A stretch of 64,000 nt of DNA from Candidatus Bathyarchaeota archaeon (GTDB lineage: Archaea > Thermoproteota > Bathyarchaeia > RBG-16-48-13 > JAGTRE01), in the NCBI GenBank assembly GCA_018396415.1, contig JAGTRE010000002.1:1-64000 (forward strand), written 5' to 3'. Made by a program: the position numbers and the translations under genes. This document shows positions 1-64,000 of the stretch, piece after piece (positions within the stretch are counted from its first letter, which is position 1; every line of letters starts with the position of its first letter). The notes beneath the pieces were generated by a model. The model was not told where the DNA came from. It searched no databases and worked only from the letters and a program-made list of their open reading frames with translations.

Positions 1-378
1 TATCATTCGATATAACTGTCGGTAAACGCGAGGAGTGATTACTCGGCGGTCGCGTAGCCCCTTCAGTTGCCTTCTAAGGGCCCGGACACGATTAATCCAC
101 AATTCCTTCGGAGGGGTACGCGCTCCCTTGGAGCCCTTCCGACTTCCAGGACCTCTACCACGCCCTACTTTCTTCCTCTTATGTTTAACCCGAGCCCGCA
201 CACGACTAATCCCAATTTCCGGACGAGATTCAATTACCCCTTCATGAATTAAACGACGAATATCCTTTCTGGTGATTGCAACTTCAACGTCACCAACCCG
301 GGTAGGATCAATCCACACCCGGTTTTCGCCAACTTTAAGGAGTTCCGCTGCTAGTCTTCTCTGATTCTTTAGGCTCAA
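1..378 (-). CDS. rpl19e: 50S ribosomal protein eL19, 3' end cut by window
   Basis: Structural protein of the large ribosomal subunit. The minus-strand reading frame gives the eL19 core, with [19 protein letters not shown] near the start, then [15 protein letters not shown] and the basic stretch around [19 protein letters not shown] chose the TTG at 378-376 ([11 protein letters not shown]), because it restores the usual eL19 N-terminus and sits inside the end of the eL32 gene; the two genes overlap by 44 bases. The C-terminal helix runs off the left edge, so 126 codons are visible. The position directly after eL32 is the standard archaeal order, which supports the call strongly. Confidence 0.93.
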
Positions 379-790
379 TCGCCTTCACTCCTTGTGGGTT
401 TAAAACAGTGATTTTAAGCTCCTTTGCTTTTTCTAGAATTTCGGCTCGCTTGCGAGCTCCTACTGTATGGGCTATTCGCACTGCCTGCCTCTCTGGATTT
501 ACTTTAGCTAAATCCTCCGGCCTATAAATGAGGATCTCTTCCAAACCAGAGGGGTGAAGACCCCGAACTCTTCTTGGAGAACCATATCCAATGGAAACCG
601 ATGAGGGTCTCCCGGCTAGTTTCTCGCGCATTTTACTGTCGATTCCCTTGGGGCGGCGCCAACAATTTTTCACTCGTAGATACCTCCAACTTTCCTGACG
701 CATAAACTTCGGCTTCTTCTGTTTCAACTTCTCACGCACCCGAAGCAACCGTTCCTGTTCGCTGCCTGAGGAAACTTGGGCCATTCTCAC
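335..790 (-). CDS. rpl32e: 50S ribosomal protein eL32
   Basis: Large-subunit protein found in archaea and eukaryotes. The family signature is clear: [15 protein letters not shown] followed by [18 protein letters not shown]. The protein is 151 residues with a basic N-terminal third and a short acidic/Ser tail (about 15 residues) beyond the conserved fold. The GTG at 790 overlaps the uL6 stop codon, which indicates translational coupling; an ATG two codons later (784) is the alternative start. It lies between uL6 and eL19 as in other archaea. Confidence 0.95.
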
Positions 791-1332
791 ATTCCTTCCA
801 GCTTCTCATAGATATAGATGCCATCTAGGAAGACACGAGGATCTTTATACTTGATTTGGGTTGCTCGCTCAATGTTCGCTGCAGTTTGACCAACCGCTTC
901 TAGATCTAATCCTCGAACTAGAATGTCCTCGCCTTTCACCGTAACCTCTGTGTTCCCAACGATCTGCGCAACCCTTGGAGTACGTTCACCTGAGAAGTTT
1001 TCGATAATAACCTTATCTTTTTCAACTCTAACTGCAATTGGAAAATGTGCGAAAATAATCTTAAGCTTATAGGTGAAACCTTTAGTTACGCCAACAATCA
1101 TATTCCTAAGGTGCGAACGAACGGTTCCAACCGTAGCCGCCTCCCGCTTTCGCGGCCATTCGGCTGAAACTTTAACATTATTCCCATTCACAACAATTTT
1201 CACTGGCGTATGCGAGAAGTCACGTCTAAGCTCTCCAAGCGGTCCTTTAACATTAACAATTCTTCCATCTACCTTAACTTCAACACCAAGCGGAATTTCA
1301 ACAAACTCTTCAACTGTTACTGCACGGACCAC
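787..1332 (-). CDS. rpl6: 50S ribosomal protein uL6
   Basis: Large-subunit protein that binds 23S rRNA near the factor-binding site. At 181 residues it has the usual archaeal length, with the two related alpha/beta repeats: one around [19 protein letters not shown] and the second around [17 protein letters not shown] and [18 protein letters not shown]. The central [20 protein letters not shown] segment is diagnostic. Only 17 bases separate it from uS8 upstream, and its stop overlaps the eL32 start, so it is part of one transcript. Confidence 0.96.
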
Positions 1333-1349
1333 GACGTTTCTTCCCTCAC

Positions 1350-1736
1350 TTAATAGACATATGCCACTAGACGCCCACCGAAATGTTTCTCCTTTGCCTC
1401 CCGGTGCGACATTATATCCTTTGAAGTGGAAACCATTAGAATACCCATCTCTCTAGATGGGAGAAAACGTTTTTCCCAGAACTCAAATTCATCAGCTTTG
1501 ACCGGATAACGAGGGCGAATCACACCACACTTGTTAATTCTGCCGAGAAGTTGAACCTTAAACTTCCCGAAGCGCCCATCATCAATAAACTCAAACTCTC
1601 CAATATACCCATTTTGTTGCATGACCCGTAAAACTCGCCCAATAAGTTTAGATGCAGGAGAAATTATACACTCCCGTCTCTTCCGAATTTCATTATTCAT
1701 GATTGAAGAGAGAGCATTGGCCAGAGGGTCAGACAT
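1350..1736 (-). CDS. rps8: 30S ribosomal protein uS8
   Basis: Small-subunit protein that binds helix 21 of 16S rRNA during assembly. The 128-residue product begins [20 protein letters not shown], the archetypal uS8 N-terminus, and ends in GGRLVAYVY, the typical C-terminal strand. [17 protein letters not shown] is the archaeal form of the rRNA-binding motif. It follows uS14 after 16 bases in the conserved spc order. Confidence 0.96.
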
Positions 1737-1752
1737 TGTTTTACAGCACCTT

Positions 1753-1920
1753 CTACATGTATTTTTTAAAACCCAACTTCTGAGCCATCTCCCGGAAGCA
1801 CTGCCTACATAAATTCAATCCATATCTCCTAATTATCGGACCGTATGATCCGCATCTTCTACAAGGTCGGCTCCCCTTTCCATACTTCCTGATTTTTTTA
1901 GGTTTTTGCTTCGCCACCAT
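1753..1920 (-). CDS. rps14: 30S ribosomal protein uS14, zinc-binding form
   Basis: A 55-residue small-subunit protein of the zinc-binding type. The translation starts [16 protein letters not shown], followed by a zinc ribbon with CRRC (residues 20-23) and CRQC (38-41) and the [13 protein letters not shown] core. The ATG at 1920 shares one base with the uL5 stop codon, so translation is probably coupled. The short length is normal for archaeal uS14. Confidence 0.93.
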
Positions 1921-2480
1921 CACTCCTCCTTAACAATTTCCACCCCAAGGACTTCCTTGACAAATTGCATAGCCTCATTTTTAGTTAGTCGATGTCGGGA
2001 ACCAATCTTTGACCTCTTCCTATGCCGCGTGGCAACCCGATTGCCCAACCGGCGTAATGTAACCGCAACATCCATTCCAAAAATCCCTAACTCTGGAAAA
2101 TACTTCGTACCAGGAATCTCGATATGTTCTTTAATCCCAAAGGAAAAATTACCTAACAAGTCAAATTTCGCTTCACTAATCCGATTGCCAACCGCTTCGA
2201 ACGCCCGTTTTAAGAAAGTAGTGGCCCTAGCTCCTCTTAGGGTAACCATGCAAGCAATTGGCTCCCCTTTCCTAATACCGAAATCCCGAATTGTTTTCTT
2301 TGCCTTTCGTGGACACGGCTTCTGACCAGTTAACTGTTCTAATACTTTCATCGCCCTTTCCAGAGACTCCCCCGACTTTCCAACCGAGATATTTACCGTT
2401 ACCTTCTCAATTCGAGGCTTAAGCATCGGGTTTATAGGCATAATCGGAACGGGTTTTTCGGCTACGAGTTCTTGACTCAA
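1920..2480 (-). CDS. rpl5: 50S ribosomal protein uL5
   Basis: Large-subunit protein contacting 5S rRNA in the central protuberance. The fold is marked by [20 protein letters not shown] near the N-terminus, [20 protein letters not shown], and [15 protein letters not shown] longer frame extends upstream, but the TTG at 2480 ([20 protein letters not shown]) is preferred: it follows the eS4 stop by one base, and a GGAGG site in the last codons of eS4 is correctly spaced. That start gives 186 residues, in line with archaeal homologues. Confidence 0.94.
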
Positions 2481-2481
2481 T

Positions 2482-3237
2482 TTATTCCTCCTCCGGCAAC
2501 GTAATCCAAGGTTGCTGTTCTCCAACGGCAAATACGAAATCCAAGGTAGTTTGAAACTGGTCACCATTTTTATCCTGAAGGGTTACCACGGTTGGATACG
2601 GGCCCGGTTGACGCTCAATTTTCATAACCTTCCCTAAGCGCCCAATATTCTTGCCTCCAGTCACTAAGGCTAAAACCCCCTCACCAAAGGAAAGATGACC
2701 TAAAATCTGTTGATTAGGAATACTCACTTTCAAAACATCTGAAGTCTTGTAGATGTCTTCTTCAGGACGTTTGGGATCCTTAACTCGAATAAGAATATTT
2801 CTTCCATCATGTAAATTAAGCTGAATATTTCCACCACGCACAGTAGTCTTATTCTCAATTTTACAAAGTTTGAAATTCCTCTCCTCCCCATCGATTGGAT
2901 GTAGAGCCAGCCCCCTTCCAGGTATCGGAATAATTCGGTAAGCTTTACCCACAGGTTGTATTTCGACAACGTCCATCAAACCAACTGGAAATTTCTCTTC
3001 ATATCGGGTAACACCATCAACCCTCACCTGACCCTCAGCCAATATAACTCGAGCTTCTCTCCGAGAATCCGCGAAGGCGAGCATATCCCTTACAACCAAA
3101 AGCAACGGAAGACATCGCTCAATTGGATGGGGGCCTGGCTTAGGCTTAACCACCCATTGAAATTCCTTTCTATGAATCGGCCAAAATCCCGGTGCAGGCA
3201 TCCGTTTAAGATGCTTTGAACCTCCCTTCTTCCCCAT
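2482..3237 (-). CDS. rps4e: 30S ribosomal protein eS4
   Basis: Archaeal/eukaryotic small-subunit protein. The 251-residue chain starts MGKKGGSKHLKRMPAPGFWP, an almost invariant N-terminus, followed by the S4-type RNA-binding segment (DSRREARVILAEGQVRVDG), the central eS4 domain, and a KOW-like segment near residue 195 (LVTGGKNIGRLGKVMKIE). It sits between uL24 and uL5, a place specific to archaea. Confidence 0.96.
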   Translation of the reverse strand: MGKKGGSKHLKRMPAPGFWPIHRKEFQWVVKPKPGPHPIERCLPLLLVVRDMLAFADSRREARVILAEGQVRVDGVTRYEEKFPVGLMDVVEIQPVGKAYRIIPIPGRGLALHPIDGEERNFKLCKIENKTTVRGGNIQLNLHDGRNILIRVKDPKRPEEDIYKTSDVLKVSIPNQQILGHLSFGEGVLALVTGGKNIGRLGKVMKIERQPGPYPTVVTLQDKNGDQFQTTLDFVFAVGEQQPWITLPEEE

Positions 3238-3239
3238 GT

Positions 3240-3698
3240 TTAAGCCTCCTTCGTTATCCCGGTTTCAACAGGTTTCGAAACATCATCTTTAACAGTACTT
3301 CCTTTATCTTCAGATGGGACGCCTCCAAAGCGGCTTTCGAGAACCTCTCTCCTCCACTTGTCGTCGAGATTTAACTTTGTTATCATAACCTTTGAGGAAT
3401 GGACTGGAATAAAACTCGACTTCCCTTCAGCTGTCTCCCGTGTCACACCTTCTATATGTAAGCGTAACTTCTTCGTGTCAACATTCCTAACTTTACCTTC
3501 TGTCCCAGCGAAATCCCCCCTAAGAATCCGAACTGTGTCTCCCCTTCGCACTGGAAGAGATCTCGTATTGTACTTCTGACGTAACTCCGGTGAAAGGGGG
3601 GCAGCTAACATCGCATGTCTAATATGTGCAGGAGCATTGTAAGCGAGTTTCCGTTGCTTTCTAGGCTTTACTGACCCAAGCTTTCTCAAGCACCTCAC
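3240..3698 (-). CDS. rpl24: 50S ribosomal protein uL24
   Basis: Assembly-initiating large-subunit protein. The KOW motif is visible in VRRGDTVRILRGDFAGTEGK, after the archaeal N-terminal stretch KPRKQRKLAYNAPAHIRHAM. The reading frame stays open into uL14; I placed the start at the GTG two bases after the uL14 stop, giving 152 residues, while a TTG nine bases later with a GGTGAGGTG site is an equally good choice. About 25 acidic/Ser residues at the C-terminus (DKGSTVKDDVSKPVETG) extend beyond the core. Confidence 0.92.
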   Translation of the reverse strand: MRCLRKLGSVKPRKQRKLAYNAPAHIRHAMLAAPLSPELRQKYNTRSLPVRRGDTVRILRGDFAGTEGKVRNVDTKKLRLHIEGVTRETAEGKSSFIPVHSSKVMITKLNLDDKWRREVLESRFGGVPSEDKGSTVKDDVSKPVETGITKEA

Positions 3699-3699
3699 C

Positions 3700-4137
3700 T
3701 TAAATGATGATACTTGCTGAACTTGCAACCCTCGGCCACCGTTCAGCTGCCTCCAGCGCCACTGGACCACGAATCTCTGAGCCGCGTAATTCGCCCTCCG
3801 GAGTCATTATTACAGCAGCATTATCTTCAAATTCAACCCTCGTGCCATCTGCCCTACGGTAGACTTGCTTTTGTCGAATGACCACAGCTGGCAAGACTTG
3901 CTTCCTCATATCCGGTGAACCCTTTTTTACCGAAACCACTATCATGTCTCCAACACAGGCATGTGGAACACGCCTAAGTCGTCCCTTATATCCCAATACC
4001 TGAACCACTCTTAACAATCGCGCTCCAGTGTTATCGGCACAGTTTATAATTGAGCCAGCTGGTAAACCTCGAGTAATACGAGGACGATATTCCACTATAC
4101 CCTTAGCTGAAACAGCTCGAGTCTTAGGAGCTGGCAT
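3700..4137 (-). CDS. rpl14: 50S ribosomal protein uL14
   Basis: Large-subunit beta-barrel protein at the subunit interface. It carries the family signature around [19 protein letters not shown] and [14 protein letters not shown], and ends in the usual [13 protein letters not shown]. The ATG at 4137 ([19 protein letters not shown]) directly after the uS17 stop gives 145 residues. It is one of the most secure calls in the window, by sequence and by position. Confidence 0.96.
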
Positions 4138-4138
4138 C

Positions 4139-4465
4139 TTATGTACCCCCAATTTTTTCGATTACAACAAATGAAACAGTCTTACTGATTGGCCGACACT
4201 CCATAAGTTTCACGTTATCACCAATTTTTGCATCAATACAAGGAGGATTATGCGCTGGGATATGGCTGTGCCTCCTTTCATATCGTGAGTACTTGGGAAC
4301 ATAGTGGAGAAAGTCACGCCTCACTATTACCGTACCCTTCATTTTATCGCTAACGACAACCCCCTCCAGAATACGCCCCCTAACTGGGAGCGTTCCATGA
4401 AATGGACAGCATCGGTCATTACAATTTTTCTTCGGCGCTTTAACAGGCAGACCTAGGGCTCCCAT
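4139..4465 (-). CDS. rps17: 30S ribosomal protein uS17
   Basis: Small-subunit OB-fold protein. The archaeal form is recognised by [18 protein letters not shown], then [20 protein letters not shown] and [19 protein letters not shown]. The ATG at 4465, giving [14 protein letters not shown], follows an AAGGAG site in the last codons of rnp1; this start yields 108 residues. The frame is open further upstream, but only over rnp1. Confidence 0.94.
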
Positions 4466-4466
4466 G

Positions 4467-4745
4467 CTACCATCTCCTTGGAATCTTCTTAACTCTATCC
4501 TCCGGCCTGCCGACAATTACCTTTCCGTCAACTTCAACCACAACCCCATTAGGAAGGGTAAACTTGAATACGCTAGTTTGTTTAGGCACAGCTTTTCGAC
4601 GAGAACCATCCGAAATCATGAGCATTTTTTGCGTTTCATCTATAACGATACCCCGAATTCCAATATATCCAGGATGAGAGCTCTTCACAATTTCCACCTG
4701 CAAGCCAATTAATTCGTGCCGAATCAAATTTTCAGGAGAAAGCAT
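4467..4745 (-). CDS. rnp1: RNase P protein component 1 (Rpp29/Pop4 family)
   Basis: Protein subunit of archaeal RNase P, the tRNA 5'-maturation ribozyme. It is 92 residues with the Sm-like barrel seen in LIGLQVEIVKSSHPGYIGIR, GIVIDETQKMLMISDG and KFTLPNGVVVEVDG. Its place between uL29 and uS17 is a well-known archaeal linkage. The start overlaps the uL29 stop (TAATG), so the two are probably coupled. Its presence implies that an RNase P RNA exists somewhere in this genome. Confidence 0.94.
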   Translation of the reverse strand: MLSPENLIRHELIGLQVEIVKSSHPGYIGIRGIVIDETQKMLMISDGSRRKAVPKQTSVFKFTLPNGVVVEVDGKVIVGRPEDRVKKIPRRW

Positions 4746-4972
4746 TACGCCTTTGCCTCCACTCGTTGAGTCTTGCGTAATTCCTCCGCTTCAATTGTGT
4801 GTATTCGTGCAATAGCCTTCCGTAACTCCCGAATTCTCGCCGGATTTTCTACCGCACCGCCAGCCTCCACCATTGCCCGAAGCCTCGTAAGCTCGGTGTT
4901 GAATTCGGTAAGCTTCTTCATTCGCTCTTCGGAGCTCATCGATCTAATTTCACGCAACCTAAGAAGCGGCAC
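4745..4972 (-). CDS. rpl29: 50S ribosomal protein uL29
   Basis: Small two-helix large-subunit protein at the tunnel exit. The 75-residue product has the pattern LRLREIRSMSSEERMKKLTE, then ELTRLRAMVEAGGAVENPAR and IRELRKAIARIHTI, typical of archaeal uL29. It overlaps the uS3 C-terminus by 14 bases and the rnp1 start by one base. Confidence 0.94.
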   Translation of the reverse strand: MPLLRLREIRSMSSEERMKKLTEFNTELTRLRAMVEAGGAVENPARIRELRKAIARIHTIEAEELRKTQRVEAKA

Positions 4973-5705
4973 CGGTAGTCTCCTCCTCCCTTAGAGTGGT
5001 TGCCTTAGCCTCCGCGGTTTCGGCTGGAGTTGAAGATTCGCTAGCCGGTGCAGAAGCCTTAAGTGTTGGCGCAACTTCAGTTCCAGTCTCTGATATTGGA
5101 GCAGCTTCAATTTCAGGCTTTAATACTACCTTATCAGGAAACTGCGCTGTAGGCGGCATGATTCTAACCTGTACGCCTTCTAAGCCAGGCTTCAATTTAA
5201 CGTGAGCTACCGCTGATCGAAGATATTTAAGCGCAGGGTCTCCACATTTTGGAAGATATCCTGCGCGGAATTTCTCATATCGTGCTCGCTCAGAAGTTAG
5301 TTTCCCTCGAATAACAATTTCAGCCCCAAGAGCCCCGGCTTCCATGATCTGGGTTAACGCCCAGAACCCAGCGCGTCGAAAATGAACCCCACGCTGAAGA
5401 GCGCTGACAACTCTGGACGCCATAATGCGTGCATTGAGTTCTGGAACCTCGATTTCCGCGACAGCAATCTGTGGATTAGCGATTCCAAAATTCTCCTCAA
5501 GGGTCTTTGAAAGGTCACGTATACTTTGCCCCCTTCTCCCGATGATCAGCCCAGGTTTCATAGCGTAAATAGTAACTCGAGTTCCAAGGGGTGTCTTAGT
5601 AACCTCAACCCCCCCGTAACCTGCGCGATCCAACTCCTTTGCAAGAAATTCATCAAGTTCTGTTTTTTTGATTGACTCGGTAATAAAATGTTTAATCGCC
5701 GACAA
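4959..5705 (-). CDS. rps3: 30S ribosomal protein uS3
   Basis: Small-subunit protein at the mRNA entry site. The type II KH domain carries the GxxG loop in GLIIGRRGQSIRDLSKTL (about residues 53-70), followed by the uS3 C-terminal domain with LTSERARYEKFRAGYLPKCG. The start is TTG at 5705 (MSAIKHFITESIKKTELDEF). After the conserved fold there is a roughly 45-residue tail rich in Ala, Glu, Ser and Thr, of a kind common in archaeal uS3. Confidence 0.95.
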   Translation of the reverse strand: MSAIKHFITESIKKTELDEFLAKELDRAGYGGVEVTKTPLGTRVTIYAMKPGLIIGRRGQSIRDLSKTLEENFGIANPQIAVAEIEVPELNARIMASRVVSALQRGVHFRRAGFWALTQIMEAGALGAEIVIRGKLTSERARYEKFRAGYLPKCGDPALKYLRSAVAHVKLKPGLEGVQVRIMPPTAQFPDKVVLKPEIEAAPISETGTEVAPTLKASAPASESSTPAETAEAKATTLREEETTGAAS

Positions 5706-5711
5706 GCAAGT

Positions 5712-5852
5712 TCACCACTCTAAAATATTCCTAGCTAAGTAAACGCTTGCTAAAGGTGAAACCTGTACCCGAGTCTGTAACATCGCTGCAGCTTCCCTGA
5801 ATGCGTGCTCTATTGGGTTTTTGTACGGCTTTATTAATGTTGCTGAAAAATT
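5712..5852 (-). other. Open 46-codon stretch between uL22 and uS3, no standard start
   Basis: The 190-base gap between uL22 and uS3 contains an open minus-strand frame that reads like protein (for example KNPIEHAFREAAAM and VSPLASVYLARNILEW) and stops 6 bases before the uS3 start. No ATG, GTG or TTG lies near its beginning; the only ATG would give 23 residues. I do not recognise it. It may be a short leader peptide, a decayed gene end, or chance. Confidence 0.2.
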
Positions 5853-5899
5853 CTAGCAAAAAGGCTTTGCCGAGAAAAGATTAAGGCTACCCGTGAAAA

Positions 5900-6367
5900 T
5901 TATTCTTCACTTACAACTAATTCAACATGAGTTAATTTATCAAAATACGGACTTGAACGCCCAAAGGCTCGAGGAATGAACTTTCTAATCTTCCGCGCCC
6001 GCTGCGCAGCGGCATGAATAATTCGAAGCTTGTCTAAATCTAAGCCCTTATACCCTGCGTTCGCTTCGAGACCTTCGAGAACCGAAAGAATTTCTTTCGC
6101 CGCCCTAACCGGGTATTTCCCTGCATACCATCCCTCAATCCCATGACGATGTGGAACCTCTTTCTTGTATCTTCGATAAGGAATTGGCTGTTTTTTATCA
6201 ACTACACGCTGAAGAAGCTCCTTTGCTTCATCAAGCTTCAACCCTTTAATCGCAGCGCATATCTCTCTGGCAGCCTTCGGAGAAATCTTCAACTCTCTCC
6301 CACTGGCCTTCGCTGTCTTATCCGGATCCAAGCCCGTGATCGAATAAGCCCACTTTGGCACAGCCAC
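5900..6367 (-). CDS. rpl22: 50S ribosomal protein uL22
   Basis: Large-subunit protein lining the exit tunnel. The archaeal form is recognised by KWAYSITGLDPDKTAKASG at the N-terminus, LKISPKAAREICAAIKGLKL, the RRYKKEVPHRHG loop, and the C-terminal RIIHAAAQRARKIRKFIPRAFGRSSPYF. The GTG at 6367 (or the GTG two codons on) follows an AGGTGA site and gives about 155 residues; the frame is open upstream without homology. uS19 is not directly upstream; the pyrophosphatase gene intervenes. Confidence 0.94.
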   Translation of the reverse strand: MAVPKWAYSITGLDPDKTAKASGRELKISPKAAREICAAIKGLKLDEAKELLQRVVDKKQPIPYRRYKKEVPHRHGIEGWYAGKYPVRAAKEILSVLEGLEANAGYKGLDLDKLRIIHAAAQRARKIRKFIPRAFGRSSPYFDKLTHVELVVSEE

Positions 6368-6529
6368 TTCACCTAACTTGTTGCAAAAGAACAGAAGAAT
6401 CGTCATTTATATGCTTTTTTAAGTTTATGTGCTACGAATGAATTAAGCCCTCGGCTTTCCAATATTTAAGTTGCCCAGCCTTCAGATAAATACAAAATAA
6501 TTCATCTTACCGCTAAAACCAAGTATTCA

Positions 6530-8728
6530 TTAAAGCCCAAACATACGAGCCAAGTAGATTAGGAACAATGGAATGAATACAAGCGAAATTGTATTCAGCA
6601 ATTTAATTAGTATGTGAAGACTGGGTCCCGCGGTATCCTTCAGTGGGTCGCCTACGGTGTCACCGACTACAGCAGCTGCATGTGTTGGTGAATGTTTCCC
6701 TCCTAAATTCCCATGTTCGATGTACTTCTTAGCATTATCCCAAGCACATCCACCCCACATCATCATAATTGCTAATGGAACAGCGGATACAGTTGCGCCA
6801 ATCACTAAAGCCCCTACGGCGGCCCAACCAAGCAAATAGCCAACCACTATCGGAGTTACAACTGCTATTAGACCTGGGGCAACCATTAGCTTAAGTGCTT
6901 GTCGAGTGCTGATATCAACGCATTTGGCATAGTCAGGCTTCGCTTTGCCTTCACGTAACCCGGGTATCTCCCTAAATTGTCGCCTAACCTCATCAACCAT
7001 TTGGTAGGCAGTATGACTCACGGCACGAAGGGCCGCCGAAGAGAATAAGAAGGGAAGCATCGAACCTAAAAGAACTCCGACCACAACAACAACCGCGTTC
7101 AATGGAAGCTGTGTTCCCAAACCCTCTAACGTGGTAAGAAGCACTTGCAACTCTATGCGACTAACCAGAGCGATATCCCAAATATTTGAATGATATCTTG
7201 CTACTTCAAGCACAAAAGCTTGAAACAAAAGCAGTGAGGCCAACGCCGCCGAAGCCATTGCATACCCCTTAGTTAACGCTTTTGTGGTGTTTCCCAACGC
7301 GTCAAGTGGCTCAAGCCTTTGGCGCACGTGTTCTTCACACCCAGCCATCTCGGCAATTCCACCAGCATTGTCGCTGATCGGCCCCACTCCGTCCATCGTC
7401 AAGATCATACCAGCAACTGACAGCATACCCATAGTTGCTCCAGTTGTCCCATAGATCCCCCCTAAAAATGGTTTAATATGCATAGTTGCTGCCCAACCTT
7501 GACCTATAACGAATGAAGCCAGTAAGGCTATTGCTATTACAACGATTGGAAGCGCTGTAGACTCCATTCCAGCGGAGAGTCCTGAAAGAATGGTTATTGC
7601 TGGACCAGATTGTGAAGCTCTAGCAATATCAACTACATACTTCGAGCGGGATGAAGTATAGATCTCAGTTATTAACACTACTAGGATGCTTGCCGCAATT
7701 CCACATAAAGTAGCCCCATAAAGATATAATCCAGATATGAAGCCGAACGAAAGCGTAATGACAAAGTAGAGAAGAACAGCACACAAACCCGCGGATATAA
7801 AGAGGCCAAACCTAAGCGGCTCCATCGGATCCTTGAAGTGCCTTACAAAAATGGAGGCACCTACACCTCCGTAAGTAGCAATAACCCCAACCGCCCTAAC
7901 AAGTAAGGGAAGAAGAATGAAAATCTCGCTTGGCTTGACTCCAGTGGCATAATAAAGCACGAAGTAAATTACTAAGCCAATTATCATGCCACCTATATTC
8001 TCAGCCGTGACGGATTCGAAAAGATCCGCACCTCGACCCGCACAGTCGCCCACGTTGTCGCCTACGTTATCCGCGATTACAGCTGGATTCCGCGGATCAT
8101 CCTCAGGTATCCCTTCTTCAACTTTGCCAACAAGGTCTGCACCGATGTCGGCGGCTTTAGTATATATCCCACCACCTAATTGAGCGAATAAGGCTGCCAA
8201 ACTCGCCCCGAAACCAAAGCCAGCTAGTATACCTGGATCCTTAAATACATAATAAAGAACAGACAATCCAAGCAAGCTAATACTTATCACAGACAACCCA
8301 AGCACTGTCCCACCGTAAGTGGCGACGCGTAAAGCCCTATAAGTGCTCTCGCCAGCAGCATTCGTGGTCCTCACATTCGCCCTCGTCGCCGCATCCATAC
8401 TAATATAAGCTGCCAGTAATGAGCATGCCACCCCAAAAAGAAAGGCACCTGCCATTTTCGGGGCATAAAAGTAATCGGCTTGCCCACTTGCCGCAACTGG
8501 AGGGGATGCCTCGAATATAACAAGAATTGCGACAGCTATCGAGATAGCGATTAAGCCAATGGTTTTAAACTGCCGCTTAAGATAAGCGTTAGAGCCCTGC
8601 CTAATCGCCTGCCACACTTCTTTCATCCGCTCAGTTCCAATGGGCTGCTTGTTAACTAACCACACAAGAACTACAGCACCTACGATTCCACATAATGCAA
8701 GTGTTGTCGTCACAAGAAGCGGTTCCAT
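6530..8728 (-). CDS. hppA: Membrane-bound ion-translocating pyrophosphatase
   Basis: Integral membrane pump that couples hydrolysis of pyrophosphate to ion export. The 732-residue protein has about 16 hydrophobic segments and the catalytic DNVGDNVGDCAGRGADLFES motif (residues 220-239), with a second acidic cluster near the C-terminus around GDTVGDPLKDTAGPS. The GNTTKA sequence is the variant that, in characterised family members, marks K+-independent H+-pumping enzymes, as opposed to GNTTAA in K+-dependent ones. It is inserted, same strand, between uS19 and uL22, with about 120 and 180 bases of spacer, so it probably has its own promoter. Confidence 0.95.
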   Translation of the reverse strand: MEPLLVTTTLALCGIVGAVVLVWLVNKQPIGTERMKEVWQAIRQGSNAYLKRQFKTIGLIAISIAVAILVIFEASPPVAASGQADYFYAPKMAGAFLFGVACSLLAAYISMDAATRANVRTTNAAGESTYRALRVATYGGTVLGLSVISISLLGLSVLYYVFKDPGILAGFGFGASLAALFAQLGGGIYTKAADIGADLVGKVEEGIPEDDPRNPAVIADNVGDNVGDCAGRGADLFESVTAENIGGMIIGLVIYFVLYYATGVKPSEIFILLPLLVRAVGVIATYGGVGASIFVRHFKDPMEPLRFGLFISAGLCAVLLYFVITLSFGFISGLYLYGATLCGIAASILVVLITEIYTSSRSKYVVDIARASQSGPAITILSGLSAGMESTALPIVVIAIALLASFVIGQGWAATMHIKPFLGGIYGTTGATMGMLSVAGMILTMDGVGPISDNAGGIAEMAGCEEHVRQRLEPLDALGNTTKALTKGYAMASAALASLLLFQAFVLEVARYHSNIWDIALVSRIELQVLLTTLEGLGTQLPLNAVVVVVGVLLGSMLPFLFSSAALRAVSHTAYQMVDEVRRQFREIPGLREGKAKPDYAKCVDISTRQALKLMVAPGLIAVVTPIVVGYLLGWAAVGALVIGATVSAVPLAIMMMWGGCAWDNAKKYIEHGNLGGKHSPTHAAAVVGDTVGDPLKDTAGPSLHILIKLLNTISLVFIPLFLIYLARMFGL

Positions 8729-8904
8729 ATCTGATCATTCTGGAAACCGTTTACATTAATACCCGATTAATAAGCATTTTGAAGCAACTCACTCTCCAGT
8801 ACGTTGAGGCATTAATTCAATAAGAAATGTCAAACTAGCAAAGCGCGCTCCAAAAGTAAAAATAAGTTTTCTAGCCTTTCGTAAGTAGAAGTATTTATTT
8901 CCCC

Positions 8905-9309
8905 CTACTTTAGAGGAACATACATACTTGACCTTGAAGCGCCGATCCCTGGTATGCCATGTACTACTTTTTTGTTCGTAGCAGCAAACTCACCGAGGTA
9001 ATGCCCAATCATTTCCGGAGTTATATCGATGTTCGTGAAAGTTTTACCATCATGGAGGGCAATAGTTAAGCCGACCATTTCAGGCAGGATAATCATATCT
9101 CGACAGTGGGTACGAATAATCGGTTTTTCACCGGTTTGAAGCGTCCGTTTCGCGTTTCGAATTTTCTCTAACAAAGTCCGTTGCTGCGGAGTTAATCCAC
9201 GTTGTAGGGACCTGCGTTGGCGGGTTGGAAGTAGGCGGATGAATTCATCCATAGACATTCGTTGCAATTCATCAATTGTGTAACCGCGATAGGTGAATTC
9301 TTTAACCAT
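8905..9309 (-). CDS. rps19: 30S ribosomal protein uS19
   Basis: Small-subunit head protein. The 134-residue product has the archaeal N-terminal extension ([39 protein letters not shown]) and the conserved [20 protein letters not shown] and [20 protein letters not shown] segments. It is normally flanked by uL2 and uL22, but here it stands alone between a plus-strand surface protein gene and the pyrophosphatase gene. Confidence 0.95.
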
Positions 9310-9431
9310 TTTCGATTCACTGCATTTAGCTTCAGAGAAGGGAGTGCCCGCAGCGTTATAAAAGTCTTCCCCTTATTTTCCGTCGCTCCCTATTTGCAGA
9401 TAAGCTAGCCGAGTTTGACTTCTGATTGGGG

Positions 9432-9439
9432 TTTAAAAG
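9432..9439 (+). promoter_or_regulatory. Probable TATA box of the surface protein gene
   Basis: The A/T-rich sequence TTTAAAAG lies about 38 bases before the GTG start at 9474 in an intergenic region. That spacing fits a TATA box with a transcription start near 9460 and a short leader. No mapped start supports it. Confidence 0.4.
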
Positions 9440-9473
9440 TTTTCGTTCATAGGGAGTTTAGGTGTAGAGAATC

Positions 9474-12400
9474 GTGGGTTTAACCTGTTTTTTTCCATCG
9501 CTTCCAAACTCTAACTCAATTCGGCATCTTTTAAAGTATCTTGGAATAATTTTCTTGAGTCTTGGCGTCCTCGGCTTATTAATAATGGCTTCGCTTTCAG
9601 CGACCGAAATACCTACACCATCGTCAAGGTGCAACATTAATGTCCATGTGGAAATGTGGGTCACATTTCGTAAAACTCACGCCTACGACTTCTGGTGGAA
9701 CTATATTCTCAAAGATGATAAGGGGCTCCATACTGGGATCCTCAGCCAAATAATAGATCAAGTTCGCCAAGTCTATCCAAAGGCAGAAGTTGAAAATTTA
9801 GTCATCACTGGCTACGATGCTGAGGTGGTTTCCCACTGTAAGCTCCCCCATCGCTATAGGGAAAAACGCATTTTGATTCCAAGCCAAACAATCACCATTT
9901 CATTTGACGTAACTAATATTATGGTTCCAGTAGAGACCGGGGGAGAAGCGAAGTTAATAATCCCATGGCGAGGAATCCAGTTTACAGCGGAGACCAACAT
10001 TTCTTCAACCATCATTCAACAGAACTTTATCCAAGGAGTTACCATCTCCGTTGGCGAAAATGAAAAACAAGAAGTAACCGTTGGACTTTTTCCTGTTTTC
10101 GACTTTGAGTATTTCACCAAGATTCCATTAAATAAATGGAAACAAAAAACACAATCCTCCAACCAACTTCACCTCTCACAACTCATCCAACTCACCCCTT
10201 GGGGAATTATAAGGCGGCAAGTCCGCCTCACAATTACCTATGAAGGCTACGCCCTCCTCAATGAAACGGCTCACACAACCTTTCTCTCACCAGTACCAAG
10301 TGGAACCCTGAAAAGACAAGAAGACACACTTATTTGCCAGATTGTTCCACCACAACCTCGTTCAAATCAAGAGTTCCCCTATCTCAAATCTACCATCCCA
10401 AATCTCATCTTGGGATGCGGCTTAGAATTAATCAGTGAAAGAGACCCGCGCAAACGAAAAATGCTTTTCGTCGCATCAACCTTCGCAGCACTAACAATCA
10501 TCGCTTACAATCCAGTCGCATCCATGTTCACCACTAACGTGACCACAAAATCTCTAACAAGCAATATAAATGCTTCAGAAAATGTAAGCACCTCAACTAA
10601 AAGCCTTAAAACCATAGCTCTTTCAGCGAGCCCATCTATCTTAGACCATTTCAGCCGACCAGAATTCTTGCCTGCAGGCACTTTCACGTCTCCAACAGTT
10701 AACATCGCCATTAACGCTTCGACGTTTTCAACAAAACAACCATCGATTATCAGTATCCCGCTTATCCCAAAGCCCAGTCTCTGCCCATCGGGAATAGACC
10801 CTCTAGGATCAGCCTTTATAACAATTGAAAAATGCACTTATGACCAAAACCAACACCGTTCCTCAAACCTCGCTGACATTCTCACCCCGTCTTTTAACGG
10901 ACTTGAGAAGTACTCGATGGTGGCGGCACGAATTAGGGCAAACACACTAAGCATCCGGACCGATGCATTTCCATTTTCTGATTCAGGGATCGGATGGGTA
11001 TTTGGATCAGCCTGGAGTTATAGTGGGGGAACTATGCGGTTCGCAGCATCCAAAGGCAATAGCTTCCCTTCAACGGCATATAAGGAGATCCTAATACCTA
11101 ACTATGATCTTGATTGCGTTAGTAACGTCACCCTCTACTTTGATGAGTACAGACAGGTTACTGCCGGAACAAATAGTTTCGCTCCAGGAAGCAAGAATCT
11201 ATGGACCGACGCATTAGGTGGTCCAGGCTACCAGTTTACTTACAGCGAGCTAAATTGGGACTTGGGCTGGAGGGGAGGGGGAACCTTTTCAAAACTATAT
11301 TGTGAATTTCGACCCGGCGGAACATGGGGCGCAGTCGCTAGCGGATCGCATCTTTGGGGGCAAATCTGGATATACGTCACCCGAGGAGGAAGCACATATG
11401 TTTACTCCTACGAGTCCGACGTATACGCAAACTCAAACGCCGGCACCTCTACCGGTCAATGCGATTCTTACCTAGGTTGGCAAGCAACCCTAAACCGAGA
11501 TGTCAGCCAAGACTTTTACAATAAATACGGTTTTTTCCTGGATAGTTCATGTTATATCACCCAAATCAAGTTTCGTAGTGCCTACCTGAACGTTGCAAGC
11601 AAGGATAACGGTGCAAACTGTCTATATGGAAGCCCATCATGGAAAGAAGATGTAAACTTCAGCGGCTACGAATATGTTAAAGTCCAAACCTTGGGCGGAG
11701 GATCGAACATTGCCTCTTACAAGGTTGCTGACGAGGGAGCAGGTAGCGATAATAACTGGCAAATCGGGCTTACTCTTTCTATCCCCGCTAGTCAGTGGAG
11801 CAGCATCATCGGCAAAACTGTCAGAGTTGCCTTAGACGTCAGCCACTATGGTAGCCCTATTGAATCAAGCTACCTGTTTAAGAATATTCACCTTGACATA
11901 GTGCTGGGCAAGGCAAAGTTCACCTGGAACGATGGATCACAGGTGGTTTCCGACACGAAGTGGTATTATTTAAGCGGCTACTCCGGCGGTGATATTATAT
12001 GCTTAGGCTCCAATTATATCGCCGAACTTAATTGCCTCTTTGCCTCCACTGGTCAGACCAAAATACACAGTATAACATTATCGCCTAGAAGTTCAACTAG
12101 TCATAACATTGAAATAAGCGCTGAAGTCCCTAACAACCCATTCTGTCTAGCCTACAACATATCCCTAACGTTTCCAGCAGATTATTCCAGCATTGCCGTT
12201 GTCGGCCCTGACGAAAAGGGCTTAAAGTATAACACTGAATACAGCTACGCAAAGAATAATGGGACATTAATTATTCTACCACCCGCATTCTCAAGCCATG
12301 GCAACGGCAATTACACAATTTCATGCCAAAGCCCAAACTATTTGGAGTTGCCCGGCGCGGGAGTAATCTACAATCGGGATGCATGGAATAAACTCAGCTT

Positions 12401-14027
12401 TTCCTGGACTGGAATAGACAGCTTGGGAAACTACATTCAAAATGGCATCTGGGAACTTACTATTTATAACCCAGATGGAAAACAAGTTCACTCCGAAAAC
12501 AACACGGTCACCGCCCCTGCAAACAAGTTAGCCAGCGGCTCCTACATCCTACCGCCTAACAACCCTGCAGGAACTTACACAGCAACACTTAGTTGGTGGA
12601 ATGGAACCCACGGTGGCGCCAATTCAGTTACATTCAACGCATATCAACTCAGCATTCTCTGCACAGACCTTGACCGAAGAAACCTATCCGCCGCATCGGT
12701 TACAATCCACTATAGTGGTTCCCCTTGTGAAACCCTAAAAACTGACACCAGTGGAGAAGCCAAGGATACTTTCCTCGCCGGCATATATGATGTTACCGTC
12801 TACTGGCATAACTGCAGAGTTGCTTCAACTCTTATAAGCATAGTTTATTATGGAGCTACCCTTCAACTCACGTGTGAAGTCTGTAATCCAACGTTCAACA
12901 TTCTGGACCTCGATAATAAACCATTGTCATTCGCTAACGCAACCATAACCCTCTCTAACGGGTTAAGCACATCTATCCAAGCTGACAAATTTGGAAGAAT
13001 CCCCCTAATCCAAGAGCCAACCGGGTTATTCCAGTTACAAGTAAACTGGCAAGGAATTCAGGTGCTTAACCGATCCTACCTTGTTACCTCAAGCCAAGAA
13101 GTCGACGCAGTCTGTAACGTCTGCACCCAGACTCTTGAATTTGAAGATGTAGATGGACAACCCTTAGTAGGAGCAATAACAACGATAACCCTCCCAAACG
13201 AGACGGAAATAGTCTGTAATACAAACACAAAGGGACAAATCGTCCTCGCCCAGATTCCAACAGGAAATATAAAAGCCCAAGTAGCCTGGCAAAATATTTC
13301 AATTATCGATAAAACTTTTACGATTTCACCTCTAGGCGTGGTGCGGGAAATCTGTCCTGTCTGCTCTCCAACCCTTATCATAGCGGACAGCGCAGGAAGC
13401 CCCCTACCTAACGTACTTGCCAAGGTCTATTGTTCAAACAATACTGAAACCTCTTTGCAAGCAGATTTTCAAGGTAGAATAGAACTTCGTCAAATTCCAG
13501 CAGGAAACTACAGACTTCAAGTTTACTGGAAAGATGCGATCGCCTTTGAGCAAACCTACAGCCTCTCCACCTCTACTGAAATAACGGTTCAAACAAATGT
13601 TCCACCATTAACCGCGCAGACTGAATTAACATGGGGAGGAGGGAGGGAGAACTCTACATCAACAACTCCTGAAGTTACCAATTACTTGCTTACCATAAGC
13701 GTCTTCGATAAAACTGGAAAACCAGTTGGAGGCATATTAATCCTGATAAAAGACGCAGCAACCAATGTGACGATTGCCTCAGCCATAACCGATAATAACG
13801 GTGAAGCAATTCTAAAAATCCCAGAAGGCGACTACATAGTGGAAGCCCAGAACGCTGAAAAAATACAGCAACCAATTTCCCTAACACAAGATACTAAAAT
13901 CGAAATACAAATTCCCATAAATGAAACACCAGAGATACCGCATCAGGCTTCCACAGTGGCTACCGCTATAATTGCTGTCCTTGGCTCAATCCTCTTCCTA
14001 GCTCTCCGGCGAAGAAGAACCTACTGA
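9474..14027 (+). CDS. Giant membrane-anchored surface protein with C-terminal Ig-like repeats
   Basis: A 1517-residue protein of unknown role. Residues about 24-44 (LGIIFLSLGVLGLLIMASL) form a signal or anchor segment. A second hydrophobic segment preceded by a basic patch occurs at about 324-347 (RDPRKRKMLFVASTFAALT). The middle, to about residue 1000, is rich in Ser, Thr, Asn, Gly and Tyr with many N-glycosylation sequons. From about 1058 to 1480 there are about five beta-sandwich repeats of roughly 80 residues resembling carboxypeptidase-regulatory/Cna-B domains; three begin with a Cys-containing start (CNPTF, CNVCTQ, CPVCSP). The C-terminus is a membrane helix followed by RRRRTY. This layout fits an S-layer-like or adhesive protein. 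It lies on the opposite strand within the ribosomal cluster and its end overlaps the end of uL2 by 7 bases. Confidence 0.8.
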   Translation: MGLTCFFPSLPNSNSIRHLLKYLGIIFLSLGVLGLLIMASLSATEIPTPSSRCNINVHVEMWVTFRKTHAYDFWWNYILKDDKGLHTGILSQIIDQVRQVYPKAEVENLVITGYDAEVVSHCKLPHRYREKRILIPSQTITISFDVTNIMVPVETGGEAKLIIPWRGIQFTAETNISSTIIQQNFIQGVTISVGENEKQEVTVGLFPVFDFEYFTKIPLNKWKQKTQSSNQLHLSQLIQLTPWGIIRRQVRLTITYEGYALLNETAHTTFLSPVPSGTLKRQEDTLICQIVPPQPRSNQEFPYLKSTIPNLILGCGLELISERDPRKRKMLFVASTFAALTIIAYNPVASMFTTNVTTKSLTSNINASENVSTSTKSLKTIALSASPSILDHFSRPEFLPAGTFTSPTVNIAINASTFSTKQPSIISIPLIPKPSLCPSGIDPLGSAFITIEKCTYDQNQHRSSNLADILTPSFNGLEKYSMVAARIRANTLSIRTDAFPFSDSGIGWVFGSAWSYSGGTMRFAASKGNSFPSTAYKEILIPNYDLDCVSNVTLYFDEYRQVTAGTNSFAPGSKNLWTDALGGPGYQFTYSELNWDLGWRGGGTFSKLYCEFRPGGTWGAVASGSHLWGQIWIYVTRGGSTYVYSYESDVYANSNAGTSTGQCDSYLGWQATLNRDVSQDFYNKYGFFLDSSCYITQIKFRSAYLNVASKDNGANCLYGSPSWKEDVNFSGYEYVKVQTLGGGSNIASYKVADEGAGSDNNWQIGLTLSIPASQWSSIIGKTVRVALDVSHYGSPIESSYLFKNIHLDIVLGKAKFTWNDGSQVVSDTKWYYLSGYSGGDIICLGSNYIAELNCLFASTGQTKIHSITLSPRSSTSHNIEISAEVPNNPFCLAYNISLTFPADYSSIAVVGPDEKGLKYNTEYSYAKNNGTLIILPPAFSSHGNGNYTISCQSPNYLELPGAGVIYNRDAWNKLSFSWTGIDSLGNYIQNGIWELTIYNPDGKQVHSENNTVTAPANKLASGSYILPPNNPAGTYTATLSWWNGTHGGANSVTFNAYQLSILCTDLDRRNLSAASVTIHYSGSPCETLKTDTSGEAKDTFLAGIYDVTVYWHNCRVASTLISIVYYGATLQLTCEVCNPTFNILDLDNKPLSFANATITLSNGLSTSIQADKFGRIPLIQEPTGLFQLQVNWQGIQVLNRSYLVTSSQEVDAVCNVCTQTLEFEDVDGQPLVGAITTITLPNETEIVCNTNTKGQIVLAQIPTGNIKAQVAWQNISIIDKTFTISPLGVVREICPVCSPTLIIADSAGSPLPNVLAKVYCSNNTETSLQADFQGRIELRQIPAGNYRLQVYWKDAIAFEQTYSLSTSTEITVQTNVPPLTAQTELTWGGGRENSTSTTPEVTNYLLTISVFDKTGKPVGGILILIKDAATNVTIASAITDNNGEAILKIPEGDYIVEAQNAEKIQQPISLTQDTKIEIQIPINETPEIPHQASTVATAIIAVLGSILFLALRRRRTY

Positions 14028-14776
14028 ATTCCAGCCCGTTTCTTCTTCGCCCGACCTGATTGCCTCGCAGCAATCAAACCTACCTTCCGACCTGGGGGAG
14101 CCCCTCGGGATACGGTTGAAGGCTTCCCAATTTGGTGATGCCGCCCCCCACCATAAGGGTGATACGCAGCAATCATTGCAATTCCTCTAACCCGCGGATA
14201 CTTATGCCCTTTAGCAGCCATCAAATGGTATCGTTCCCCAGCCTTCAAAAAGGGTTTATCGGGGCGACCAGCTCCTGCAATTACCCCAATCGTAGCCCGA
14301 CAAAGGTCACTTACACAAATAGACTTTCCAGATGGAAGCTTCAAGATCGTCCCGTTTGGAGTATGAGCTACAACAGTCGCATATAAGCCCGAGGAACGCA
14401 CCAATTTACCCCCATCACCTGGGGACAACTCGATGTTACAAACCAAAGTACCTTCGGGAATTCGCCCCAACGGAACCACATTGCCTACCGCAATTGGAGC
14501 AGTAGCTCCAACCAAGATTTTTTGACCAACGGAAATGCCCTCAGGAGCAACCATATAATACGTTTCCCCATTTTCGAGAGAGACGGAGGCTAATGGAGCC
14601 CCTCTCCCAGGATCATGTACAATCTCTCTAATTACACCCTCAACCGCAGAAGTTGATTCAATCCCAGTCAACACTGGATACTGGGTTGGGGCAACCCGCC
14701 TATGCGTTGCCGCTCGAAACGTCGGCGAACCACGCCCTCTTCGCTGAACAATAATTTTTTTCCCCAAATCAACCAC
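14021..14776 (-). CDS. rpl2: 50S ribosomal protein uL2
   Basis: Large-subunit protein near the peptidyl transferase centre. The 251-residue product starts near GKKIIVQRRGRGSPTFRAATH and carries the C-terminal signature HPYGGGRHHQIGKPSTVSRG and APPGRKVGLIAARQSGR. The start is a GTG two bases after the uL23 stop; a TTG three codons later is possible. The gene ends tail-to-tail with the surface protein gene, overlapping by 7 bases. Confidence 0.95.
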   Translation of the reverse strand: MVDLGKKIIVQRRGRGSPTFRAATHRRVAPTQYPVLTGIESTSAVEGVIREIVHDPGRGAPLASVSLENGETYYMVAPEGISVGQKILVGATAPIAVGNVVPLGRIPEGTLVCNIELSPGDGGKLVRSSGLYATVVAHTPNGTILKLPSGKSICVSDLCRATIGVIAGAGRPDKPFLKAGERYHLMAAKGHKYPRVRGIAMIAAYHPYGGGRHHQIGKPSTVSRGAPPGRKVGLIAARQSGRAKKKRAGIQ

Positions 14777-14778
14777 CG

Positions 14779-15048
14779 CTACAGCATGCCAAGCCTTACC
14801 GCAACATCTGAAGCTTTATATTCTGGACGAAGCTTCACAAATGCTTTCTTCTTTCCATCAGGGGTTATAACCGTATTAACTTTAGCTATCTTCACATCAT
14901 AGAGTTCTTCCACTGCCTGGCGCACATCTCTTTTTCCGGAATTAATATCAACGATAAACGTTAGTTTATTCTCGGACTCGATAAGGTTGACAGCATCTTC
15001 AGTCATTACCGGATAAAGAACAACTTTATTAGGCTTGACCTTAGGCAC
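14779..15048 (-). CDS. rpl23: 50S ribosomal protein uL23
   Basis: Small tunnel-exit protein that forms the docking site for SRP and other nascent-chain factors. The 89-residue sequence has the archaeal pattern [40 protein letters not shown] and [20 protein letters not shown]. The GTG start at 15048 overlaps the last codons of uL4 by 8 bases. Confidence 0.95.
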
Positions 15049-15859
15049 TGGAATTCACCTGACTCTCAAGTTTTTTCAGAGCCGACTCGGTCCAAATAGT
15101 TAGCCGCCCAAGATGAGCGCCGGGGGCAAGCAATTCAGCATTAAGATTGTTAACTAACACCACGTCAACTCCCGGATGGTTCCGGGCTGCCCGCCCGATT
15201 CCCTTATCTTCAGCGACGACCAGCAAGGGGCCTTTACCTCTCTTAATTCGTCTTCCTCTTGCCTTCCCCTTACCAGCCCGAATTTTCGTTCCCTCCCTAA
15301 CCCTAACCACATCCGACCAGACACCAAGCTTCGTAAAAACTTCACGAACAGCCTCGGCTTCCTTTAATTCTTGTAGGTCATCAGTAATCACTAATGGAAA
15401 ATTTTTAACCCGATCAGCGGCATGCCCACGTGCCATAACCAGGTCTTTGATAGCGGTTGCGGCGATTGCCGAGCGAATTGCGAGTTGGCGTTCCTTTCGA
15501 TTAATTTTTTTCGAGACCACTTTTTCAGCACGGGGAGGATGCGCTCGCCTCCCCCCTACAGTCATTGGGGCGAAAGCCCCGGATCCAGCGGTTACAGAGC
15601 CGTGGCCCTTAACCCGCGGAATTCGGGCAAGGTGTAGCCCGACACCACGCGACTCTGCAGTGGTTCGCTTCCCAGCAAGAGGATCCCGTCCTTGAGGTTG
15701 AAGCCGATGAGATTGCAGAGCAACAACTACCTTCCTAACTACATCGGGACGGAGCGGAGTTCGGAATACGCTTGGGAGACGAATCCGCTTTACAGCCTTT
15801 CCCTCAAGATTGTATACTTGAACTGAAGCTTTCACAGCACTCCTAGCTACCTTAGCCAA
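15041..15859 (-). CDS. rpl4: 50S ribosomal protein uL4
   Basis: Large-subunit tunnel-wall protein. The 272-residue chain shows the archaeal/eukaryotic uL4 pattern: [18 protein letters not shown] at the N-terminus, the tunnel loop around [40 protein letters not shown], and the C-terminal [20 protein letters not shown]. The start is TTG at 15859, 11 bases after uL3. Confidence 0.95.
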
Positions 15860-15870
15860 AAATTATCCCT

Positions 15871-16875
15871 CTATTTTCCTTGGGGTGATTCGATACTGAC
15901 GTAGGTAATTTTAGGCGCCCCTACAGGAAGCATTTGAGCACGAACAGGATAGCGAAGTCGGATAAGCCTCTTAGCTGGACCTGGAACACTCCCTTCAAGC
16001 ATGAGGTAATCCCCACGGACAACTCCGTAGCTTAGAAAACCCCCCTTCGGAGTGACCTCCATCCCATTAGAGCCAATTTTAATTATCCGCTTATTGTACT
16101 CGGTACGCTGAGCGTATCCCATCTGCCCAGCCCTTGGGACAGTGTACATAAGATGCGCGGGATGCCATGGACCAAGGCAGCCAATTCCACGCCGCGTTTT
16201 CCGCGATTTATGCGGTAAAAGGTGAACCCCCCACCGCTTGACTGGACCTTGAAAACCTTTTCCTTTTGTTACAGCAATCACATCTATGAACTGCCCTTCT
16301 TTGAATACATCAGATACCCGAACAGTTTTACCAAGCAACCCTTTGGCATATTCAAACTGTTGTTTAATATCTCCCCCACCAATTTTAACCTCGATTAGAT
16401 CAGGCTGTTTCTTCAGCCCTATCGACCAAGGCTGTGTACACATAATTACCCGGAATTCTTTAACTCGATCAAGACTCTCCGCAATCTTCGCGAAAGCTTT
16501 CTCAGGTTCAAATTTCTCGGGAAGGGGAAAAACCCGCCTCAGATTTTTCGGCGGATCCCTCATCCAAGCCTCAGTTAACGTACAAAGCCCATTACTTGTT
16601 TCCACATATGCCCGAACTGCACAAACCATCATTTGGGGGATTTCGACAATTGTAACTGGCGAGAATACTTCTTTTCCATAATTCCGAGAATTAGGACGAT
16701 CATCGGTTAAATAAACGTAAGTCATACCAGCCTTGTAACCGGCAAAACCAAGAAGTATCGGACCTGTCTCCACCTCAGGCCAAAACCGAATTCGCCCAAC
16801 TTGACGACGAGCCCTACCTCTAGGTAAATAAGCTAGCGAACCACGGCGTGGAGCAGATTTCTTTCGATGACCCAC
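15871..16875 (-). CDS. rpl3: 50S ribosomal protein uL3
   Basis: Large-subunit protein reaching the peptidyl transferase centre. The 334-residue product begins with GTG at 16875 (MGHRKKSAPRRGSLAYLPRG) and carries LLGFAGYKAGMTYVYL, GKGFQGPVKRWGVHLLPHKS and the loop RKTRRGIGCLGPWHPAHLM, all typical of archaeal uL3. It is the first ribosomal gene of this cluster, 12 bases downstream of the SPOUT protein gene. Confidence 0.96.
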   Translation of the reverse strand: MGHRKKSAPRRGSLAYLPRGRARRQVGRIRFWPEVETGPILLGFAGYKAGMTYVYLTDDRPNSRNYGKEVFSPVTIVEIPQMMVCAVRAYVETSNGLCTLTEAWMRDPPKNLRRVFPLPEKFEPEKAFAKIAESLDRVKEFRVIMCTQPWSIGLKKQPDLIEVKIGGGDIKQQFEYAKGLLGKTVRVSDVFKEGQFIDVIAVTKGKGFQGPVKRWGVHLLPHKSRKTRRGIGCLGPWHPAHLMYTVPRAGQMGYAQRTEYNKRIIKIGSNGMEVTPKGGFLSYGVVRGDYLMLEGSVPGPAKRLIRLRYPVRAQMLPVGAPKITYVSIESPQGK

Positions 16876-16887
16876 GTTCTATTTCCC

Positions 16888-17757
16888 CTAAACCAACATG
16901 TTCAGAATACCAAGTGAGATATAAATTGCCTCCTCGGTTCTGACGGTTTCTGTCCCCTGTAGTGGAACAGTGTTAACCGTGAAATGGGCAATGTCCTCGA
17001 GTTTAAAGTTTTCGCGAGCTAAAATCTCCTTAAGCCCATGCTTCGGCGATCCGAAGGCGATAAGCACAGTTCGCGCAGACCTCCACTGTAACCGAAGTTT
17101 TTCAATTACATCCAAGAGGGAAACACCATACCGGGACGTCCCTATCACGAGGTCAAAGTCTCGGGTTTTTACCAACCCCCCCAACGGAAGATTTGAAACA
17201 GTAACCTTATACCCCCAATATATATTTACCTCCTCAGGCTTAGCCAGCGCCGCCCGCGGATTCCGGCCTGCTTCAATAATACGAACAGTTACCCTTTTCC
17301 CTACAGGTAAACCGGAAACATCAAGTGGAATAAGTTGATCAACACCAACATCAACCAAAGTCTTTGTTTTCTCAGAGCTCACCACCACTCCATCCCGAAA
17401 CTCCCCCTCAACGAGTTCAGTAGTTAGAGCCTTAGTTGGGTGATGAGGTACACGTAATGGAGGAAGAACTCCAACATATTTTAGACTCCGCTGAAAAGGG
17501 ATTAATCGCTTTCTAAGATACTGTGGAACCTCCATATACGACAAAATTGAAGCAATTAGGTTCGCGTCATCTGACTGATCCAGTTCAGGTAAATCCGGGT
17601 AAATGATAATCTCATTAACTCTAAAAATCGCAGCGGCCCTGCCAATCAACCCTATCTTCAATGTTTTCTCTCTTAAGTGCGGCGTATCGCTGACTTGTGA
17701 AGCCGGAACGGCAATGGAAAGCCGTTCACGCCGCACCGGAACAAACGAACCCCCCAT
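16888..17757 (-). CDS. SPOUT-fold RNA methyltransferase-like protein upstream of uL3
   Basis: A protein of about 290 residues belonging to the archaeal/eukaryotic family (COG2106) almost always encoded just before rpl3. The N-terminus RERLSIAVPASQVSDTPHLR, the INEIIIYPDL-like strand (VNEIIIYPDLPELDQSDDAN) and the C-terminal knot region (VLIAFGSPKHGLKEIL, HFTVNTVPLQGTETVRTEEA) fit the SPOUT knot with an inserted RNA-binding beta-barrel. Human SPOUT1 in this family is described as an rRNA-directed methyltransferase; the target here is not known. The ATG at 17757 is preferred, because an earlier TTG falls inside the divergent promoter palindrome. Confidence 0.82.
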   Translation of the reverse strand: MGGSFVPVRRERLSIAVPASQVSDTPHLREKTLKIGLIGRAAAIFRVNEIIIYPDLPELDQSDDANLIASILSYMEVPQYLRKRLIPFQRSLKYVGVLPPLRVPHHPTKALTTELVEGEFRDGVVVSSEKTKTLVDVGVDQLIPLDVSGLPVGKRVTVRIIEAGRNPRAALAKPEEVNIYWGYKVTVSNLPLGGLVKTRDFDLVIGTSRYGVSLLDVIEKLRLQWRSARTVLIAFGSPKHGLKEILARENFKLEDIAHFTVNTVPLQGTETVRTEEAIYISLGILNMLV

Positions 17758-17792
17758 ATTATTAAACCTCTCAAATTCAACTAAGCATCCCA

Positions 17793-17813
17793 AATAGGTA
17801 GGTGATACCTATT
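17793..17813. promoter_or_regulatory. Palindrome between divergent ribosomal and porGDAB operons
   Basis: AATAGGTA and TACCTATT (8 bases each, perfectly complementary) are separated by GGTGA. The palindrome lies between the uL3-side operon (first ATG at 17757, minus) and porG (start near 17904, plus). Its position and symmetry suggest an operator or a dimeric regulator site. Function is inferred only. Confidence 0.4.
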
Positions 17814-17903
17814 AATACCAGCATAGATAATTCAACGACGACAAATCTTTTAATATCAGTTGCGGTCTGTTGGTTCACGCTAAGGAGGATTGAAAAATTG
17901 CCC

Positions 17904-18455
17904 ATGTTTGAAATTCGATGGCACGGGCGGGGAGGACAGGGCGCAGTTACAGCAAGTCAGATATTAGCGGCGGCGGCACTTCTAGACGGAAAATATGTTC
18001 AAGCATTTCCAGAGTTCGGCCCAGAAAGAGCCGGCGCACCAGTTAGAGCTTTCACCAGAATAAGCGACGAACCAATTAATATTCACAGTCAAATTTACAC
18101 GCCCGACGTTGTAGTGGTCATCGACCCGACTTTGCTAAAAACAGTTAATGTAACCGAAGGCTTGATAAAAGGTGGAAAACTAATTGTTAACACCGATAAA
18201 ACCCCAGAGGAAATAAAAAAGGAAGTAAACGTACAAGACACTGAAGTCTACACTGTTAACGCAACGAGAATCGCCCTCGACATAGTTGGCAGAGCCTTAT
18301 TTAACACTCCTATGTTAGGTGCATTAATCAAAGCAACCGGTGTAGCATCTCTTGACTCAGTTATAAAGGAGACGCGAAGCCGGTTTCCGGGCCCAATGGG
18401 AGATAAAAATGTAGAGATGATTAAACGAGCATTTGAGGGAGTGAGAAAAGCATGA
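17904..18455 (+). CDS. porG: Pyruvate:ferredoxin oxidoreductase gamma subunit
   Basis: Gamma subunit of the thiamine-diphosphate enzyme that interconverts pyruvate, CoA and acetyl-CoA plus CO2 using ferredoxin. FEIRWHGRGGQGAVTASQIL at the N-terminus is the family hallmark, and FPEFGPERAGAPVRAFTRIS follows. A GGAGG site at 17884-17888 serves either a TTG at 17898 or the ATG at 17904. The stop overlaps the delta gene start (ATGA). A related 2-oxoacid enzyme is possible, but the four-gene gamma-delta-alpha-beta order favours the pyruvate enzyme. Confidence 0.93.
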   Translation: MFEIRWHGRGGQGAVTASQILAAAALLDGKYVQAFPEFGPERAGAPVRAFTRISDEPINIHSQIYTPDVVVVIDPTLLKTVNVTEGLIKGGKLIVNTDKTPEEIKKEVNVQDTEVYTVNATRIALDIVGRALFNTPMLGALIKATGVASLDSVIKETRSRFPGPMGDKNVEMIKRAFEGVRKA

Positions 18456-18739
18456 GCGAAGCAGAAAAACCAGGATCAAAATCATTGCCCATTGGTGGAA
18501 TTTTAGTTAAACCTGGCTCATCAATAGAATATAAAACAGGAGATTGGAGAGCGTTCAGACCAACCTTAGATGAGAAAAAATGCACCGGCTGCCTCATCTG
18601 TTGGATCTACTGTCCTGACTCAGCAATTATCCGCAAGCCCCCTATCGTCGCGATCAACTACGAATTCTGCAAGGGCTGTGGAATCTGCGCCAATGAATGT
18701 CCAGTGAAAGCAATAACTATGGTAGAGGAGGGGGCCTAA
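18452..18739 (+). CDS. porD: Pyruvate:ferredoxin oxidoreductase delta subunit, 2[4Fe-4S]
   Basis: Ferredoxin-like electron-transfer subunit, 95 residues. Two [4Fe-4S] motifs are visible: CTGCLICWIYCPDSAI and CKGCGICANECPVKAI. The N-terminal PIGGILVKPGSSIEYKTGDW is typical of PorD. Its start overlaps the end of porG by 4 bases, and its stop shares a base with the porA ATG, so the operon is tightly coupled. Confidence 0.95.
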   Translation: MSEAEKPGSKSLPIGGILVKPGSSIEYKTGDWRAFRPTLDEKKCTGCLICWIYCPDSAIIRKPPIVAINYEFCKGCGICANECPVKAITMVEEGA

Positions 18740-19917
18740 TGGCAAAAGTAATTGGTTTAACTGGCGATCACGCAATAGCCTACGCAGCTAAGCAATGCGA
18801 TGTAGATGTTGTAGCAGCCTATCCAATAACCCCTCAAACAATTATTGTAGAACGATTTAGCGACTACGTTGCAAACGGAGAAGTAAAGACCGAATACGTT
18901 TGCGTAGAATCAGAACATTCAGCGATGTCCGCCTGTGTCGGAGCCAGCACAACTGGCGCGCGAGTTTTCACCGCAACTTCAAGCCAAGGATTAGCCCTCA
19001 TGCATGAAATCCTCTACATAGCATCAAGTCTCCGTTGCCCTATAGTCATGGCCGTGGTAAATCGTGCATTATCCGCTCCGATTAACATCCACTGCGATCA
19101 CAGCGACATGATGGGCAGCCGCGACTGCGGTTGGATCCAACTCTACAGTGAAAACGCGCAAGAAGCCTACGACTTAACAATTCAAGCATTCAAAATCGCA
19201 GAGGACCCAGAGATTCTCCTACCAGTCACAGTAAATCTCGACGGTTTCATCATCTCACATTGCATGGAAGGAGTAAATGTCATTTCGGACGAAGAGGTAA
19301 GAAAGTTCTTGCCCCCGAGGAAAGCCGTATACAAACTGGATCCGGCAAACCCAATAACGATCGGTGCACTTTGCTTCACAGACTACTACTTTGAAATTAA
19401 ATTTCAGCAAGAAGATGTCATGAAAAAAGTGCCAGCGAAGGTTAAGGAAGTTGGTGAAGAATTTGGAAAGATAACTGGCCGGAGCTATGGTCTAATAGAA
19501 ACATTTGGATTAGAAGACGCTGAGGTTGCGGTTATGTGCCTCGGAAGCACTGCCGGAACCGCTAGGGTAGTAGCCGACAAACTAAGAAAGTCCGGTAAGC
19601 CAGTTGGAGTTATTAAAGTGCGATTATACAGACCGTTTCCAACGCAGGAAATCGTCGAAGCAGTTAAGGGATTAAAAGCGTTAACAGTTCTGGATAGGGT
19701 GGCTACCTCAGGAGCACCGTCAGGACCATTATGTAGCGATGTCAAAACAGCGCTTTACGCTGAGACAGAGAAGCCGCTGATCACGAATGTGATTTATGGT
19801 CTCGGAGGACGAGATATCTCACCGGAAAACCTAGAAGATATCTTCAATGACGCATTGAGAACGGCTGACGTTGGAAGGGTAGATCGTCCAATTAAATACG
19901 TGGGGGTGAGGGAGTAA
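18739..19917 (+). CDS. porA: Pyruvate:ferredoxin oxidoreductase alpha subunit
   Basis: Alpha subunit carrying the pyrimidine-binding half of the thiamine diphosphate site. The start at 18739 (MAKVIGLTGDHAIAYAAKQC) is fixed by the TAATG overlap with porD and by homology. Conserved parts include VAAYPITPQTIIVERFSDY, the glutamate in YVCVESEHSAMSACVGAS, and TATSSQGLALMHEILY. At 393 residues it has the usual length for the four-subunit archaeal form. Confidence 0.96.
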   Translation: MAKVIGLTGDHAIAYAAKQCDVDVVAAYPITPQTIIVERFSDYVANGEVKTEYVCVESEHSAMSACVGASTTGARVFTATSSQGLALMHEILYIASSLRCPIVMAVVNRALSAPINIHCDHSDMMGSRDCGWIQLYSENAQEAYDLTIQAFKIAEDPEILLPVTVNLDGFIISHCMEGVNVISDEEVRKFLPPRKAVYKLDPANPITIGALCFTDYYFEIKFQQEDVMKKVPAKVKEVGEEFGKITGRSYGLIETFGLEDAEVAVMCLGSTAGTARVVADKLRKSGKPVGVIKVRLYRPFPTQEIVEAVKGLKALTVLDRVATSGAPSGPLCSDVKTALYAETEKPLITNVIYGLGGRDISPENLEDIFNDALRTADVGRVDRPIKYVGVRE

Positions 19918-19918
19918 A

Positions 19919-20842
19919 TTGGTCAAACTAGCTGAACTTCCAACAGAGGAGCTTCTTGCCCCGGGGCATAGAATGTGCTCCGGATGCGCCGCTCCGATCA
20001 TCGTAAGACAAGCCCTAAAATCAATAAGAGGCCCCACAGTAGTCGTTAACGCCACTGGTTGCCTTGAAGTTGCAACAACAATTTACCCGTACACCTCATG
20101 GCGGGTCCCATGGATCCACGTGGCCTTTGAAAACGCTGCAGCAGTAGCCTCTGGAATTGAGGCTGCCTTTAAAGCGTTGACTAAGCGAGGTTGTTTGAAG
20201 GAAAAAATTGATATAATCGCTTTTGGTGGAGATGGTGGGACATTTGACATTGGAATTCAGGCACTTTCAGGCGCCCTAGAAAGAGGACACGACTTTGTCT
20301 ATATCTGCTATGACAATGAAGCCTATATGAATACTGGAATACAACGTTCTGGATCCACCCCTCATGGCGCCGCAACCACAACTAGCCCAGCGGGTACAGT
20401 TATCCCCGGCAAACCAGAATGGAAAAAAGATATAGTTGGTATAGCAGCGGCACATGGAATAGAGTTCGTCGCAACTGCTTCGCCAGCCTACTGGTCAGAC
20501 TATATAGCTAAGGTTCGAAGAGCAATCGAAGTTGATGGCCCAGCCTTCATCCATGTAATTCAACCATGTATTTTGGGATGGAGATTTAATTCAAATGAAG
20601 CAATTAAAATCGCTCGCCTCGCAGTACAGACAAGGTTTTTCCCAATTTACCATGTTGAAAAAGGCCAGTACAAATTAGACATCAAGATTCCAAAACCTCT
20701 ACCAGTTGAAGAGTACCTAAAACCCCAAGGCCGCTTCCGCCATCTGTTCACCCCAGAATTTAAAGGCGAAATTGAAAAAATACAAGCCTGGGTTGACGCA
20801 AACTGGGCAAGAATCTGCCAACTTGCAGGAGAAAAAATCTAG
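19919..20842 (+). CDS. porB: Pyruvate:ferredoxin oxidoreductase beta subunit
   Basis: Beta subunit with the thiamine diphosphate pyrophosphate-binding region and a [4Fe-4S] cluster. HRMCSGCAAPIIVRQ gives the first cluster cysteines; the ThDP motif runs from IAFGGDGGTFDIGIQALSGA to YDNEAYMNTGIQRSG. The start is TTG at 19919, directly after porA. The 307-residue length is normal. With porG, porD and porA it forms a complete enzyme, the usual entry to acetyl-CoA in anaerobic archaea. Confidence 0.96.
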   Translation: MVKLAELPTEELLAPGHRMCSGCAAPIIVRQALKSIRGPTVVVNATGCLEVATTIYPYTSWRVPWIHVAFENAAAVASGIEAAFKALTKRGCLKEKIDIIAFGGDGGTFDIGIQALSGALERGHDFVYICYDNEAYMNTGIQRSGSTPHGAATTTSPAGTVIPGKPEWKKDIVGIAAAHGIEFVATASPAYWSDYIAKVRRAIEVDGPAFIHVIQPCILGWRFNSNEAIKIARLAVQTRFFPIYHVEKGQYKLDIKIPKPLPVEEYLKPQGRFRHLFTPEFKGEIEKIQAWVDANWARICQLAGEKI

Positions 20843-20944
20843 CTCCTCCCCTCCCTATTTTTATTTTTAAACTATTAATATTGTACTGGCCAAATTTGAT
20901 TGTTAATTATCAAGCCTGTAGCCAGCCCGACAAGAGAGGGAAGC

Positions 20945-21556
20945 ATGCTGAATTTAGATGAGTTAAAAAGTGAGTTTATTAAGATATCCCGTGAAGCCTA
21001 CGCCAGAGGACTTATCTCAGGGGCAGGCGGAAACCTTAGCGTTAGAATCCCTGGCACAGAACAAATTCTCATCAAACCTTCTGGAACTACCTTCAGAGAA
21101 CTTCGTCCATTACTTATCGACTTTAAGGGAAACATCATAGAAGGAACCGGGAAACCGTCCATCGAGCAAAAACTTCACATCGGCATCTATACCGTTCGAA
21201 CCGACGTAGGAGCGGTTATCCATACCCATTCACCAGCTGCCACCGCATTCGCAGTAGTTGGGAAAGAAATTCCAATGGTAACAGCACCTGCATTAATCAT
21301 CCTAAGAAAATGTCCATTAATCAGCTACGCCCCACCGGGCTCAAAGAGGTTAGCAGAATATGTTGTATCAACATTCAAGGATACCTCAGTGAAGACCGCA
21401 TTACTTCAAAATCATGGCGTTATCGCAGTTGGAAAAAATTTGACCGATGCTTTGAATAACGCTGATTTACTTGAAGACACTGCGAAAATCGCCATCCTCG
21501 CATTCCAAATCGGAAAACCAAAGAAAATTCCAAAGCTATCTCAGAATACAGATTGA
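20945..21556 (+). CDS. Class II aldolase/adducin family protein (fuculose-phosphate aldolase-like)
   Basis: Zinc-dependent aldolase of the AraD/FucA family, 203 residues. The substrate loop SGAGGNLSVRI, the general base region KPSGTTFRELRP, and the metal ligands in VIHTHSPAATAFAV and LLQNHGVIAVGKNL are all present. The ATG at 20945 follows a GAGAGGGA site. In archaea such enzymes often make dihydroxyacetone phosphate and an aldehyde; the substrate cannot be told from sequence. It stands alone after the porGDAB operon. Confidence 0.88.
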   Translation: MLNLDELKSEFIKISREAYARGLISGAGGNLSVRIPGTEQILIKPSGTTFRELRPLLIDFKGNIIEGTGKPSIEQKLHIGIYTVRTDVGAVIHTHSPAATAFAVVGKEIPMVTAPALIILRKCPLISYAPPGSKRLAEYVVSTFKDTSVKTALLQNHGVIAVGKNLTDALNNADLLEDTAKIAILAFQIGKPKKIPKLSQNTD

Positions 21557-21655
21557 GTTGAATTTAACCGACTACAAAACTACTTTTAAAATTCCAGTCA
21601 TTACCCTCTAACTGCTTAACTCCAGTTAAGCCCTATCAAAACTACATTTAATAGT

Positions 21656-22555
21656 TTAGGGCGAATAAATCGGAACTCCTTCTCGAGGATCCTTGGTAAT
21701 TTTCTGGAACTCCTCGATGATTCTTTTGGTAACCGGACCCACATTCCCATCGCCTATAACTCTTCCACTAATTTTAACAACAGGCGTAATTTCCGCGTGG
21801 GTCCCGCAGAGAAAAACTTCCTCAGCGTTAAATAACTCGTATACAGTGATGTCCTTTTCGATCACTTCGTAGCCTAAATCTTGCCCGAGTTTAATTATTC
21901 TTTCTCGGGTTATCCCATGCAGGATACTTGCTGTGGTCGGAGGAGTAAAAATCCTCCCAGCTTTAATCATAAACAGATTCGTCGTAGGAGCCTCTGAAAC
22001 AAACCCACGCATATCCAACATAATTGCTTCATTAGCCCCAGCTGCAATCGCCTCCAACTTCGCCAGAATACTATTAAGATAATTCATTGACTTGATCTCG
22101 TGGGTAGTTGCTTGAGGAGGATCCCTACGGGTTGAAGCAATAATTGCGACGATCCCTTTTTCTCTAGCCTCCTTACCGAACAAAGGCTCAACCGGCTCAG
22201 CGATAATAACAATCGAGGCCTTCGGACATTTTCTTGGGTCTACGCCAAGATCCCCAACCCCGCGAGTAACAATTAACCGAATGTAGGCATTTCTCAAATT
22301 GTTTTTCCGAAGAGTTTCGAGAACAGCGTTAACCATTTCATCCCTTGTAAGCGAAATCTCCAGCATAATGGCTTGAGCTGAACGATATAAACGATCAACA
22401 TGCTCCCTAAGCTTAAAGACTACCCCATCATACGCGCGAAGACCCTCAAAAACTCCATCTCCATAAAGAAAACCATGATCATAAACAGAAATTTTAGCCT
22501 CAGATTTTGGGTAAAATTTACCATCAATGTAAACTAAGTACTCCCTTTTCTCCAT
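21656..22555 (-). CDS. ilvE: Branched-chain amino acid aminotransferase
   Basis: Fold type IV PLP enzyme that transfers amino groups to 2-oxo acids of Val, Leu and Ile. The N-terminus YIDGKFYPKSEAKISVYDHG and FLYGDGVFEGLRAYDG is classic for IlvE; the PLP lysine lies in THEIKSMNYLNSILAKLEA, and the cofactor phosphate region in ANEAIMLDMRGFVSEAPTTN. Length 299 residues. It is monocistronic and convergent with the aldolase gene. Confidence 0.94.
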   Translation of the reverse strand: MEKREYLVYIDGKFYPKSEAKISVYDHGFLYGDGVFEGLRAYDGVVFKLREHVDRLYRSAQAIMLEISLTRDEMVNAVLETLRKNNLRNAYIRLIVTRGVGDLGVDPRKCPKASIVIIAEPVEPLFGKEAREKGIVAIIASTRRDPPQATTHEIKSMNYLNSILAKLEAIAAGANEAIMLDMRGFVSEAPTTNLFMIKAGRIFTPPTTASILHGITRERIIKLGQDLGYEVIEKDITVYELFNAEEVFLCGTHAEITPVVKISGRVIGDGNVGPVTKRIIEEFQKITKDPREGVPIYSP

Positions 22556-22674
22556 CTACTAACCCACGCTGAATAAATATGGTATTAATATTCGTTACAA
22601 CGGTAGCATTTAAGCCATTGGGTAAAATGTTTAGAACTAGTTAAGATCTACTGAGAAGTGCATCAGGTGAAAAT

Positions 22675-23826
22675 ATGACCGAAACCAACGGAATACTTGA
22701 CGATATTCAGGCGATCAAATCGATTGATCGAATGAATATGTGTGAAATTCAATTAAGATTCCCAGAGAGCGCCGAGGACGCAATTAAGAGGGCTAACAAA
22801 CTACGTATTCCTAAAAACCTCAAAATCGGGAAGCGTATAATCCATTATCACCAACCCGAAAATATTTTGGTATTAGGAATGGGTGGCTCAGCAATTGGAG
22901 GCGAGCTTCTTCGCGGATGGTTAAGAAAATACAGCCAAATTCCAATTGAGGTTAACCATGATTATTATCTACCAGCATACGCTGATGCGAATACGCTTGT
23001 ATTAGCAGTTAGTTACTCAGGGGACACCGAAGAAACTCTATCAGGGTTTGTTGAAGCGGTCAGCCGGAAGTGCATGATTGTAGGGATAAGCTCTGGGGGG
23101 CTTCTTGAAAAATTCTGTCAGAGTTTAAGGGTCCCATTCCTTAAACTCCCAAGCGGAATGCCTCCTCGAACCGCCCTACCGTATCTCTTCTTTCCACTGG
23201 TTCTAATCGTTAAAAAATTTGGAATTGCCCCCAAAATGAGTGAAGTCAAAGAAGCCCTTGTAGTGCTAAAACAATTACGAGAAGAAATCAAACCCGAGAT
23301 TCCAACCTCAAATAATCCATCAAAACAACTAGCAGCTCAGTTGTATGGCGGCATCCCTGTAATCTATGGGTTCCAAGAATACTATGGCGTTGCCATGCGA
23401 ATCAAAACCCAGTTCAATGAAAATGCAAAGGTTCCAGCAAAGTATGAGGTGTTTCCTGAGTTAAATCATAATGAGACCGTCGGATGGGAAGGCCCTAAAG
23501 AATTGACCAAACTCTTAAACGTCGTCCTATTACGGGATCCAAATGAGCCGCCTGAAATTCAAATTCGAGTCGAAGCGATAAAGAAGTTAACCCTTAATCA
23601 GAAAGCCGGAAAAGTATTAGAAATATACCCAAGAGGAAAAACAACCCTCGCAAAAATGCTCTCTACGGTATACATCGGCGATTTTGCAAGCGTCTACCTA
23701 GCCATTCTATATGGAGTTGATCCTACACCAGTTGAAATTATTAACAAAATGAAATATGAACTTAGGAAAAAAACCGACATAGTTACACCCCTAAGTCGAC
23801 AAATTACGGCATTCTTAAAGAAGTAA
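22675..23826 (+). CDS. Bifunctional phosphoglucose/phosphomannose isomerase
   Basis: Enzyme of the SIS-domain family that interconverts glucose-6-P or mannose-6-P and fructose-6-P in crenarchaea and relatives. Visible motifs are LGMGGSAIGGELLRGWL, VSYSGDTEETLSGF, PSGMPPRTALPYLF, and the catalytic FPELNHNETVGWEG. At 383 residues it is somewhat longer than the crenarchaeal enzymes (around 300-330), mainly at the N-terminus. It probably feeds sugar phosphates into gluconeogenesis and glycan synthesis. Confidence 0.92.
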   Translation: MTETNGILDDIQAIKSIDRMNMCEIQLRFPESAEDAIKRANKLRIPKNLKIGKRIIHYHQPENILVLGMGGSAIGGELLRGWLRKYSQIPIEVNHDYYLPAYADANTLVLAVSYSGDTEETLSGFVEAVSRKCMIVGISSGGLLEKFCQSLRVPFLKLPSGMPPRTALPYLFFPLVLIVKKFGIAPKMSEVKEALVVLKQLREEIKPEIPTSNNPSKQLAAQLYGGIPVIYGFQEYYGVAMRIKTQFNENAKVPAKYEVFPELNHNETVGWEGPKELTKLLNVVLLRDPNEPPEIQIRVEAIKKLTLNQKAGKVLEIYPRGKTTLAKMLSTVYIGDFASVYLAILYGVDPTPVEIINKMKYELRKKTDIVTPLSRQITAFLKK

Positions 23827-23944
23827 TCGAGATTATACAGGGTAAACTCAGAAATACAGCGCTAACACCGCTACACTAAGTGGCTACCATACCAATAATG
23901 GTAAACAAAAACACAAATCAAAGACCCTGGCTCAATATAAGCTT

Positions 23945-25126
23945 ATGAACCTTGACCACTTCAAAGAACAAGTGACAAATGTAATTTCGGAACTCCGACA
24001 TGTAACTATAAAAAAAGTTACCCTAGTTCACCACGATGATGCGGATGGAATTTGCTCGGGGGCAATTACTAAGGCAGCTCTAGAAAGAGAAGGATACCGC
24101 ATCAGAACATTTTGCTTAGAAAAAGTATACCCCGAGGTTATACAAAATCTCCACAGTATAAAAAATGAAATAATTTTCTACTGTGACATAGGATCATCCC
24201 ATGCCCAATTCATCTCGGAAAGCAACTCTGGTCGAAACCTAGTTATCATTCTAGACCACCACGATCCAACCCCAGCTACTGATCCGAAGGTTCATGACCT
24301 AAACTTAGAGCATTTCAACTTCCGCGGAGAAACCGACTTCTCAGGAGCAGCATGTTGCTACCTATTTGCCAGAGCTTTTAATTCTCAAAATCGAGACTTA
24401 GTTTACTTAGCCTTAGTTGGAAGCTGTGAAATTCCGCAAGGGTTTACTGGTATAAATAAACAAATCTTGGAGGAGGCAAACCAAGAAAAGGTTGTTAGAC
24501 CAAAGGGAAAGACATTTGAAATTACTCGCCTAGGAGTCACCTTAAATGACCTTTTCTCCATCCTACAGATTCTTGGCTCAGTTGGGTATTACAAAGGCGG
24601 CCCAGAATTAGGAATAAAGGCCTGCCTTGAAGGAATAACACCCGAAATTAAGCGACTAACCCGCCAACTTGAAGAAAAAAGAAAACAAGCAAATAAAACG
24701 CTTCTTTCTCGACTTCTTCGCGAAGGCTTGAATGAAACAGAACATATTCAATGGTTTGATGCAGAAAACACGTATCGAGGAATGGGAACCAAAGTAATTG
24801 GAACATTTTGCTCTTTTCTTTCATACCAACAACGCTTGGTCAACCAACATAAGTACCTCTTAGGATTTACTGATGTGCCCCCTGAAATTCCAGGTTATGG
24901 CAAATTGAAGGAAAAATATGTCAAGGCCTCAATCCGAGTGCCCAAACCAATGCAAACGCGAATAGATGCAGGAGAACTTCTTCCAGCCTTTGAACTTCTC
25001 GCCAAGGCCTCCGAAAAGTTTGGGATAGCTGACGGCCATGCCTATGCTGCCAATGTTGTAATCCCCCATCAACAAAAAGAAGAACTAATACGTAATGCTG
25101 AAAGAATACTGCATGGCAGAAGTTGA
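23945..25126 (+). CDS. DHH-family RecJ-like phosphoesterase
   Basis: Single-strand nuclease of the DHH superfamily, 393 residues. The N-terminal metal motif is in LVHHDDADGICSGAITKA and the DHH motif in VIILDHHDPTPATD, with GETDFSGAACCYLFARA between DHH and the C-terminal part. GHAYAANVVIPHQQKEEL near the end resembles the DHHA1 motif. Archaeal relatives include the CMG-associated GAN/RecJ proteins and other RecJ-like exonucleases; I cannot assign it to one subgroup. Confidence 0.82.
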   Translation: MNLDHFKEQVTNVISELRHVTIKKVTLVHHDDADGICSGAITKAALEREGYRIRTFCLEKVYPEVIQNLHSIKNEIIFYCDIGSSHAQFISESNSGRNLVIILDHHDPTPATDPKVHDLNLEHFNFRGETDFSGAACCYLFARAFNSQNRDLVYLALVGSCEIPQGFTGINKQILEEANQEKVVRPKGKTFEITRLGVTLNDLFSILQILGSVGYYKGGPELGIKACLEGITPEIKRLTRQLEEKRKQANKTLLSRLLREGLNETEHIQWFDAENTYRGMGTKVIGTFCSFLSYQQRLVNQHKYLLGFTDVPPEIPGYGKLKEKYVKASIRVPKPMQTRIDAGELLPAFELLAKASEKFGIADGHAYAANVVIPHQQKEELIRNAERILHGRS

Positions 25127-25222
25127 AGAAAGAATTTTCATAGGTTCTAAAAAGTTTCAGCCCATTAATGAGCCATTTGAAGTTTTTCTCCCAGTTCTAG
25201 TGTTTTAGAGTTATTGGTAAGG

Positions 25223-25325
25223 TTTAATTAGGCTATGTTTATTTCTAAGCCATGCTAGCGGAAGGCAGCAAGGTTTGAAAACCCTAATCCCCGCTTGGGA
25301 GGTCCCTCGGCCTTTCCCTCTTTTT
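25223..25325 (+). other. Small GC-rich intergenic island, possible short RNA
   Basis: In an AT-rich gap, about 75 bases (25248-25320) are GC-rich and can pair: AGCGG (25257-25261) with CCGCT (25291-25295), and an inner GGTT-TGAA-AACC hairpin. TTTAATTA at 25223-25230 is a possible TATA box about 25 bases upstream, and a T5 run follows at 25320-25325. GGAAGGCAGC loosely recalls the SRP helix 8 tip, but the rest does not fit. No tRNA can be built here. Confidence 0.25.
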
Positions 25326-25442
25326 ACGGGCTTAATCCCTAAATCCCTATTGACTTGAAATTTTATGACTGCGAAATTTAAGTGCCTTTTTAATACTCCT
25401 TTAAATACCCTAACGAAAACAAAAATTACTTAGGTCACTAAC

Positions 25443-25577
25443 TTGACTGTTCAAAAAATCTCTGTTAGAGAATTTGAGAAGTTTTGGAACACGCTCCCTG
25501 AAGGGGTATTAATAAAGGAAGTTTATCTCTCCGGCCAAGATTATATCATAGTTTATTTACCAATAGGCGGCAGATAA
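25443..25577 (+). CDS. Possible 44-residue small protein
   Basis: A short reading frame beginning with TTG encodes MTVQKISVREFEKFWNTLPE, then VYLSGQDYIIVYLPIGGR. The composition and alternating hydrophobic pattern look protein-like, and TTTAAATA around 25403 could be a TATA box. The ribosome site (TTAGGTCA) is weak. I recognise no family. It lies between the DHH protein gene and the structured RNA locus. Confidence 0.35.
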   Translation: MTVQKISVREFEKFWNTLPEGVLIKEVYLSGQDYIIVYLPIGGR

Positions 25578-25727
25578 TTACAAAAGCTTGGAAAAATGAA
25601 CAAGAAAATGCTTATCCAGCAGTTATCTTTTTATAAATTTGTTTAAATCAAGGAGCAAACCAATACATTCGTTTAAATCTAGCTTCACTTCCTGCAAATC
25701 AATCATGCCAACATGTTAAAGAATTGC

Positions 25728-25736
25728 TAAATAAAA
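25728..25736 (+). promoter_or_regulatory. Probable TATA box of the 25.76 kb RNA
   Basis: TAAATAAAA is centred about 25 bases before 25757, where the 11-bp terminal helix of the candidate RNA begins. That is the usual archaeal distance from TATA box to transcription start, so the promoter and the fold agree. Confidence 0.4.
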
Positions 25737-25756
25737 GGAGGCCCCCTAGAATTGTC

Positions 25757-26079
25757 TGCAGCGGGACTTTGGTGTAAAACCGAAAACCAATAAGGCGGAA
25801 CCGAGAGGAAACCAAAAGGGAAACCTAGAGGGAGTACCTGAGGGAAAGCCGAAGGTGAGTAGGAAGCCCTGGCGGAGTACTGCAACAGTCCAAATCTCTG
25901 AAAAGAGAGGAGGAGTGAAGCAGTAGACCGTGGAAGTTCAAACTTCCGAAAGGAAGGGAGAATGGAAGCGGAACAACCCACAAGGTTGATAAAAACCGCC
26001 AAGAACACACCCCAGAAACCTAGACGAAAGTCAAGGCGAAGGGGAGAAAGAGGTGGGGGCTCCTCTAGGTCCCGCTGCA
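25757..26079 (+). ncRNA. Candidate structured non-coding RNA, about 323 nt
   Basis: A purine-rich, GC-rich locus in an AT-rich gap. Its ends form an 11-bp perfect helix: TGCAGCGGGAC (25757-25767) with GTCCCGCTGCA (26069-26079). Inside are TTGGT/ACCAA (25769-25773/25786-25790); TACTGC/GCAGTA (25878-25883/25920-25925) enclosing TCTCT-GAAA-AGAGA (25895-25908); two mutually exclusive hairpins sharing ACTTCC (25932-25947 or 25943-25956, the latter with a GAAA loop); GCGG/CCGC (25968-25971/25996-25999) enclosing CAACC/GGTTG; and CCCC/GGGG (26010-26013/26041-26044) enclosing a GAC-GAAA-GTC hairpin. An additional upstream segment (25736-25746) could pair with 26055-26064 as a pseudoknot. The opposite-strand frame of 117 codons is low-complexity and not convincing as protein. 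No SRP, RNase P, 5S or tRNA hallmark is seen. Confidence 0.5.
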
Positions 26080-26110
26080 CTACTTCTAAATAGAAAACCC
26101 ATATATTGTC

Positions 26111-26635
26111 TTACTTCATCGCCTGAATTTTTCCTGCAACGTGCCATACATCATTTTTCGCATCGTATCTCAATGGCTTACATTTAAAAAAGTAGCCAAG
26201 TGCTCCCAACTGAGCGAGAATTGTGGCAAAAACTGGACAAGGTCTAATGTATTCAGAACCTCGCTGTCTAACTAAATCGTGGAAAGCTTTCGCACCGAAG
26301 ATGCCATGAATCTCAAATTTTAACTCATCGTTTTGCCTTACGATAGTAACCTGTTTCACGAAACCATTAGACACAAAAAACTTCCAAAGATTTACGACAC
26401 ATTCAAATGGTTTTCCTTTCCGTATCTCAACTCCCTTTCGCTTTAAATATTCAAGAAGGTATTTACCTACACTTACTATTGTAGAAGCATATACTCCATG
26501 ATCGAACGTATAATCCATTAGCGCCAAACCAAGACCATAAAGTAAAGCATTAAGTACATCATCTTCAACTATTTCCTTTCGATAGTTTCTCGAGACTAGC
26601 GTTATCCTATCTAAATTCATAGGTAGAGACTTCAA
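26111..26635 (-). CDS. Hypothetical protein downstream of PadR regulator
   Basis: A 174-residue soluble protein I cannot assign with certainty. It has an N-terminal alpha/beta part (LVSRNYRKEIVEDDVLNALL, VGKYLLEYLKRKGVEIRKGK) and a C-terminal part with Cys residues in RPCPVFATILAQLGALGYFF and KCKPLRYDAKNDVWHVAG, which is reminiscent of V4R/heme-NO-binding-like small-molecule domains. It follows the PadR gene after 12 bases, so it may be a ligand sensor or effector controlled with the regulator. Confidence 0.55.
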   Translation of the reverse strand: MKSLPMNLDRITLVSRNYRKEIVEDDVLNALLYGLGLALMDYTFDHGVYASTIVSVGKYLLEYLKRKGVEIRKGKPFECVVNLWKFFVSNGFVKQVTIVRQNDELKFEIHGIFGAKAFHDLVRQRGSEYIRPCPVFATILAQLGALGYFFKCKPLRYDAKNDVWHVAGKIQAMK

Positions 26636-26647
26636 CTTGATCCCGCC

Positions 26648-26977
26648 CTATCCTTCTCCAAATTTCTTTAATATATTGACAAAGGATGATTTCCCGACTT
26701 GAAGAGCTTTAATTCCATTAGCTGATATTTTGTAAATTCGCCTTTGTCGTCCATTTAATGACTCCCACTCACCAGTAATATACCCTTCATCTTCAAGAAA
26801 ATACAAAACTGAATAAACAGAGCTAACACCCATAGAAAAGCCAAACCGAGCACGAAGTTCGGATATGACTTCGTATCCCCATCGGGGTTTTTGAGCAATA
26901 AGAGAAAGCAGCCAAAAATCGAGAAAAGCCCTCGCCAATCTCCTGGTATACGCGTCTAGCACCTTCTCCAGCTTCAT
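26648..26977 (-). CDS. PadR-family winged-helix transcriptional regulator
   Basis: A 109-residue DNA-binding protein. FWLLSLIAQKPRWGYEVISE and FSMGVSSVYSVLYFLEDEGY followed by GRQRRIYKISANGIKAL are the PadR winged-helix signature. A basic N-terminal helix (YTRRLARAFLDF) precedes it; the usual long C-terminal dimerisation helix is short. It is the first gene of a two-gene unit with the downstream hypothetical protein and probably regulates its own promoter. Confidence 0.87.
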   Translation of the reverse strand: MKLEKVLDAYTRRLARAFLDFWLLSLIAQKPRWGYEVISELRARFGFSMGVSSVYSVLYFLEDEGYITGEWESLNGRQRRIYKISANGIKALQVGKSSFVNILKKFGEG

Positions 26978-27101
26978 ACGTTATGCCCGCCCCTGGTTAT
27001 ATATTCGGTTTCTGAAATTTTCGCCTATGAAATAAATGTATTTAATTTTCAGAAAATAAAACTACCCCATCAATTCCCCGAGTATATTTGATCCCTCGGA
27101 A

Positions 27102-27986
27102 TTAATGAGCGCCAAAATTCTTTACCGATGAAAACGTCATCCCAAGTACAATTAACGCTCCGCCAACAACAAGACGAATAGTTACAGATTCAGCCAGAAG
27201 TAAAGCCGCGAAAATTGCGGCAAACACTGGTTCCAAAGACAAAACTATAGCAGAGTAGGTGGCGTTGGCATACCTCTGACCCCAAGTCTGTAAAAAATAC
27301 GCACCAGCAGTTCCTAAAACTCCGGAATAAATTATGCCAAACACAGCGTAGGTTGACGCGGTGAAATTTAGCCGTTCAGTAAATAAAGCTCCTAAGGTAG
27401 CGGCAAAAGCAACAAAGGTTATTTGTTCTAGTGTAAGTACTTTTGTATTCATTTTCTTTGCGTATTTATCTGTAAAGAAAACATGGAGACCAAACGCTAT
27501 AGCGCAAATTAAGACCAGCAAGTCTCCATAGGCAAACGTCAAGTTTAGATTTAATGAAAGAAATAGCAACCCCACTAATGCGCTAATAAACCCTACCAAA
27601 GTATAAATTGTAGGAAGCCGCTTATTCACAACCACATCAAGCAAGCCGACAAGCACAACGCTTAGTCCGGTAATGAAGCCAGCATTAGCAGCGGAAGTCC
27701 GTTGCAACCCCCACACTTGAAAGGCAAATCCAATAAAAAGGAAGATTCCAAGCAAGATGGCTGGCGTCAAATGAGTTCGCCAGTTTTCTTTAAGTTCCCT
27801 CCGGGATGCGGCCATCAATATAGCGAAAGCAATTATGAACCTTGCAGCGATAAAAGTTAATGGCGGAATACTTTCAACCGAAACCTTAACCACTACAAAA
27901 GATGCACCCCAGATTACCGTAGTTATTAACAAAGCGGAGGTAGCATTTTTGGTTCGCAAAATTTCATTCACCAAGTGGTTACACAC
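27102..27986 (-). CDS. EamA-family (DMT) transporter
   Basis: Inner-membrane drug/metabolite transporter superfamily protein, 294 residues with about ten hydrophobic segments in two EamA repeats. The first repeat begins ITTVIWGASFVVVKVSVESI; the second ends with SLEPVFAAIFAALLLAESVT and GGALIVLGM, both typical. The substrate is not predictable. It is monocistronic, 125 bases from the PadR gene. Confidence 0.88.
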   Translation of the reverse strand: MCNHLVNEILRTKNATSALLITTVIWGASFVVVKVSVESIPPLTFIAARFIIAFAILMAASRRELKENWRTHLTPAILLGIFLFIGFAFQVWGLQRTSAANAGFITGLSVVLVGLLDVVVNKRLPTIYTLVGFISALVGLLFLSLNLNLTFAYGDLLVLICAIAFGLHVFFTDKYAKKMNTKVLTLEQITFVAFAATLGALFTERLNFTASTYAVFGIIYSGVLGTAGAYFLQTWGQRYANATYSAIVLSLEPVFAAIFAALLLAESVTIRLVVGGALIVLGMTFSSVKNFGAH

Positions 27987-28074
27987 GCTGCAGTCTGAGC
28001 ATGTATTAACAGTATTTATTTTTAATAACTAAGCACTAGCACACGTTTTATGTAATGCAAAAATAATTTCTGGC

Positions 28075-28608
28075 CTACGATTTAAACCAGATCCTCGCTA
28101 ATTCATCGAAGTTCGGGAAGAGCTCCTTCAAAATGGGAATGTACATATTCTTTTCACTTTGGCTCATATACTGAAATTGATATTCCCCAACGTAAGGTGA
28201 AGGCTTTCCCTCCCTAGTTATAAATTCAATATGCATCAATGGATCTCCTTTTTTAATAGTGATCGGTGCACGCTCATTACTTAAGTTCACCAGCTCCAGA
28301 GCCAATCTTCCAACAAACCCGCTATGAACCTTTGCCGCATTAAGAAATGACAGCCCCATCCGTCCAAACTTGCTCTTAGCCGTGAGGTATGCTATGTAAT
28401 TAGGCGGAGTAAACACTATTTCATAAGATACCAAGTTTTTGTGCTCAAGATATTGTAACCGTGTATCTTCTCTAACGGTTAGTATGTAACTATCTCCATC
28501 TAAAAGTGAGGGATTATAAGGGTGAATTATTTTGTATTTCTCAATTAGCTCCATTAGTTTATCTTTGCCGAGAACGCACATATTTGCACCAACATCATTT
28601 CGTCGCAT
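28075..28608 (-). CDS. dCTP deaminase/dUTPase superfamily protein
   Basis: A 177-residue protein of the trimeric dUTPase-like fold, which hydrolyses dUTP or deaminates dCTP to limit uracil in DNA. Conserved segments are PSLLDGDSYILTVRED, YIAYLTAKSKFGRMGLSFLN, the core AAKVHSGFVGRLALELVNLS, and IKKGDPLMHIEF. The substitution pattern differs from canonical Dcd, so the activity (deaminase, dUTPase or bifunctional) is open. The ATG at 28608 follows an AGGAAAG site; an internal ATG at 28581 is the alternative. Confidence 0.78.
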   Translation of the reverse strand: MRRNDVGANMCVLGKDKLMELIEKYKIIHPYNPSLLDGDSYILTVREDTRLQYLEHKNLVSYEIVFTPPNYIAYLTAKSKFGRMGLSFLNAAKVHSGFVGRLALELVNLSNERAPITIKKGDPLMHIEFITREGKPSPYVGEYQFQYMSQSEKNMYIPILKELFPNFDELARIWFKS

Positions 28609-28750
28609 CTTTCCTAATTCAAATTATTTTTAAGCTTTTTAGCGTTGCTCACAAGGACATATAAAAACCTACAACAAGCGGAAACCAATTGCTTCATTTG
28701 TAAGAAACTTAATAAACGAAGAGGTACTCGACAAACGTGAGTGGATATAG

Positions 28751-30001
28751 TTGCTCCAAATATCGGAAAAACGTCTCTCTGAACATGTAAATTTCCTCGC
28801 TGATCAAATTGGTCCAAGAATTTTTGGAACCATATCCGAGGAGAAAACCGCAAAATATGTGGTATCAAAGTTCGAGGAGTATGGAGTCGACGCCAGCATC
28901 GAAACGTTTAGAGTTTCTGGTTTCATTCCAAAGGAAACCAAGCTTGAGGTATTGAAACCAATGCAACGGATGATTAATTGCATACCCCTGATGTACTCAG
29001 GCGTTACGCCACAAGAGGGAACAGTTGGTCAACTAACTTGCGCAGATGTAGAAACCGATGTAAAACTTAAACATAGAGATTTAGCTAACAAGATTGTTTT
29101 AGTTAGAGCACCCCGTGACCACTTGCTTACATATAGAGAAACTGCCAGTAAATTGGCCAAATTAGGAGCGGCTGGTTTAATATTTTTTAGTAGGGAAGGT
29201 CCAGCTACCAGTTTTTCGTTGGATCCAAATGAAACTTTAAGGATTCCCTCAATCTCCATTTCATCAGAAGAAGGGCAGAACCTGCTACTGCAACTTGCAG
29301 CAGGGCACGAAGTCGTAGTGAAATTACAAGTTATCGCAGAAAAAAGGAGAGTTAAATCATATAACATCAGTGGAAACATAAAAGGAAACACTTTATCCAC
29401 CCAAAAAATAGTGTTAAGCGCACACCTAGATTCTGTAATTAACTCTCCAGGCGCAAATGACAATGCATCTGGACTCGCCGCTGTCCTCGAACTCGCAAGG
29501 GTGATGGCCGAGAAGAAACCCAGGCGGACAATAGAGTTCATCGCATTCGGGGCGGAAGAACCATACCCATACTACTTGGGATCTTGGTTCTATGTTCAGA
29601 AACATAAAGACGAGCTAGTAAACATAATCAGCGTTTTAAATTTCGACATGATTGGAGTGGGAGCGAAAATCGATAACAGACCATGCTTGAAGACAACAGC
29701 AATATTCCAAGGGAAAAAACTGAAAACTGAAGAGTGGCTAAAAAACTATATCATTCAAACTGGGAAGGAACTCGGATATGAGATCCATCCACTGGAGGCT
29801 TTGGGATATAGCGATCAGGTGCCATTCCTTTTCAACGATGTTCCGGCGGTGCAATTTCGATGGATGGATGATCCATGGTATCATTCCCCAGATGATAAAT
29901 CGATCAATATAGATCCGAGAAAAATTAAGACGATGACTCTGGTAGCTGGAACAACAGCTTGGAAACTTGCAAATGCTCCAAAACTTCCCAGACAGACATA
30001 A
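28751..30001 (+). CDS. M28-family zinc aminopeptidase with PA domain
   Basis: Metallopeptidase of the M28 family, 416 residues. An N-terminal lead-in (RIFGTISEEKTAKYVVSKFE) is followed by a PA-type insert (VLVRAPRDHLLTYRETASKL, GAAGLIFFSREGP) and the catalytic domain: LSAHLDSVINSPGANDNASG supplies zinc ligands, EFIAFGAEEPYPYYLGSWF the Glu pair, and VLNFDMIGVG and WYHSPDDKSIN the remaining ligands. The TTG at 28751 is the only start in the open frame, directly after an in-frame stop. No signal peptide is seen, so it is probably cytoplasmic. Confidence 0.88.
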   Translation: MLQISEKRLSEHVNFLADQIGPRIFGTISEEKTAKYVVSKFEEYGVDASIETFRVSGFIPKETKLEVLKPMQRMINCIPLMYSGVTPQEGTVGQLTCADVETDVKLKHRDLANKIVLVRAPRDHLLTYRETASKLAKLGAAGLIFFSREGPATSFSLDPNETLRIPSISISSEEGQNLLLQLAAGHEVVVKLQVIAEKRRVKSYNISGNIKGNTLSTQKIVLSAHLDSVINSPGANDNASGLAAVLELARVMAEKKPRRTIEFIAFGAEEPYPYYLGSWFYVQKHKDELVNIISVLNFDMIGVGAKIDNRPCLKTTAIFQGKKLKTEEWLKNYIIQTGKELGYEIHPLEALGYSDQVPFLFNDVPAVQFRWMDDPWYHSPDDKSINIDPRKIKTMTLVAGTTAWKLANAPKLPRQT

Positions 30002-30108
30002 ACGTCGAAACTTATTTTGCCATTTGTGCGTTTACTATTGGTTAAAATTATAGGTTGGCGATATCCAATTAAACTCCCTATCTACGATTGACAATGGAGG
30101 ACGTTTAG

Positions 30109-31038
30109 GTGACACGCCTGAAGATTTTAGTCACTGACCCATTTCCAAGTTCCATTATTGAAAACCTGGAAAAACACGGGGAAGTAACCTATCTTCCGAA
30201 TATAAGCAACCTATCTCTAAGGAAAGTGATCAATGATAAGGATATCTTAATAATTAGATCGAGAACGAAGGTATCATCTGATCTTTTACGCCATGCTGAA
30301 CGATTAAAAGCAGTTATAACAGCGACGCATGGCACAGACCACGTTAATGTAGCCGAACTGAAGAAGAGAGGTATAAAGTTCTATAATATAGCTGAGCAGA
30401 CTAATGCGGTCGCAGAGATGGTCTTTGCCCTACTATTAGCTATGTTTAGGGATTTGTACTATGCGATTTCATCTATGAAACAGGGTGAATGGAAGAAGGG
30501 AGAGATTATGGGCAATGAGCTTAGTGGAAAAAGTATTGGAATCATCGGTTACGGCAGAATCGGTAGGAGGGTAGCAGAGATCGCTTCAAAAGGTTTTAAG
30601 ATGAAGGTTTTAGCTCATGATGTATATCTTACCGAAGAAGCAAAACAGCATGCTCTCGAAAATGGTGTGCAACTAATTGGATTTCACGAGTTACTTAAAA
30701 ATTCAGATATAATATCAGTCCACCTACCCCTAACCGAAGAAACTCACAACCTAATTGACAATACCGAGTTTGCATTAATGAAAAATGGGGTTTATTTACT
30801 TAATCTCTCTAGGGGAGACATCATAAATGAGGAAGCCCTTTTCGAAGCATTAGAGAAAGGGAAGGTTGCAAAGGCGGCTCTCGATGTGTTCGCGGAAGAG
30901 CCTCCCTCTAACAAAAAGTTAATAGCTCACAAGAATTTAATCGCAACACCTCATATCGCTGGCCAAACCATTGAAAGCAGAATCAACACAGGACAGAAAA
31001 TAATTGAAATTGTTGCAAAAATTGCAAACGAAAATTGA
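30109..31038 (+). CDS. serA: D-3-phosphoglycerate dehydrogenase-like 2-hydroxyacid dehydrogenase
   Basis: NAD-dependent enzyme of the SerA family, likely the first step from 3-phosphoglycerate to serine. It has the Rossmann motif GIIGYGRIGRRVAEIASKG, the catalytic Arg in LLNLSRGDIINEEALFEA, a Glu in VFAEEPPSNKK and the His in IATPHIAGQTIE. At 309 residues it is the short type with no ACT domain, so feedback regulation by serine is not expected. The GTG at 30109 follows a GGAGG site. glyA lies downstream, which supports a serine/glycine role. Confidence 0.83.
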   Translation: MTRLKILVTDPFPSSIIENLEKHGEVTYLPNISNLSLRKVINDKDILIIRSRTKVSSDLLRHAERLKAVITATHGTDHVNVAELKKRGIKFYNIAEQTNAVAEMVFALLLAMFRDLYYAISSMKQGEWKKGEIMGNELSGKSIGIIGYGRIGRRVAEIASKGFKMKVLAHDVYLTEEAKQHALENGVQLIGFHELLKNSDIISVHLPLTEETHNLIDNTEFALMKNGVYLLNLSRGDIINEEALFEALEKGKVAKAALDVFAEEPPSNKKLIAHKNLIATPHIAGQTIESRINTGQKIIEIVAKIANEN

Positions 31039-31063
31039 CTACTAAGTTAAGAAAGCGTTATAA

Positions 31064-31247
31064 GTAGGTTATTATTATGAAAAGCATTCATATTACTCTA
31101 CAGGTGTTGGTGATGCCCCGCCAAGGATTTTAGCCACGCTGATGCTTTGCGACTATTTTAGACAAGAAACAGAAAATGCGCATGGCGGGTCCTTAGATAG
31201 ATTCCACTTGGTAAACTATTTAGTGAAAGAAAGGAGGTTGAGGTAAA
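31064..31247 (+). promoter_or_regulatory. Leader region of glyA with pairing elements and an open frame
   Basis: About 200 bases between serA and glyA. CCCGCCA (31117-31123) can pair with TGGCGGG (31183-31189), and the adjacent AAGGA can alternatively pair with TCCTT (31190-31194), so two folds compete. A frame open from 31064 to 31246 reads like protein (TGVGDAPPRILATLMLCDY, HGGSLDRFHLVNYLVKERRL) but its only ATG is at 31142. A strong GGAGGT site (31233-31238) serves an ATG at 31248. Confidence 0.35.
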
Positions 31248-31293
31248 ATGGCCAGGAGGAATTATTGGGGATCATATCGATGTTTTAGCCAAT

Positions 31294-32562
31294 TTGAATA
31301 GAATAGTTGAAATGAACACCCATTATAGAATGAATTGTTTAAACCTTATTGCAAGTGAGAATGTCACTAGTAGATTGGTTGACTTTTTTTACATAAATGA
31401 CTTTGCACACCGCTATGGAAATGGCGAAATTGGTCATAAAGACTACGCAGGTGTCAAATACTTAGAAAAACTAGAGCAAATAACCGCAGACTTGGCAAAG
31501 GATCTTTTCAAATGTAAATTCGTTAATCTAGCTCCGATTTCTGGAACTATGGCAAACTTAACGGCATACACGGCTTTACTTAAGAAAAATGATTTGATAG
31601 CGACCATACCGTTTAACTGTGGAAGCCATATTAGCCACAACGAAACAGGAGTCGCCGGGGTTTATGGATTAAAAACGGTATACTTACCATTTGATGCTGA
31701 AAAAATGAACATAGACATCGAAAATAGCCAAGCAATTATTGAACGTTTTAAGCCCAAGCTGATTATTGTCGGAGCGAGTGAGATTCTCTTCCCAGTGCCG
31801 TTGAAGGAACTTAGAGAAATTGCTGAAAATAGCATTATTTTATACGATGCTGCCCATGTCTTAGGACTTATCGCCGGCAAGATGTTTCAACAACCTCTTA
31901 AAGAAGGCGCAGACCTCGTCACTGGTTCAACTCATAAAACTTTATTCGGACCGCAAGGCGGAATTATCCTCACCAATAATCTGGAAATTATAAACAAAAT
32001 AAATGGTGCAGCATGGAAAATAATTGCCAACCATCATGCTCATCGACTCCCCGCACTTGCAGTTGCACTGCTGGAGCTCAAAACTTTTGGCGTTAAATAC
32101 GCACGGCAAGTAGTAGCGAATGCCCAAGCTTTAGGAAGAAGCCTTCACGAACGGAAGTTCAAAGTTGGGGGCGCTAAAATAGGATTTACTAAGTCCCATC
32201 AGGTTCTTGTGGACGTAGCAGATATAATGAGCGCACCAATCGCTGTAAAACGATTGGAAAAAGCAAATATCATTACAAACTGCTCTCCGCTACCATGGAA
32301 TACCGTTAAGCCTACAGGATTTCGCCTCGGTTCCCAAGAAATGACAAGATTTGGAATGAAGGAAAACGATATGGATACAATCGCAGAGTTCATTGAAAGG
32401 ATATTAATTCGAAGAGAAGATCCTAATCGCGTTAAACAGGAGGTCATTAAGTTTCGAAGAGAATTCCAAACAATCCACTATACATTTACATATCCTATTC
32501 CATTACCTAGTGATCTCAGTTCCATACAATGGCATCAATTGCGGAAAGATGAAAACACGTAA
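31294..32562 (+). CDS. glyA: Serine hydroxymethyltransferase, 5' end uncertain
   Basis: PLP enzyme that converts serine to glycine and passes a C1 unit to a (tetrahydromethano)pterin. Clear motifs are CLNLIASENVTS, FAHRYGNGEIGHKDYAGVKY, and the PLP lysine in VTGSTHKTLFGPQGG. The frame shown begins with TTG at 31294 and has no good ribosome site. A better start is the ATG at 31248 behind GGAGGT, but that frame breaks after 17 codons; dropping one G in the GGGG run near 31267-31270 would join it to the residues GDHIDVLANLNRIVEM just before the annotated start. Either a sequencing indel or a real frameshift is possible. Length 422 residues from the TTG. Confidence 0.87.
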   Translation: MNRIVEMNTHYRMNCLNLIASENVTSRLVDFFYINDFAHRYGNGEIGHKDYAGVKYLEKLEQITADLAKDLFKCKFVNLAPISGTMANLTAYTALLKKNDLIATIPFNCGSHISHNETGVAGVYGLKTVYLPFDAEKMNIDIENSQAIIERFKPKLIIVGASEILFPVPLKELREIAENSIILYDAAHVLGLIAGKMFQQPLKEGADLVTGSTHKTLFGPQGGIILTNNLEIINKINGAAWKIIANHHAHRLPALAVALLELKTFGVKYARQVVANAQALGRSLHERKFKVGGAKIGFTKSHQVLVDVADIMSAPIAVKRLEKANIITNCSPLPWNTVKPTGFRLGSQEMTRFGMKENDMDTIAEFIERILIRREDPNRVKQEVIKFRREFQTIHYTFTYPIPLPSDLSSIQWHQLRKDENT

Positions 32563-32568
32563 TTTCGC

Positions 32569-33222
32569 TTAGATTAAACTTATTTCTATTCTCTCCCTAC
32601 CACTTCCAGGCTTCTTTCCCCGGTCTAAACGAATTTTCCCAATTTCACAAGTATTCCTAGGATGGGTTCCACCACACGCCATTACGGGAAAAATTTCAAT
32701 CTTCCAGTACCTACGATTTGGATCTTGCTCATCACTCCACGTCTGAATTTCATAGCCCTTACTGATTATCTCGTTTGCCCTCTCCTCAACAAGCTTAAGT
32801 TTATTTAAATCTAGCCTATCAGTGAAAAAATAGTCAGACCTATCTTTCTTATCGTCCAGCAACCCCGAAGAAGATGGCTTACAGGCTTCTCCAAAAACTT
32901 CCTGCATTAAATAATAAACTATATGTGCAGCTGAGTGTAGCTTCATGATTTTATACCTTCTTTCCCAATCTATTTTTCCATGCACAAGGTCTCCAACCTT
33001 GAAGGGGGGCTCTTTTTCAAGAATGTGAGTCACTGTATACATTTCGTCTTTTTGGGCATTAACAACTTTTACCCCGCTAATTTCGCCGATGTCACCGACT
33101 TGCCCACCACCTTGGGGAAAGAAACAAGTCTTATCTAGGATAACCTTGTTTCCATCGATTTTCAACACAACAGCATCGAACTCGACTTGATAGGGATTTT
33201 CCCAAAAGAGTTTTCTAGTCAT
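32569..33222 (-). CDS. alaX: Alanyl-tRNA editing protein AlaX
   Basis: Free-standing editing domain that hydrolyses mischarged Ser-tRNA(Ala) (or Gly-tRNA). The zinc site is visible in KLHSAAHIVYYLMQE (HxxxH) and VMACGGTHPRNTCEIGKIRL (CxxxH). FPQGGGQVGDIGEI is the Gly-rich motif of the AlaRS editing fold. At 217 residues it corresponds to the medium AlaX-M form. It is tail-to-tail with glyA, with 6 bases between stops. Confidence 0.93.
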   Translation of the reverse strand: MTRKLFWENPYQVEFDAVVLKIDGNKVILDKTCFFPQGGGQVGDIGEISGVKVVNAQKDEMYTVTHILEKEPPFKVGDLVHGKIDWERRYKIMKLHSAAHIVYYLMQEVFGEACKPSSSGLLDDKKDRSDYFFTDRLDLNKLKLVEERANEIISKGYEIQTWSDEQDPNRRYWKIEIFPVMACGGTHPRNTCEIGKIRLDRGKKPGSGRERIEISLI

Positions 33223-33361
33223 TTACCCCTCCATCCTCTAATCATTCTAGGCATAATTTTAATCGAATACTTATAAGATGTTAGGGTTAGACTCTTTTCT
33301 TTACGTAGTTAGCTAAATCAATAAAATCAGGTTCGTTCTAATTTTATTTGGAGGAAGATAT

Positions 33362-34432
33362 GTGGTTAAAATCGCCATTCTCGGAGCAGGCGTCATGGGT
33401 AGTGCCTTAACGGTCCCACTGGCTGCGAATAATCATGAAATCAATCTATGGGGAACTGAACTAGACACAGAGATCATAGAAGAAATCCGAAAGATTGGCT
33501 TACATCCCAGGTTAAATCTCAAAATTCCAAAAAATGTTGAAACATTTTCAGTCGAGCAATTAGACCTAGCTTTAAAAGATAGACAGATCATCGTGCTTGG
33601 CATTTCTTCAGAAGCAGTGAAAATTATTACAAAAAGGTTAGCTCCGTATCTAAAGAAGGATGTAATTATTGTAACTGTCGCCAAAGGTTTAGAAATGGAT
33701 CCAACTGGAAAAATTCTGACAATGCCGGAAGTAATTGAAAACGAACTACCAACCGAGTATCGTGGAAAAATCCCAATAGTTGCAATTGGGGGACCATCGA
33801 TAGCAAAAGAAGTAGCCCAAGAAATCCCAACCGCCGTTGTCTTTGCTTCAACAGAGATTAAGGCAGCTGAGCTGTGCCGAGAAATATTCTCAACCCCTAA
33901 GTATAGAGTAGAAGTCACAGCGGACGTTAAAGGCGTTGAACTTTGCGCCGCGCTGAAGAACACCTACGCAATTGCGGTGGGAATCTGCGAAGGATTAAGA
34001 AAAAGAAACAACCTAGAAACAATGAATAACACAAAAGCCTTGGTATTCACGTATGCGGTAAAAGAAATGAACAAGATAATTCAAACGCTAGGAGGAAAAA
34101 CTGAAACAGTTATGGGCTTAGCAGGCATAGGAGATTTGGATGTCACCTGTAAAGGTGGGCGAAATGCATTCTTTGGAGAAATCCTTGGATCAGGAGTGAC
34201 GGCAACCCAAGCGCTAGATGAGATGAAAAGAAGAAAACAAACGGTTGAGGGTTACCCAACAACCCAGAAAGCTTACGAGCTAGGACGAGCACTGCAAAGA
34301 GAAGGCAAGTTAAACATTGAGAATGACCTTCCCCTTTTAAAGGAGCTTTACGCAGTTCTATACGAAGATAAACCGGCCGATAAAGCGATGGAAAATTTCT
34401 TAAGTCGAGTTGCAACGATCAAAGGACAGTGA
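33362..34432 (+). CDS. gpsA: NAD(P)-dependent glycerol-3-phosphate dehydrogenase
   Basis: Bacterial-type enzyme that interconverts dihydroxyacetone phosphate and sn-glycerol-3-phosphate. The nucleotide site is IAILGAGVMGSALTVPLA; VTVAKGLEMDPTGK, AIGGPSIAKEVAQEIPTAV, the catalytic lysine region ELCAALKNTYAIAVGICEG, and DLDVTCKGGRNAFFGEIL follow in the right order. 356 residues, GTG start behind GGAGG. Archaeal lipids are normally built on glycerol-1-phosphate by an unrelated enzyme, so this gene may serve glycerol catabolism or another G3P need. Confidence 0.92.
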   Translation: MVKIAILGAGVMGSALTVPLAANNHEINLWGTELDTEIIEEIRKIGLHPRLNLKIPKNVETFSVEQLDLALKDRQIIVLGISSEAVKIITKRLAPYLKKDVIIVTVAKGLEMDPTGKILTMPEVIENELPTEYRGKIPIVAIGGPSIAKEVAQEIPTAVVFASTEIKAAELCREIFSTPKYRVEVTADVKGVELCAALKNTYAIAVGICEGLRKRNNLETMNNTKALVFTYAVKEMNKIIQTLGGKTETVMGLAGIGDLDVTCKGGRNAFFGEILGSGVTATQALDEMKRRKQTVEGYPTTQKAYELGRALQREGKLNIENDLPLLKELYAVLYEDKPADKAMENFLSRVATIKGQ

Positions 34433-34439
34433 GGGAGTT

Positions 34440-34898
34440 TTGCCATACTGTAAAAACTGTGGAAAAGAAATTAAGCCGGATGTACGCTTCTGTCCTTATT
34501 GTGGAACCCCTGACCCAACTGCAACGATTACACCCACGACGGTCACGCCACTCCTAGAAGTCCCAGATATTATAGTTACAACTACACCTGCAGTGCCAGG
34601 TTATGAAGTTGTGAAAACTCTAGGCTTAGTCCATGGTCTAACTGTGAGAACTAGGGGAGTAGGCGGTAAAATTGTAGCAGGAATTGAAAGCCTATTTGGA
34701 GGAGAAGTGCCCGCGTACACAGCAGAATGCGAAAAAGCGAGAAAAGAATCGCTAGAAAGACTTGTGCAAAACGCCAGAGCCCTGGGCGCAAATGCCGTTA
34801 TCGGCGTTGACTTTGAAACTAGTGATGTATTAACTGGAATGGCAACAATCTTCGCTGCTTACGGAACTGCGGTAATAGTTAAACCCTTAGGAAAGTAG
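34440..34898 (+). CDS. Zinc-ribbon protein with YbjQ-like (UPF0145) domain
   Basis: A 152-residue fusion of an N-terminal zinc ribbon (CKNCGKEIKPDVRFCPYCG) and a C-terminal YbjQ/UPF0145 domain, seen in VPGYEVVKTLGLVHGLTVRT, GGEVPAYTAECEKARKESLE and NARALGANAVIGVDFETSDV. A Thr/Pro linker (PTATITPTTVTPLLEVPD) joins them. YbjQ domains are small pentameric proteins with proposed metal binding. The TTG at 34440 follows a GAGGGA site and the gpsA stop by 7 bases, so the two genes are probably co-transcribed. Confidence 0.82.
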   Translation: MPYCKNCGKEIKPDVRFCPYCGTPDPTATITPTTVTPLLEVPDIIVTTTPAVPGYEVVKTLGLVHGLTVRTRGVGGKIVAGIESLFGGEVPAYTAECEKARKESLERLVQNARALGANAVIGVDFETSDVLTGMATIFAAYGTAVIVKPLGK

Positions 34899-34984
34899 CG
34901 TAATTAGCTCGCCTTTTCACTGAAAGCCTTTGCTAAAAACCCAACAACTAAACAAATAAAGGAAAAGAAAGTATAGTAAAATTG

Positions 34985-35482
34985 ATGGGGCTAAAAATGA
35001 ATAACGACACCGAGACTTCACAGCCATTTCTATCAAAAGCCAAGTTTGTAAGGATTCCCATCACCCTTCTCACCCTACTAAAACAAGACACGAGTGGCGC
35101 GTTATCAATACAGCACGTTAGAGAAGAGCAAAAAGAAATCCTTTTCCCCAGACAAACATTTGAAGAGTTAGCACAACACAGTACAGAGGACTTCGCCGAA
35201 TTTATTAAAAGCCAGTATCCAAATACGATTTCACTTATTATTAAGTATCATGAAAGGGATGGCAAACTTATTCCCGCAACATTACAGGTTATTCTATTAT
35301 CAAATTTAGAAAGCTCAATTCGAGATCAAAAATTAACCAAACTCGAGAATTGGTATTGTGAACGCCGTGCAAGTTTTATCCTTAAGGAAAGATTAGAGGC
35401 GTGCGAGAAAAGAATAGAGGAACTTGAAAACCAGGTGGCAAAACTTAGGGAGAGCCATAAAACCCCACAAAAGAGCTTTTAA
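34985..35482 (+). CDS. Hypothetical protein with C-terminal coiled coil
   Basis: A 165-residue protein I do not recognise. The N-terminal two thirds look like a small alpha/beta domain (FVRIPITLLTLLKQDTSGAL, TISLIIKYHERDGKLIPATL). Residues about 130-155 (ERLEACEKRIEELENQVAKL) form a heptad coiled coil, so it is probably an oligomer. It is 40 bases upstream of the flavodiiron protein gene and on the same strand. Confidence 0.6.
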   Translation: MGLKMNNDTETSQPFLSKAKFVRIPITLLTLLKQDTSGALSIQHVREEQKEILFPRQTFEELAQHSTEDFAEFIKSQYPNTISLIIKYHERDGKLIPATLQVILLSNLESSIRDQKLTKLENWYCERRASFILKERLEACEKRIEELENQVAKLRESHKTPQKSF

Positions 35483-35522
35483 TTGATTTATTACAGATAA
35501 AGCCAAGAGGCAGGTAAATCTA

Positions 35523-36704
35523 ATGGCTAAAGTAGCTTTAACAGAGGGATTATTTTGGGTTGGGGCAATAGATTGGAATATTAGAAGTTTCCACGGATAC
35601 CACACCCCATATGGAACCACCTACAATGCATACTTAATTATCGACGAGAAAATCGCGTTGGTAGACACGGTGAAGGGGCCATTTTTCAGTGAAATGTTGC
35701 AAAGAATTGAGGAAATAGTCGAACCAAAGGAGATCGATTATGTTATTTCGAATCACGTAGAAACGGATCATTCAGGGTCACTTCCAAAAATAATGGAAAT
35801 AGCGAAGAAAGCCAAGTTGATCGCATCTGAAAGAGGGAAACCTGGCTTATTAAAGCACTATAAAATTGATTGGCCGTTTGTGACGGTTAAACAGATAAAC
35901 AATGAACTCAGTTTAGGTAAGAGGAAATTGAAATTTATTGAAACGCCGATGTTGCATTGGCCGGACTCTATGGCTACCCATGTGGAAACCGATGGCATCC
36001 TACTGCCAAATGACGCCTTTGGTCAACATATTGCCACTTCTGAAAGGTTTGATGACGAGGTTGGTTTGGAAGTCATTATGCCAGAAGCAGCAAAATATTA
36101 TGCCAACATAGTCATGCCCTTTGGAGCTATCGTGCAAGGTGTTTTAGAAAAACTCAAAGACCTAAAAATTAACATGATCGGTCCTAGTCATGGCATAGTT
36201 TGGCGCACACATATAAAGGAAATATTTAACGCTTACTGGAAGTGGGCTCGAGGAGAAGCGGAGAATAAGGTTTTGGTAATTTATGACACGATGTGGGGAA
36301 GTACTGAAATGATCGCCAAGGCTTTAGTAGAGGGACTCTCAAACGAAGGCGTTAAAGTCATATTGTTCAATTTAAGTTCCTCAGATAAGACCGAAATAAT
36401 CAAAGAAACCTTAGACGCGAAGGCATTGCTAATCGGCTCCCCAACGCTCAACGGTGGAATGTTTCCAACAGTTGCTAGTTTCTTGACATATCTAAAGGGG
36501 TTAAAACCGAAGGGTAAGATCGGGGCATGCTTCGGCTCCTATGGATGGGGCGGCGGCGCTGTCAAAGCCATTAATGAAGAATTGCGACAGGCTGGCGTCG
36601 AAGTATTAGAAGCTGCCCTTGACTTTAAATTCGTCCCTGAAAAAGAAGACCTTGCAAAAGCTGTTGAATTTGGCAAGATGATTGCCAAGAAAGTTAAACA
36701 ATAA
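35523..36704 (+). CDS. fprA: Flavodiiron protein (FprA-type, O2/NO reductase)
   Basis: Cytoplasmic enzyme that reduces oxygen to water or nitric oxide to nitrous oxide, protecting anaerobes. The metallo-beta-lactamase domain carries the diiron ligands in NHVETDHSGSLPK, MLHWPDSMATHVET, LPNDAFGQHIATSERF and GPSHGIVWRTHIKE. The C-terminal flavodoxin domain starts at VLVIYDTMWGSTEMIAKALV. 393 residues is the normal length for the two-domain class. A rubredoxin gene, its usual electron donor, lies immediately downstream in the opposite orientation. Confidence 0.95.
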   Translation: MAKVALTEGLFWVGAIDWNIRSFHGYHTPYGTTYNAYLIIDEKIALVDTVKGPFFSEMLQRIEEIVEPKEIDYVISNHVETDHSGSLPKIMEIAKKAKLIASERGKPGLLKHYKIDWPFVTVKQINNELSLGKRKLKFIETPMLHWPDSMATHVETDGILLPNDAFGQHIATSERFDDEVGLEVIMPEAAKYYANIVMPFGAIVQGVLEKLKDLKINMIGPSHGIVWRTHIKEIFNAYWKWARGEAENKVLVIYDTMWGSTEMIAKALVEGLSNEGVKVILFNLSSSDKTEIIKETLDAKALLIGSPTLNGGMFPTVASFLTYLKGLKPKGKIGACFGSYGWGGGAVKAINEELRQAGVEVLEAALDFKFVPEKEDLAKAVEFGKMIAKKVKQ

Positions 36705-36769
36705 ATATTGAGTGCAAAACGAATGATGCAGAAATAAGATTAAGAAAATAAAAACAATTATTTTTTAAC

Positions 36770-36934
36770 CTAATCCGGTATTTCCTCAAACTGATCTTTT
36801 GGCGCTCCGCAAGTTGGACATGTCCAATCGTTTGGAAGATCCTCGAATCTGGTCCCTGGTTTGATCCCTCTATCAGGATCTCCATCTTTTGGATCGTAAA
36901 CCCAACCGCAGATGAGGCATCTCCATTTTGCCAT
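36770..36934 (-). CDS. Rubredoxin
   Basis: A 54-residue iron protein for one-electron transfer. The two CxxC knuckles are present: [18 protein letters not shown] and [16 protein letters not shown], with the conserved aromatic and Gly positions between. The ATG at 36934 is preceded by GGAGGA. It is convergent with the flavodiiron protein gene, which is the likely electron acceptor. Confidence 0.94.
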
Positions 36935-37057
36935 TTTTCCTCCTCTCCTTTTGCTTTAAAAACGCTCTTCTTATGAATAATAATCTTTCGAATATTGTAA
37001 AATACAGAGTTATCATGATAACGGCATGCCCTGAGATTAGAGTGCCCATAGTGCCGA

Positions 37058-37297
37058 ATGATGCCCAGAGGTACAATTAACGTGAATGCTTGCGACGGTT
37101 GTGGAGTTTGCGTGTTCGTATGCCCAATGGCGGTTTTGGAGATACGCGACGAGAAGGCACATGTGATTTATCAAGAAGCTTGCATAGGACTTAAAGCAGA
37201 ACAAAAATGCATAGAATGCGTAGAGAAACAAGAGTTATGCACTGGATGCGTTGCATGCGTCAGAAACTGCCCAAATGGGGCTATTCAAATTAAATGA
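37058..37297 (+). CDS. Small ferredoxin with two [4Fe-4S] motifs
   Basis: A 79-residue ferredoxin. The first motif is CDGCGVCVFVCPMAVLEI and the second is CTGCVACVRNCPNGAI. Between them sit three further Cys residues (EACIGLKAEQKCIECVEKQE), which is more than in a standard dicluster ferredoxin. Two ATG codons in tandem (37058, 37061) could start it. It starts about 120 bases from the divergent rubredoxin gene, fitting a local redox group. Confidence 0.88.
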   Translation: MMPRGTINVNACDGCGVCVFVCPMAVLEIRDEKAHVIYQEACIGLKAEQKCIECVEKQELCTGCVACVRNCPNGAIQIK

Positions 37298-37433
37298 GTT
37301 CAAGAGCTCGCGGACGGAATTTGCAATCACGTAAGTGAATTTATGGAAAACACTTATTTCATTATTCATTATTCTAGGAGTTATAACCCATCTTTAAGGA
37401 AATAAAATCGACTTTAATGAGGTCGCTGCAAAA

Positions 37434-38223
37434 TTACTCGGGAAAAATTAGTCCAAGAGACCAAACTAACACTATCCCTAGCGTAAACAACAAAAATTGC
37501 AAAATTGACTTGCTTAGGCTTTTCTCCTCTTGTAACTCGGGAATTAGCTCAGCAGCAAACGCAATCATGAAACCTCTAAAACCCTCTAAGTAAATGGAAA
37601 AGAGGTATGCGAAAATGCCTCCAGCAGTCGCTGTAAGTGCAGAAAAGAAATTTAATCCTAATGCTAGTGATTTCTTTAAGCCTCCATACACCAGCACTGC
37701 AAAGTCACCGATTTCTTGCGGAATTTCATGAAAGACCGCTGCAACAGTGGTAACAAGCCCAATTGGAAAACCTATAATAAAACTTGTTGTAATCACAACG
37801 CCATCAGTGAAATTATGGATAGCATCTCCTACTAAGTTCAAATATACAAAGTTCTTTACCGAAGCCTTACTGACATCCCCTGTAATTTCTATCTTTTTCT
37901 CCACCCCACTCATATGCCCATGCCCATGGTACCAGTAGATAACCCGTTCGAGAAAAAGAATGCCACAAATCCTAACGTAATGTATACTAAACTAATCCTA
38001 AACTAATCGACCCTTCTACTAGTTCCATTGCCTCGGGAAGCAAATTAAAATATGCTGCCCCTAAAATAGAGCCAGCAGCAAAACTTATGAATACTAGCAG
38101 AAAGTTGTCTAATTTTTTCTCGTTTATAGAAATAACAAAAACGCCGACAAAGGAGATCAGACTGACTACGGCTACCGCCAACATCGCATAAAACAGGTTT
38201 TCCACGTTTTCGCTTCCTTTCAT
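37434..38223 (-). pseudogene. ZIP-family metal transporter gene with two frameshifts
   Basis: Divalent metal (Zn/Fe) membrane transporter, broken into pieces. The N-terminal part (38223-37987) has ISFVGVFVISINEKKLDNFL and AAGSILGAAYFNLLPEAMEL. A middle piece in another frame reads VYITLGFVAFFF, and a third frame gives LERVIYWYHGHGH before the C-terminal part (from 37913), which holds the signature AIHNFTDGVV and FHEIPQEIGDFAVLVYGG. Two minus-one shifts, near 37990 and at a T5 run near 37962, would restore a protein of about 260 residues, the normal ZIP length. It is a recent pseudogene or carries sequence errors in short repeats. Confidence 0.8.
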
Positions 38224-38348
38224 CTTGGTCGGTTGCTATATCTTATAATTGAAGAAACGACTTCAAAAATCTGCGCCTATCTAAAATTTGAGTATGTTAA
38301 ACGACATATAATAAGACCGTTAAAAGAGGGAAGCGCGCCTCATAACCT

Positions 38349-38778
38349 TCACTCATTTGTTATTTCTAAGATTTCGTAAGGGCTTCCCGTTGGCCAGTGT
38401 GGTAATAGACCAGTAAACATGATTCCTGCAACAACTACTAGTTTCAGTGTTTCCCTAGAATCCGTATTGAACACCCTGTGAATGGAGTTCTCCGTTATAT
38501 ACAGCGTCGCCTCTTTCAAATCCATATCTCTTCCCGTCTGACTCTATTGCTCCTCTACCTTGGAGTACGTAATATACTTCTTCGCAATTGTGCCTATGTA
38601 ACGGAGAATGACAGTTAGGCTTGATTTCAACGATGCCCATAATCACGGTTCTGGCATCCACTCCAGTCTCTGGATAAATAGCCTTCCAATCTTTAACTCC
38701 CGTGCTAGTTTCCATGGGGGCGCCTGGGATAAACTCTGATTGTTTAACAACCACTTTTCTCCTCTTCACAAAAACCAC
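38349..38778 (-). pseudogene. Cupin-domain protein gene with one frameshift
   Basis: Small beta-barrel protein of the cupin family. The first frame contains PNCHSPLHRHNCEEVYYVLQ (metal-binding His/Glu motif), GRGAIESDGKRYGFERGDAV, and then runs out of homology. The second frame continues as TENSIHRVFNTDSRETLKLV, VVVAGIMF and stops at 38349. The shift is at TATATAA near 38505, as expected from a change of one base or one TA unit. Joined, it would be about 143 residues. Function is unknown. Confidence 0.75.
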
Positions 38779-38817
38779 CTTTTTATTAAAGATAACAGTG
38801 AAAACGAAATAAATGGT

Positions 38818-39915
38818 TTAGATTAGTTCTCGCTCATATGTAGTTAAAGATTCGCACTCTTCTTCAGTAATTAAAACCGTGTCCTCGACCCTAAATCCTC
38901 CGATGCCCGGAACTGGGAGAGTAGCGTGCCCAATCGACATCGTCATACTTGGCTTTAATACAATGCTATTGTGCTGCGGATAATGGCTAGGATGAGGCCA
39001 CTCCTCAAACTCCAACCCAACACCGTGGATGTAAGCGGGCACGTTAAATTCGCCGTATGGAAGTTTCTCCATAGCTCCCTTCATGAACTGAGTTACATCA
39101 CCAACTTTCCACCCAGGTCTCACTGCTTCACGAGTTTGCCTCTGGGCTTGAACGTAGGTCGATGCGGCTTTCTTCTGCTCTTGAGTAGGTTGACCGCAAA
39201 CCACTGTCCTTGCCATGTCAGCTGCATACATATCGCAGACTGGATGCACATCAATTAACACCGAGTCACCTTCCTTTATGACCTTATGCGAAACGAACCC
39301 GTGAAGATAAAGTGACCTGTAGCCTGAGTTTACGAAGGGAATTGTTCCCCATCTTTCTGCACCCGCCTTACGCATCGCATACTCAGCCTCGGCGGCAACC
39401 TCATTTTCAGTTATTCCCGGTGCAATCGTCTCAATTGCAGCTTTCATTCCCGCTTCAGCGACCCTAGCAGCCTTCCGCATTCTTTCAATCTCTTCTCTGG
39501 TTTTATACATTCTCAATTCCATCATTACTTCGTCGTTCTCAACTAGGTTTATTTTCGGATTCAGTTTTCTAAAGCGATAAACCTCGAAACCTGGCGTGCT
39601 ATGAACATCGAAGCCAACTGTCTTATCTGTCAAATTTTTCTCCTTCATGGCTGAAAAAAAGTGCCCCATAAGTTCAGAAACGTTTCTCCACGGCCTGACA
39701 TCCTTTATCCAAGTATTCTTCCGAACAAATTCTTCCTCCGTGAAGAAGACGATGAGCGTCGGTTCACCCTCTGCGGGAAAGATCATTCGAGCCTGCCTTC
39801 TCACATCCCCCGTGATATAATAGTAGTTTTCGACACCCGCAATCACCATGGCGTCAACTCTCTTTTCAATCATAACTTTCCTAATTTTCCTAACTCTCTC
39901 CTCGTAAATTGACAT
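38818..39915 (-). CDS. M24-family Xaa-Pro peptidase
   Basis: Metallopeptidase of the pita-bread fold that removes N-terminal residues before proline. The N-terminal creatinase-like domain (MVIAGVENYYYITGDVRRQA) is followed by the catalytic domain with ligands in GDSVLIDVHPVCDMYAADMA, VPAYIHGVGLEFEEWPHPS, and HATLPVPGIGGFRVEDTVLI. The ATG at 39915 (MSIYEERVRKIRKVMIEKRV) with GGGGGT upstream gives about 365 residues; the frame extends seven codons further upstream. Confidence 0.92.
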   Translation of the reverse strand: MSIYEERVRKIRKVMIEKRVDAMVIAGVENYYYITGDVRRQARMIFPAEGEPTLIVFFTEEEFVRKNTWIKDVRPWRNVSELMGHFFSAMKEKNLTDKTVGFDVHSTPGFEVYRFRKLNPKINLVENDEVMMELRMYKTREEIERMRKAARVAEAGMKAAIETIAPGITENEVAAEAEYAMRKAGAERWGTIPFVNSGYRSLYLHGFVSHKVIKEGDSVLIDVHPVCDMYAADMARTVVCGQPTQEQKKAASTYVQAQRQTREAVRPGWKVGDVTQFMKGAMEKLPYGEFNVPAYIHGVGLEFEEWPHPSHYPQHNSIVLKPSMTMSIGHATLPVPGIGGFRVEDTVLITEEECESLTTYERELI

Positions 39916-40061
39916 TCCACTACCCCCATCCTTCAAACTTGGAAAAGTTTCTAGACATTAATATGCATGGAAACTCCAAATAAAATTGAAGCTTTAACTA
40001 ATAGATGAAAGATAAGAGACTAACTAAAATAAACTGGCTTAATAATTGGGATTGATTTAGA

Positions 40062-40616
40062 ATGCTAACGAGAGAAGAAGCTTTCAACTTAGTCAAGAGG
40101 CATGTTACAAAAAGGACGATTATTTATCATATGCTTGCTGTTGAAGCCACGATGAGAAGCGTAGCAAAATATCTCAATCAAGACGAAGAGCTCTGGGGAT
40201 TAACCGGACTACTTCATGATATTGACTACGAAGAAACCGAAATAACTCCGGAAAGACACGCAATGGTATCCGAGGAGATATTAAAAGAAGCGATCCCTGA
40301 AGAAGTGAAACGCGCTATAAAGGCGCATAACTTTGACTATACGAAAGTCCAACCGGAAACCATAATGGAAAAGGCCTTAATAGCATGCGACGCTATTTCA
40401 GGACTTTTGGTCGCATGTGCCTTAGTAATGCCCTCTAAGAAACTGGAAGAGGTAAGGGTTGAAACTGTTGCTAAAAAGTTTAAAGACAAGGATTTTGCGA
40501 GAGGCGCAGATAGAAAGAGAATCGAGTTATGCGAAGAAATTGGGATCCCTAAAGAGAAGTTTTTTGAAGTCACGTTAAATGGGCTAAAGACAATAGCTTC
40601 AGAACTAGGATTATAA
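40062..40616 (+). CDS. HD-domain phosphohydrolase
   Basis: A 184-residue metal-dependent phosphohydrolase. The HD motif is in LTGLLHDIDYEETEITPERH, with an upstream His in IYHMLAVEATMRSVAKYL and a downstream H/D in KAHNFDYTKV and ALIACDAISGLLVACAL. It resembles HDIG-type proteins seen in many anaerobes. The substrate (nucleotide or other phosphoester) is unknown. It has its own upstream spacer and reads alone. Confidence 0.85.
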   Translation: MLTREEAFNLVKRHVTKRTIIYHMLAVEATMRSVAKYLNQDEELWGLTGLLHDIDYEETEITPERHAMVSEEILKEAIPEEVKRAIKAHNFDYTKVQPETIMEKALIACDAISGLLVACALVMPSKKLEEVRVETVAKKFKDKDFARGADRKRIELCEEIGIPKEKFFEVTLNGLKTIASELGL

Positions 40617-40756
40617 CATCCAACCCTTTTTCTCTGAAATAAGTTATTGTCCAGACCAAACGTAGCTTCCAAGCATAGAGAATTACCGAATTGTCTAAAA
40701 CCTGTTCAACTATCATCTTTTTATGTGGCCTGAATTTAAAGAATGCCGGTTAAGAT

Positions 40757-41446
40757 ATGAACACCAATGTCATTGACGAGCCGAAATTCAAGAATAAACA
40801 ATTTATATTTAAGGACAGGGTGCATGCTGGCGAACTACTTGCAAATAAACTCAGAAATTATGTCAATAAGATAAACGTACAGTTGCTTGCAATACCTGCA
40901 GGTGGCGTCCCAGTAGGATACACGGTGGCTAAAAACTTCAATTTCCCATTTGATGTAATCATTGCTAGAAAAATACAAATCCCATGGAATACTGAGGCTG
41001 GTTTTGGCGCGATATCCTATGATGGAACAGTTCTTCTCAACGAGCGTTTAATTACACAACTGGGACTAACTACTGAAATTGTCCAATGGTGTATTTCCCA
41101 AACTCGAAAAATTATCCATGAAAGACTTAAAAAGTTTAGAGGAAACAAGCCATTTCCCGAATTGAGGAAGAAAACGGTCATTCTAGTAGATGATGGTTTA
41201 GCGTCAGGGTGGACCATGTTAGCAGCGGTAAAATCTGTTCGAAAACAATCCCCAGCCAAAATAGTTGTTGCTGTGCCTACAGCCTCCACAAGCGCAGTTG
41301 AGCTTGTGGCTCCAACTGTTGATAAGTTAATATGCCTCAACATCAGGAGTGGGCCGGTTTTCGCAGTTGCAGATGCCTATCAAAAATGGTATGACCTCGC
41401 CGACGAAGAAGTCGTTGAAATTCTCAGGAAAAGCTGGCAATTATAA
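40757..41446 (+). CDS. Phosphoribosyltransferase-family protein
   Basis: A 229-residue PRTase fold protein. The PRPP-binding loop is VILVDDGLASGWTMLAAVKS; the N-terminal hood is FKDRVHAGELLANKLRNYV and VQLLAIPAGGVPVGYTVAKN. This subgroup (COG1926-like) is often linked to other hydrolases, and its base substrate is not known. It starts about 140 bases after the HD-domain gene. Confidence 0.85.
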   Translation: MNTNVIDEPKFKNKQFIFKDRVHAGELLANKLRNYVNKINVQLLAIPAGGVPVGYTVAKNFNFPFDVIIARKIQIPWNTEAGFGAISYDGTVLLNERLITQLGLTTEIVQWCISQTRKIIHERLKKFRGNKPFPELRKKTVILVDDGLASGWTMLAAVKSVRKQSPAKIVVAVPTASTSAVELVAPTVDKLICLNIRSGPVFAVADAYQKWYDLADEEVVEILRKSWQL

Positions 41447-41482
41447 GCGTAATTTCTAGTATAACCAGTCTGGGTTAAAACT

Positions 41483-42187
41483 ATGGGCTGGGTTGTTCCT
41501 CCGCCAAAAAAACCGAGCAAAACTACAAACGAATTTATAAAGGAAAGACTTGAAAAAGTCAGATGGTTAATTCAGCAAGGACTTCTTAAATCTGAACAAA
41601 TAATTAGAGCGATGCTAAAGGTTCCGAGAGAGGAGTTTACCTTAGAAATGTACAGAGATTACGCCTACCTTGAAGCCCCACTGCCAATTCCTGGACAAGA
41701 AGCAACAATCTCATGCCCTCACAGCTATCCCCTATTCTATGAGGCTCTGGAACTAAAGAGGGGTGATAAATTCTTAGAAGTAGGAACAGGTTCGGGTTAC
41801 GGAGCCGCCATAGCCAGAGAAATAGTAGGACCAAGCGGAAAAGTGATTACAATTGAAATTGACCAAAAAACCTATGAATTTGCGGCGAACAATCTCGAGA
41901 AGCTCGGATACGGAGACATATTAATTATTTTAGGGGATGGGGGCTTAGGATATCCCGCCGAAGCGCCCTACGATAAAATTTGCATCACAGCCGCCTGCCC
42001 CAAAATTCCACCCCCATTAATTGATCAATTAAAAACCAGAGGAAAACTAGTTGCCCCAATCGGTCACCCCAACTTCCCTCAGGACTTAATCGTCTTAAAA
42101 AAGAAACTAGATGAACGCGTAGAAATAACCTCAATAGAAAAAGTGCTTTACGTCCCACTTAAAGGGAAATACGGGTTCAACACTTGA
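41483..42187 (+). CDS. pcm: Protein-L-isoaspartate O-methyltransferase
   Basis: Repair methyltransferase that labels isoaspartyl residues in damaged proteins. The SAM motif I is KFLEVGTGSGYGAAIAREIV, followed by VITIEIDQKTYEFAANNLEK and the family loop ATISCPHSYPLFYEAL, here in a slightly diverged form (GQEATIS rather than GQTIS). 234 residues. It is 36 bases downstream of the phosphoribosyltransferase gene and probably in the same transcript. Confidence 0.87.
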   Translation: MGWVVPPPKKPSKTTNEFIKERLEKVRWLIQQGLLKSEQIIRAMLKVPREEFTLEMYRDYAYLEAPLPIPGQEATISCPHSYPLFYEALELKRGDKFLEVGTGSGYGAAIAREIVGPSGKVITIEIDQKTYEFAANNLEKLGYGDILIILGDGGLGYPAEAPYDKICITAACPKIPPPLIDQLKTRGKLVAPIGHPNFPQDLIVLKKKLDERVEITSIEKVLYVPLKGKYGFNT

Positions 42188-42209
42188 AATATCTTAAGGA
42201 GAAACGATT

Positions 42210-42854
42210 ATGCATGAAAAAACGAAAAATATCAAACTAATCGTTTTTGACCTAGATGGAGTTCTTGTAGATACGGGTAGCAGTTGGCAAACTATCCATA
42301 AAGCATTTGGTGTGGATAATGAAGAAAACTTTCAAAGATATCTCCGAGGTGAAATTAGCTTCAAAGAATTTATGAGATCTGACATCCGACTCTGGAAAAA
42401 CATTCACATTAACCAAATCAAAAGCATTCTTGAACGAGTTCCACTCATGAAGGGGGCTAAGGAAACGATTACCGCGCTTAAAAACGCCGGGTACAAAATA
42501 GCTATCATTAGTAGTGGAATATCTTTACTCGCAGATCGCGTAAAGAATGAACTTGGAATAGATAAATCGTTCGCTAATGAATTGTTAATCGACCAAAATG
42601 GACATTTAACCGGCGAAGGAAAAGAGAATGTAGAGCTTTTAAAAAAAGTAAGTGTTTTACAGCGACTAGCTACAAGTGAAGGAATTAATACTAAACAATG
42701 TGCTGTAGTCGGAGATAGTATTTTTGATATTCCGTTATTTAAAAGGGCTGGTTTTAGTATAGCCTTTAATGCAAAGACTCATCGAGTTGAAGAAGCCGCA
42801 GATTTAGCAATTAAAAATAAAGATCTGAAAGAAATCCTACGATACTTCACTTAG
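42210..42854 (+). CDS. HAD-family phosphatase, phosphoserine phosphatase-like
   Basis: A 214-residue HAD hydrolase. The nucleophile motif is IVFDLDGVLVDTGSSW, motif II the serine in KIAIISSGISLLADRVK, and motif III the acidic residues in AVVGDSIFDIPLFKRAG. The mid-size helical cap and the pattern of motif II resemble SerB-type enzymes. With SerA and GlyA in the window it could complete serine synthesis, but this is inferred. It is 22 bases from pcm. Confidence 0.78.
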   Translation: MHEKTKNIKLIVFDLDGVLVDTGSSWQTIHKAFGVDNEENFQRYLRGEISFKEFMRSDIRLWKNIHINQIKSILERVPLMKGAKETITALKNAGYKIAIISSGISLLADRVKNELGIDKSFANELLIDQNGHLTGEGKENVELLKKVSVLQRLATSEGINTKQCAVVGDSIFDIPLFKRAGFSIAFNAKTHRVEEAADLAIKNKDLKEILRYFT

Positions 42855-42865
42855 AAAATGATAAA

Positions 42866-43891
42866 ATGAGGCCTATTGAAGTGCAAATTACCCCTCGCTT
42901 CAACGGGGATTTAAAGTCCAAATTTCTTGGAGCCCTTATTGGCACAGCTATCGGCGACGCTTTGGGCATGCCAGTGCAAGGATGGTCATGGGAGGCAATA
43001 AAATCTGAATACGGTGAAATCCGAGAGATGCTTGACGGCTGGCTCCCTGCGGGTCACTATACTGATGACACAGAAATGATGATCGGAGTCGCTGAATCCT
43101 TAATCGAAAATAAAGGATTCGATGGAGATCACCTAGCAAAGACGTTTATTAAAAATTTTAACATTCATCGGGGTTACGGATTAGGGCCGATCCATGTTTT
43201 ACGTTGGATAAGCCAAGGTGAAGCATGGGACAAAGCCAGTACCAAGCTATTCGGCTCAGGTTCTTATGGCAATGGCGCAGCGATGCGAATTGCTCCAATA
43301 GGAATTTTCTATCATGACAAACCTGAAGAATTGCGTTCAATAGCATATAAATCAAGCCAAATTACCCACGCCCACGAGCTGGGAAAAGAGGGCGCAGCAC
43401 TACAAGCCTACGCAATCGCCCTAGCCGTATCCACTAAACCAACCCAATTGGAAACTCAATCCTTCTTAAAAGAGCTGAACAATTTTACAAAAAAGAATAC
43501 CATATACACCCAAAAGATAAAAATAATTAGGAAATTACTGGCGGAAAAACCAGATAGAATAAAAGTAATTAATGAACTCGGGAACGGAATCGAAGCTTTT
43601 AACTCGGTTCCCACAGCTATCTACTGCTTCTTATCTCACCAAAATAGTTTTGAAGCGGCAGTTATTTATGCCATAAACTTAGGCGGAGACACCGACACTA
43701 TTGGTGCGATGACCGGAGCGATTAGCGGCGCATATCACGGAGTCGATTCGGCTCCCGAAAGATGGAGGCAAAAACTTGAGAGAGCAAATTACATAAAAGA
43801 GTTAGCTGAAAATTTGTGGAGCATCTATGTAAGCCTGAGAAACGGAGGCAAACCTGAAAGGGTAGAAAAGAAAACGCCGTTCAACGATTAA
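42866..43891 (+). CDS. ADP-ribosylglycohydrolase-family protein
   Basis: A 341-residue hydrolase of the DraG/ARH family, which removes ADP-ribose from proteins or related substrates. The metal-binding motifs are in GTAIGDALGMPVQGWSWE, HYTDDTEMMIGVAESL, YGNGAAMRIAPIG and LGGDTDTIGAMTGAISGAYH. All the acidic metal ligands are intact, so the enzyme is probably active. It starts 11 bases after the HAD phosphatase gene, as the last of a run from the phosphoribosyltransferase gene (40757). Confidence 0.92.
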   Translation: MRPIEVQITPRFNGDLKSKFLGALIGTAIGDALGMPVQGWSWEAIKSEYGEIREMLDGWLPAGHYTDDTEMMIGVAESLIENKGFDGDHLAKTFIKNFNIHRGYGLGPIHVLRWISQGEAWDKASTKLFGSGSYGNGAAMRIAPIGIFYHDKPEELRSIAYKSSQITHAHELGKEGAALQAYAIALAVSTKPTQLETQSFLKELNNFTKKNTIYTQKIKIIRKLLAEKPDRIKVINELGNGIEAFNSVPTAIYCFLSHQNSFEAAVIYAINLGGDTDTIGAMTGAISGAYHGVDSAPERWRQKLERANYIKELAENLWSIYVSLRNGGKPERVEKKTPFND

Positions 43892-44047
43892 ATTGCTAAA
43901 AGCCCATGTACAACGCGAACCCTTGAAGCAATAATAGCCTAGCTGCAAGAAACCGAAAGCGCGATTAACCGCATACTTTATAATTAGACATTAACCCCTT
44001 TACTGGATTATTTTGGATAGGAGCCCATAGATTAAGGAGGAAATGCC

Positions 44048-44791
44048 ATGCTGCTTGTTCAACTCTCAGATTTGCACTGCGGCCCCCAGTTCCAGCCGGA
44101 GATTTTTGAGGCAGCTGTCGAAGAAATAAACTCGCTCAACCCCGATGCATTAATTGTATTAGGAGACTTAACTGAGGATGGATTACTCGCAGAATTTCAA
44201 ATGGCCAAGAAGGAATTGGATAAGTTTCATACGAAGAATCTAATTATATGCAGTGGAAACCATGACTATCGGTCAACAGGCTATCTCCTCTTTCAAAAGT
44301 TTTTCCCCTTTAAACAAGTAACGGAGATTGAAGATGCGGTAATAGTCCTTTTAAGCTCTGCCAGACCAGACCGAGATGATGGAGAAGTTGGACATAGACA
44401 GAACCTTTGGCTTAGGCAGACCCTCAGCAAATATCATGACAGGTATAAAATTGTTGCAATCCACCATCACCTCGTTCCAGTCCCGGATACCGGATTAGAT
44501 TTGATTACAGTGGTTGACGCAGGAGATGTACTCCTCAACCTGAACCATGCAAAGGTTAACCTCGTCCTATGCGGCCATAGGCATAGGCCTTGGAGATGGC
44601 GCCTAGAGAAGTTTTCAATAGTCCATTCCGGAACCATTTCATCGAAACGATTTCGAGGATTCTTCAAAAACTCTTACAATATAATTAACATCGAAAAGAG
44701 AAGAGTGGATGTGAAACTCAAAATCGTAGGCGGCGAAACGATCAAATTTGATAAGATCATTACCGAGAAAGCAAACATCGGAAGAATTTAA
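44048..44791 (+). CDS. Calcineurin-like metallophosphoesterase
   Basis: A 247-residue phosphoesterase of the Icc/CpdA group. All five metal blocks are visible: LSDLHCGPQF, VLGDLTEDG, ICSGNHDYR, AIHHHLVPVPD and LCGHRHRPWRW. Such enzymes hydrolyse cyclic nucleotides or other phosphodiesters; the substrate here is unknown. AAGGAGG lies just before the ATG. It appears monocistronic. Confidence 0.92.
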   Translation: MLLVQLSDLHCGPQFQPEIFEAAVEEINSLNPDALIVLGDLTEDGLLAEFQMAKKELDKFHTKNLIICSGNHDYRSTGYLLFQKFFPFKQVTEIEDAVIVLLSSARPDRDDGEVGHRQNLWLRQTLSKYHDRYKIVAIHHHLVPVPDTGLDLITVVDAGDVLLNLNHAKVNLVLCGHRHRPWRWRLEKFSIVHSGTISSKRFRGFFKNSYNIINIEKRRVDVKLKIVGGETIKFDKIITEKANIGRI

Positions 44792-44836
44792 AGCCAAGCG
44801 AGTAAAGGGCGTTTATCAGTTAAGGCGATATCTAGC

Positions 44837-45154
44837 CTATTTCTTTGATCCTCGAATTCCCCAAGCCTCAATAACTTCCCGATCTCGCTCCACATTAGTG
44901 ATCTTACGTTGCAAAGTTGTACGAAATCTATTCAGGTAAGCTTGAACACTTTGTGATCTCAACCATCCATGACTTGAAATGTAGCCTTCTTCAAAGGTTT
45001 TCGCATATTCCTTTGCCACCCTAACGATTTCGGCGGTAAAGGCTGTTTTTGTCAAAAACTTGTTGGAGAGGTTGCCGCTAACCTCTTTGATGGCTTCTTT
45101 CCAAATGCGATTTGCGCAAAAGTCCATTGCTTCAAACTCGTCTTCTTCTATCAT
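44837..45154 (-). CDS. Hypothetical protein next to the OB-fold protein
   Basis: A 105-residue, mainly helical protein I do not recognise (ICxN-like start FCANRIWKEAIKEVSGNLSN, then KTAFTAEIVRVAKEYAKTFE, RFRTTLQRKITNVERDREVI). It follows the OB-fold protein gene on the same strand after 68 bases, so they may be co-transcribed and act together on nucleic acid. Confidence 0.5.
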   Translation of the reverse strand: MIEEDEFEAMDFCANRIWKEAIKEVSGNLSNKFLTKTAFTAEIVRVAKEYAKTFEEGYISSHGWLRSQSVQAYLNRFRTTLQRKITNVERDREVIEAWGIRGSKK

Positions 45155-45222
45155 GAGGAGGCACTTGATCTAGGCTATTATTCGAGAACTTTCCAGCGAA
45201 AATTCCTAACAAGTTATCAAGC

Positions 45223-45741
45223 TTACCGCTGCTGGCTTCTATATTTTCGACCGAAACGTCGTCTACCATAGCCCCTTTGTTCGTAGCCTCGTCGCTCATA
45301 ACCCCTGCGCTCGTAGCCTCTGCGATCATAGCTTCTTTGCCCGTAACCTCGTCCATATTCGCGCCGTTCCTCGACCACCTTGTCAGATAAGTTGTTCTCA
45401 GTATTCACTGTCGGGATAGTTTCGTCTATCTTTTTTGCTGTACCATACTTACCGGCGGAGAGCCTCATTGAGCCTCTGAAAACCGATACATGCCCGTTAT
45501 TAATCTGCACAACATCTCCCTCAGCATATTTGACAACATCGTCATCCCAAAGCGTCAAGAAAATGCACCCAGTTTCATCGCCGATTAGAGCATCTGCCAC
45601 CCTATGTTCACCTTGGGAGACTACCCTAGCCTCCCCAACCTTCAAAATCTTTCCTTTAACATTTACACTTCGGGCATAAGGTCTCAAACTTTCAATTTTA
45701 ACAAATTCTTCAGCCAAACTCACCAACTTCCTTCCATGCAA
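45223..45741 (-). CDS. OB-fold nucleic-acid-binding protein with Arg-Gly-Tyr tail
   Basis: A 172-residue protein similar to short archaeal single-strand DNA-binding proteins. One OB fold is visible in SLRPYARSVNVKGKILKVGE, ALIGDETGCIFLTLWDDDV, and the final strand DVVQINNGHVSVFRGSMRLS. After residue 125 comes a low-complexity basic tail with RRGYERRGYERRGYEQRGYG. RGG/RGY tails commonly bind RNA or drive self-association. It could act on ssDNA or RNA; the canonical crenarchaeal SSB tail is also flexible but richer in Gly/Arg with an acidic tip. Confidence 0.78.
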   Translation of the reverse strand: MHGRKLVSLAEEFVKIESLRPYARSVNVKGKILKVGEARVVSQGEHRVADALIGDETGCIFLTLWDDDVVKYAEGDVVQINNGHVSVFRGSMRLSAGKYGTAKKIDETIPTVNTENNLSDKVVEERREYGRGYGQRSYDRRGYERRGYERRGYEQRGYGRRRFGRKYRSQQR

Positions 45742-45845
45742 AGGAATAGTCTTTTCACATTAAGAAGATTTCGCTCTAACCTAGAATCGAGTTCCTAGAA
45801 GAGATGCCTATCCGACATAGAGGATTTTTAATGTTTCTCCGGAAA

Positions 45846-46349
45846 TTACTCGCAGCTAAATTCCCATTCGCACCAAAGATTTGGAGGATGCAGATCCGGG
45901 GGAGCCATTACGCATTTAACTTTAACCCTCTCATCTATGGCTTTAGCGAAATTCTGAAAAAGTTTAAGGTGCATTGCCTTACACGGAAACTCTCTCCTAC
46001 CATGCCTTAACCTCGCGTCTTGTGGGACGCACCTTGGAACCTTTATAACAGCTTTGTTTCCCATTTGCTCAATTTCATATCGTGTGATCATGGCCCAAGG
46101 GAAGTATGAAAGCGCTTTAATAACTGCTGGAACTCCTTCACCTTCCACATTAAATTTAGTTTTTATTTCACTGGCAACTCTGGAGCCGATGCTACTCCAG
46201 ATTTCTTCGTTTAGTTCAACCGCCCTATCCAAACCGAATCTGTCCTCCACATTTAAAAACCACAACGCATCAACAACCCTATACTGCGTCAATAAGAAAT
46301 TCAGGTATTTCTCAAGTTCGTCCTTTGTCATCCGGGAAAAATCTTGCAT
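45846..46349 (-). CDS. DUF6125-family protein
   Basis: A 167-residue soluble protein of a family with no assigned activity, common in anaerobes. Typical segments are KYLNFLLTQYRVVDALWFLN, VEDRFGLDRAVELNEEIW, RCVPQDARLRHGRREFPCKA and PPDLHPPNLWCEWEF with three conserved Cys. It lies 58 bases from the next minus-strand gene, which I do not recognise. Confidence 0.7.
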   Translation of the reverse strand: MQDFSRMTKDELEKYLNFLLTQYRVVDALWFLNVEDRFGLDRAVELNEEIWSSIGSRVASEIKTKFNVEGEGVPAVIKALSYFPWAMITRYEIEQMGNKAVIKVPRCVPQDARLRHGRREFPCKAMHLKLFQNFAKAIDERVKVKCVMAPPDLHPPNLWCEWEFSCE

Positions 46350-46407
46350 ACTTCTCCCTCAAACTAGCTTGATCTTGGTAGTCAGATTTAAGGTGGTGAA
46401 AAGAAAA

Positions 46408-47775
46408 TTATCTTTGAAGGTGTAGCTTTTGGGCAGCAACAAACGTTAAGCCCCGTTCAGTAAGAGCTCTAGCGGTTCTGTTAACCGAGTTGTGTTTATC
46501 CAGATAATTAATTAGGAGTTTAGACATCAAACCTTTTGCAATTATATCCTTTTTGGGAATAAAGTAATCTAAAACGTCGGAAGGATGCTCTCGGGCTTTT
46601 TCACCCTCAGGTACTCCGCCCTCATGTTTAGCGCTAATGTTCTTAACATGACTTGCAATTTCCAAGAGTTCATTTAATCGATCGTAGGGCTGACGGACAA
46701 TGCTCTTGTAAGCCTCCACGATGTGATGCTCAATGCGAACACTTTCCTCCAAGTTAAAGGCTTTCCGAATGCAGGCTAATAACTCGATTGTTTCATTATT
46801 GGCCGAATTTGAAAGGTTAAATCCAACGAGCGGTGTGGATCCATCATCTCGACTAAAGAGTTTAGCTACCATCAATACCCAAAAGCAAGAATAGGGATTA
46901 TCGGCGCCCAAAAACACTGAAATCTTAAATTCTATGTCGATTCCAAGCTTGTAAAGCAAAAATCCCAGTAACACTGTTCCCATGTTTGTATTCAATACCT
47001 GTTGAACACCATATTCAGTGTAATAATAAAGAAACTCGTCAACCCACTTTAGGGCATATTCGTTTGGCACTCCTACGCCTCCAAAATACCCTGTAATGGT
47101 TTCAAGACCTCCCAAATGAACGTTGATAGGCTGGCCGTCTAGTCCTGGCATAGTTCCTTTTGTGTCCAATGTTTGCACATAGGAGGCGCCTATAATTTGC
47201 ATTGCCGCTGCAAATGCGAGAATGTCACCATCTTCAACCTGCTCCTTCATTGAACGGACGCGAATATAGCGGGCAGGCATAAGGTCTTGTTGCGCAATCG
47301 CCATTTTTGCCTCTTCTATAAGCCACGGGAAGAAATTACAAGCACTGATTTCAAGGGTTACCGCAAAAGATTCATCAAACGTCATAGAATCTGCTTTATC
47401 TCCCAAAATTTTCCTGCGATATTCAGGGATACTGATGAAGGCTCCTCTATCCCTCTGTTCCATTAACCATTCAAGGTCCTTCGCGTAAGGAGAATTTTTC
47501 GCGTCAAGACGCGCAATAAGATTCTCGAGCTTACGAGCCTCCCTAGCCTTGCGGTTAATTTCATCGACATCCCCATACTTTTCAACGATTTTCAGCAGCC
47601 CGTCTACGAGTGGATTACCTTCACCAAGAATGAAGTCATTGATTTCTCTTAGACGCTCATCTTTAATTCTCAATTTTTCCTTAAAGGCGCTCACAAAATA
47701 ACTCCTCCGAATATTGCGTTTACATTCGAGTCTAAAGCAATTTAGCTTTTTCACATATCTTCGGTCTTCATACAA
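46408..47775 (-). CDS. Hypothetical 455-residue protein
   Basis: A large soluble protein that I cannot assign. A helical N-terminus (about residues 35-100) leads to a domain that looks like a TIM-barrel or mutase-type fold: QDLMPARYIRVRSMKEQVED, LAFAAAMQIIGASYVQTLDT, GGLETITGYFGGVGVPNEYA, and STPLVGFNLSNSANNETIEL are its most distinctive segments. The first 30 residues are Arg/Lys/Cys rich and the true start may be internal. It is upstream of the DUF6125 gene on the same strand. Confidence 0.65.
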   Translation of the reverse strand: MYEDRRYVKKLNCFRLECKRNIRRSYFVSAFKEKLRIKDERLREINDFILGEGNPLVDGLLKIVEKYGDVDEINRKAREARKLENLIARLDAKNSPYAKDLEWLMEQRDRGAFISIPEYRRKILGDKADSMTFDESFAVTLEISACNFFPWLIEEAKMAIAQQDLMPARYIRVRSMKEQVEDGDILAFAAAMQIIGASYVQTLDTKGTMPGLDGQPINVHLGGLETITGYFGGVGVPNEYALKWVDEFLYYYTEYGVQQVLNTNMGTVLLGFLLYKLGIDIEFKISVFLGADNPYSCFWVLMVAKLFSRDDGSTPLVGFNLSNSANNETIELLACIRKAFNLEESVRIEHHIVEAYKSIVRQPYDRLNELLEIASHVKNISAKHEGGVPEGEKAREHPSDVLDYFIPKKDIIAKGLMSKLLINYLDKHNSVNRTARALTERGLTFVAAQKLHLQR

Positions 47776-47960
47776 ACGATTAACTTCTGTTAACTAATGC
47801 CCTTCGGAGGCCAGTTGTTGTAGGCTGATACAAGTATTCCCTGTGGAGATAAGCGTTCGGTGAACAACGTATTTCTTAACATATTTTCTAAATTTTTAAG
47901 GGCTAAAGAGCGAGAACAAACTCTTAAACAAATTATACCAAGAACACACGTAACTGATTT

Positions 47961-48365
47961 TCACTTGGTGCTTTCAACAGCTTCCCTCTCTAGCCTATCC
48001 TCAAAGTTCCTAAGTTTACGGAAACGAATTCCCCAGCGGCGAAGAAAAACGTACTCTTTCAACGCCAAATAAAACCAAGTGGTCGCAAGTAGGAAAACGA
48101 AGAGCGAAATCCCGACGTTTACATAATCAGTCAAGTTGACCTCGATGACAGTAATTTTGAATATAAAGGGGAGGAAAAGCATCCACAAATAGCCGATTGC
48201 AATCCACGCGGATATCACCATGGTGCAGATGCAAAGGAGACTAAACCATCTACGTTCACGTTCAAGATGGTTGAAGAGGTCGTGGATGCTTTTAGCAAGT
48301 CCTTCTTCAGGCTTCTCGTCCATTTCCTCCATCAATCTTCCCCACATTGAAAGTGCAATTAACAA
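47961..48365 (-). CDS. Small membrane protein, two or three transmembrane helices
   Basis: A 134-residue protein. An acidic amphipathic N-terminus (EEMDEKPEEGLAKSIHDLFN) is followed by membrane segments at FSLLCICTMVISAWIAIGYL plus LWMLFLPFIF and at ISLFVFLLATTWFYLALKEY, and a basic C-terminal helix. No family is recognised. It is in the same orientation as the winged-helix regulator 48 bases upstream. Confidence 0.6.
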   Translation of the reverse strand: MLIALSMWGRLMEEMDEKPEEGLAKSIHDLFNHLERERRWFSLLCICTMVISAWIAIGYLWMLFLPFIFKITVIEVNLTDYVNVGISLFVFLLATTWFYLALKEYVFLRRWGIRFRKLRNFEDRLEREAVESTK

Positions 48366-48413
48366 GGCTTAGCTAGTGAATTTCATGAGAGTTGACTTAT
48401 AAGGGAAACGAAG

Positions 48414-48701
48414 TTATCTTCTGTTTTTACCTCCTTTCTTAGGTAGGAAAAGCTCACTGGTTAAATCAACCCACTGCTTATACCAACCTCTTCCTTTCTC
48501 AGTAGCCACGTAGTAAATTCCGCTTTCTCGTTCAAATTTTTCAGCTAAACCGCTAGCAACCAGACTGAAAAGGAGATCTGTTGTAGTTTGATGAGTTAAA
48601 TTGCATCGTACGCTTACCCATGTGAGCCTTTGAGGGCCTCTTCTGATTAACAACTCTAGAATTTCGATAAGGATTTCTTGACGCGACCGTTTAAAGCCCA
48701 T
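48414..48701 (-). CDS. Winged-helix DNA-binding protein
   Basis: A 95-residue archaeal regulator with a helix-turn-helix (RRGPQRLTWVSVRCNLTHQT), a second helix (TTDLLFSLVASGLAEKFER) and a wing (SGIYYVATEKGRGWYKQW). This layout matches the small HTH_45/ArnR-like group. The downstream membrane protein gene may be its target or partner. Confidence 0.75.
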   Translation of the reverse strand: MGFKRSRQEILIEILELLIRRGPQRLTWVSVRCNLTHQTTTDLLFSLVASGLAEKFERESGIYYVATEKGRGWYKQWVDLTSELFLPKKGGKNRR

Positions 48702-48973
48702 GGCCCACCGGCTAGCTATTTGGTATTCTTAAGGCAGTAATAGAAGTATTGCTCATATATCAAAAAATCCTGAAAACCGTTGAGCTAGTTGTGGACGAAC
48801 AATAAATTACAAGAGAAAAACACATCCTAAGCAGAGCATAAGATAATTCTATCTTAAACTTATGCGTTGATTTCTCTAAACCTACTTATGTGCTTTAACC
48901 AGTGCAAGCTTACTAATAGAAGTCTTATCAAACCGGGCTGATTTCTGTTAATCACAAGCATTGGGGGGTTGAT

Positions 48974-50131
48974 ATGAGATCCAAAGTATTTTTTGTTGAC
49001 ATAAGGGCTGTGAAGGAGCAAGATGCCCTGGTGAGGAAGTTAAAAAGGCTCTTCGAAGTTTCTGGGGCACGGGATATCATTAAGCGCGATGACATCGTTG
49101 CCGTGAAGATTCATTTTGGGGAATGGGGAAATGAACGAAGTCTAAGACCAGGATTTGTCCGAACGTTAGTGGATTGCGTTAAGGAAGCTGGTGGAAGACC
49201 ATTTGTAATGGAAAGCGTAGGTATGGGGTGGTGGCTCGAAGGAGGAAGAGCCTCCGCTCTTCACTATTTAGCAACTGCGACAAAACACGGGTTCACTACC
49301 GAAACGATGGGGGCTCCAATAATAATTGCAGGGGGAATCAAGGGTCTTAGCGGTATAAACCTCAAAATTAACGGCCTCGAACTAAAAGAGGTAAATATTG
49401 TAAATGAAATCTTTGAAGCGGACAAAATAATTCTTGCTACACACTTTAAAGGCCATTCACAAGCAAGCATAGGTGGAGCTCTCAAAAATCTGGGGACAGG
49501 ATGCGCTTCAAAGAAGGGAAAAGCACAACAGCACGCTAAACGCCCACAGTTTGTGATACCTGAAAAATGTAATGGATGCGGAGCTTGCAAGAAAGTTTGT
49601 CCATTTAACGCAATTAGAATGGTCAAAGGTAAGGCCTTAATAGATCCAGAAAAATGCTGGATGGGAGACCAGGCATGCCAATCTCTCTGTAAACCCAAGG
49701 CGATAGAATTAGAGTATACTAGCCCTAAAGAGTTATCCTACAGAATTGTAGACACCGCAGCGGCAATAATTAGGCACATAGGAAAAGACAGATTCGTTTA
49801 CTTCAACTTTCTTTTAGACATTACAGCTCACTGCGACTGCTGCGCCTACAGCGACCTACCCATCGTGCCTGACATAGGTATACTAGCATCCAAAGATCCG
49901 GTTGCAATAGACCAAGCATCAATCGACCTGGTGAACGCCTCTGCCGGAATTCCAAAATCTATGGCTGAGGAAGCAGGTGTTCTACAAGCTGGGGTAGAGA
50001 AGCTTAATGCTGTAGCTCCTTTGACCCAAACATGGCTTGAAGTCAAACAACCCGTGAATTGGAAATGGCAGCTGAATGCCGCAAAGAAACTGAAATTGGG
50101 CAATAATAAATATGAGCTGGTCAAAATCTGA
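48974..50131 (+). CDS. DUF362-domain protein with [4Fe-4S] ferredoxin module
   Basis: A 385-residue protein. The DUF362 part begins VFFVDIRAVKEQDALVRKLK and includes DDIVAVKIHFGEWGNERSLR and ATHFKGHSQASIGGALKNLG. A ferredoxin insert follows at about residues 193-240: KCNGCGACKKVCPFNAIRM is a complete cluster motif, while the second (KCWMGDQACQSLCKPKAI) has irregular Cys spacing. DUF362 proteins are widespread in anaerobes and their reaction is unknown. TTGATATG with GGGGGG-like purines precedes the ATG. Confidence 0.87.
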   Translation: MRSKVFFVDIRAVKEQDALVRKLKRLFEVSGARDIIKRDDIVAVKIHFGEWGNERSLRPGFVRTLVDCVKEAGGRPFVMESVGMGWWLEGGRASALHYLATATKHGFTTETMGAPIIIAGGIKGLSGINLKINGLELKEVNIVNEIFEADKIILATHFKGHSQASIGGALKNLGTGCASKKGKAQQHAKRPQFVIPEKCNGCGACKKVCPFNAIRMVKGKALIDPEKCWMGDQACQSLCKPKAIELEYTSPKELSYRIVDTAAAIIRHIGKDRFVYFNFLLDITAHCDCCAYSDLPIVPDIGILASKDPVAIDQASIDLVNASAGIPKSMAEEAGVLQAGVEKLNAVAPLTQTWLEVKQPVNWKWQLNAAKKLKLGNNKYELVKI

Positions 50132-50311
50132 AGCAACTATCATCATTCAGCGAATTTTACACTCACAAGCATTATTTGCTTCACTATGGGCTTCAACGGG
50201 TTAATTAACGTTTATTATGGCATATATGTAGCGAAAAAGTTTTAGATTGCCTTATATTTATTAAACATCAAGCTAGAAAAACACTAAAGAAAAATCAGCT
50301 ATAATCAAACG

Positions 50312-50710
50312 ATGAATCGAAGAAATATATTCATTCAGGAATTTGAATGCCAAAAATGCAATCTATGTGAGCGAACTCCAAAGCCATACGTTTGTTTCTT
50401 TCCAAGCGAGAGATGGAAGCTCAGATTTTTTCCAGTTAAGAAAATCGATGGCGTTTATTACATCTATACCGTTTGTCCATACTTCAGGGAAGAACGTTGT
50501 ACTCTTTATGGTAATCCGTTAAGGCCATTAGATTGTTTTCTGTTTCCATGCATACCTAATGCAGATGGGGAAATCGAGGTCAGCCGCTTTTGCCCTAATT
50601 GGAATTTGGTTAAACCCGATTTTATGGCTTATTGCAAAAGCATTATTAAAGCCCAAAACGTTGACCAAGAATTTTTCAAGGCATATAACAAAATCCAATC
50701 CTTACCCTAG
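50312..50710 (+). CDS. YkgJ-family cysteine cluster protein
   Basis: A 132-residue protein with eight Cys in the YkgJ pattern: CQKCNLCERTPKPYVCFF, VCPYFREERCTLYGNPLRPL and DCFLFPC, followed by CPNW. The family probably binds a metal or an iron-sulfur cluster and its role is not established. It stands alone downstream of the DUF362 gene after 180 bases that contain a TATA-like TTATATTTATTAAA. Confidence 0.75.
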   Translation: MNRRNIFIQEFECQKCNLCERTPKPYVCFFPSERWKLRFFPVKKIDGVYYIYTVCPYFREERCTLYGNPLRPLDCFLFPCIPNADGEIEVSRFCPNWNLVKPDFMAYCKSIIKAQNVDQEFFKAYNKIQSLP

Positions 50711-50837
50711 GTATAACCTGCTAGTTAACTCCATACGTACCGATGTTTCTCTACTGGCTGTCTAATTATCAACTAATAAAAATGCTGAAATTCAAGCCCG
50801 TGAACCTAACACCCCTTGGGAAAGGAGACTACCCCAT

Positions 50838-51281
50838 TTGTATTTAAAGGTCGGTCAAACCTTAACCAACAGAGAGCTATCACGAATATTTAATGTAAGT
50901 GTTCAAAAGGGGATAAGATACAGCGGAAGTTTGAAGTCCAAAATAGACCATGTTGTCTTGATCGCAACCTTTCAAAAAATGTTTGAGGACCCCAGAAGGA
51001 ATCCCTATGAAGATAGAAAAATTGGTAACAAACTTTTTTACACTGGTGAAGGCCGCTATGGAGACCAAAAAATGAGGGGTGGAAATTTAGTTTTAAAACA
51101 AAGCAGAGAAAAGAAGTATCCGATTTATGTCTTTGAGAAAAAATCGCCTGGAAGATATGCCTTCTTGGGCAGATATAGGGTTCTGTCTGTGCAAACCGAG
51201 CTTCAAAAAGATTCGTGCGGAGCGGAGAGAAAAGTTTTCCTCTTTAGGCTTCATAAATGTAAGCACTTAACTCACATCTAG
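50838..51281 (+). CDS. Stand-alone SRA-like (ScoMcrA-type) domain protein
   Basis: A 147-residue protein that resembles the SRA-like domain of ScoMcrA and related modification-dependent nucleases: VGQTLTNRELSRIFNVSVQK at the N-terminus, LFYTGEGRYGDQKMRGGNLV in the middle, and PIYVFEKKSPGRYAFLGRYR. These domains read modified DNA (methylated or phosphorothioated). No HNH or other nuclease domain is attached, and none is adjacent. The first codon is TTG at 50838 after AAAGGAG. Confidence 0.62.
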   Translation: MYLKVGQTLTNRELSRIFNVSVQKGIRYSGSLKSKIDHVVLIATFQKMFEDPRRNPYEDRKIGNKLFYTGEGRYGDQKMRGGNLVLKQSREKKYPIYVFEKKSPGRYAFLGRYRVLSVQTELQKDSCGAERKVFLFRLHKCKHLTHI

Positions 51282-51608
51282 TAGAAGATCTTCAAGCCCA
51301 AAATTGCGCAAAATGGCGGCAGGATACAATCGGCCAAACAGAATGTAATTTTTCCCATTAATTCAAAACTTTAACCAGGTCTAGCCCCAAAAGTTAAGCA
51401 TTTTGAAACTAGATGCATATCCGCCTGGAAACGCTGTACGCTCAAAAACCGATTTTAGGAGGCATATTCCTCTCTTATTTATAAGCGCACCAAATCTTAT
51501 ACGTCGCTATTAACTTCTCTAAACGTTCTTACTAGTTATTATATAAGAATCGTAGAGTATAGAGGGGATAATAGACGGAGTTTTTGCTGAGGTTAGGTGT
51601 GAGTGGAA
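51282..51608. other. Intergenic region of 327 bases
   Basis: No gene is visible. It contains an early A/T block (TTATTTATAAG near 51475) and a clear TATA box, TATATAAG (51540-51547), about 62 bases before the ATG at 51609, which likely drives the downstream small coiled-coil protein with a leader of about 40 bases. I see no repeat or RNA fold in it. Confidence 0.5.
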
Positions 51609-51869
51609 ATGTCAGAACGTGAGGAAAGATTAGCGAGAGTTGAGGGTCGTCTAGAGGAGGTTAGTAAGCGCATGGACGATTTAAACCATCGTATAGCTCT
51701 ACTTGAATCCCGATTGGCTGCTATGGACAGTCGTATAGAAGCTATAGATAGAAGAATAACGTTGATGGATGCAAAGATCGATAAGAGCTTTAGGTGGACG
51801 ATTGGCGTAATGCTCTGCATTTTAATGCCACTATGGTTTATTATAATACTGATGATGCTCATTAAATGA
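51609..51869 (+). CDS. Small tail-anchored coiled-coil protein
   Basis: An 86-residue protein. Residues 1-55 form one long heptad coiled coil (ARVEGRLEEVSKRMDDLNHR, ALLESRLAAMDSRIEAIDRR) and residues about 63-83 one membrane helix (IGVMLCILMPLWFIIILMML), ending in IK. It is the size and layout of small bacterial and archaeal coiled-coil tail-anchored proteins of unknown function. It has its own promoter. Confidence 0.7.
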   Translation: MSEREERLARVEGRLEEVSKRMDDLNHRIALLESRLAAMDSRIEAIDRRITLMDAKIDKSFRWTIGVMLCILMPLWFIIILMMLIK

Positions 51870-52157
51870 GGGGGTAGCCGCGGCGTCATCTGCGTCTGGG
51901 GCTTGCTATCGTGGTGAGATTTATGGAGGCTAGAAGCGTGACACTAGCCAAGCAGGTTTAAATTTTCAGGGTTTTCATGCTGGCGGGTCAAATGTGAATA
52001 AGTTGACAACAGCCTCACCCTTGTGAAAAAACTCAACAATTTATTACTCAATTTCTTAACCTTAATACAGTAAAGAAGTTGCACGACATAATTCTTCATA
52101 ATAAAAAGTAGCAATACCCCAATTAGGAGTTGACTTACTATTTATTTTTGTGATTGT

Positions 52158-52853
52158 ATGAAGGTTTTTGTCGGAACTTCGGGCTGGATGTACGCTTGGA
52201 ACGAGAAGCTAAACCTGGACTGGTATGTGAAAAATTCCGGTTTAAATGCCGTAGAGTTAAACGCAAGTTTCTATCGGTTCCCCTATCCAAACAATGTCAA
52301 GGCTTGGGCGGAGAAAGGAAAAAGGTTAAGGTGGGCAATCAAAGTAAACCGCTTGATCACACATACCTTCCGATTTACTGAACGAGCCTTAAAATTGTGG
52401 AAAAGATTTGAAGAACTGTTTAGACCTTTGGAACCTAACATTTCTTTCTATTTGTTTCAGTTGCCGCCCTTCGCTACAACAAGTCTAGCGTCTAGGCTTG
52501 AAGAGTTCATTAATAAGACTCAGCTCAGGCAAAAGTTTGCATTAGAAGTTAGGAATATGAGTTGGTTTGATCCAAAGTGGATTAAGTGGGCTTCAGATCT
52601 AGGAATCACCTGGGTTAGCGTGGATTGCCCAGACTTTCCTCGGAATGTATTCAACACTAACGGAATTGTTTATGAGAGGATGCATGGGCGGTATGCTTGG
52701 TATTCCCACAACTACTCAATTGATGAATTAGAAGAAATCGCAACGAAGATAGTGAACGCTAAATCCCAGCAGACCTATGTCTTTTTCAATAACAACCATG
52801 CGATGCTAAAAAATGCCCGGGAAATGCTTTCAGTACTCAATAGACTCGTGTAA
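52158..52853 (+). CDS. DUF72 (YecE-like) domain protein
   Basis: A 231-residue TIM-barrel protein of the DUF72 family. VFVGTSGWMYAWN at the start, VELNASFYRFPYPNNVKAWA, FLFQLPPFATTSLASRLEEF, LALEVRNMSWFDP-like KFALEVRNMSWFDPKWIKWA and VYERMHGRYAWYSHNYS are diagnostic. Activity is unknown. The ATG at 52158 follows an AT-rich leader of 290 bases with no gene. Confidence 0.88.
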   Translation: MKVFVGTSGWMYAWNEKLNLDWYVKNSGLNAVELNASFYRFPYPNNVKAWAEKGKRLRWAIKVNRLITHTFRFTERALKLWKRFEELFRPLEPNISFYLFQLPPFATTSLASRLEEFINKTQLRQKFALEVRNMSWFDPKWIKWASDLGITWVSVDCPDFPRNVFNTNGIVYERMHGRYAWYSHNYSIDELEEIATKIVNAKSQQTYVFFNNNHAMLKNAREMLSVLNRLV

Positions 52854-53047
52854 CCGAACAAAGGCCTAATACCTGCGATCGTATTTGCAGAAAACTAGGG
52901 ATGGCTGGTTTAGTTACAAGTTACAGATGATACAAAAGTTGCTGATATACACTTAATTTTGAGCGAAGCCAAAAATTTCTACCAGCGGAGACGTAAACAT
53001 GGATAAACGAATAAATCTAAAGCCTTTGCTCGCTGAGAGGTGAAATA

Positions 53048-53452
53048 ATGATAGAAAAGAATGTAGTAACGGTTTTCCTAGAACATGGTGGAAAAATCCT
53101 AAAAGTAAGAAGAAGTTCGAAGGTTGGAACTTATCAGGGTAAATGGGCTGGTGTAAGTGGGTACATAGAAGAAAATGAAGAACCATACCAAACTGCTTTG
53201 AAAGAAATTTCCGAAGAGGTTGGACTTACAGCGAAAGATGTTAAATTGATAAAAACAGGTCGGGTACTTTTAGTTCCAGACGAAGAAAACGGTATCCTGT
53301 GGAAAGTTCATCCCTTTCTATTTAAATCTACAACGCGTGAGATCAAAATAGACTGGGAACACGGAGAGTACAAGTGGATAGAACCAGGTGAAATAATACG
53401 ATATGAAACCGTGCCTATGCTTAAGGAAACTCTAGAAAACGTAATGAAATGA
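53048..53452 (+). CDS. Nudix hydrolase
   Basis: A 134-residue hydrolase of nucleoside diphosphate derivatives. The Nudix box is GYIEENEEPYQTALKEISEE plus VGL, matching GX5EX7REUXEEXGU except that the REU position reads KEI. YQGKWAGVSG precedes it as usual. Substrate unknown; it may clean oxidised or non-canonical nucleotides. GAGAGGTG lies before the ATG. Confidence 0.88.
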   Translation: MIEKNVVTVFLEHGGKILKVRRSSKVGTYQGKWAGVSGYIEENEEPYQTALKEISEEVGLTAKDVKLIKTGRVLLVPDEENGILWKVHPFLFKSTTREIKIDWEHGEYKWIEPGEIIRYETVPMLKETLENVMK

Positions 53453-53651
53453 ATTTATGTAAACTTAGAAGAGCTTACCCACATCAGAAATCGCCATCTT
53501 CCCTCACGCAGTTACGAAAATGTATTCTCTTTGCTACTCTAATTTGCTCTCTAATTTATATCTATTTAACTGTAGACAAAATTTTGCTAACGAAACTTAT
53601 AGGATACTCTATTCTTTTAAAATCTCGTTTCAGTATTGGAGGTTTTCGACT

Positions 53652-54137
53652 TTGAGTTGTGCTCCATATGTTTCATCATCGCTTGAAATTGTCAGACAGA
53701 TGTTGGAGATAGCTGAGGTGGGACCTAAGGATTTAGTCTACGACCTAGGATGCGGGGACGGACGTATACTTATTGCAGCCGTCAAAGACTTCAAGGCAAA
53801 AAAAGCTGTCGGATACGAAATTAGAGATGACATCTATGAAATTGCTTTAGCTGAAATTGTAAAGCAGAATCTACAAGATAGAATCAAGCTGATCAAGGGG
53901 GACTTTTTTAAGGCTAATATTTCTAGGGCTACGGTCATAACTCTCTATCTCACAACAGGAGCCAATGAAGCCTTAAGACCAAAGTTAGAGAAAGAGGCTA
54001 GACATGGAGCACGTGTAGTCAGCCATAACTACGAGATACCTGGATGGCAACCAACATGCGTAAAGAAATTCATGGGCCACACTATTTATCTCTATAAAAT
54101 TCCTACAGCATGGAGCAAAGAGCGCACATCAGTGTAA
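53652..54137 (+). CDS. SAM-dependent methyltransferase
   Basis: A 161-residue class I methyltransferase. Motif I is LVYDLGCGDGRILIAAV, followed by KKAVGYEIRDDIYEIALAEI and IKLIKGDFFKANISRATVIT. It resembles small archaeal methyltransferases related to Dot1/protein-lysine or rRNA enzymes, with unknown target. The TTG at 53652 is chosen because GGAGGT lies 9 bases upstream; the frame is open for another 44 codons upstream with unlikely composition. It overlaps nothing and precedes rtcA by 41 bases. Confidence 0.8.
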   Translation: MSCAPYVSSSLEIVRQMLEIAEVGPKDLVYDLGCGDGRILIAAVKDFKAKKAVGYEIRDDIYEIALAEIVKQNLQDRIKLIKGDFFKANISRATVITLYLTTGANEALRPKLEKEARHGARVVSHNYEIPGWQPTCVKKFMGHTIYLYKIPTAWSKERTSV

Positions 54138-54178
54138 GAATATTTTTGAGGAGTAAACTTCAATTATTTCAGGGACAA

Positions 54179-55222
54179 ATGGTGCTTGAGATTAACGGCG
54201 GCGAGAAAAGCGGAAGCGGCACGATTCTACGGTTGGCTATTGCTCTAGCAAGTATTCTCAAAGATGATCTCCACATCTATAACATACGTGGAAAACGTAG
54301 CCCGCCAGGCTTAAGACCGCAACATCTTGAGGCAGTACTCACCGCTGCAAAGCTCTGCAACGCTAATGTTGAAGGAGCAAAATTAGGCTCGCGTGAGCTA
54401 ATATTTAGGCCGAGTGAAATTGCTGGTGGCAAGATGGAGGCAGAGATCGGCACCGCAGGGAGCATACCGATGCTACTGCTAACTATATTACCAATATGCG
54501 CTTTTGCAAGGCAGGCGGTAACGTTAAGAGTTAAAAAAGGTGGCACAGATGTGAGAAACGCCCCCACGATAAACTATCTACGGCATGTGTTTCTACCCCT
54601 GTTAGGAAGAATGGGGCTGAAAGCCTCTTTAACAATACACAAGTACGGCTACTACCCGAAAGGCATGGGCGAAGTTTCTCTGGAAGTCCAACCCTGCCAC
54701 AAATTGTTGCCATTACGGCTTGACGATTTCGGAAAGCTGGACGGCTTTTATGGCATTTCAGTTTGCACCTTCCTGCAAGAAAAGAGGGTGGCAGAGCGAC
54801 AAGCAAAGGCAGCGGAAGAGTACCTTAGAGGTTACGGTTTTAGCCCGGAAATTAACATTCTCTACGATAACTCCAATCCGCTTCAAAGAGGGAGCTCCAT
54901 CGTTCTATGGGCGAATACAGATAAAGGTGCCCTTTTAGGAGGAGATGCAATCGGTGAACTGGGAAAACCAAGCGAAGAGGTTGGCCGTGAAGCGGCTGAA
55001 AACATAAGAAAGGAATTAGACGCTAAGGCTACCGTCGACGTACATCTCGCGGATATGCTAGTGCCCTATGTCGGTTTAGCTGATGAGGAGTCCATCTACC
55101 TCACTCGCTCGATAACAGAGCATCTACATACCAATATCTGGCTTACCCAAAAAATTCTCGGCGTAAAATTTCACATCTCAAAGTCCGGAGACCTCTACCG
55201 AATCGAAAAAAGGAAGTGTTAG
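54179..55222 (+). CDS. rtcA: RNA 3'-terminal phosphate cyclase
   Basis: Enzyme that converts RNA 3'-phosphate to a 2',3'-cyclic phosphate using ATP via an enzyme-adenylate. EINGGEKSGSGTILRLAIAL and RGKRSPPGLRPQHLEAVLTA are family signatures, as are AEIGTAGSIPMLLLTILPI and YYPKGMGEVSLEV. The nucleophilic His lies in SITEHLHTNIWLTQKILG. The ATG at 54179 (MVLEINGGEKSGSG) gives 347 residues, normal for RtcA. It is followed after 9 bases by the FAU-1 gene, an RNA-processing neighbour. Confidence 0.92.
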   Translation: MVLEINGGEKSGSGTILRLAIALASILKDDLHIYNIRGKRSPPGLRPQHLEAVLTAAKLCNANVEGAKLGSRELIFRPSEIAGGKMEAEIGTAGSIPMLLLTILPICAFARQAVTLRVKKGGTDVRNAPTINYLRHVFLPLLGRMGLKASLTIHKYGYYPKGMGEVSLEVQPCHKLLPLRLDDFGKLDGFYGISVCTFLQEKRVAERQAKAAEEYLRGYGFSPEINILYDNSNPLQRGSSIVLWANTDKGALLGGDAIGELGKPSEEVGREAAENIRKELDAKATVDVHLADMLVPYVGLADEESIYLTRSITEHLHTNIWLTQKILGVKFHISKSGDLYRIEKRKC

Positions 55223-55231
55223 GGGAGGACA

Positions 55232-56656
55232 TTGGCTAACGCTCGAGTTCGTGGTATTTATTCAACTGCTCTAACGAAGCTTCTTCTTGACAGCGGCTTT
55301 AAAGTGGTACAACCTTCACTTGTAATGAAGGAGAGATTTGGCGTAGAGGAAGACCGTGAACCTCCGGACCTAGAGATCTCTGACCGTCCAGATCGTCAAG
55401 GGGTTAAAGCCTTAGGGAAGGCTGATGCAATAGAAAAGTTCATTTCAATCCTAAAGAAATTTCTCAGCGACGCAATCCTCAGAAAGGGAACAGTATCTGC
55501 AGGCGGAATTTACAAGGGCATAGTCAAGAAAATCGATCCAAAGCATCACGTAGCCTTAATTGACATTGGATCAGCCTTCGGCGCCCTCCAACTTGATGAA
55601 GCTCCAAACATCAGACTTGGGGATATCTTAATCCAGGTAGATAGGAACTATGCGAGAGCCAAGGTTCCTGCATTAACGACTAAGATAAGCATCCTTGGAA
55701 ACTATGCGATTTTAATCTCTGACGGTCATGTTAGGGTAAGCCGAAAGATTTTGGACCGAAATTCTCGAGACAGACTCTGTAAGTTGGGAGAAGAACTTAA
55801 AACAGAATGGGGCATTTTATGGAGGACCGCAGCTGAAAACCAACCTCCCGACGTATTAAGGAGTGAAATAGCATACCTTATGGAGAAGGGAAAGATAATT
55901 AAAGAGAGAGCTGAACGGCTGAAAGCACCTTCACTTGTTTACGAAGGAAGATATTATTTAGATGCGGAGTTCCCAGCCCTCTCGAAGAAGAAACTCGATG
56001 CAATTCGCAGCTCTATCACCCCAACTATCCCAGGACACCACTACTACAAGGCCTGCGGAGGAAACATCGCTTCGGCAGTTGATATGGCTGAAAAACTTCT
56101 CAGCATGGGGCACCCCCTTAAGGAGGTTGAAGATCTATTTTTGCAAACTGTTACCACGGAATTTCCAATTGAAGATTCCACCGTAACAATAGAGCACGTC
56201 AAACTTGATGGAAGAGTTTTCCATCTAGGAAAAGCCTTAGTTGAAACCTACGACCGAGATAAATCTATAATAACATTACGAAGGACTTTTGAAACCAATG
56301 GCATATACGACGGGTTTGAAACACCAAAAGAAACTGGCGATTATGCCATTACGGAAATTAAAGTAAATGAATGGTATGTTAAAACGCAGTATTTCTCAAG
56401 GGATGGGCGGCAAAAGGGTATTTACATTAACGTAAACACTCCGGTTGAATTATACCCTACTAGAATCAGGTACGTAGATTTAGAAATCGATATATGCGTC
56501 TTCCCAAATGGTGAGATAAAGATACTTGACGAGAAGAAGCTAGAAGAGCAAGTTGAAAAAGGTACCATAACAATTGACCTTCTACACGCTACTAGAAGCA
56601 AGTTAAATGATATTTTAGAAAGTTTAGGAAAGCCATCGAGTTTGAAAGTTAACTGA
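55232..56656 (+). CDS. FAU-1-family RNA-binding protein/ribonuclease
   Basis: A 474-residue archaeal protein related to RNase E/G. The S1-like part is RKGTVSAGGIYKGIVKKIDP to HVALIDIGSAFGALQLDE; the RNase E/G-like fold follows; the C-terminal DUF402 domain carries LVETYDRDKSIITLRRTFET and RDGRQKGIYINVNTPVELYP. Homologues bind AU-rich RNA and have been proposed to take part in rRNA maturation. GGGGAGGAC precedes the TTG at 55232. Linked to rtcA, it suggests an RNA-processing operon. Confidence 0.88.
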   Translation: MANARVRGIYSTALTKLLLDSGFKVVQPSLVMKERFGVEEDREPPDLEISDRPDRQGVKALGKADAIEKFISILKKFLSDAILRKGTVSAGGIYKGIVKKIDPKHHVALIDIGSAFGALQLDEAPNIRLGDILIQVDRNYARAKVPALTTKISILGNYAILISDGHVRVSRKILDRNSRDRLCKLGEELKTEWGILWRTAAENQPPDVLRSEIAYLMEKGKIIKERAERLKAPSLVYEGRYYLDAEFPALSKKKLDAIRSSITPTIPGHHYYKACGGNIASAVDMAEKLLSMGHPLKEVEDLFLQTVTTEFPIEDSTVTIEHVKLDGRVFHLGKALVETYDRDKSIITLRRTFETNGIYDGFETPKETGDYAITEIKVNEWYVKTQYFSRDGRQKGIYINVNTPVELYPTRIRYVDLEIDICVFPNGEIKILDEKKLEEQVEKGTITIDLLHATRSKLNDILESLGKPSSLKVN

Positions 56657-56669
56657 AAGAGGACACGAA

Positions 56670-57548
56670 ATGCGGAAAGCAGTGGTTGCAATCGTCAAGG
56701 GCAAGGATCCAGTTAGAATGACGATTAAGGCTTTGGAGATGATCAACGCGGAGAAAACGGTATCCCCTGATGACACTGTTCTAATCAAACCAAATTATGT
56801 TACAGCCAAACATCCCTTAACAGGTGTCACCACAGACCCCCACGTCATCGAGGGACTTGTAAAATTCCTGAGGCAATATGGAGTGAGATCCATAACCATA
56901 GCCGAGGGGAGCGGATTCTGCGATACCTTCGAAGCCTACGAGTTAGCTGGAGTTGCAAAGATAGCTAAGGCTTATGGCATCAGGCTTGTCGACCTAAATA
57001 AAGACCAGTTAATTGAGATCAGAATTCCGAACGCAATGGTGCTTAAAAAAGTTAAACTAGCCAAGACAGCCCTTGAAAGTAGTTGCATCATTAGTGTACC
57101 AAAACTAAAGACGCATAGTTTGACCAAAGTTACACTCAGCTTAAAGAACCTAATGGGCGCTGTCATTCCAAAGGATACCATGCATAATAACCTAGAGGAG
57201 AAAATAGTTGATTTATTCTCACTAATTAGGCCTAAGCTAGCAGTTATCGACGGATTAATTGGCTGCTCGGGTGGCGAGCTGGGAGGAACACCGGTCCGAA
57301 TGGATATTATAATAGCAGGAGCGGATCCTATAGCGGTCGATGCGATAGGTGCGGCTATCATGGGAATAAAACCAAGCGAGGTTGATCATATCAGACTCGC
57401 TGAAGGGCGAGGATTAGGTGTGGGAAGCCTTGATGGAATAGATATCCTTCAGGAAGGTATTGGATGGATTACTAGGGAAATTGGAACTAATGAGGTTGTG
57501 CAACGCCTCCGGGAGGACTGGGCTCAAGGATTACAGTCAAATTTTTGA
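56670..57548 (+). CDS. DUF362-domain protein without ferredoxin module
   Basis: A 292-residue paralogue of the 48.97 kb protein. DDTVLIKPNYVTAKHPLTGV, TDPHVIEGLVKFLRQYGVRS, VPKLKTHSLTKVTLSLKNLM and VDAIGAAIMGIKPSEVDHIR are typical DUF362 segments. Unlike the other copy it has no iron-sulfur motif. It is 13 bases downstream of the FAU-1 gene and may be co-transcribed. No reaction is known. Confidence 0.86.
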   Translation: MRKAVVAIVKGKDPVRMTIKALEMINAEKTVSPDDTVLIKPNYVTAKHPLTGVTTDPHVIEGLVKFLRQYGVRSITIAEGSGFCDTFEAYELAGVAKIAKAYGIRLVDLNKDQLIEIRIPNAMVLKKVKLAKTALESSCIISVPKLKTHSLTKVTLSLKNLMGAVIPKDTMHNNLEEKIVDLFSLIRPKLAVIDGLIGCSGGELGGTPVRMDIIIAGADPIAVDAIGAAIMGIKPSEVDHIRLAEGRGLGVGSLDGIDILQEGIGWITREIGTNEVVQRLREDWAQGLQSNF

Positions 57549-57798
57549 TAAAGGGCTTGAATATTTCCATTCCCATCGTTTTTCCTTCGCCTTGAATAAG
57601 CCACATTACCCAGCAAATTTCTAGGGGCCCGTATCCACATTTTAGGCAACTTCTTCGGCTTTCTTCACAAATTCAACATCGCTTCTTACCGGTTCCATCC
57701 AACTGCTGTAAATTAATTCAAGCCAATTGAAGATCTAAGTCAATCGAAAAGAATATGGGATAGGCGCAGGAAGGCTTAGCGATGCTGAAGTATAATTG

Positions 57799-59811
57799 AT
57801 GAGCCTTGAGTCTTTAGCTAGGAAATTCTTTCCCTACCCGAACTATAGACCCTTTCAAGTAGATGCCATACGCTTCGCCTATAACGTAATAAAGAATAAG
57901 CGAATTGGCCTTATGTCCTCTCCTTGCGGCACTGGGAAATCCATCTCGGTTCTAACCGCATTTTTCATGGCAAGAGAACAAGGTGCTAGAGATAGATTGC
58001 TTGCTTTAACCCGCACTCGTAACCAACTGGAAATTTACTGTAGAGAACTTAAAACAATTAAGGAGTATTCAAATGCTTCTTTCATCGCTTCTATGTTTAA
58101 AAGCAAACAGGAAATGTGCCCCCTAGTCAAAGAAAATCCGAAACTAAGGGAAATTAGTTACACAGATTTCCTCCACTACTGTAAACATTTAAAAAGCGGC
58201 GCTTATGGACGTACATGCCAATATTTTGATAAAACTTTGCATCACTGGAAGCCTAGCTGGCACTCCCTTAAACTAATCGAACAAATCAAGCAAATTGGAC
58301 CGCTACTTCCCGACGAAGTTTATGAAGTTTGCTACGAGCAAACGCTTTGCCCCTACGAATTTACGAAAATCCTCGCCGGATACGCAGACATCATTGTTGG
58401 GAACTACAATTATGTGCTTTCTGAAACTATTAGGAAAGCAATCCTCGGTAGGGCGGGAATAAAGTTAGAAGAAATTAATTGCGTTTTTGATGAGGCACAT
58501 GCTCTGCCAGCATACGCAGCAGGGATGCTTTCAAATGAACTTTCAACAATCTCAATTCTCAGGGCTAAAAGGGAGGTAAAAAAGTATCATGCTAACGACT
58601 TTGGATTACTAAAAGCACTCCATAAAGTCGTAAATGAAATTGGAGAAGAAACCTACTCCAAATATGGATACGATGTAGAGCACGTAATTCCGAAAGTTGC
58701 TGTAATAAGTGCTTTGATTAAAAGATTAAACCTTACGGATCCTAGTGAAGTTCTTGATTTAACCGGGAACCTGATGGAGGAAGGAGAAAAAATACGTTGG
58801 ATACGCGTAGAAGAGGGGAAAAGCCCAGTCTCATATTTTTCGAGATGTATAACCTTCTTGAGTGATTGGATTCATGCAGCAGGCGCGGGGTACGTTCATT
58901 ATGCTAAAGTGGTGAAGACGTTAAGTGGAAGGAAACAAATAAGGATCGGAATCAAATGCCTCGACCCCTCCCTAACAACAGCGATATTGAATAAACTTCG
59001 CTCGGTAATTCTCATGTCGGGAACATTGTGGGGCATGGACTATTATATTGATATCCTTGGAATAACTCCTAGTCGAGTTGAAATACTTGAACTCCCAAAT
59101 CCATTTCCCCCAAAAAACCGAGTTCTCCTCGTCGACAAAACAGTTACCACAAAGTATGAAAAACGAACCGAGGAACAAATGCACAAAATAGCCGATAACC
59201 TTCAAAAAATAATTAAAGCAATCGGCGGCAGGGTCGCAATTTTCTTCCCTGCATATGAAGTTATGGAAGCCGTATTAAAACATCTCAAGCTAACTTATCC
59301 ATACCTTACTGAAAGAAAAGATACTAAAATTGAAGAAGTCTTCAACCTTCTAAAAACGAATGAGAAGTGCGCCATACTTGGAGTCGCCCATGGGAAAATC
59401 AGCGAAGGAGTAGATATGACCCTTAATGGAAGAACAATGCTGTCAGGAGTTATTATCGTTGGCCTACCCTACCCGAAAAAGACAGAGCTTCAAAACGCTC
59501 TATTTAACTACTTCAAAGAAAAATTCGGAGAAAAAGCCTACGGATATGCTAATGAAGCACCCTGCATCATAGCCCTAGCACAGTCTGCAGGCAGACTGAT
59601 AAGAAGCCCAGAAGACAAAGGAATCATAGTCATAATGGACAGCAGAACAACCGGCAAAATCAAACAAAAATTTCCCCAAGACTGGAAAAAAGAAATGAAA
59701 TCATACCGCAAAATCGAGAAATTAGTTGCAAAAATTCAAGAGTTCCAAAATCAAGTTAAGGAGGGAACTCGAGAGCAGGCGAGTTCCCTCCTCCCATCCG
59801 GCTCGCTCTAG
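57799..59811 (+). CDS. XPD/Rad3-family iron-sulfur DNA helicase
   Basis: Superfamily 2 5'-3' helicase, 670 residues. Walker A is SSPCGTGKSISVL (about residues 40-52); the iron-sulfur domain holds candidate ligands near C107 (EMCPLV), C128 (HYCKHL), C140 (GRTCQYF) and C184 (QTLCPYEF); the DEAH box is NCVFDEAHALPAY. C-terminal motifs include RVAIFFPAYEVMEAVL, HGKISEGVDM and AQSAGRLIRSPEDKG. It is longer than typical archaeal XPD (about 550) in the middle domain. The start is ATG 57799 or TTG 57796. The last 15 codons run through an inverted repeat and a motif shared with the downstream RNA. Confidence 0.92.
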   Translation: MSLESLARKFFPYPNYRPFQVDAIRFAYNVIKNKRIGLMSSPCGTGKSISVLTAFFMAREQGARDRLLALTRTRNQLEIYCRELKTIKEYSNASFIASMFKSKQEMCPLVKENPKLREISYTDFLHYCKHLKSGAYGRTCQYFDKTLHHWKPSWHSLKLIEQIKQIGPLLPDEVYEVCYEQTLCPYEFTKILAGYADIIVGNYNYVLSETIRKAILGRAGIKLEEINCVFDEAHALPAYAAGMLSNELSTISILRAKREVKKYHANDFGLLKALHKVVNEIGEETYSKYGYDVEHVIPKVAVISALIKRLNLTDPSEVLDLTGNLMEEGEKIRWIRVEEGKSPVSYFSRCITFLSDWIHAAGAGYVHYAKVVKTLSGRKQIRIGIKCLDPSLTTAILNKLRSVILMSGTLWGMDYYIDILGITPSRVEILELPNPFPPKNRVLLVDKTVTTKYEKRTEEQMHKIADNLQKIIKAIGGRVAIFFPAYEVMEAVLKHLKLTYPYLTERKDTKIEEVFNLLKTNEKCAILGVAHGKISEGVDMTLNGRTMLSGVIIVGLPYPKKTELQNALFNYFKEKFGEKAYGYANEAPCIIALAQSAGRLIRSPEDKGIIVIMDSRTTGKIKQKFPQDWKKEMKSYRKIEKLVAKIQEFQNQVKEGTREQASSLLPSGSL

Positions 59812-59821
59812 GGAACTGGGC
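59760..59821 (+). repeat. Three-arm complementary repeat at the helicase stop codon
   Basis: GGAGGGAACTCG (59760-59771) pairs perfectly with CGAGTTCCCTCC (59780-59791), a 12-bp hairpin with an 8-base loop. AGTTCCCT in its second arm can instead pair with AGGGAACT (59810-59817), so two hairpins exclude each other. The last part (59797-59821) matches 60095-60120 in the downstream RNA at about 21 of 25 positions. The stop codon TAG (59809-59811) lies inside it. Confidence 0.65.
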
Positions 59822-59824
59822 TTA

Positions 59825-59869
59825 ATCTAAAATTTTGTATCTAAAGATATAAAACTTTAGATAATTTTT
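59825..59869 (+). terminator. AT-rich palindrome followed by T-run
   Basis: ATCTAAA (59825-59831) and TTTAGAT (59856-59862) form the base of a nearly perfect 38-base palindrome with an inner TTTTGTATCT/AGATATAAAA stem; AATTTTT follows. The position just after the helicase gene fits transcription termination. Confidence 0.5.
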
Positions 59870-59967
59870 CCAGGAAAGGGAGAGTTTCATTAGCACAAAT
59901 TTGTCAAAAACCACATGGAAGTCAAAAATCAAACTTTATTTTTTTAGCGACGAAAACGTCGATAAGA

Positions 59968-59976
59968 CATATATTT
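59968..59976 (+). promoter_or_regulatory. Probable TATA box of the 60.0 kb RNA
   Basis: CATATATTT is centred about 28 bases before the first terminal helix of the candidate RNA (from 60005), the usual TATA-to-start distance. The region around it is AT-rich and non-coding. Confidence 0.4.
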
Positions 59977-59997
59977 GTCGCACCCTACTGATACTAA

Positions 59998-60272
59998 GTT
60001 GCATGGCCGCTGGGTAGGCCAAGTTTCACGCGGAGGAAGATGGGGGAAACCTCATCTACCAAAGCGTAGGCCAAACTGTCACGATTATACCCCGTCCGGT
60101 CTTGCTCTGGGGAACTGGGCGCGAAACCCCGGAACGAGATCTACCCGGGTATAAGTGTGACAGGGCGGCTGGAGGAACCGGTCAACGACGAATGGATAAA
60201 CGGGTAGAAAGTTGACGGGACCTCCTAGCTTGGACCCAGAAGCGGCCTGAAATTACTAAGTTTTGTTTCAGG
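59998..60272 (+). ncRNA. Candidate structured non-coding RNA, about 250-270 nt
   Basis: A GC-rich, multi-helix locus in a 530-base gap without genes. The ends close with GGCCGC/GCGGCC (60005-60010/60242-60247) plus TGGG/CCCA (60011-60014/60235-60238), then CCAAG/CTTGG (60019-60023/60229-60233) and GGAGG/CCTCC (60032-60036/60221-60225). Inside are a 7-bp GAAA-capped hairpin (60039-60056); a long arm made of CTGTCAC/GTGACAG (60076-60082/60157-60163), TTATACCC/GGGTATAA (60085-60092/60147-60154) and a 14-of-15-bp stem (60098-60112/60127-60141) with a 14-base loop; and GTCAAC/GTTGAC (60181-60186/60211-60216). CCTGAAA/TTTCAGG (60246-60252/60266-60272) may be a terminator. I see no SRP helix 8 tip, no RNase P CR-I/CR-V, and no tRNA or 5S hallmark. 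Confidence 0.6.
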
Positions 60273-60345
60273 TAATGAATTTGAATCCATCGGTAAAAAT
60301 GCACCTAAAATGGGCTTAAAATTTCAGTATAAGAAATCCCAGTTT

Positions 60346-60909
60346 TTATCTCCTATTAATTGATTTTAAAACAAAAAATCCCGTTGTCATCTGAAATGAA
60401 GAGCTTATTAAAAATATTGGTTCAAACCCGAATTGACTCACTATTAGAATAGATATTACCGCAGCAATAGCCTCAGCCACATCATAAGCCGACTCGAATG
60501 CACCTAAAAATAAGCCTCTATTATCATCGCTTAAGTCCGCTGCCAATGCGAGAAGGGCTGGGCGTTGTAGAGCATAGGATAATCCAAAGAAAAAGTCTAC
60601 AACATAAAGTTGCATCAAATTAATTACAAAAACATAGGATAAGGAACATATAGCTCCTATCATAATCCCAGTGAAGAAGATCTTCTTCTTTCCGTAAATG
60701 TCGACGAGCTTTCCTGCAGGTGTCTTAAAAATAGCTGCAACCGAACATAAAATTGCATATGATAAGCCAAAATCTATAATAGATGCTGAAAAACGGTTAA
60801 CAACGAATATGGGATAAATTGGACCTAGCAAACCGACTCCTAAAGAGCTTAGAGTACTTAATGTAAGCATGAAGAGGATTGGTGACCTCCGCATATGCAT
60901 TTCCTCCAA
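60346..60909 (-). CDS. Half-length MFS transporter protein
   Basis: A 187-residue membrane protein equal to one six-helix half of a major facilitator transporter. The MFS loop motif appears in KTPAGKLVDIYGKKKIFFTG, and ALQRPALLALAADLSDDNRG is typical of the N-terminal half. There is no second half downstream: 190 non-coding bases and the 60.0 kb RNA follow. It is either a truncated transporter or a half-size protein that works as a dimer. Confidence 0.68.
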   Translation of the reverse strand: MEEMHMRRSPILFMLTLSTLSSLGVGLLGPIYPIFVVNRFSASIIDFGLSYAILCSVAAIFKTPAGKLVDIYGKKKIFFTGIMIGAICSLSYVFVINLMQLYVVDFFFGLSYALQRPALLALAADLSDDNRGLFLGAFESAYDVAEAIAAVISILIVSQFGFEPIFLISSSFQMTTGFFVLKSINRR

Positions 60910-61090
60910 TCGGAGAGATGATGCATATGCTGTTTAGGTCATCTGCTTCCATTCTCGAGTCGGCTTGCCTCCAGCAAAGCGGAATTTTTCAGAGTTTCAA
61001 ATAAACCTTTCTGAGGAAAAAATGCGTCTCCTTTACAGGCGTCAGGGCTTTCAGGGGAAAATTGTTTAACAAAAAAGCCATGAGATTAAG

Positions 61091-61126
61091 GATGAAAAAT
61101 AAGTTGGGCCCCTTGGATAGCCCAAC
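61091..61126 (-). terminator. Hairpin terminator of the 61.13 kb gene
   Basis: On the minus strand GTTGGGC (61126-61120) pairs with GCCCAAC (61109-61103), followed by TTATTTTTC. It starts 4 bases after the stop codon of the small membrane protein gene, a classic hairpin-plus-U layout. Confidence 0.55.
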
Positions 61127-61129
61127 CGG

Positions 61130-61399
61130 CTAGTGGCTGGTTAATTTCCTAGTTTTTATTAAGATAGATAGAATTACCCCGATGATGATAATCCAGAGAA
61201 TCATGTCAGCGACTAAGTTCAATATGTTAACTCGCCAAGGAAAGTATTGTGGCGCTATTATAAGCCGAATAAGCCAAGCAAACGGGTATCCATAATGATA
61301 TGCGCCTACTAGCAGGGGTGGCGTGTTGGAGATCAGACCTGTCAATAGGGTTACTATTACTCCGCCAGCGATCGCGAGAAGCAGAATCCTTACGTTCAT
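61130..61399 (-). CDS. Small membrane protein, two transmembrane helices
   Basis: An 89-residue protein with hydrophobic segments ILLLAIAGGVIVTLLTGLI and ILNLVADMILWIIIIGVILS, joined by a Tyr/Pro-rich loop (GAYHYGYPFAWLIRLIIAPQ). The C-terminus ILIKTRKLTSH is basic. I recognise no family. It lies 78 bases downstream of the RecA-like gene on the same strand and ends at a hairpin terminator. Confidence 0.6.
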   Translation of the reverse strand: MNVRILLLAIAGGVIVTLLTGLISNTPPLLVGAYHYGYPFAWLIRLIIAPQYFPWRVNILNLVADMILWIIIIGVILSILIKTRKLTSH

Positions 61400-61477
61400 T
61401 GAGTTTCACCTAATCTTCTTTATACCTTAAAATTCATTAAGATATGGTTTGCCAATCCACAATTACTGTTAAAAGGG

Positions 61478-62521
61478 TTAGGTGAATCCGTTTTCGTTCA
61501 GTTTGAGAAGAATACATGCGCTGTGATCTGGGCGTCTAGGATGGCGGGCGGCGTAGACGACGCGATTAGCCTCTGAAGCCAACTCGGGATTTAGGCAGCA
61601 CTCTGGGCTTTTGGGATCTGGACTTCGAGATTGAATATGAAGGATGAATTTGGTTCGATAGCCAAGGGTTGTAGTGGCATATGGGATCTTGCGGTGATCC
61701 AAAGGTCCTACAGATTCGTGATTAACGACTAAAGCTGTGACCTGAAGTTTGTGACATAACTCCTCCACTCGTCCCATCCAAAGATTGATGGCAGCTGCTC
61801 TTCCGGGAAAATCTTGGGTTGCTATAAAACGCTCTTTTATAGGCGCCGTCACCGAATCGTAGATGACTAATCCAATGTCATAGCTTCTTACGAAGACGCC
61901 AATGGGGGAAGACTCAATACGGTAGATTGATTCTGGCTTTACCCGCACCTCAACTCGACCAGCCTCACTTGCCAGCACTTCCGCTTTGACCCCGTGAACG
62001 GCTAAAACTTCTTCCAGCAATCCGCATTCTAAAACGAAAATTCCAGTACTGTCTTTACGCATATCTTCTTGAGGACTCACGAGTTTATATTCCGGTAGAA
62101 ACGCTCGAGTTGCTGAGTTTAATTGCTCATCAGTGCACTTGATTCCGATTTCACTAAGCGCGGCTTCCAATGCAATTTTAACTTCTTTCTCTTGGATCCT
62201 ATGTTTACCCTTTAGAGCATAAGTTTCTATCCTAGTTTGGAAAAGCTGCGGCTCGACGCCAAATCGCTTGTTAAAAGGAAGATACCAGAATCTCTTCACC
62301 GCCTTATCGAATCCGATTTCCGTGTCCCAGTAGAGGACACTTTTGTGCTCTTGCATAATGTAGCGGTAAGCAAGTTGCATTGAGAGAAGAGTCTTACCTG
62401 AGCCCTTACCGCCGTAAATTTGGGTTAGTGTTCCCAGCCCGATTCCGCCCATCAGCAGTTCATTTAACGCTGGTAATCCTGTGTCTAAGGTAGATAATTG
62501 ATACGGCTGAAGTTCAGTCAT
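61478..62521 (-). CDS. RecA/RadB-like ATPase with large insertion
   Basis: A 347-residue RecA-fold ATPase. Walker A is YGGKGSGKTLLSMQLAYRYI (about residues 36-55), as in RadA/RadB, after a RadB-like start (LSTLDTGLPALNELLMGGIG). Walker B is DIGLVIYDSVTAPIKERF (about 215-232), some 170 residues later; in RadB the gap is about 70, so residues about 85-205 hold an extra domain. L2-like and C-terminal strands (TALVVNHESVG, TTTLGYRTKFILHI) are kept. There is no N-terminal helix-hairpin-helix domain. It starts directly after the stop of the HerA-like gene (TAAATG), so the two are probably coupled and may form a complex. Confidence 0.82.
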   Translation of the reverse strand: MTELQPYQLSTLDTGLPALNELLMGGIGLGTLTQIYGGKGSGKTLLSMQLAYRYIMQEHKSVLYWDTEIGFDKAVKRFWYLPFNKRFGVEPQLFQTRIETYALKGKHRIQEKEVKIALEAALSEIGIKCTDEQLNSATRAFLPEYKLVSPQEDMRKDSTGIFVLECGLLEEVLAVHGVKAEVLASEAGRVEVRVKPESIYRIESSPIGVFVRSYDIGLVIYDSVTAPIKERFIATQDFPGRAAAINLWMGRVEELCHKLQVTALVVNHESVGPLDHRKIPYATTTLGYRTKFILHIQSRSPDPKSPECCLNPELASEANRVVYAARHPRRPDHSACILLKLNENGFT

Positions 62522-63997
62522 TTATTTTTGCTCCTCTTTTCCCTCTTCTTGGGCGATATATTCTGGCCCAGGTAGATTTTCTAAAGCAGGGTGCCTCTCT
62601 TCCCACCGTTTAATAGCTTTTAACCCTCGCATCGTTAACTTAAGAACAGACATTCCACTGTGGCGTTTCTCTTCTTTAATGTACTCTAATCTTTCTAGAA
62701 CGTTAGTTAGTAGTCTAGCCTTCACCTGCGGTAAATTGGTGAGGGTTAAAATTAGGGAAAGTTTAGTGACGTTTTCATAATCGCGAAGATTTTTGAGGAG
62801 CGTGTAGGCAGAGGAGGCGTCATCCCCAAAGTCAAGCTCCAAATCGTCTTTGCTAATCTTAGCCTCCATCTCTTCTTGAATTTCTCGAATTGGGTAGCCT
62901 AATCTTAGGAGACATGCCTCCACTTCTTCGTCACTAGGTTGAGCTTTGAAAATCCATTGAGGACGATCGATGACCACTGACATGATTTCACCATTCCACC
63001 TACAGAATAAGGCTTCAGGCGGTTGCATACGTCCGGCGAATAAACGTTGAACGTCGGTCAACGCGGGGGCACTAGGATCCTTCCCAAAAGTTTCATGGAA
63101 GATCTTAGTTTTCGGCCACTTAACAATAAAGGGGTCCACCTGTAGCGGAAAAATCGTGGATAAATGAAAGTTTATTCCCTGTCTACAAAGCTCTTCAAGT
63201 CGATATTGAAGATGCGATTCTCTAAACTGCAAAGGAAGAATGTTTCGATCTGGAAAGAGGTGTTCTACAGAGTCAATTAAAATTACAGTGCGCTCTACAT
63301 GTTTTTTGGTTGCAACTAAATTAGCAAGCGTTTTAACCAGAAATAAAGCTTGGATGAAACTACGAAACTCATAGCTTATAAAACTACTAAGCTCTATAAC
63401 CGTCAACCCTTGGAGAAACTTATTAATTGGTAAAGAAGGTGGCACGGATACGGCTTCTAACGTTTTTCCGTAAAGGAGATGACCGAGCATTTCTCGGAGG
63501 TTTACAAGCTCATATTGGTGGGCTTTATGGTGTGGTGATTCAATCAACTCATTTATGTGACCTACTATTTCCGCAGCAGTTATGCGGCGATTCTCAGCTT
63601 GCTCATATACGGGCAAAGTAACTTCTAAAAAGAGGGGTAACAAAGAGTACGGAACTTTATAGGCTTGGTGAAACGCTGTAAAAAGCAACTCCAAGTAATC
63701 TGAGGTCCCCATTCCCTCAGTTTCAAAAGGGTCAAGGGTGAAATCAAATCCAAACCTAAGCACCCGCCCACTCGGAGACGAGTAAATGAGAGTACGATAG
63801 AGTCCATGATAATCAAGGACGACGTAGTTGAATTCACCGTGCACGGCTGAGGCGGCGATGAGGCAACTTGATAATACAGCCTCCTTTCCAAATACTCCAA
63901 TGTTACTAACAAAGTCAGAAGCATCGAGCACCGCATCGCCTATGAACGTATTGCTACCCAAGTCAAGGATTTTACCGATCTTTATTCGTCGATCCAC
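62522..63997 (-). CDS. Degenerate HerA/VirB4-like ATPase homologue
   Basis: A 491-residue protein whose layout fits the HerA/FtsK-type P-loop fold, but with key residues lost. The position of Walker A reads SNIGVFGKEAVLSSC (about 31-45) with no GKT/S; the following strand YVVLDYHGLYR (about 58-68) matches the HerA pattern of D-x-HGEY; the position of Walker B reads TVILIDSVEHLFP (about 237-249), where HerA has Asp-Glu. The C-terminal 100 residues look like a winged-helix domain (TLTNLPQVKARLLTNVLERL, GMSVLKLTMRGLKAIKRWEE) with an acidic tail. It is likely a non-hydrolysing scaffold for the RecA-like partner encoded directly downstream. GTG start at 63997, near the window edge. Confidence 0.6.
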   Translation of the reverse strand: MDRRIKIGKILDLGSNTFIGDAVLDASDFVSNIGVFGKEAVLSSCLIAASAVHGEFNYVVLDYHGLYRTLIYSSPSGRVLRFGFDFTLDPFETEGMGTSDYLELLFTAFHQAYKVPYSLLPLFLEVTLPVYEQAENRRITAAEIVGHINELIESPHHKAHQYELVNLREMLGHLLYGKTLEAVSVPPSLPINKFLQGLTVIELSSFISYEFRSFIQALFLVKTLANLVATKKHVERTVILIDSVEHLFPDRNILPLQFRESHLQYRLEELCRQGINFHLSTIFPLQVDPFIVKWPKTKIFHETFGKDPSAPALTDVQRLFAGRMQPPEALFCRWNGEIMSVVIDRPQWIFKAQPSDEEVEACLLRLGYPIREIQEEMEAKISKDDLELDFGDDASSAYTLLKNLRDYENVTKLSLILTLTNLPQVKARLLTNVLERLEYIKEEKRHSGMSVLKLTMRGLKAIKRWEERHPALENLPGPEYIAQEEGKEEQK

Positions 63998-64000
63998 CGA

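Follow-up and report, generated by a model that had tools for sequence, protein, structure and literature searches.

To our knowledge, few large stand-alone structured RNAs are known from archaea beyond rRNA, tRNA, SRP RNA, RNase P RNA, and small guide RNAs. OLE, ROOL, and GOLLD, which are bacterial or phage RNAs, are stand-alone, highly structured, ornate, and lineage-restricted, and kissing loops link molecules in ROOL and GOLLD (PMC12286853). Comparative genomics has also yielded candidate structured RNAs with a conserved fold, several of which were judged to act in trans (PMC2864571). Here, we describe a stretch of ~250 nt between two genes in the window, that is, the whole 64,000 nucleotides of Candidatus Bathyarchaeota DNA that were analysed, and present evidence that it encodes a previously uncatalogued folded RNA. 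It shares with OLE, ROOL, and GOLLD a stand-alone, structured, and lineage-restricted character and a conserved loop that may have a kissing partner, but it is archaeal, smaller, and without a match in Rfam, and a homo-oligomer is purely hypothetical here. The discovery is of the same kind as that of the comparative-genomics candidates, by conserved fold, although the window RNA has no match in Rfam 15, where many of those motifs are listed.

The original prediction described a non-coding, GC-rich, multi-helix structure at 59998-60272, and all three traits were borne out. No ORF of at least 60 aa was found within this interval on either strand, and its GC content is ~57%, against ~30-45% in the region otherwise surrounding it. 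The + strand folds with an MFE of -121.2 kcal/mol versus -90.2 +/- 5.0 kcal/mol in dinucleotide shuffles (z = -6.25; 0/200 shuffles equal). The predicted GAAA-capped hairpin corresponds to P2, and the predicted TATA box to a TATA-like box upstream (Table 1). Other details were amended. The nested terminal helices are present, with sizes of 7, 4, and 7 bp in place of 10 bp plus two of 5 bp, and are separated by 3-nt bulges on opposite strands; the long arm is present, with ~32 pairs in three stacked segments in place of ~29. The hairpin proposed for the 3' end (~60247-60270) lies where it was expected, but homologues do not keep it, which places the end of the conserved RNA near 60250.

Table 1. 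Coordinates of the RNA and its structural elements in the window.
Feature	Positions	Strand	Remarks
Conserved structured RNA, full length	60003..60252	+	Full-length matches of covariance models R1/R2/R3
TATA-like box CATATATTT	59968..59976	+	~36-44 nt before invariant GGG
P1a terminal helix, 5' strand	60005..60011	+	Pairs with 60241-60247
P1a terminal helix, 3' strand	60241..60247	+	Pairs with 60005-60011
P1b 5' strand GGGU	60012..60015	+	GGG invariant 15/15; pairs with 60234-60237
ACCCAG, P1b 3' strand plus AG	60234..60239	+	CCCA invariant 15/15; also complementary to apical loop
P1c 5' strand, into four-way junction	60019..60025	+	100% of cells paired
P1c 3' strand	60227..60233	+	Pairs with 60019-60025
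P2 hairpin	60026..60069	+	A5 helices 4 and 5, 93-97% of cells paired
P3 long arm, ~32 pairs, internal loops	60070..60169	+	A5 helices 6-8
P3 apical loop, 14 nt, AACUGGGCGCGAAA	60113..60126	+	Invariant columns
P4 arm	60170..60226	+	A5 helices 9-11

BLASTN with the window RNA in 101 relatives returned only the RNA itself, because its homologues are only ~50% identical, and covariance models were therefore needed; these found 14 homologues. Model R1 had as its only input the window sequence with its predicted fold. Searching 257 same-class genomes, it retrieved four full-length matches (E 5e-28 to 1e-22, per genome), in Candidatus Hecatella orcuttiae and three other Hecatellales MAGs (Bathyarchaeia). 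This retrieval is a prediction test of the window's own fold. Model R2, built from the window RNA and the four R1 matches, added ten members in another class of the phylum, which is labelled here the Brockarchaeota class after two of the ten, a Candidatus Brockarchaeota MAG and a 'Crenarchaeota' MAG. With model R3, built from all 15 members, the RNA was detected in 10 of the 12 genomes examined of the Brockarchaeota class and in 5 of the 257 genomes of the window's class. Identity to the window RNA is 44-56% across the members, which are few and of which eight come from one genus (g114), and each positive genome holds a single copy. In the window's own order, none of the 11 genomes examined (65-89% complete) carries the RNA. 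The RNA is a conserved single-copy element of some Bathyarchaeia and of most Brockarchaeota-class genomes examined, and its patchiness in Bathyarchaeia (5/257) shows that it is dispensable there.

Weaker signals were set aside. Seven of 13 exact loop-pattern matches in GTDB genomes are bacterial and were attributed to chance, as they cover only the ~20-nt pattern (15-16 bits). Weak matches within the class (L084-L088) span only 18-38 nt around the loop hairpin, and no model-like arms were seen on folding their flanks where these were examined. In the window, a doubtful 20-nt copy (59802..59821, + strand, 18/20 identical) of the apical 5' half of P3 (60101-60120) was ruled out as a second RNA copy; it has no covariance-model score and is a fragment or a chance likeness. 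The phage collection and a pattern scan of IMG/VR gave no matches to the RNA, and no description of it was found in the literature searched.

The members have in common a four-way junction closed by a terminal stem, with a capped hairpin, a long arm, and a further arm. P1a carries compensatory changes in Bathyarchaeia and in L045/L046 and is not formed by the eight copies of genus g114. The P2 cap, GAAA in the window, is mostly GNRA-like elsewhere, and all 15 pairs of the middle segment of P3 show double changes. With five sequences aligned, 94.5% of cells are paired and 45/84 pairs carry double changes; with all 15 aligned, 90.7% of cells are paired and 68/85 pairs are changed on both sides. 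Shuffles of the 15 sequences gave 44.9 +/- 3.2 double-change pairs, and none of 500 reached the observed 68. Double-change cells numbered 274, compared with 89 in the shuffles, and pairing collapsed to ~50% when the partner was slid by one column. Alignments to a covariance model favour the structure because they are fitted to it. The R1 fold, however, was predicted before any homologue had been seen, and the check that it provides is therefore free of this bias. Homologues folded singly recovered most of the model pairs (z from -3.8 to -10.8, always better than antisense), which is a second check without fitting. Compensatory change across the helices, whose absence the original prediction had named as grounds for refutation, is thus present, and selection maintains the fold of P1 and a four-way junction with P2, P3, and P4. 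The excess of G-U over A-C cells (139 vs 28) places the RNA on the + strand, which R3 scores at 179.6 bits; an antisense match of R1 (59 bits), due to near-palindromic helices, falls to 10.9 bits with R3.

When the alignment columns were scanned for helices that the model had missed, one notable extra candidate emerged, a contact between the P3 loop and the 3' CCCA. The loop (consensus GA(C/U)UGGGC(U/G)(C/U)GAAA) is the most conserved element of the family, and the columns invariant in 15/15 include the GGG of P1b, A.UGGGC..GAAA of the loop, and the CCCA. The loop UGGG is complementary to the CCCA in all 15 members. The pair next to it is C-G in seven, U-A in six, and an unpaired C-A in two, so that in the window the contact (60115-60119 with 60235-60239, CUGGG/CCCAG) consists of four invariant pairs and one varying pair. 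This complementarity is suggestive of a contact made by the loop, of a switch, or of dimerization. The loop could compete with P1b, in which the same CCC is paired to the 5' GGG. The case for the contact rests on the one varying pair, and a protein-binding sequence could explain the loop instead.

The RNA of the window is flanked by an XPD-like helicase gene (+) and a short MFS gene (-). The MFS transporter ORF (60346-60909) is only 187 aa and apparently truncated. The XPD adjacency pointed out in the original prediction is real but carries no meaning, as homologues stand beside other genes and the XPD loci of relatives have no adjoining RNA. The RNA of Hecatellales adjoins KaiC-like and pyridoxal-dependent decarboxylase genes, IF-2B-like and metallo-beta-lactamase genes, or a glycosyltransferase gene, with a ribosomal L22-like gene near it; because the neighbours differ between lineages, the XPD neighbour is incidental. 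Genus g114 largely keeps the order NEMF-like, aminotransferase, TrmI-like, membrane protein, RNA, PHP-type gene, and the TrmI and PHP genes recur in G335, a genome of another family. The kept Brockarchaeota gene order indicates vertical descent, at least in that class, and would allow the RNA to be co-transcribed with the upstream gene. Judged from its sequence, the downstream gene is putatively PHP/EndoQ-like; Pfam gave no family for it. One such gene (L072, 8513-10903) contains an intein-like LAGLIDADG insertion, and at L076 and L077 extra genes of ~2-4 kb separate it from the RNA. TATA-like boxes are found upstream of most copies, ~30-46 nt before the invariant GGG. They are TATATTT or CTTATATG-type in Bathyarchaeia (~39-46 nt) and CTTAATAC-type in genus g114 (~30 nt), whose copies are without P1a. 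Two other features precede the RNA in the window: a perfect 13-bp inverted repeat (59759-59792) in the 3'-terminal part of the XPD-like gene, past the portion of its protein that aligns with homologues (to ~residue 653), and a near-perfect AT-rich hairpin (59825-59862) between this gene and the RNA.

We considered whether the structure could have arisen otherwise. GC-rich DNA folds easily, and the antisense strand of the locus also reaches z = -4.37, but chance folding of a GC-rich island is already refuted by homologues with compensatory changes throughout and is practically out of the question. The original prediction left two options, a new class or a strongly diverged known RNA. The former is supported by a fold that diverged genomes conserve with compensatory change (68/85 pairs; 0/500 shuffles), and the latter found no Rfam match. 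At gathering score, Rfam 15 (4227 families) gave no matches in the window or in 12 homologue loci, RF01857 (archaeal SRP RNA) and RF00373 (archaeal RNase P RNA) included. A permissive search around the locus (E up to 10) returned chance matches only, and ARAGORN found no tRNA or tmRNA genes in the window, in agreement with the earlier view that known SRP, RNase P, and tRNA features are lacking. The RNA does resemble archaeal SRP RNA in single copy, length, GC, terminal stem, and long arm, and archaeal RNase P RNA in size and multibranch architecture, and some positive genomes have two RNase P RNA matches. However, a strongly diverged or second-copy form of either is extremely unlikely. The source genome has its own full-length SRP RNA (G000:C4:88887-89199, 179.6 bits) and RNase P RNA (G000:C2:170302-170618, 195.6 bits), so the window RNA replaces neither. 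Separate canonical SRP RNA scores over the cut-off in 15/15 positive genomes and canonical RNase P RNA in 12/15, including 6/6 near-complete ones, the three without it being 70-80% complete; with the canonical genes coexisting, a replacement role is refuted. R3 had no match to the sampled SRP and RNase P loci. The double RNase P RNA matches over the cut-off, L098 and L101 in Hecatella orcuttiae (G033) and L089 and L100 in G261, may reflect duplication or contamination.

A leader, riboswitch, or 3'-UTR structure acting in cis on a neighbouring gene would suit genus g114, where the RNA directly follows the TrmI-like and membrane protein genes and precedes the PHP-type gene on the same strand. 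However, a fixed downstream family and orientation, as a riboswitch or leader would have, is kept in the Brockarchaeota class only. In the window and in Hecatella orcuttiae, the opposite strand carries the downstream gene, which varies elsewhere (metallo-beta-lactamase, PHP, glycosidase); in some Brockarchaeota copies, 2-4 kb separate the PHP gene from the RNA, and a TATA-like box stands just upstream of the RNA. With such varied neighbours, a cis-regulatory role is improbable. The patchy distribution within Bathyarchaeia and the ornate fold could also befit a self-splicing intron, a mobile-element RNA, or a guide RNA of a transposon-related nuclease. We find this origin highly improbable, given the one copy in the window's genome, the vertical descent indicated by the gene order across Brockarchaeota genomes, the classified neighbours without transposase, reverse transcriptase, or RNA-guided nuclease, and the lack of an Rfam intron match. 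It is rather unlikely, though conceivable, that the RNA is a conserved one whose invariant loop acts on tRNA or the ribosome, for example through a CCA-binding UGG. Such sequences occur in the ribosomal P loop and in the T-box. The invariant UGGGC of the loop may resemble the P loop, the Brockarchaeota RNA comes after NEMF-like (ribosome quality control) and TrmI-like (tRNA methyltransferase) genes, and the L22-like gene of Hecatellales is ribosomal. On the other hand, the motif is short, the neighbourhood is not common to the window, and the internal CCCA partner accounts for the conservation equally well; tRNA or the ribosome as a target would be a lead only.

The window RNA is very probably the product of a stand-alone gene for a structured RNA that acts in trans and belongs to a class absent from Rfam; we propose that its loop docks on the CCCA. 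The RNA would be transcribed from its own TATA promoter and may work as a stable RNA or as the core of a ribonucleoprotein (RNP). Its working site would most likely be the 14-nt apical loop of P3, whose CUGGG probably docks on the CCCAG at the base of P1. Within one molecule, the loop would compete with P1b, as a switch; between two molecules, docking would form a dimer in the manner of kissing loops. The least certain step is what the RNA or RNP would act on. We put at about an even chance the fuller picture of an ancient ncRNA class of the Bathyarchaeia and Brockarchaeota lineages, separate from SRP RNA and RNase P RNA, that forms a four-way-junction RNP whose invariant loop pairs with its own or a second copy's CCCA or with a tRNA or ribosomal target.

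A four-armed shape that is kept in at least 15 uncultured archaea, with about half of the letters identical, probably has a real job. Probing, pull-down, and transcript mapping can be aimed directly at the 15 members, at the structure of the model, and at the invariant loop. A class without known relatives that is kept in most of the Brockarchaeota-class genomes examined with heavy compensatory change implies an unknown RNA-based function.
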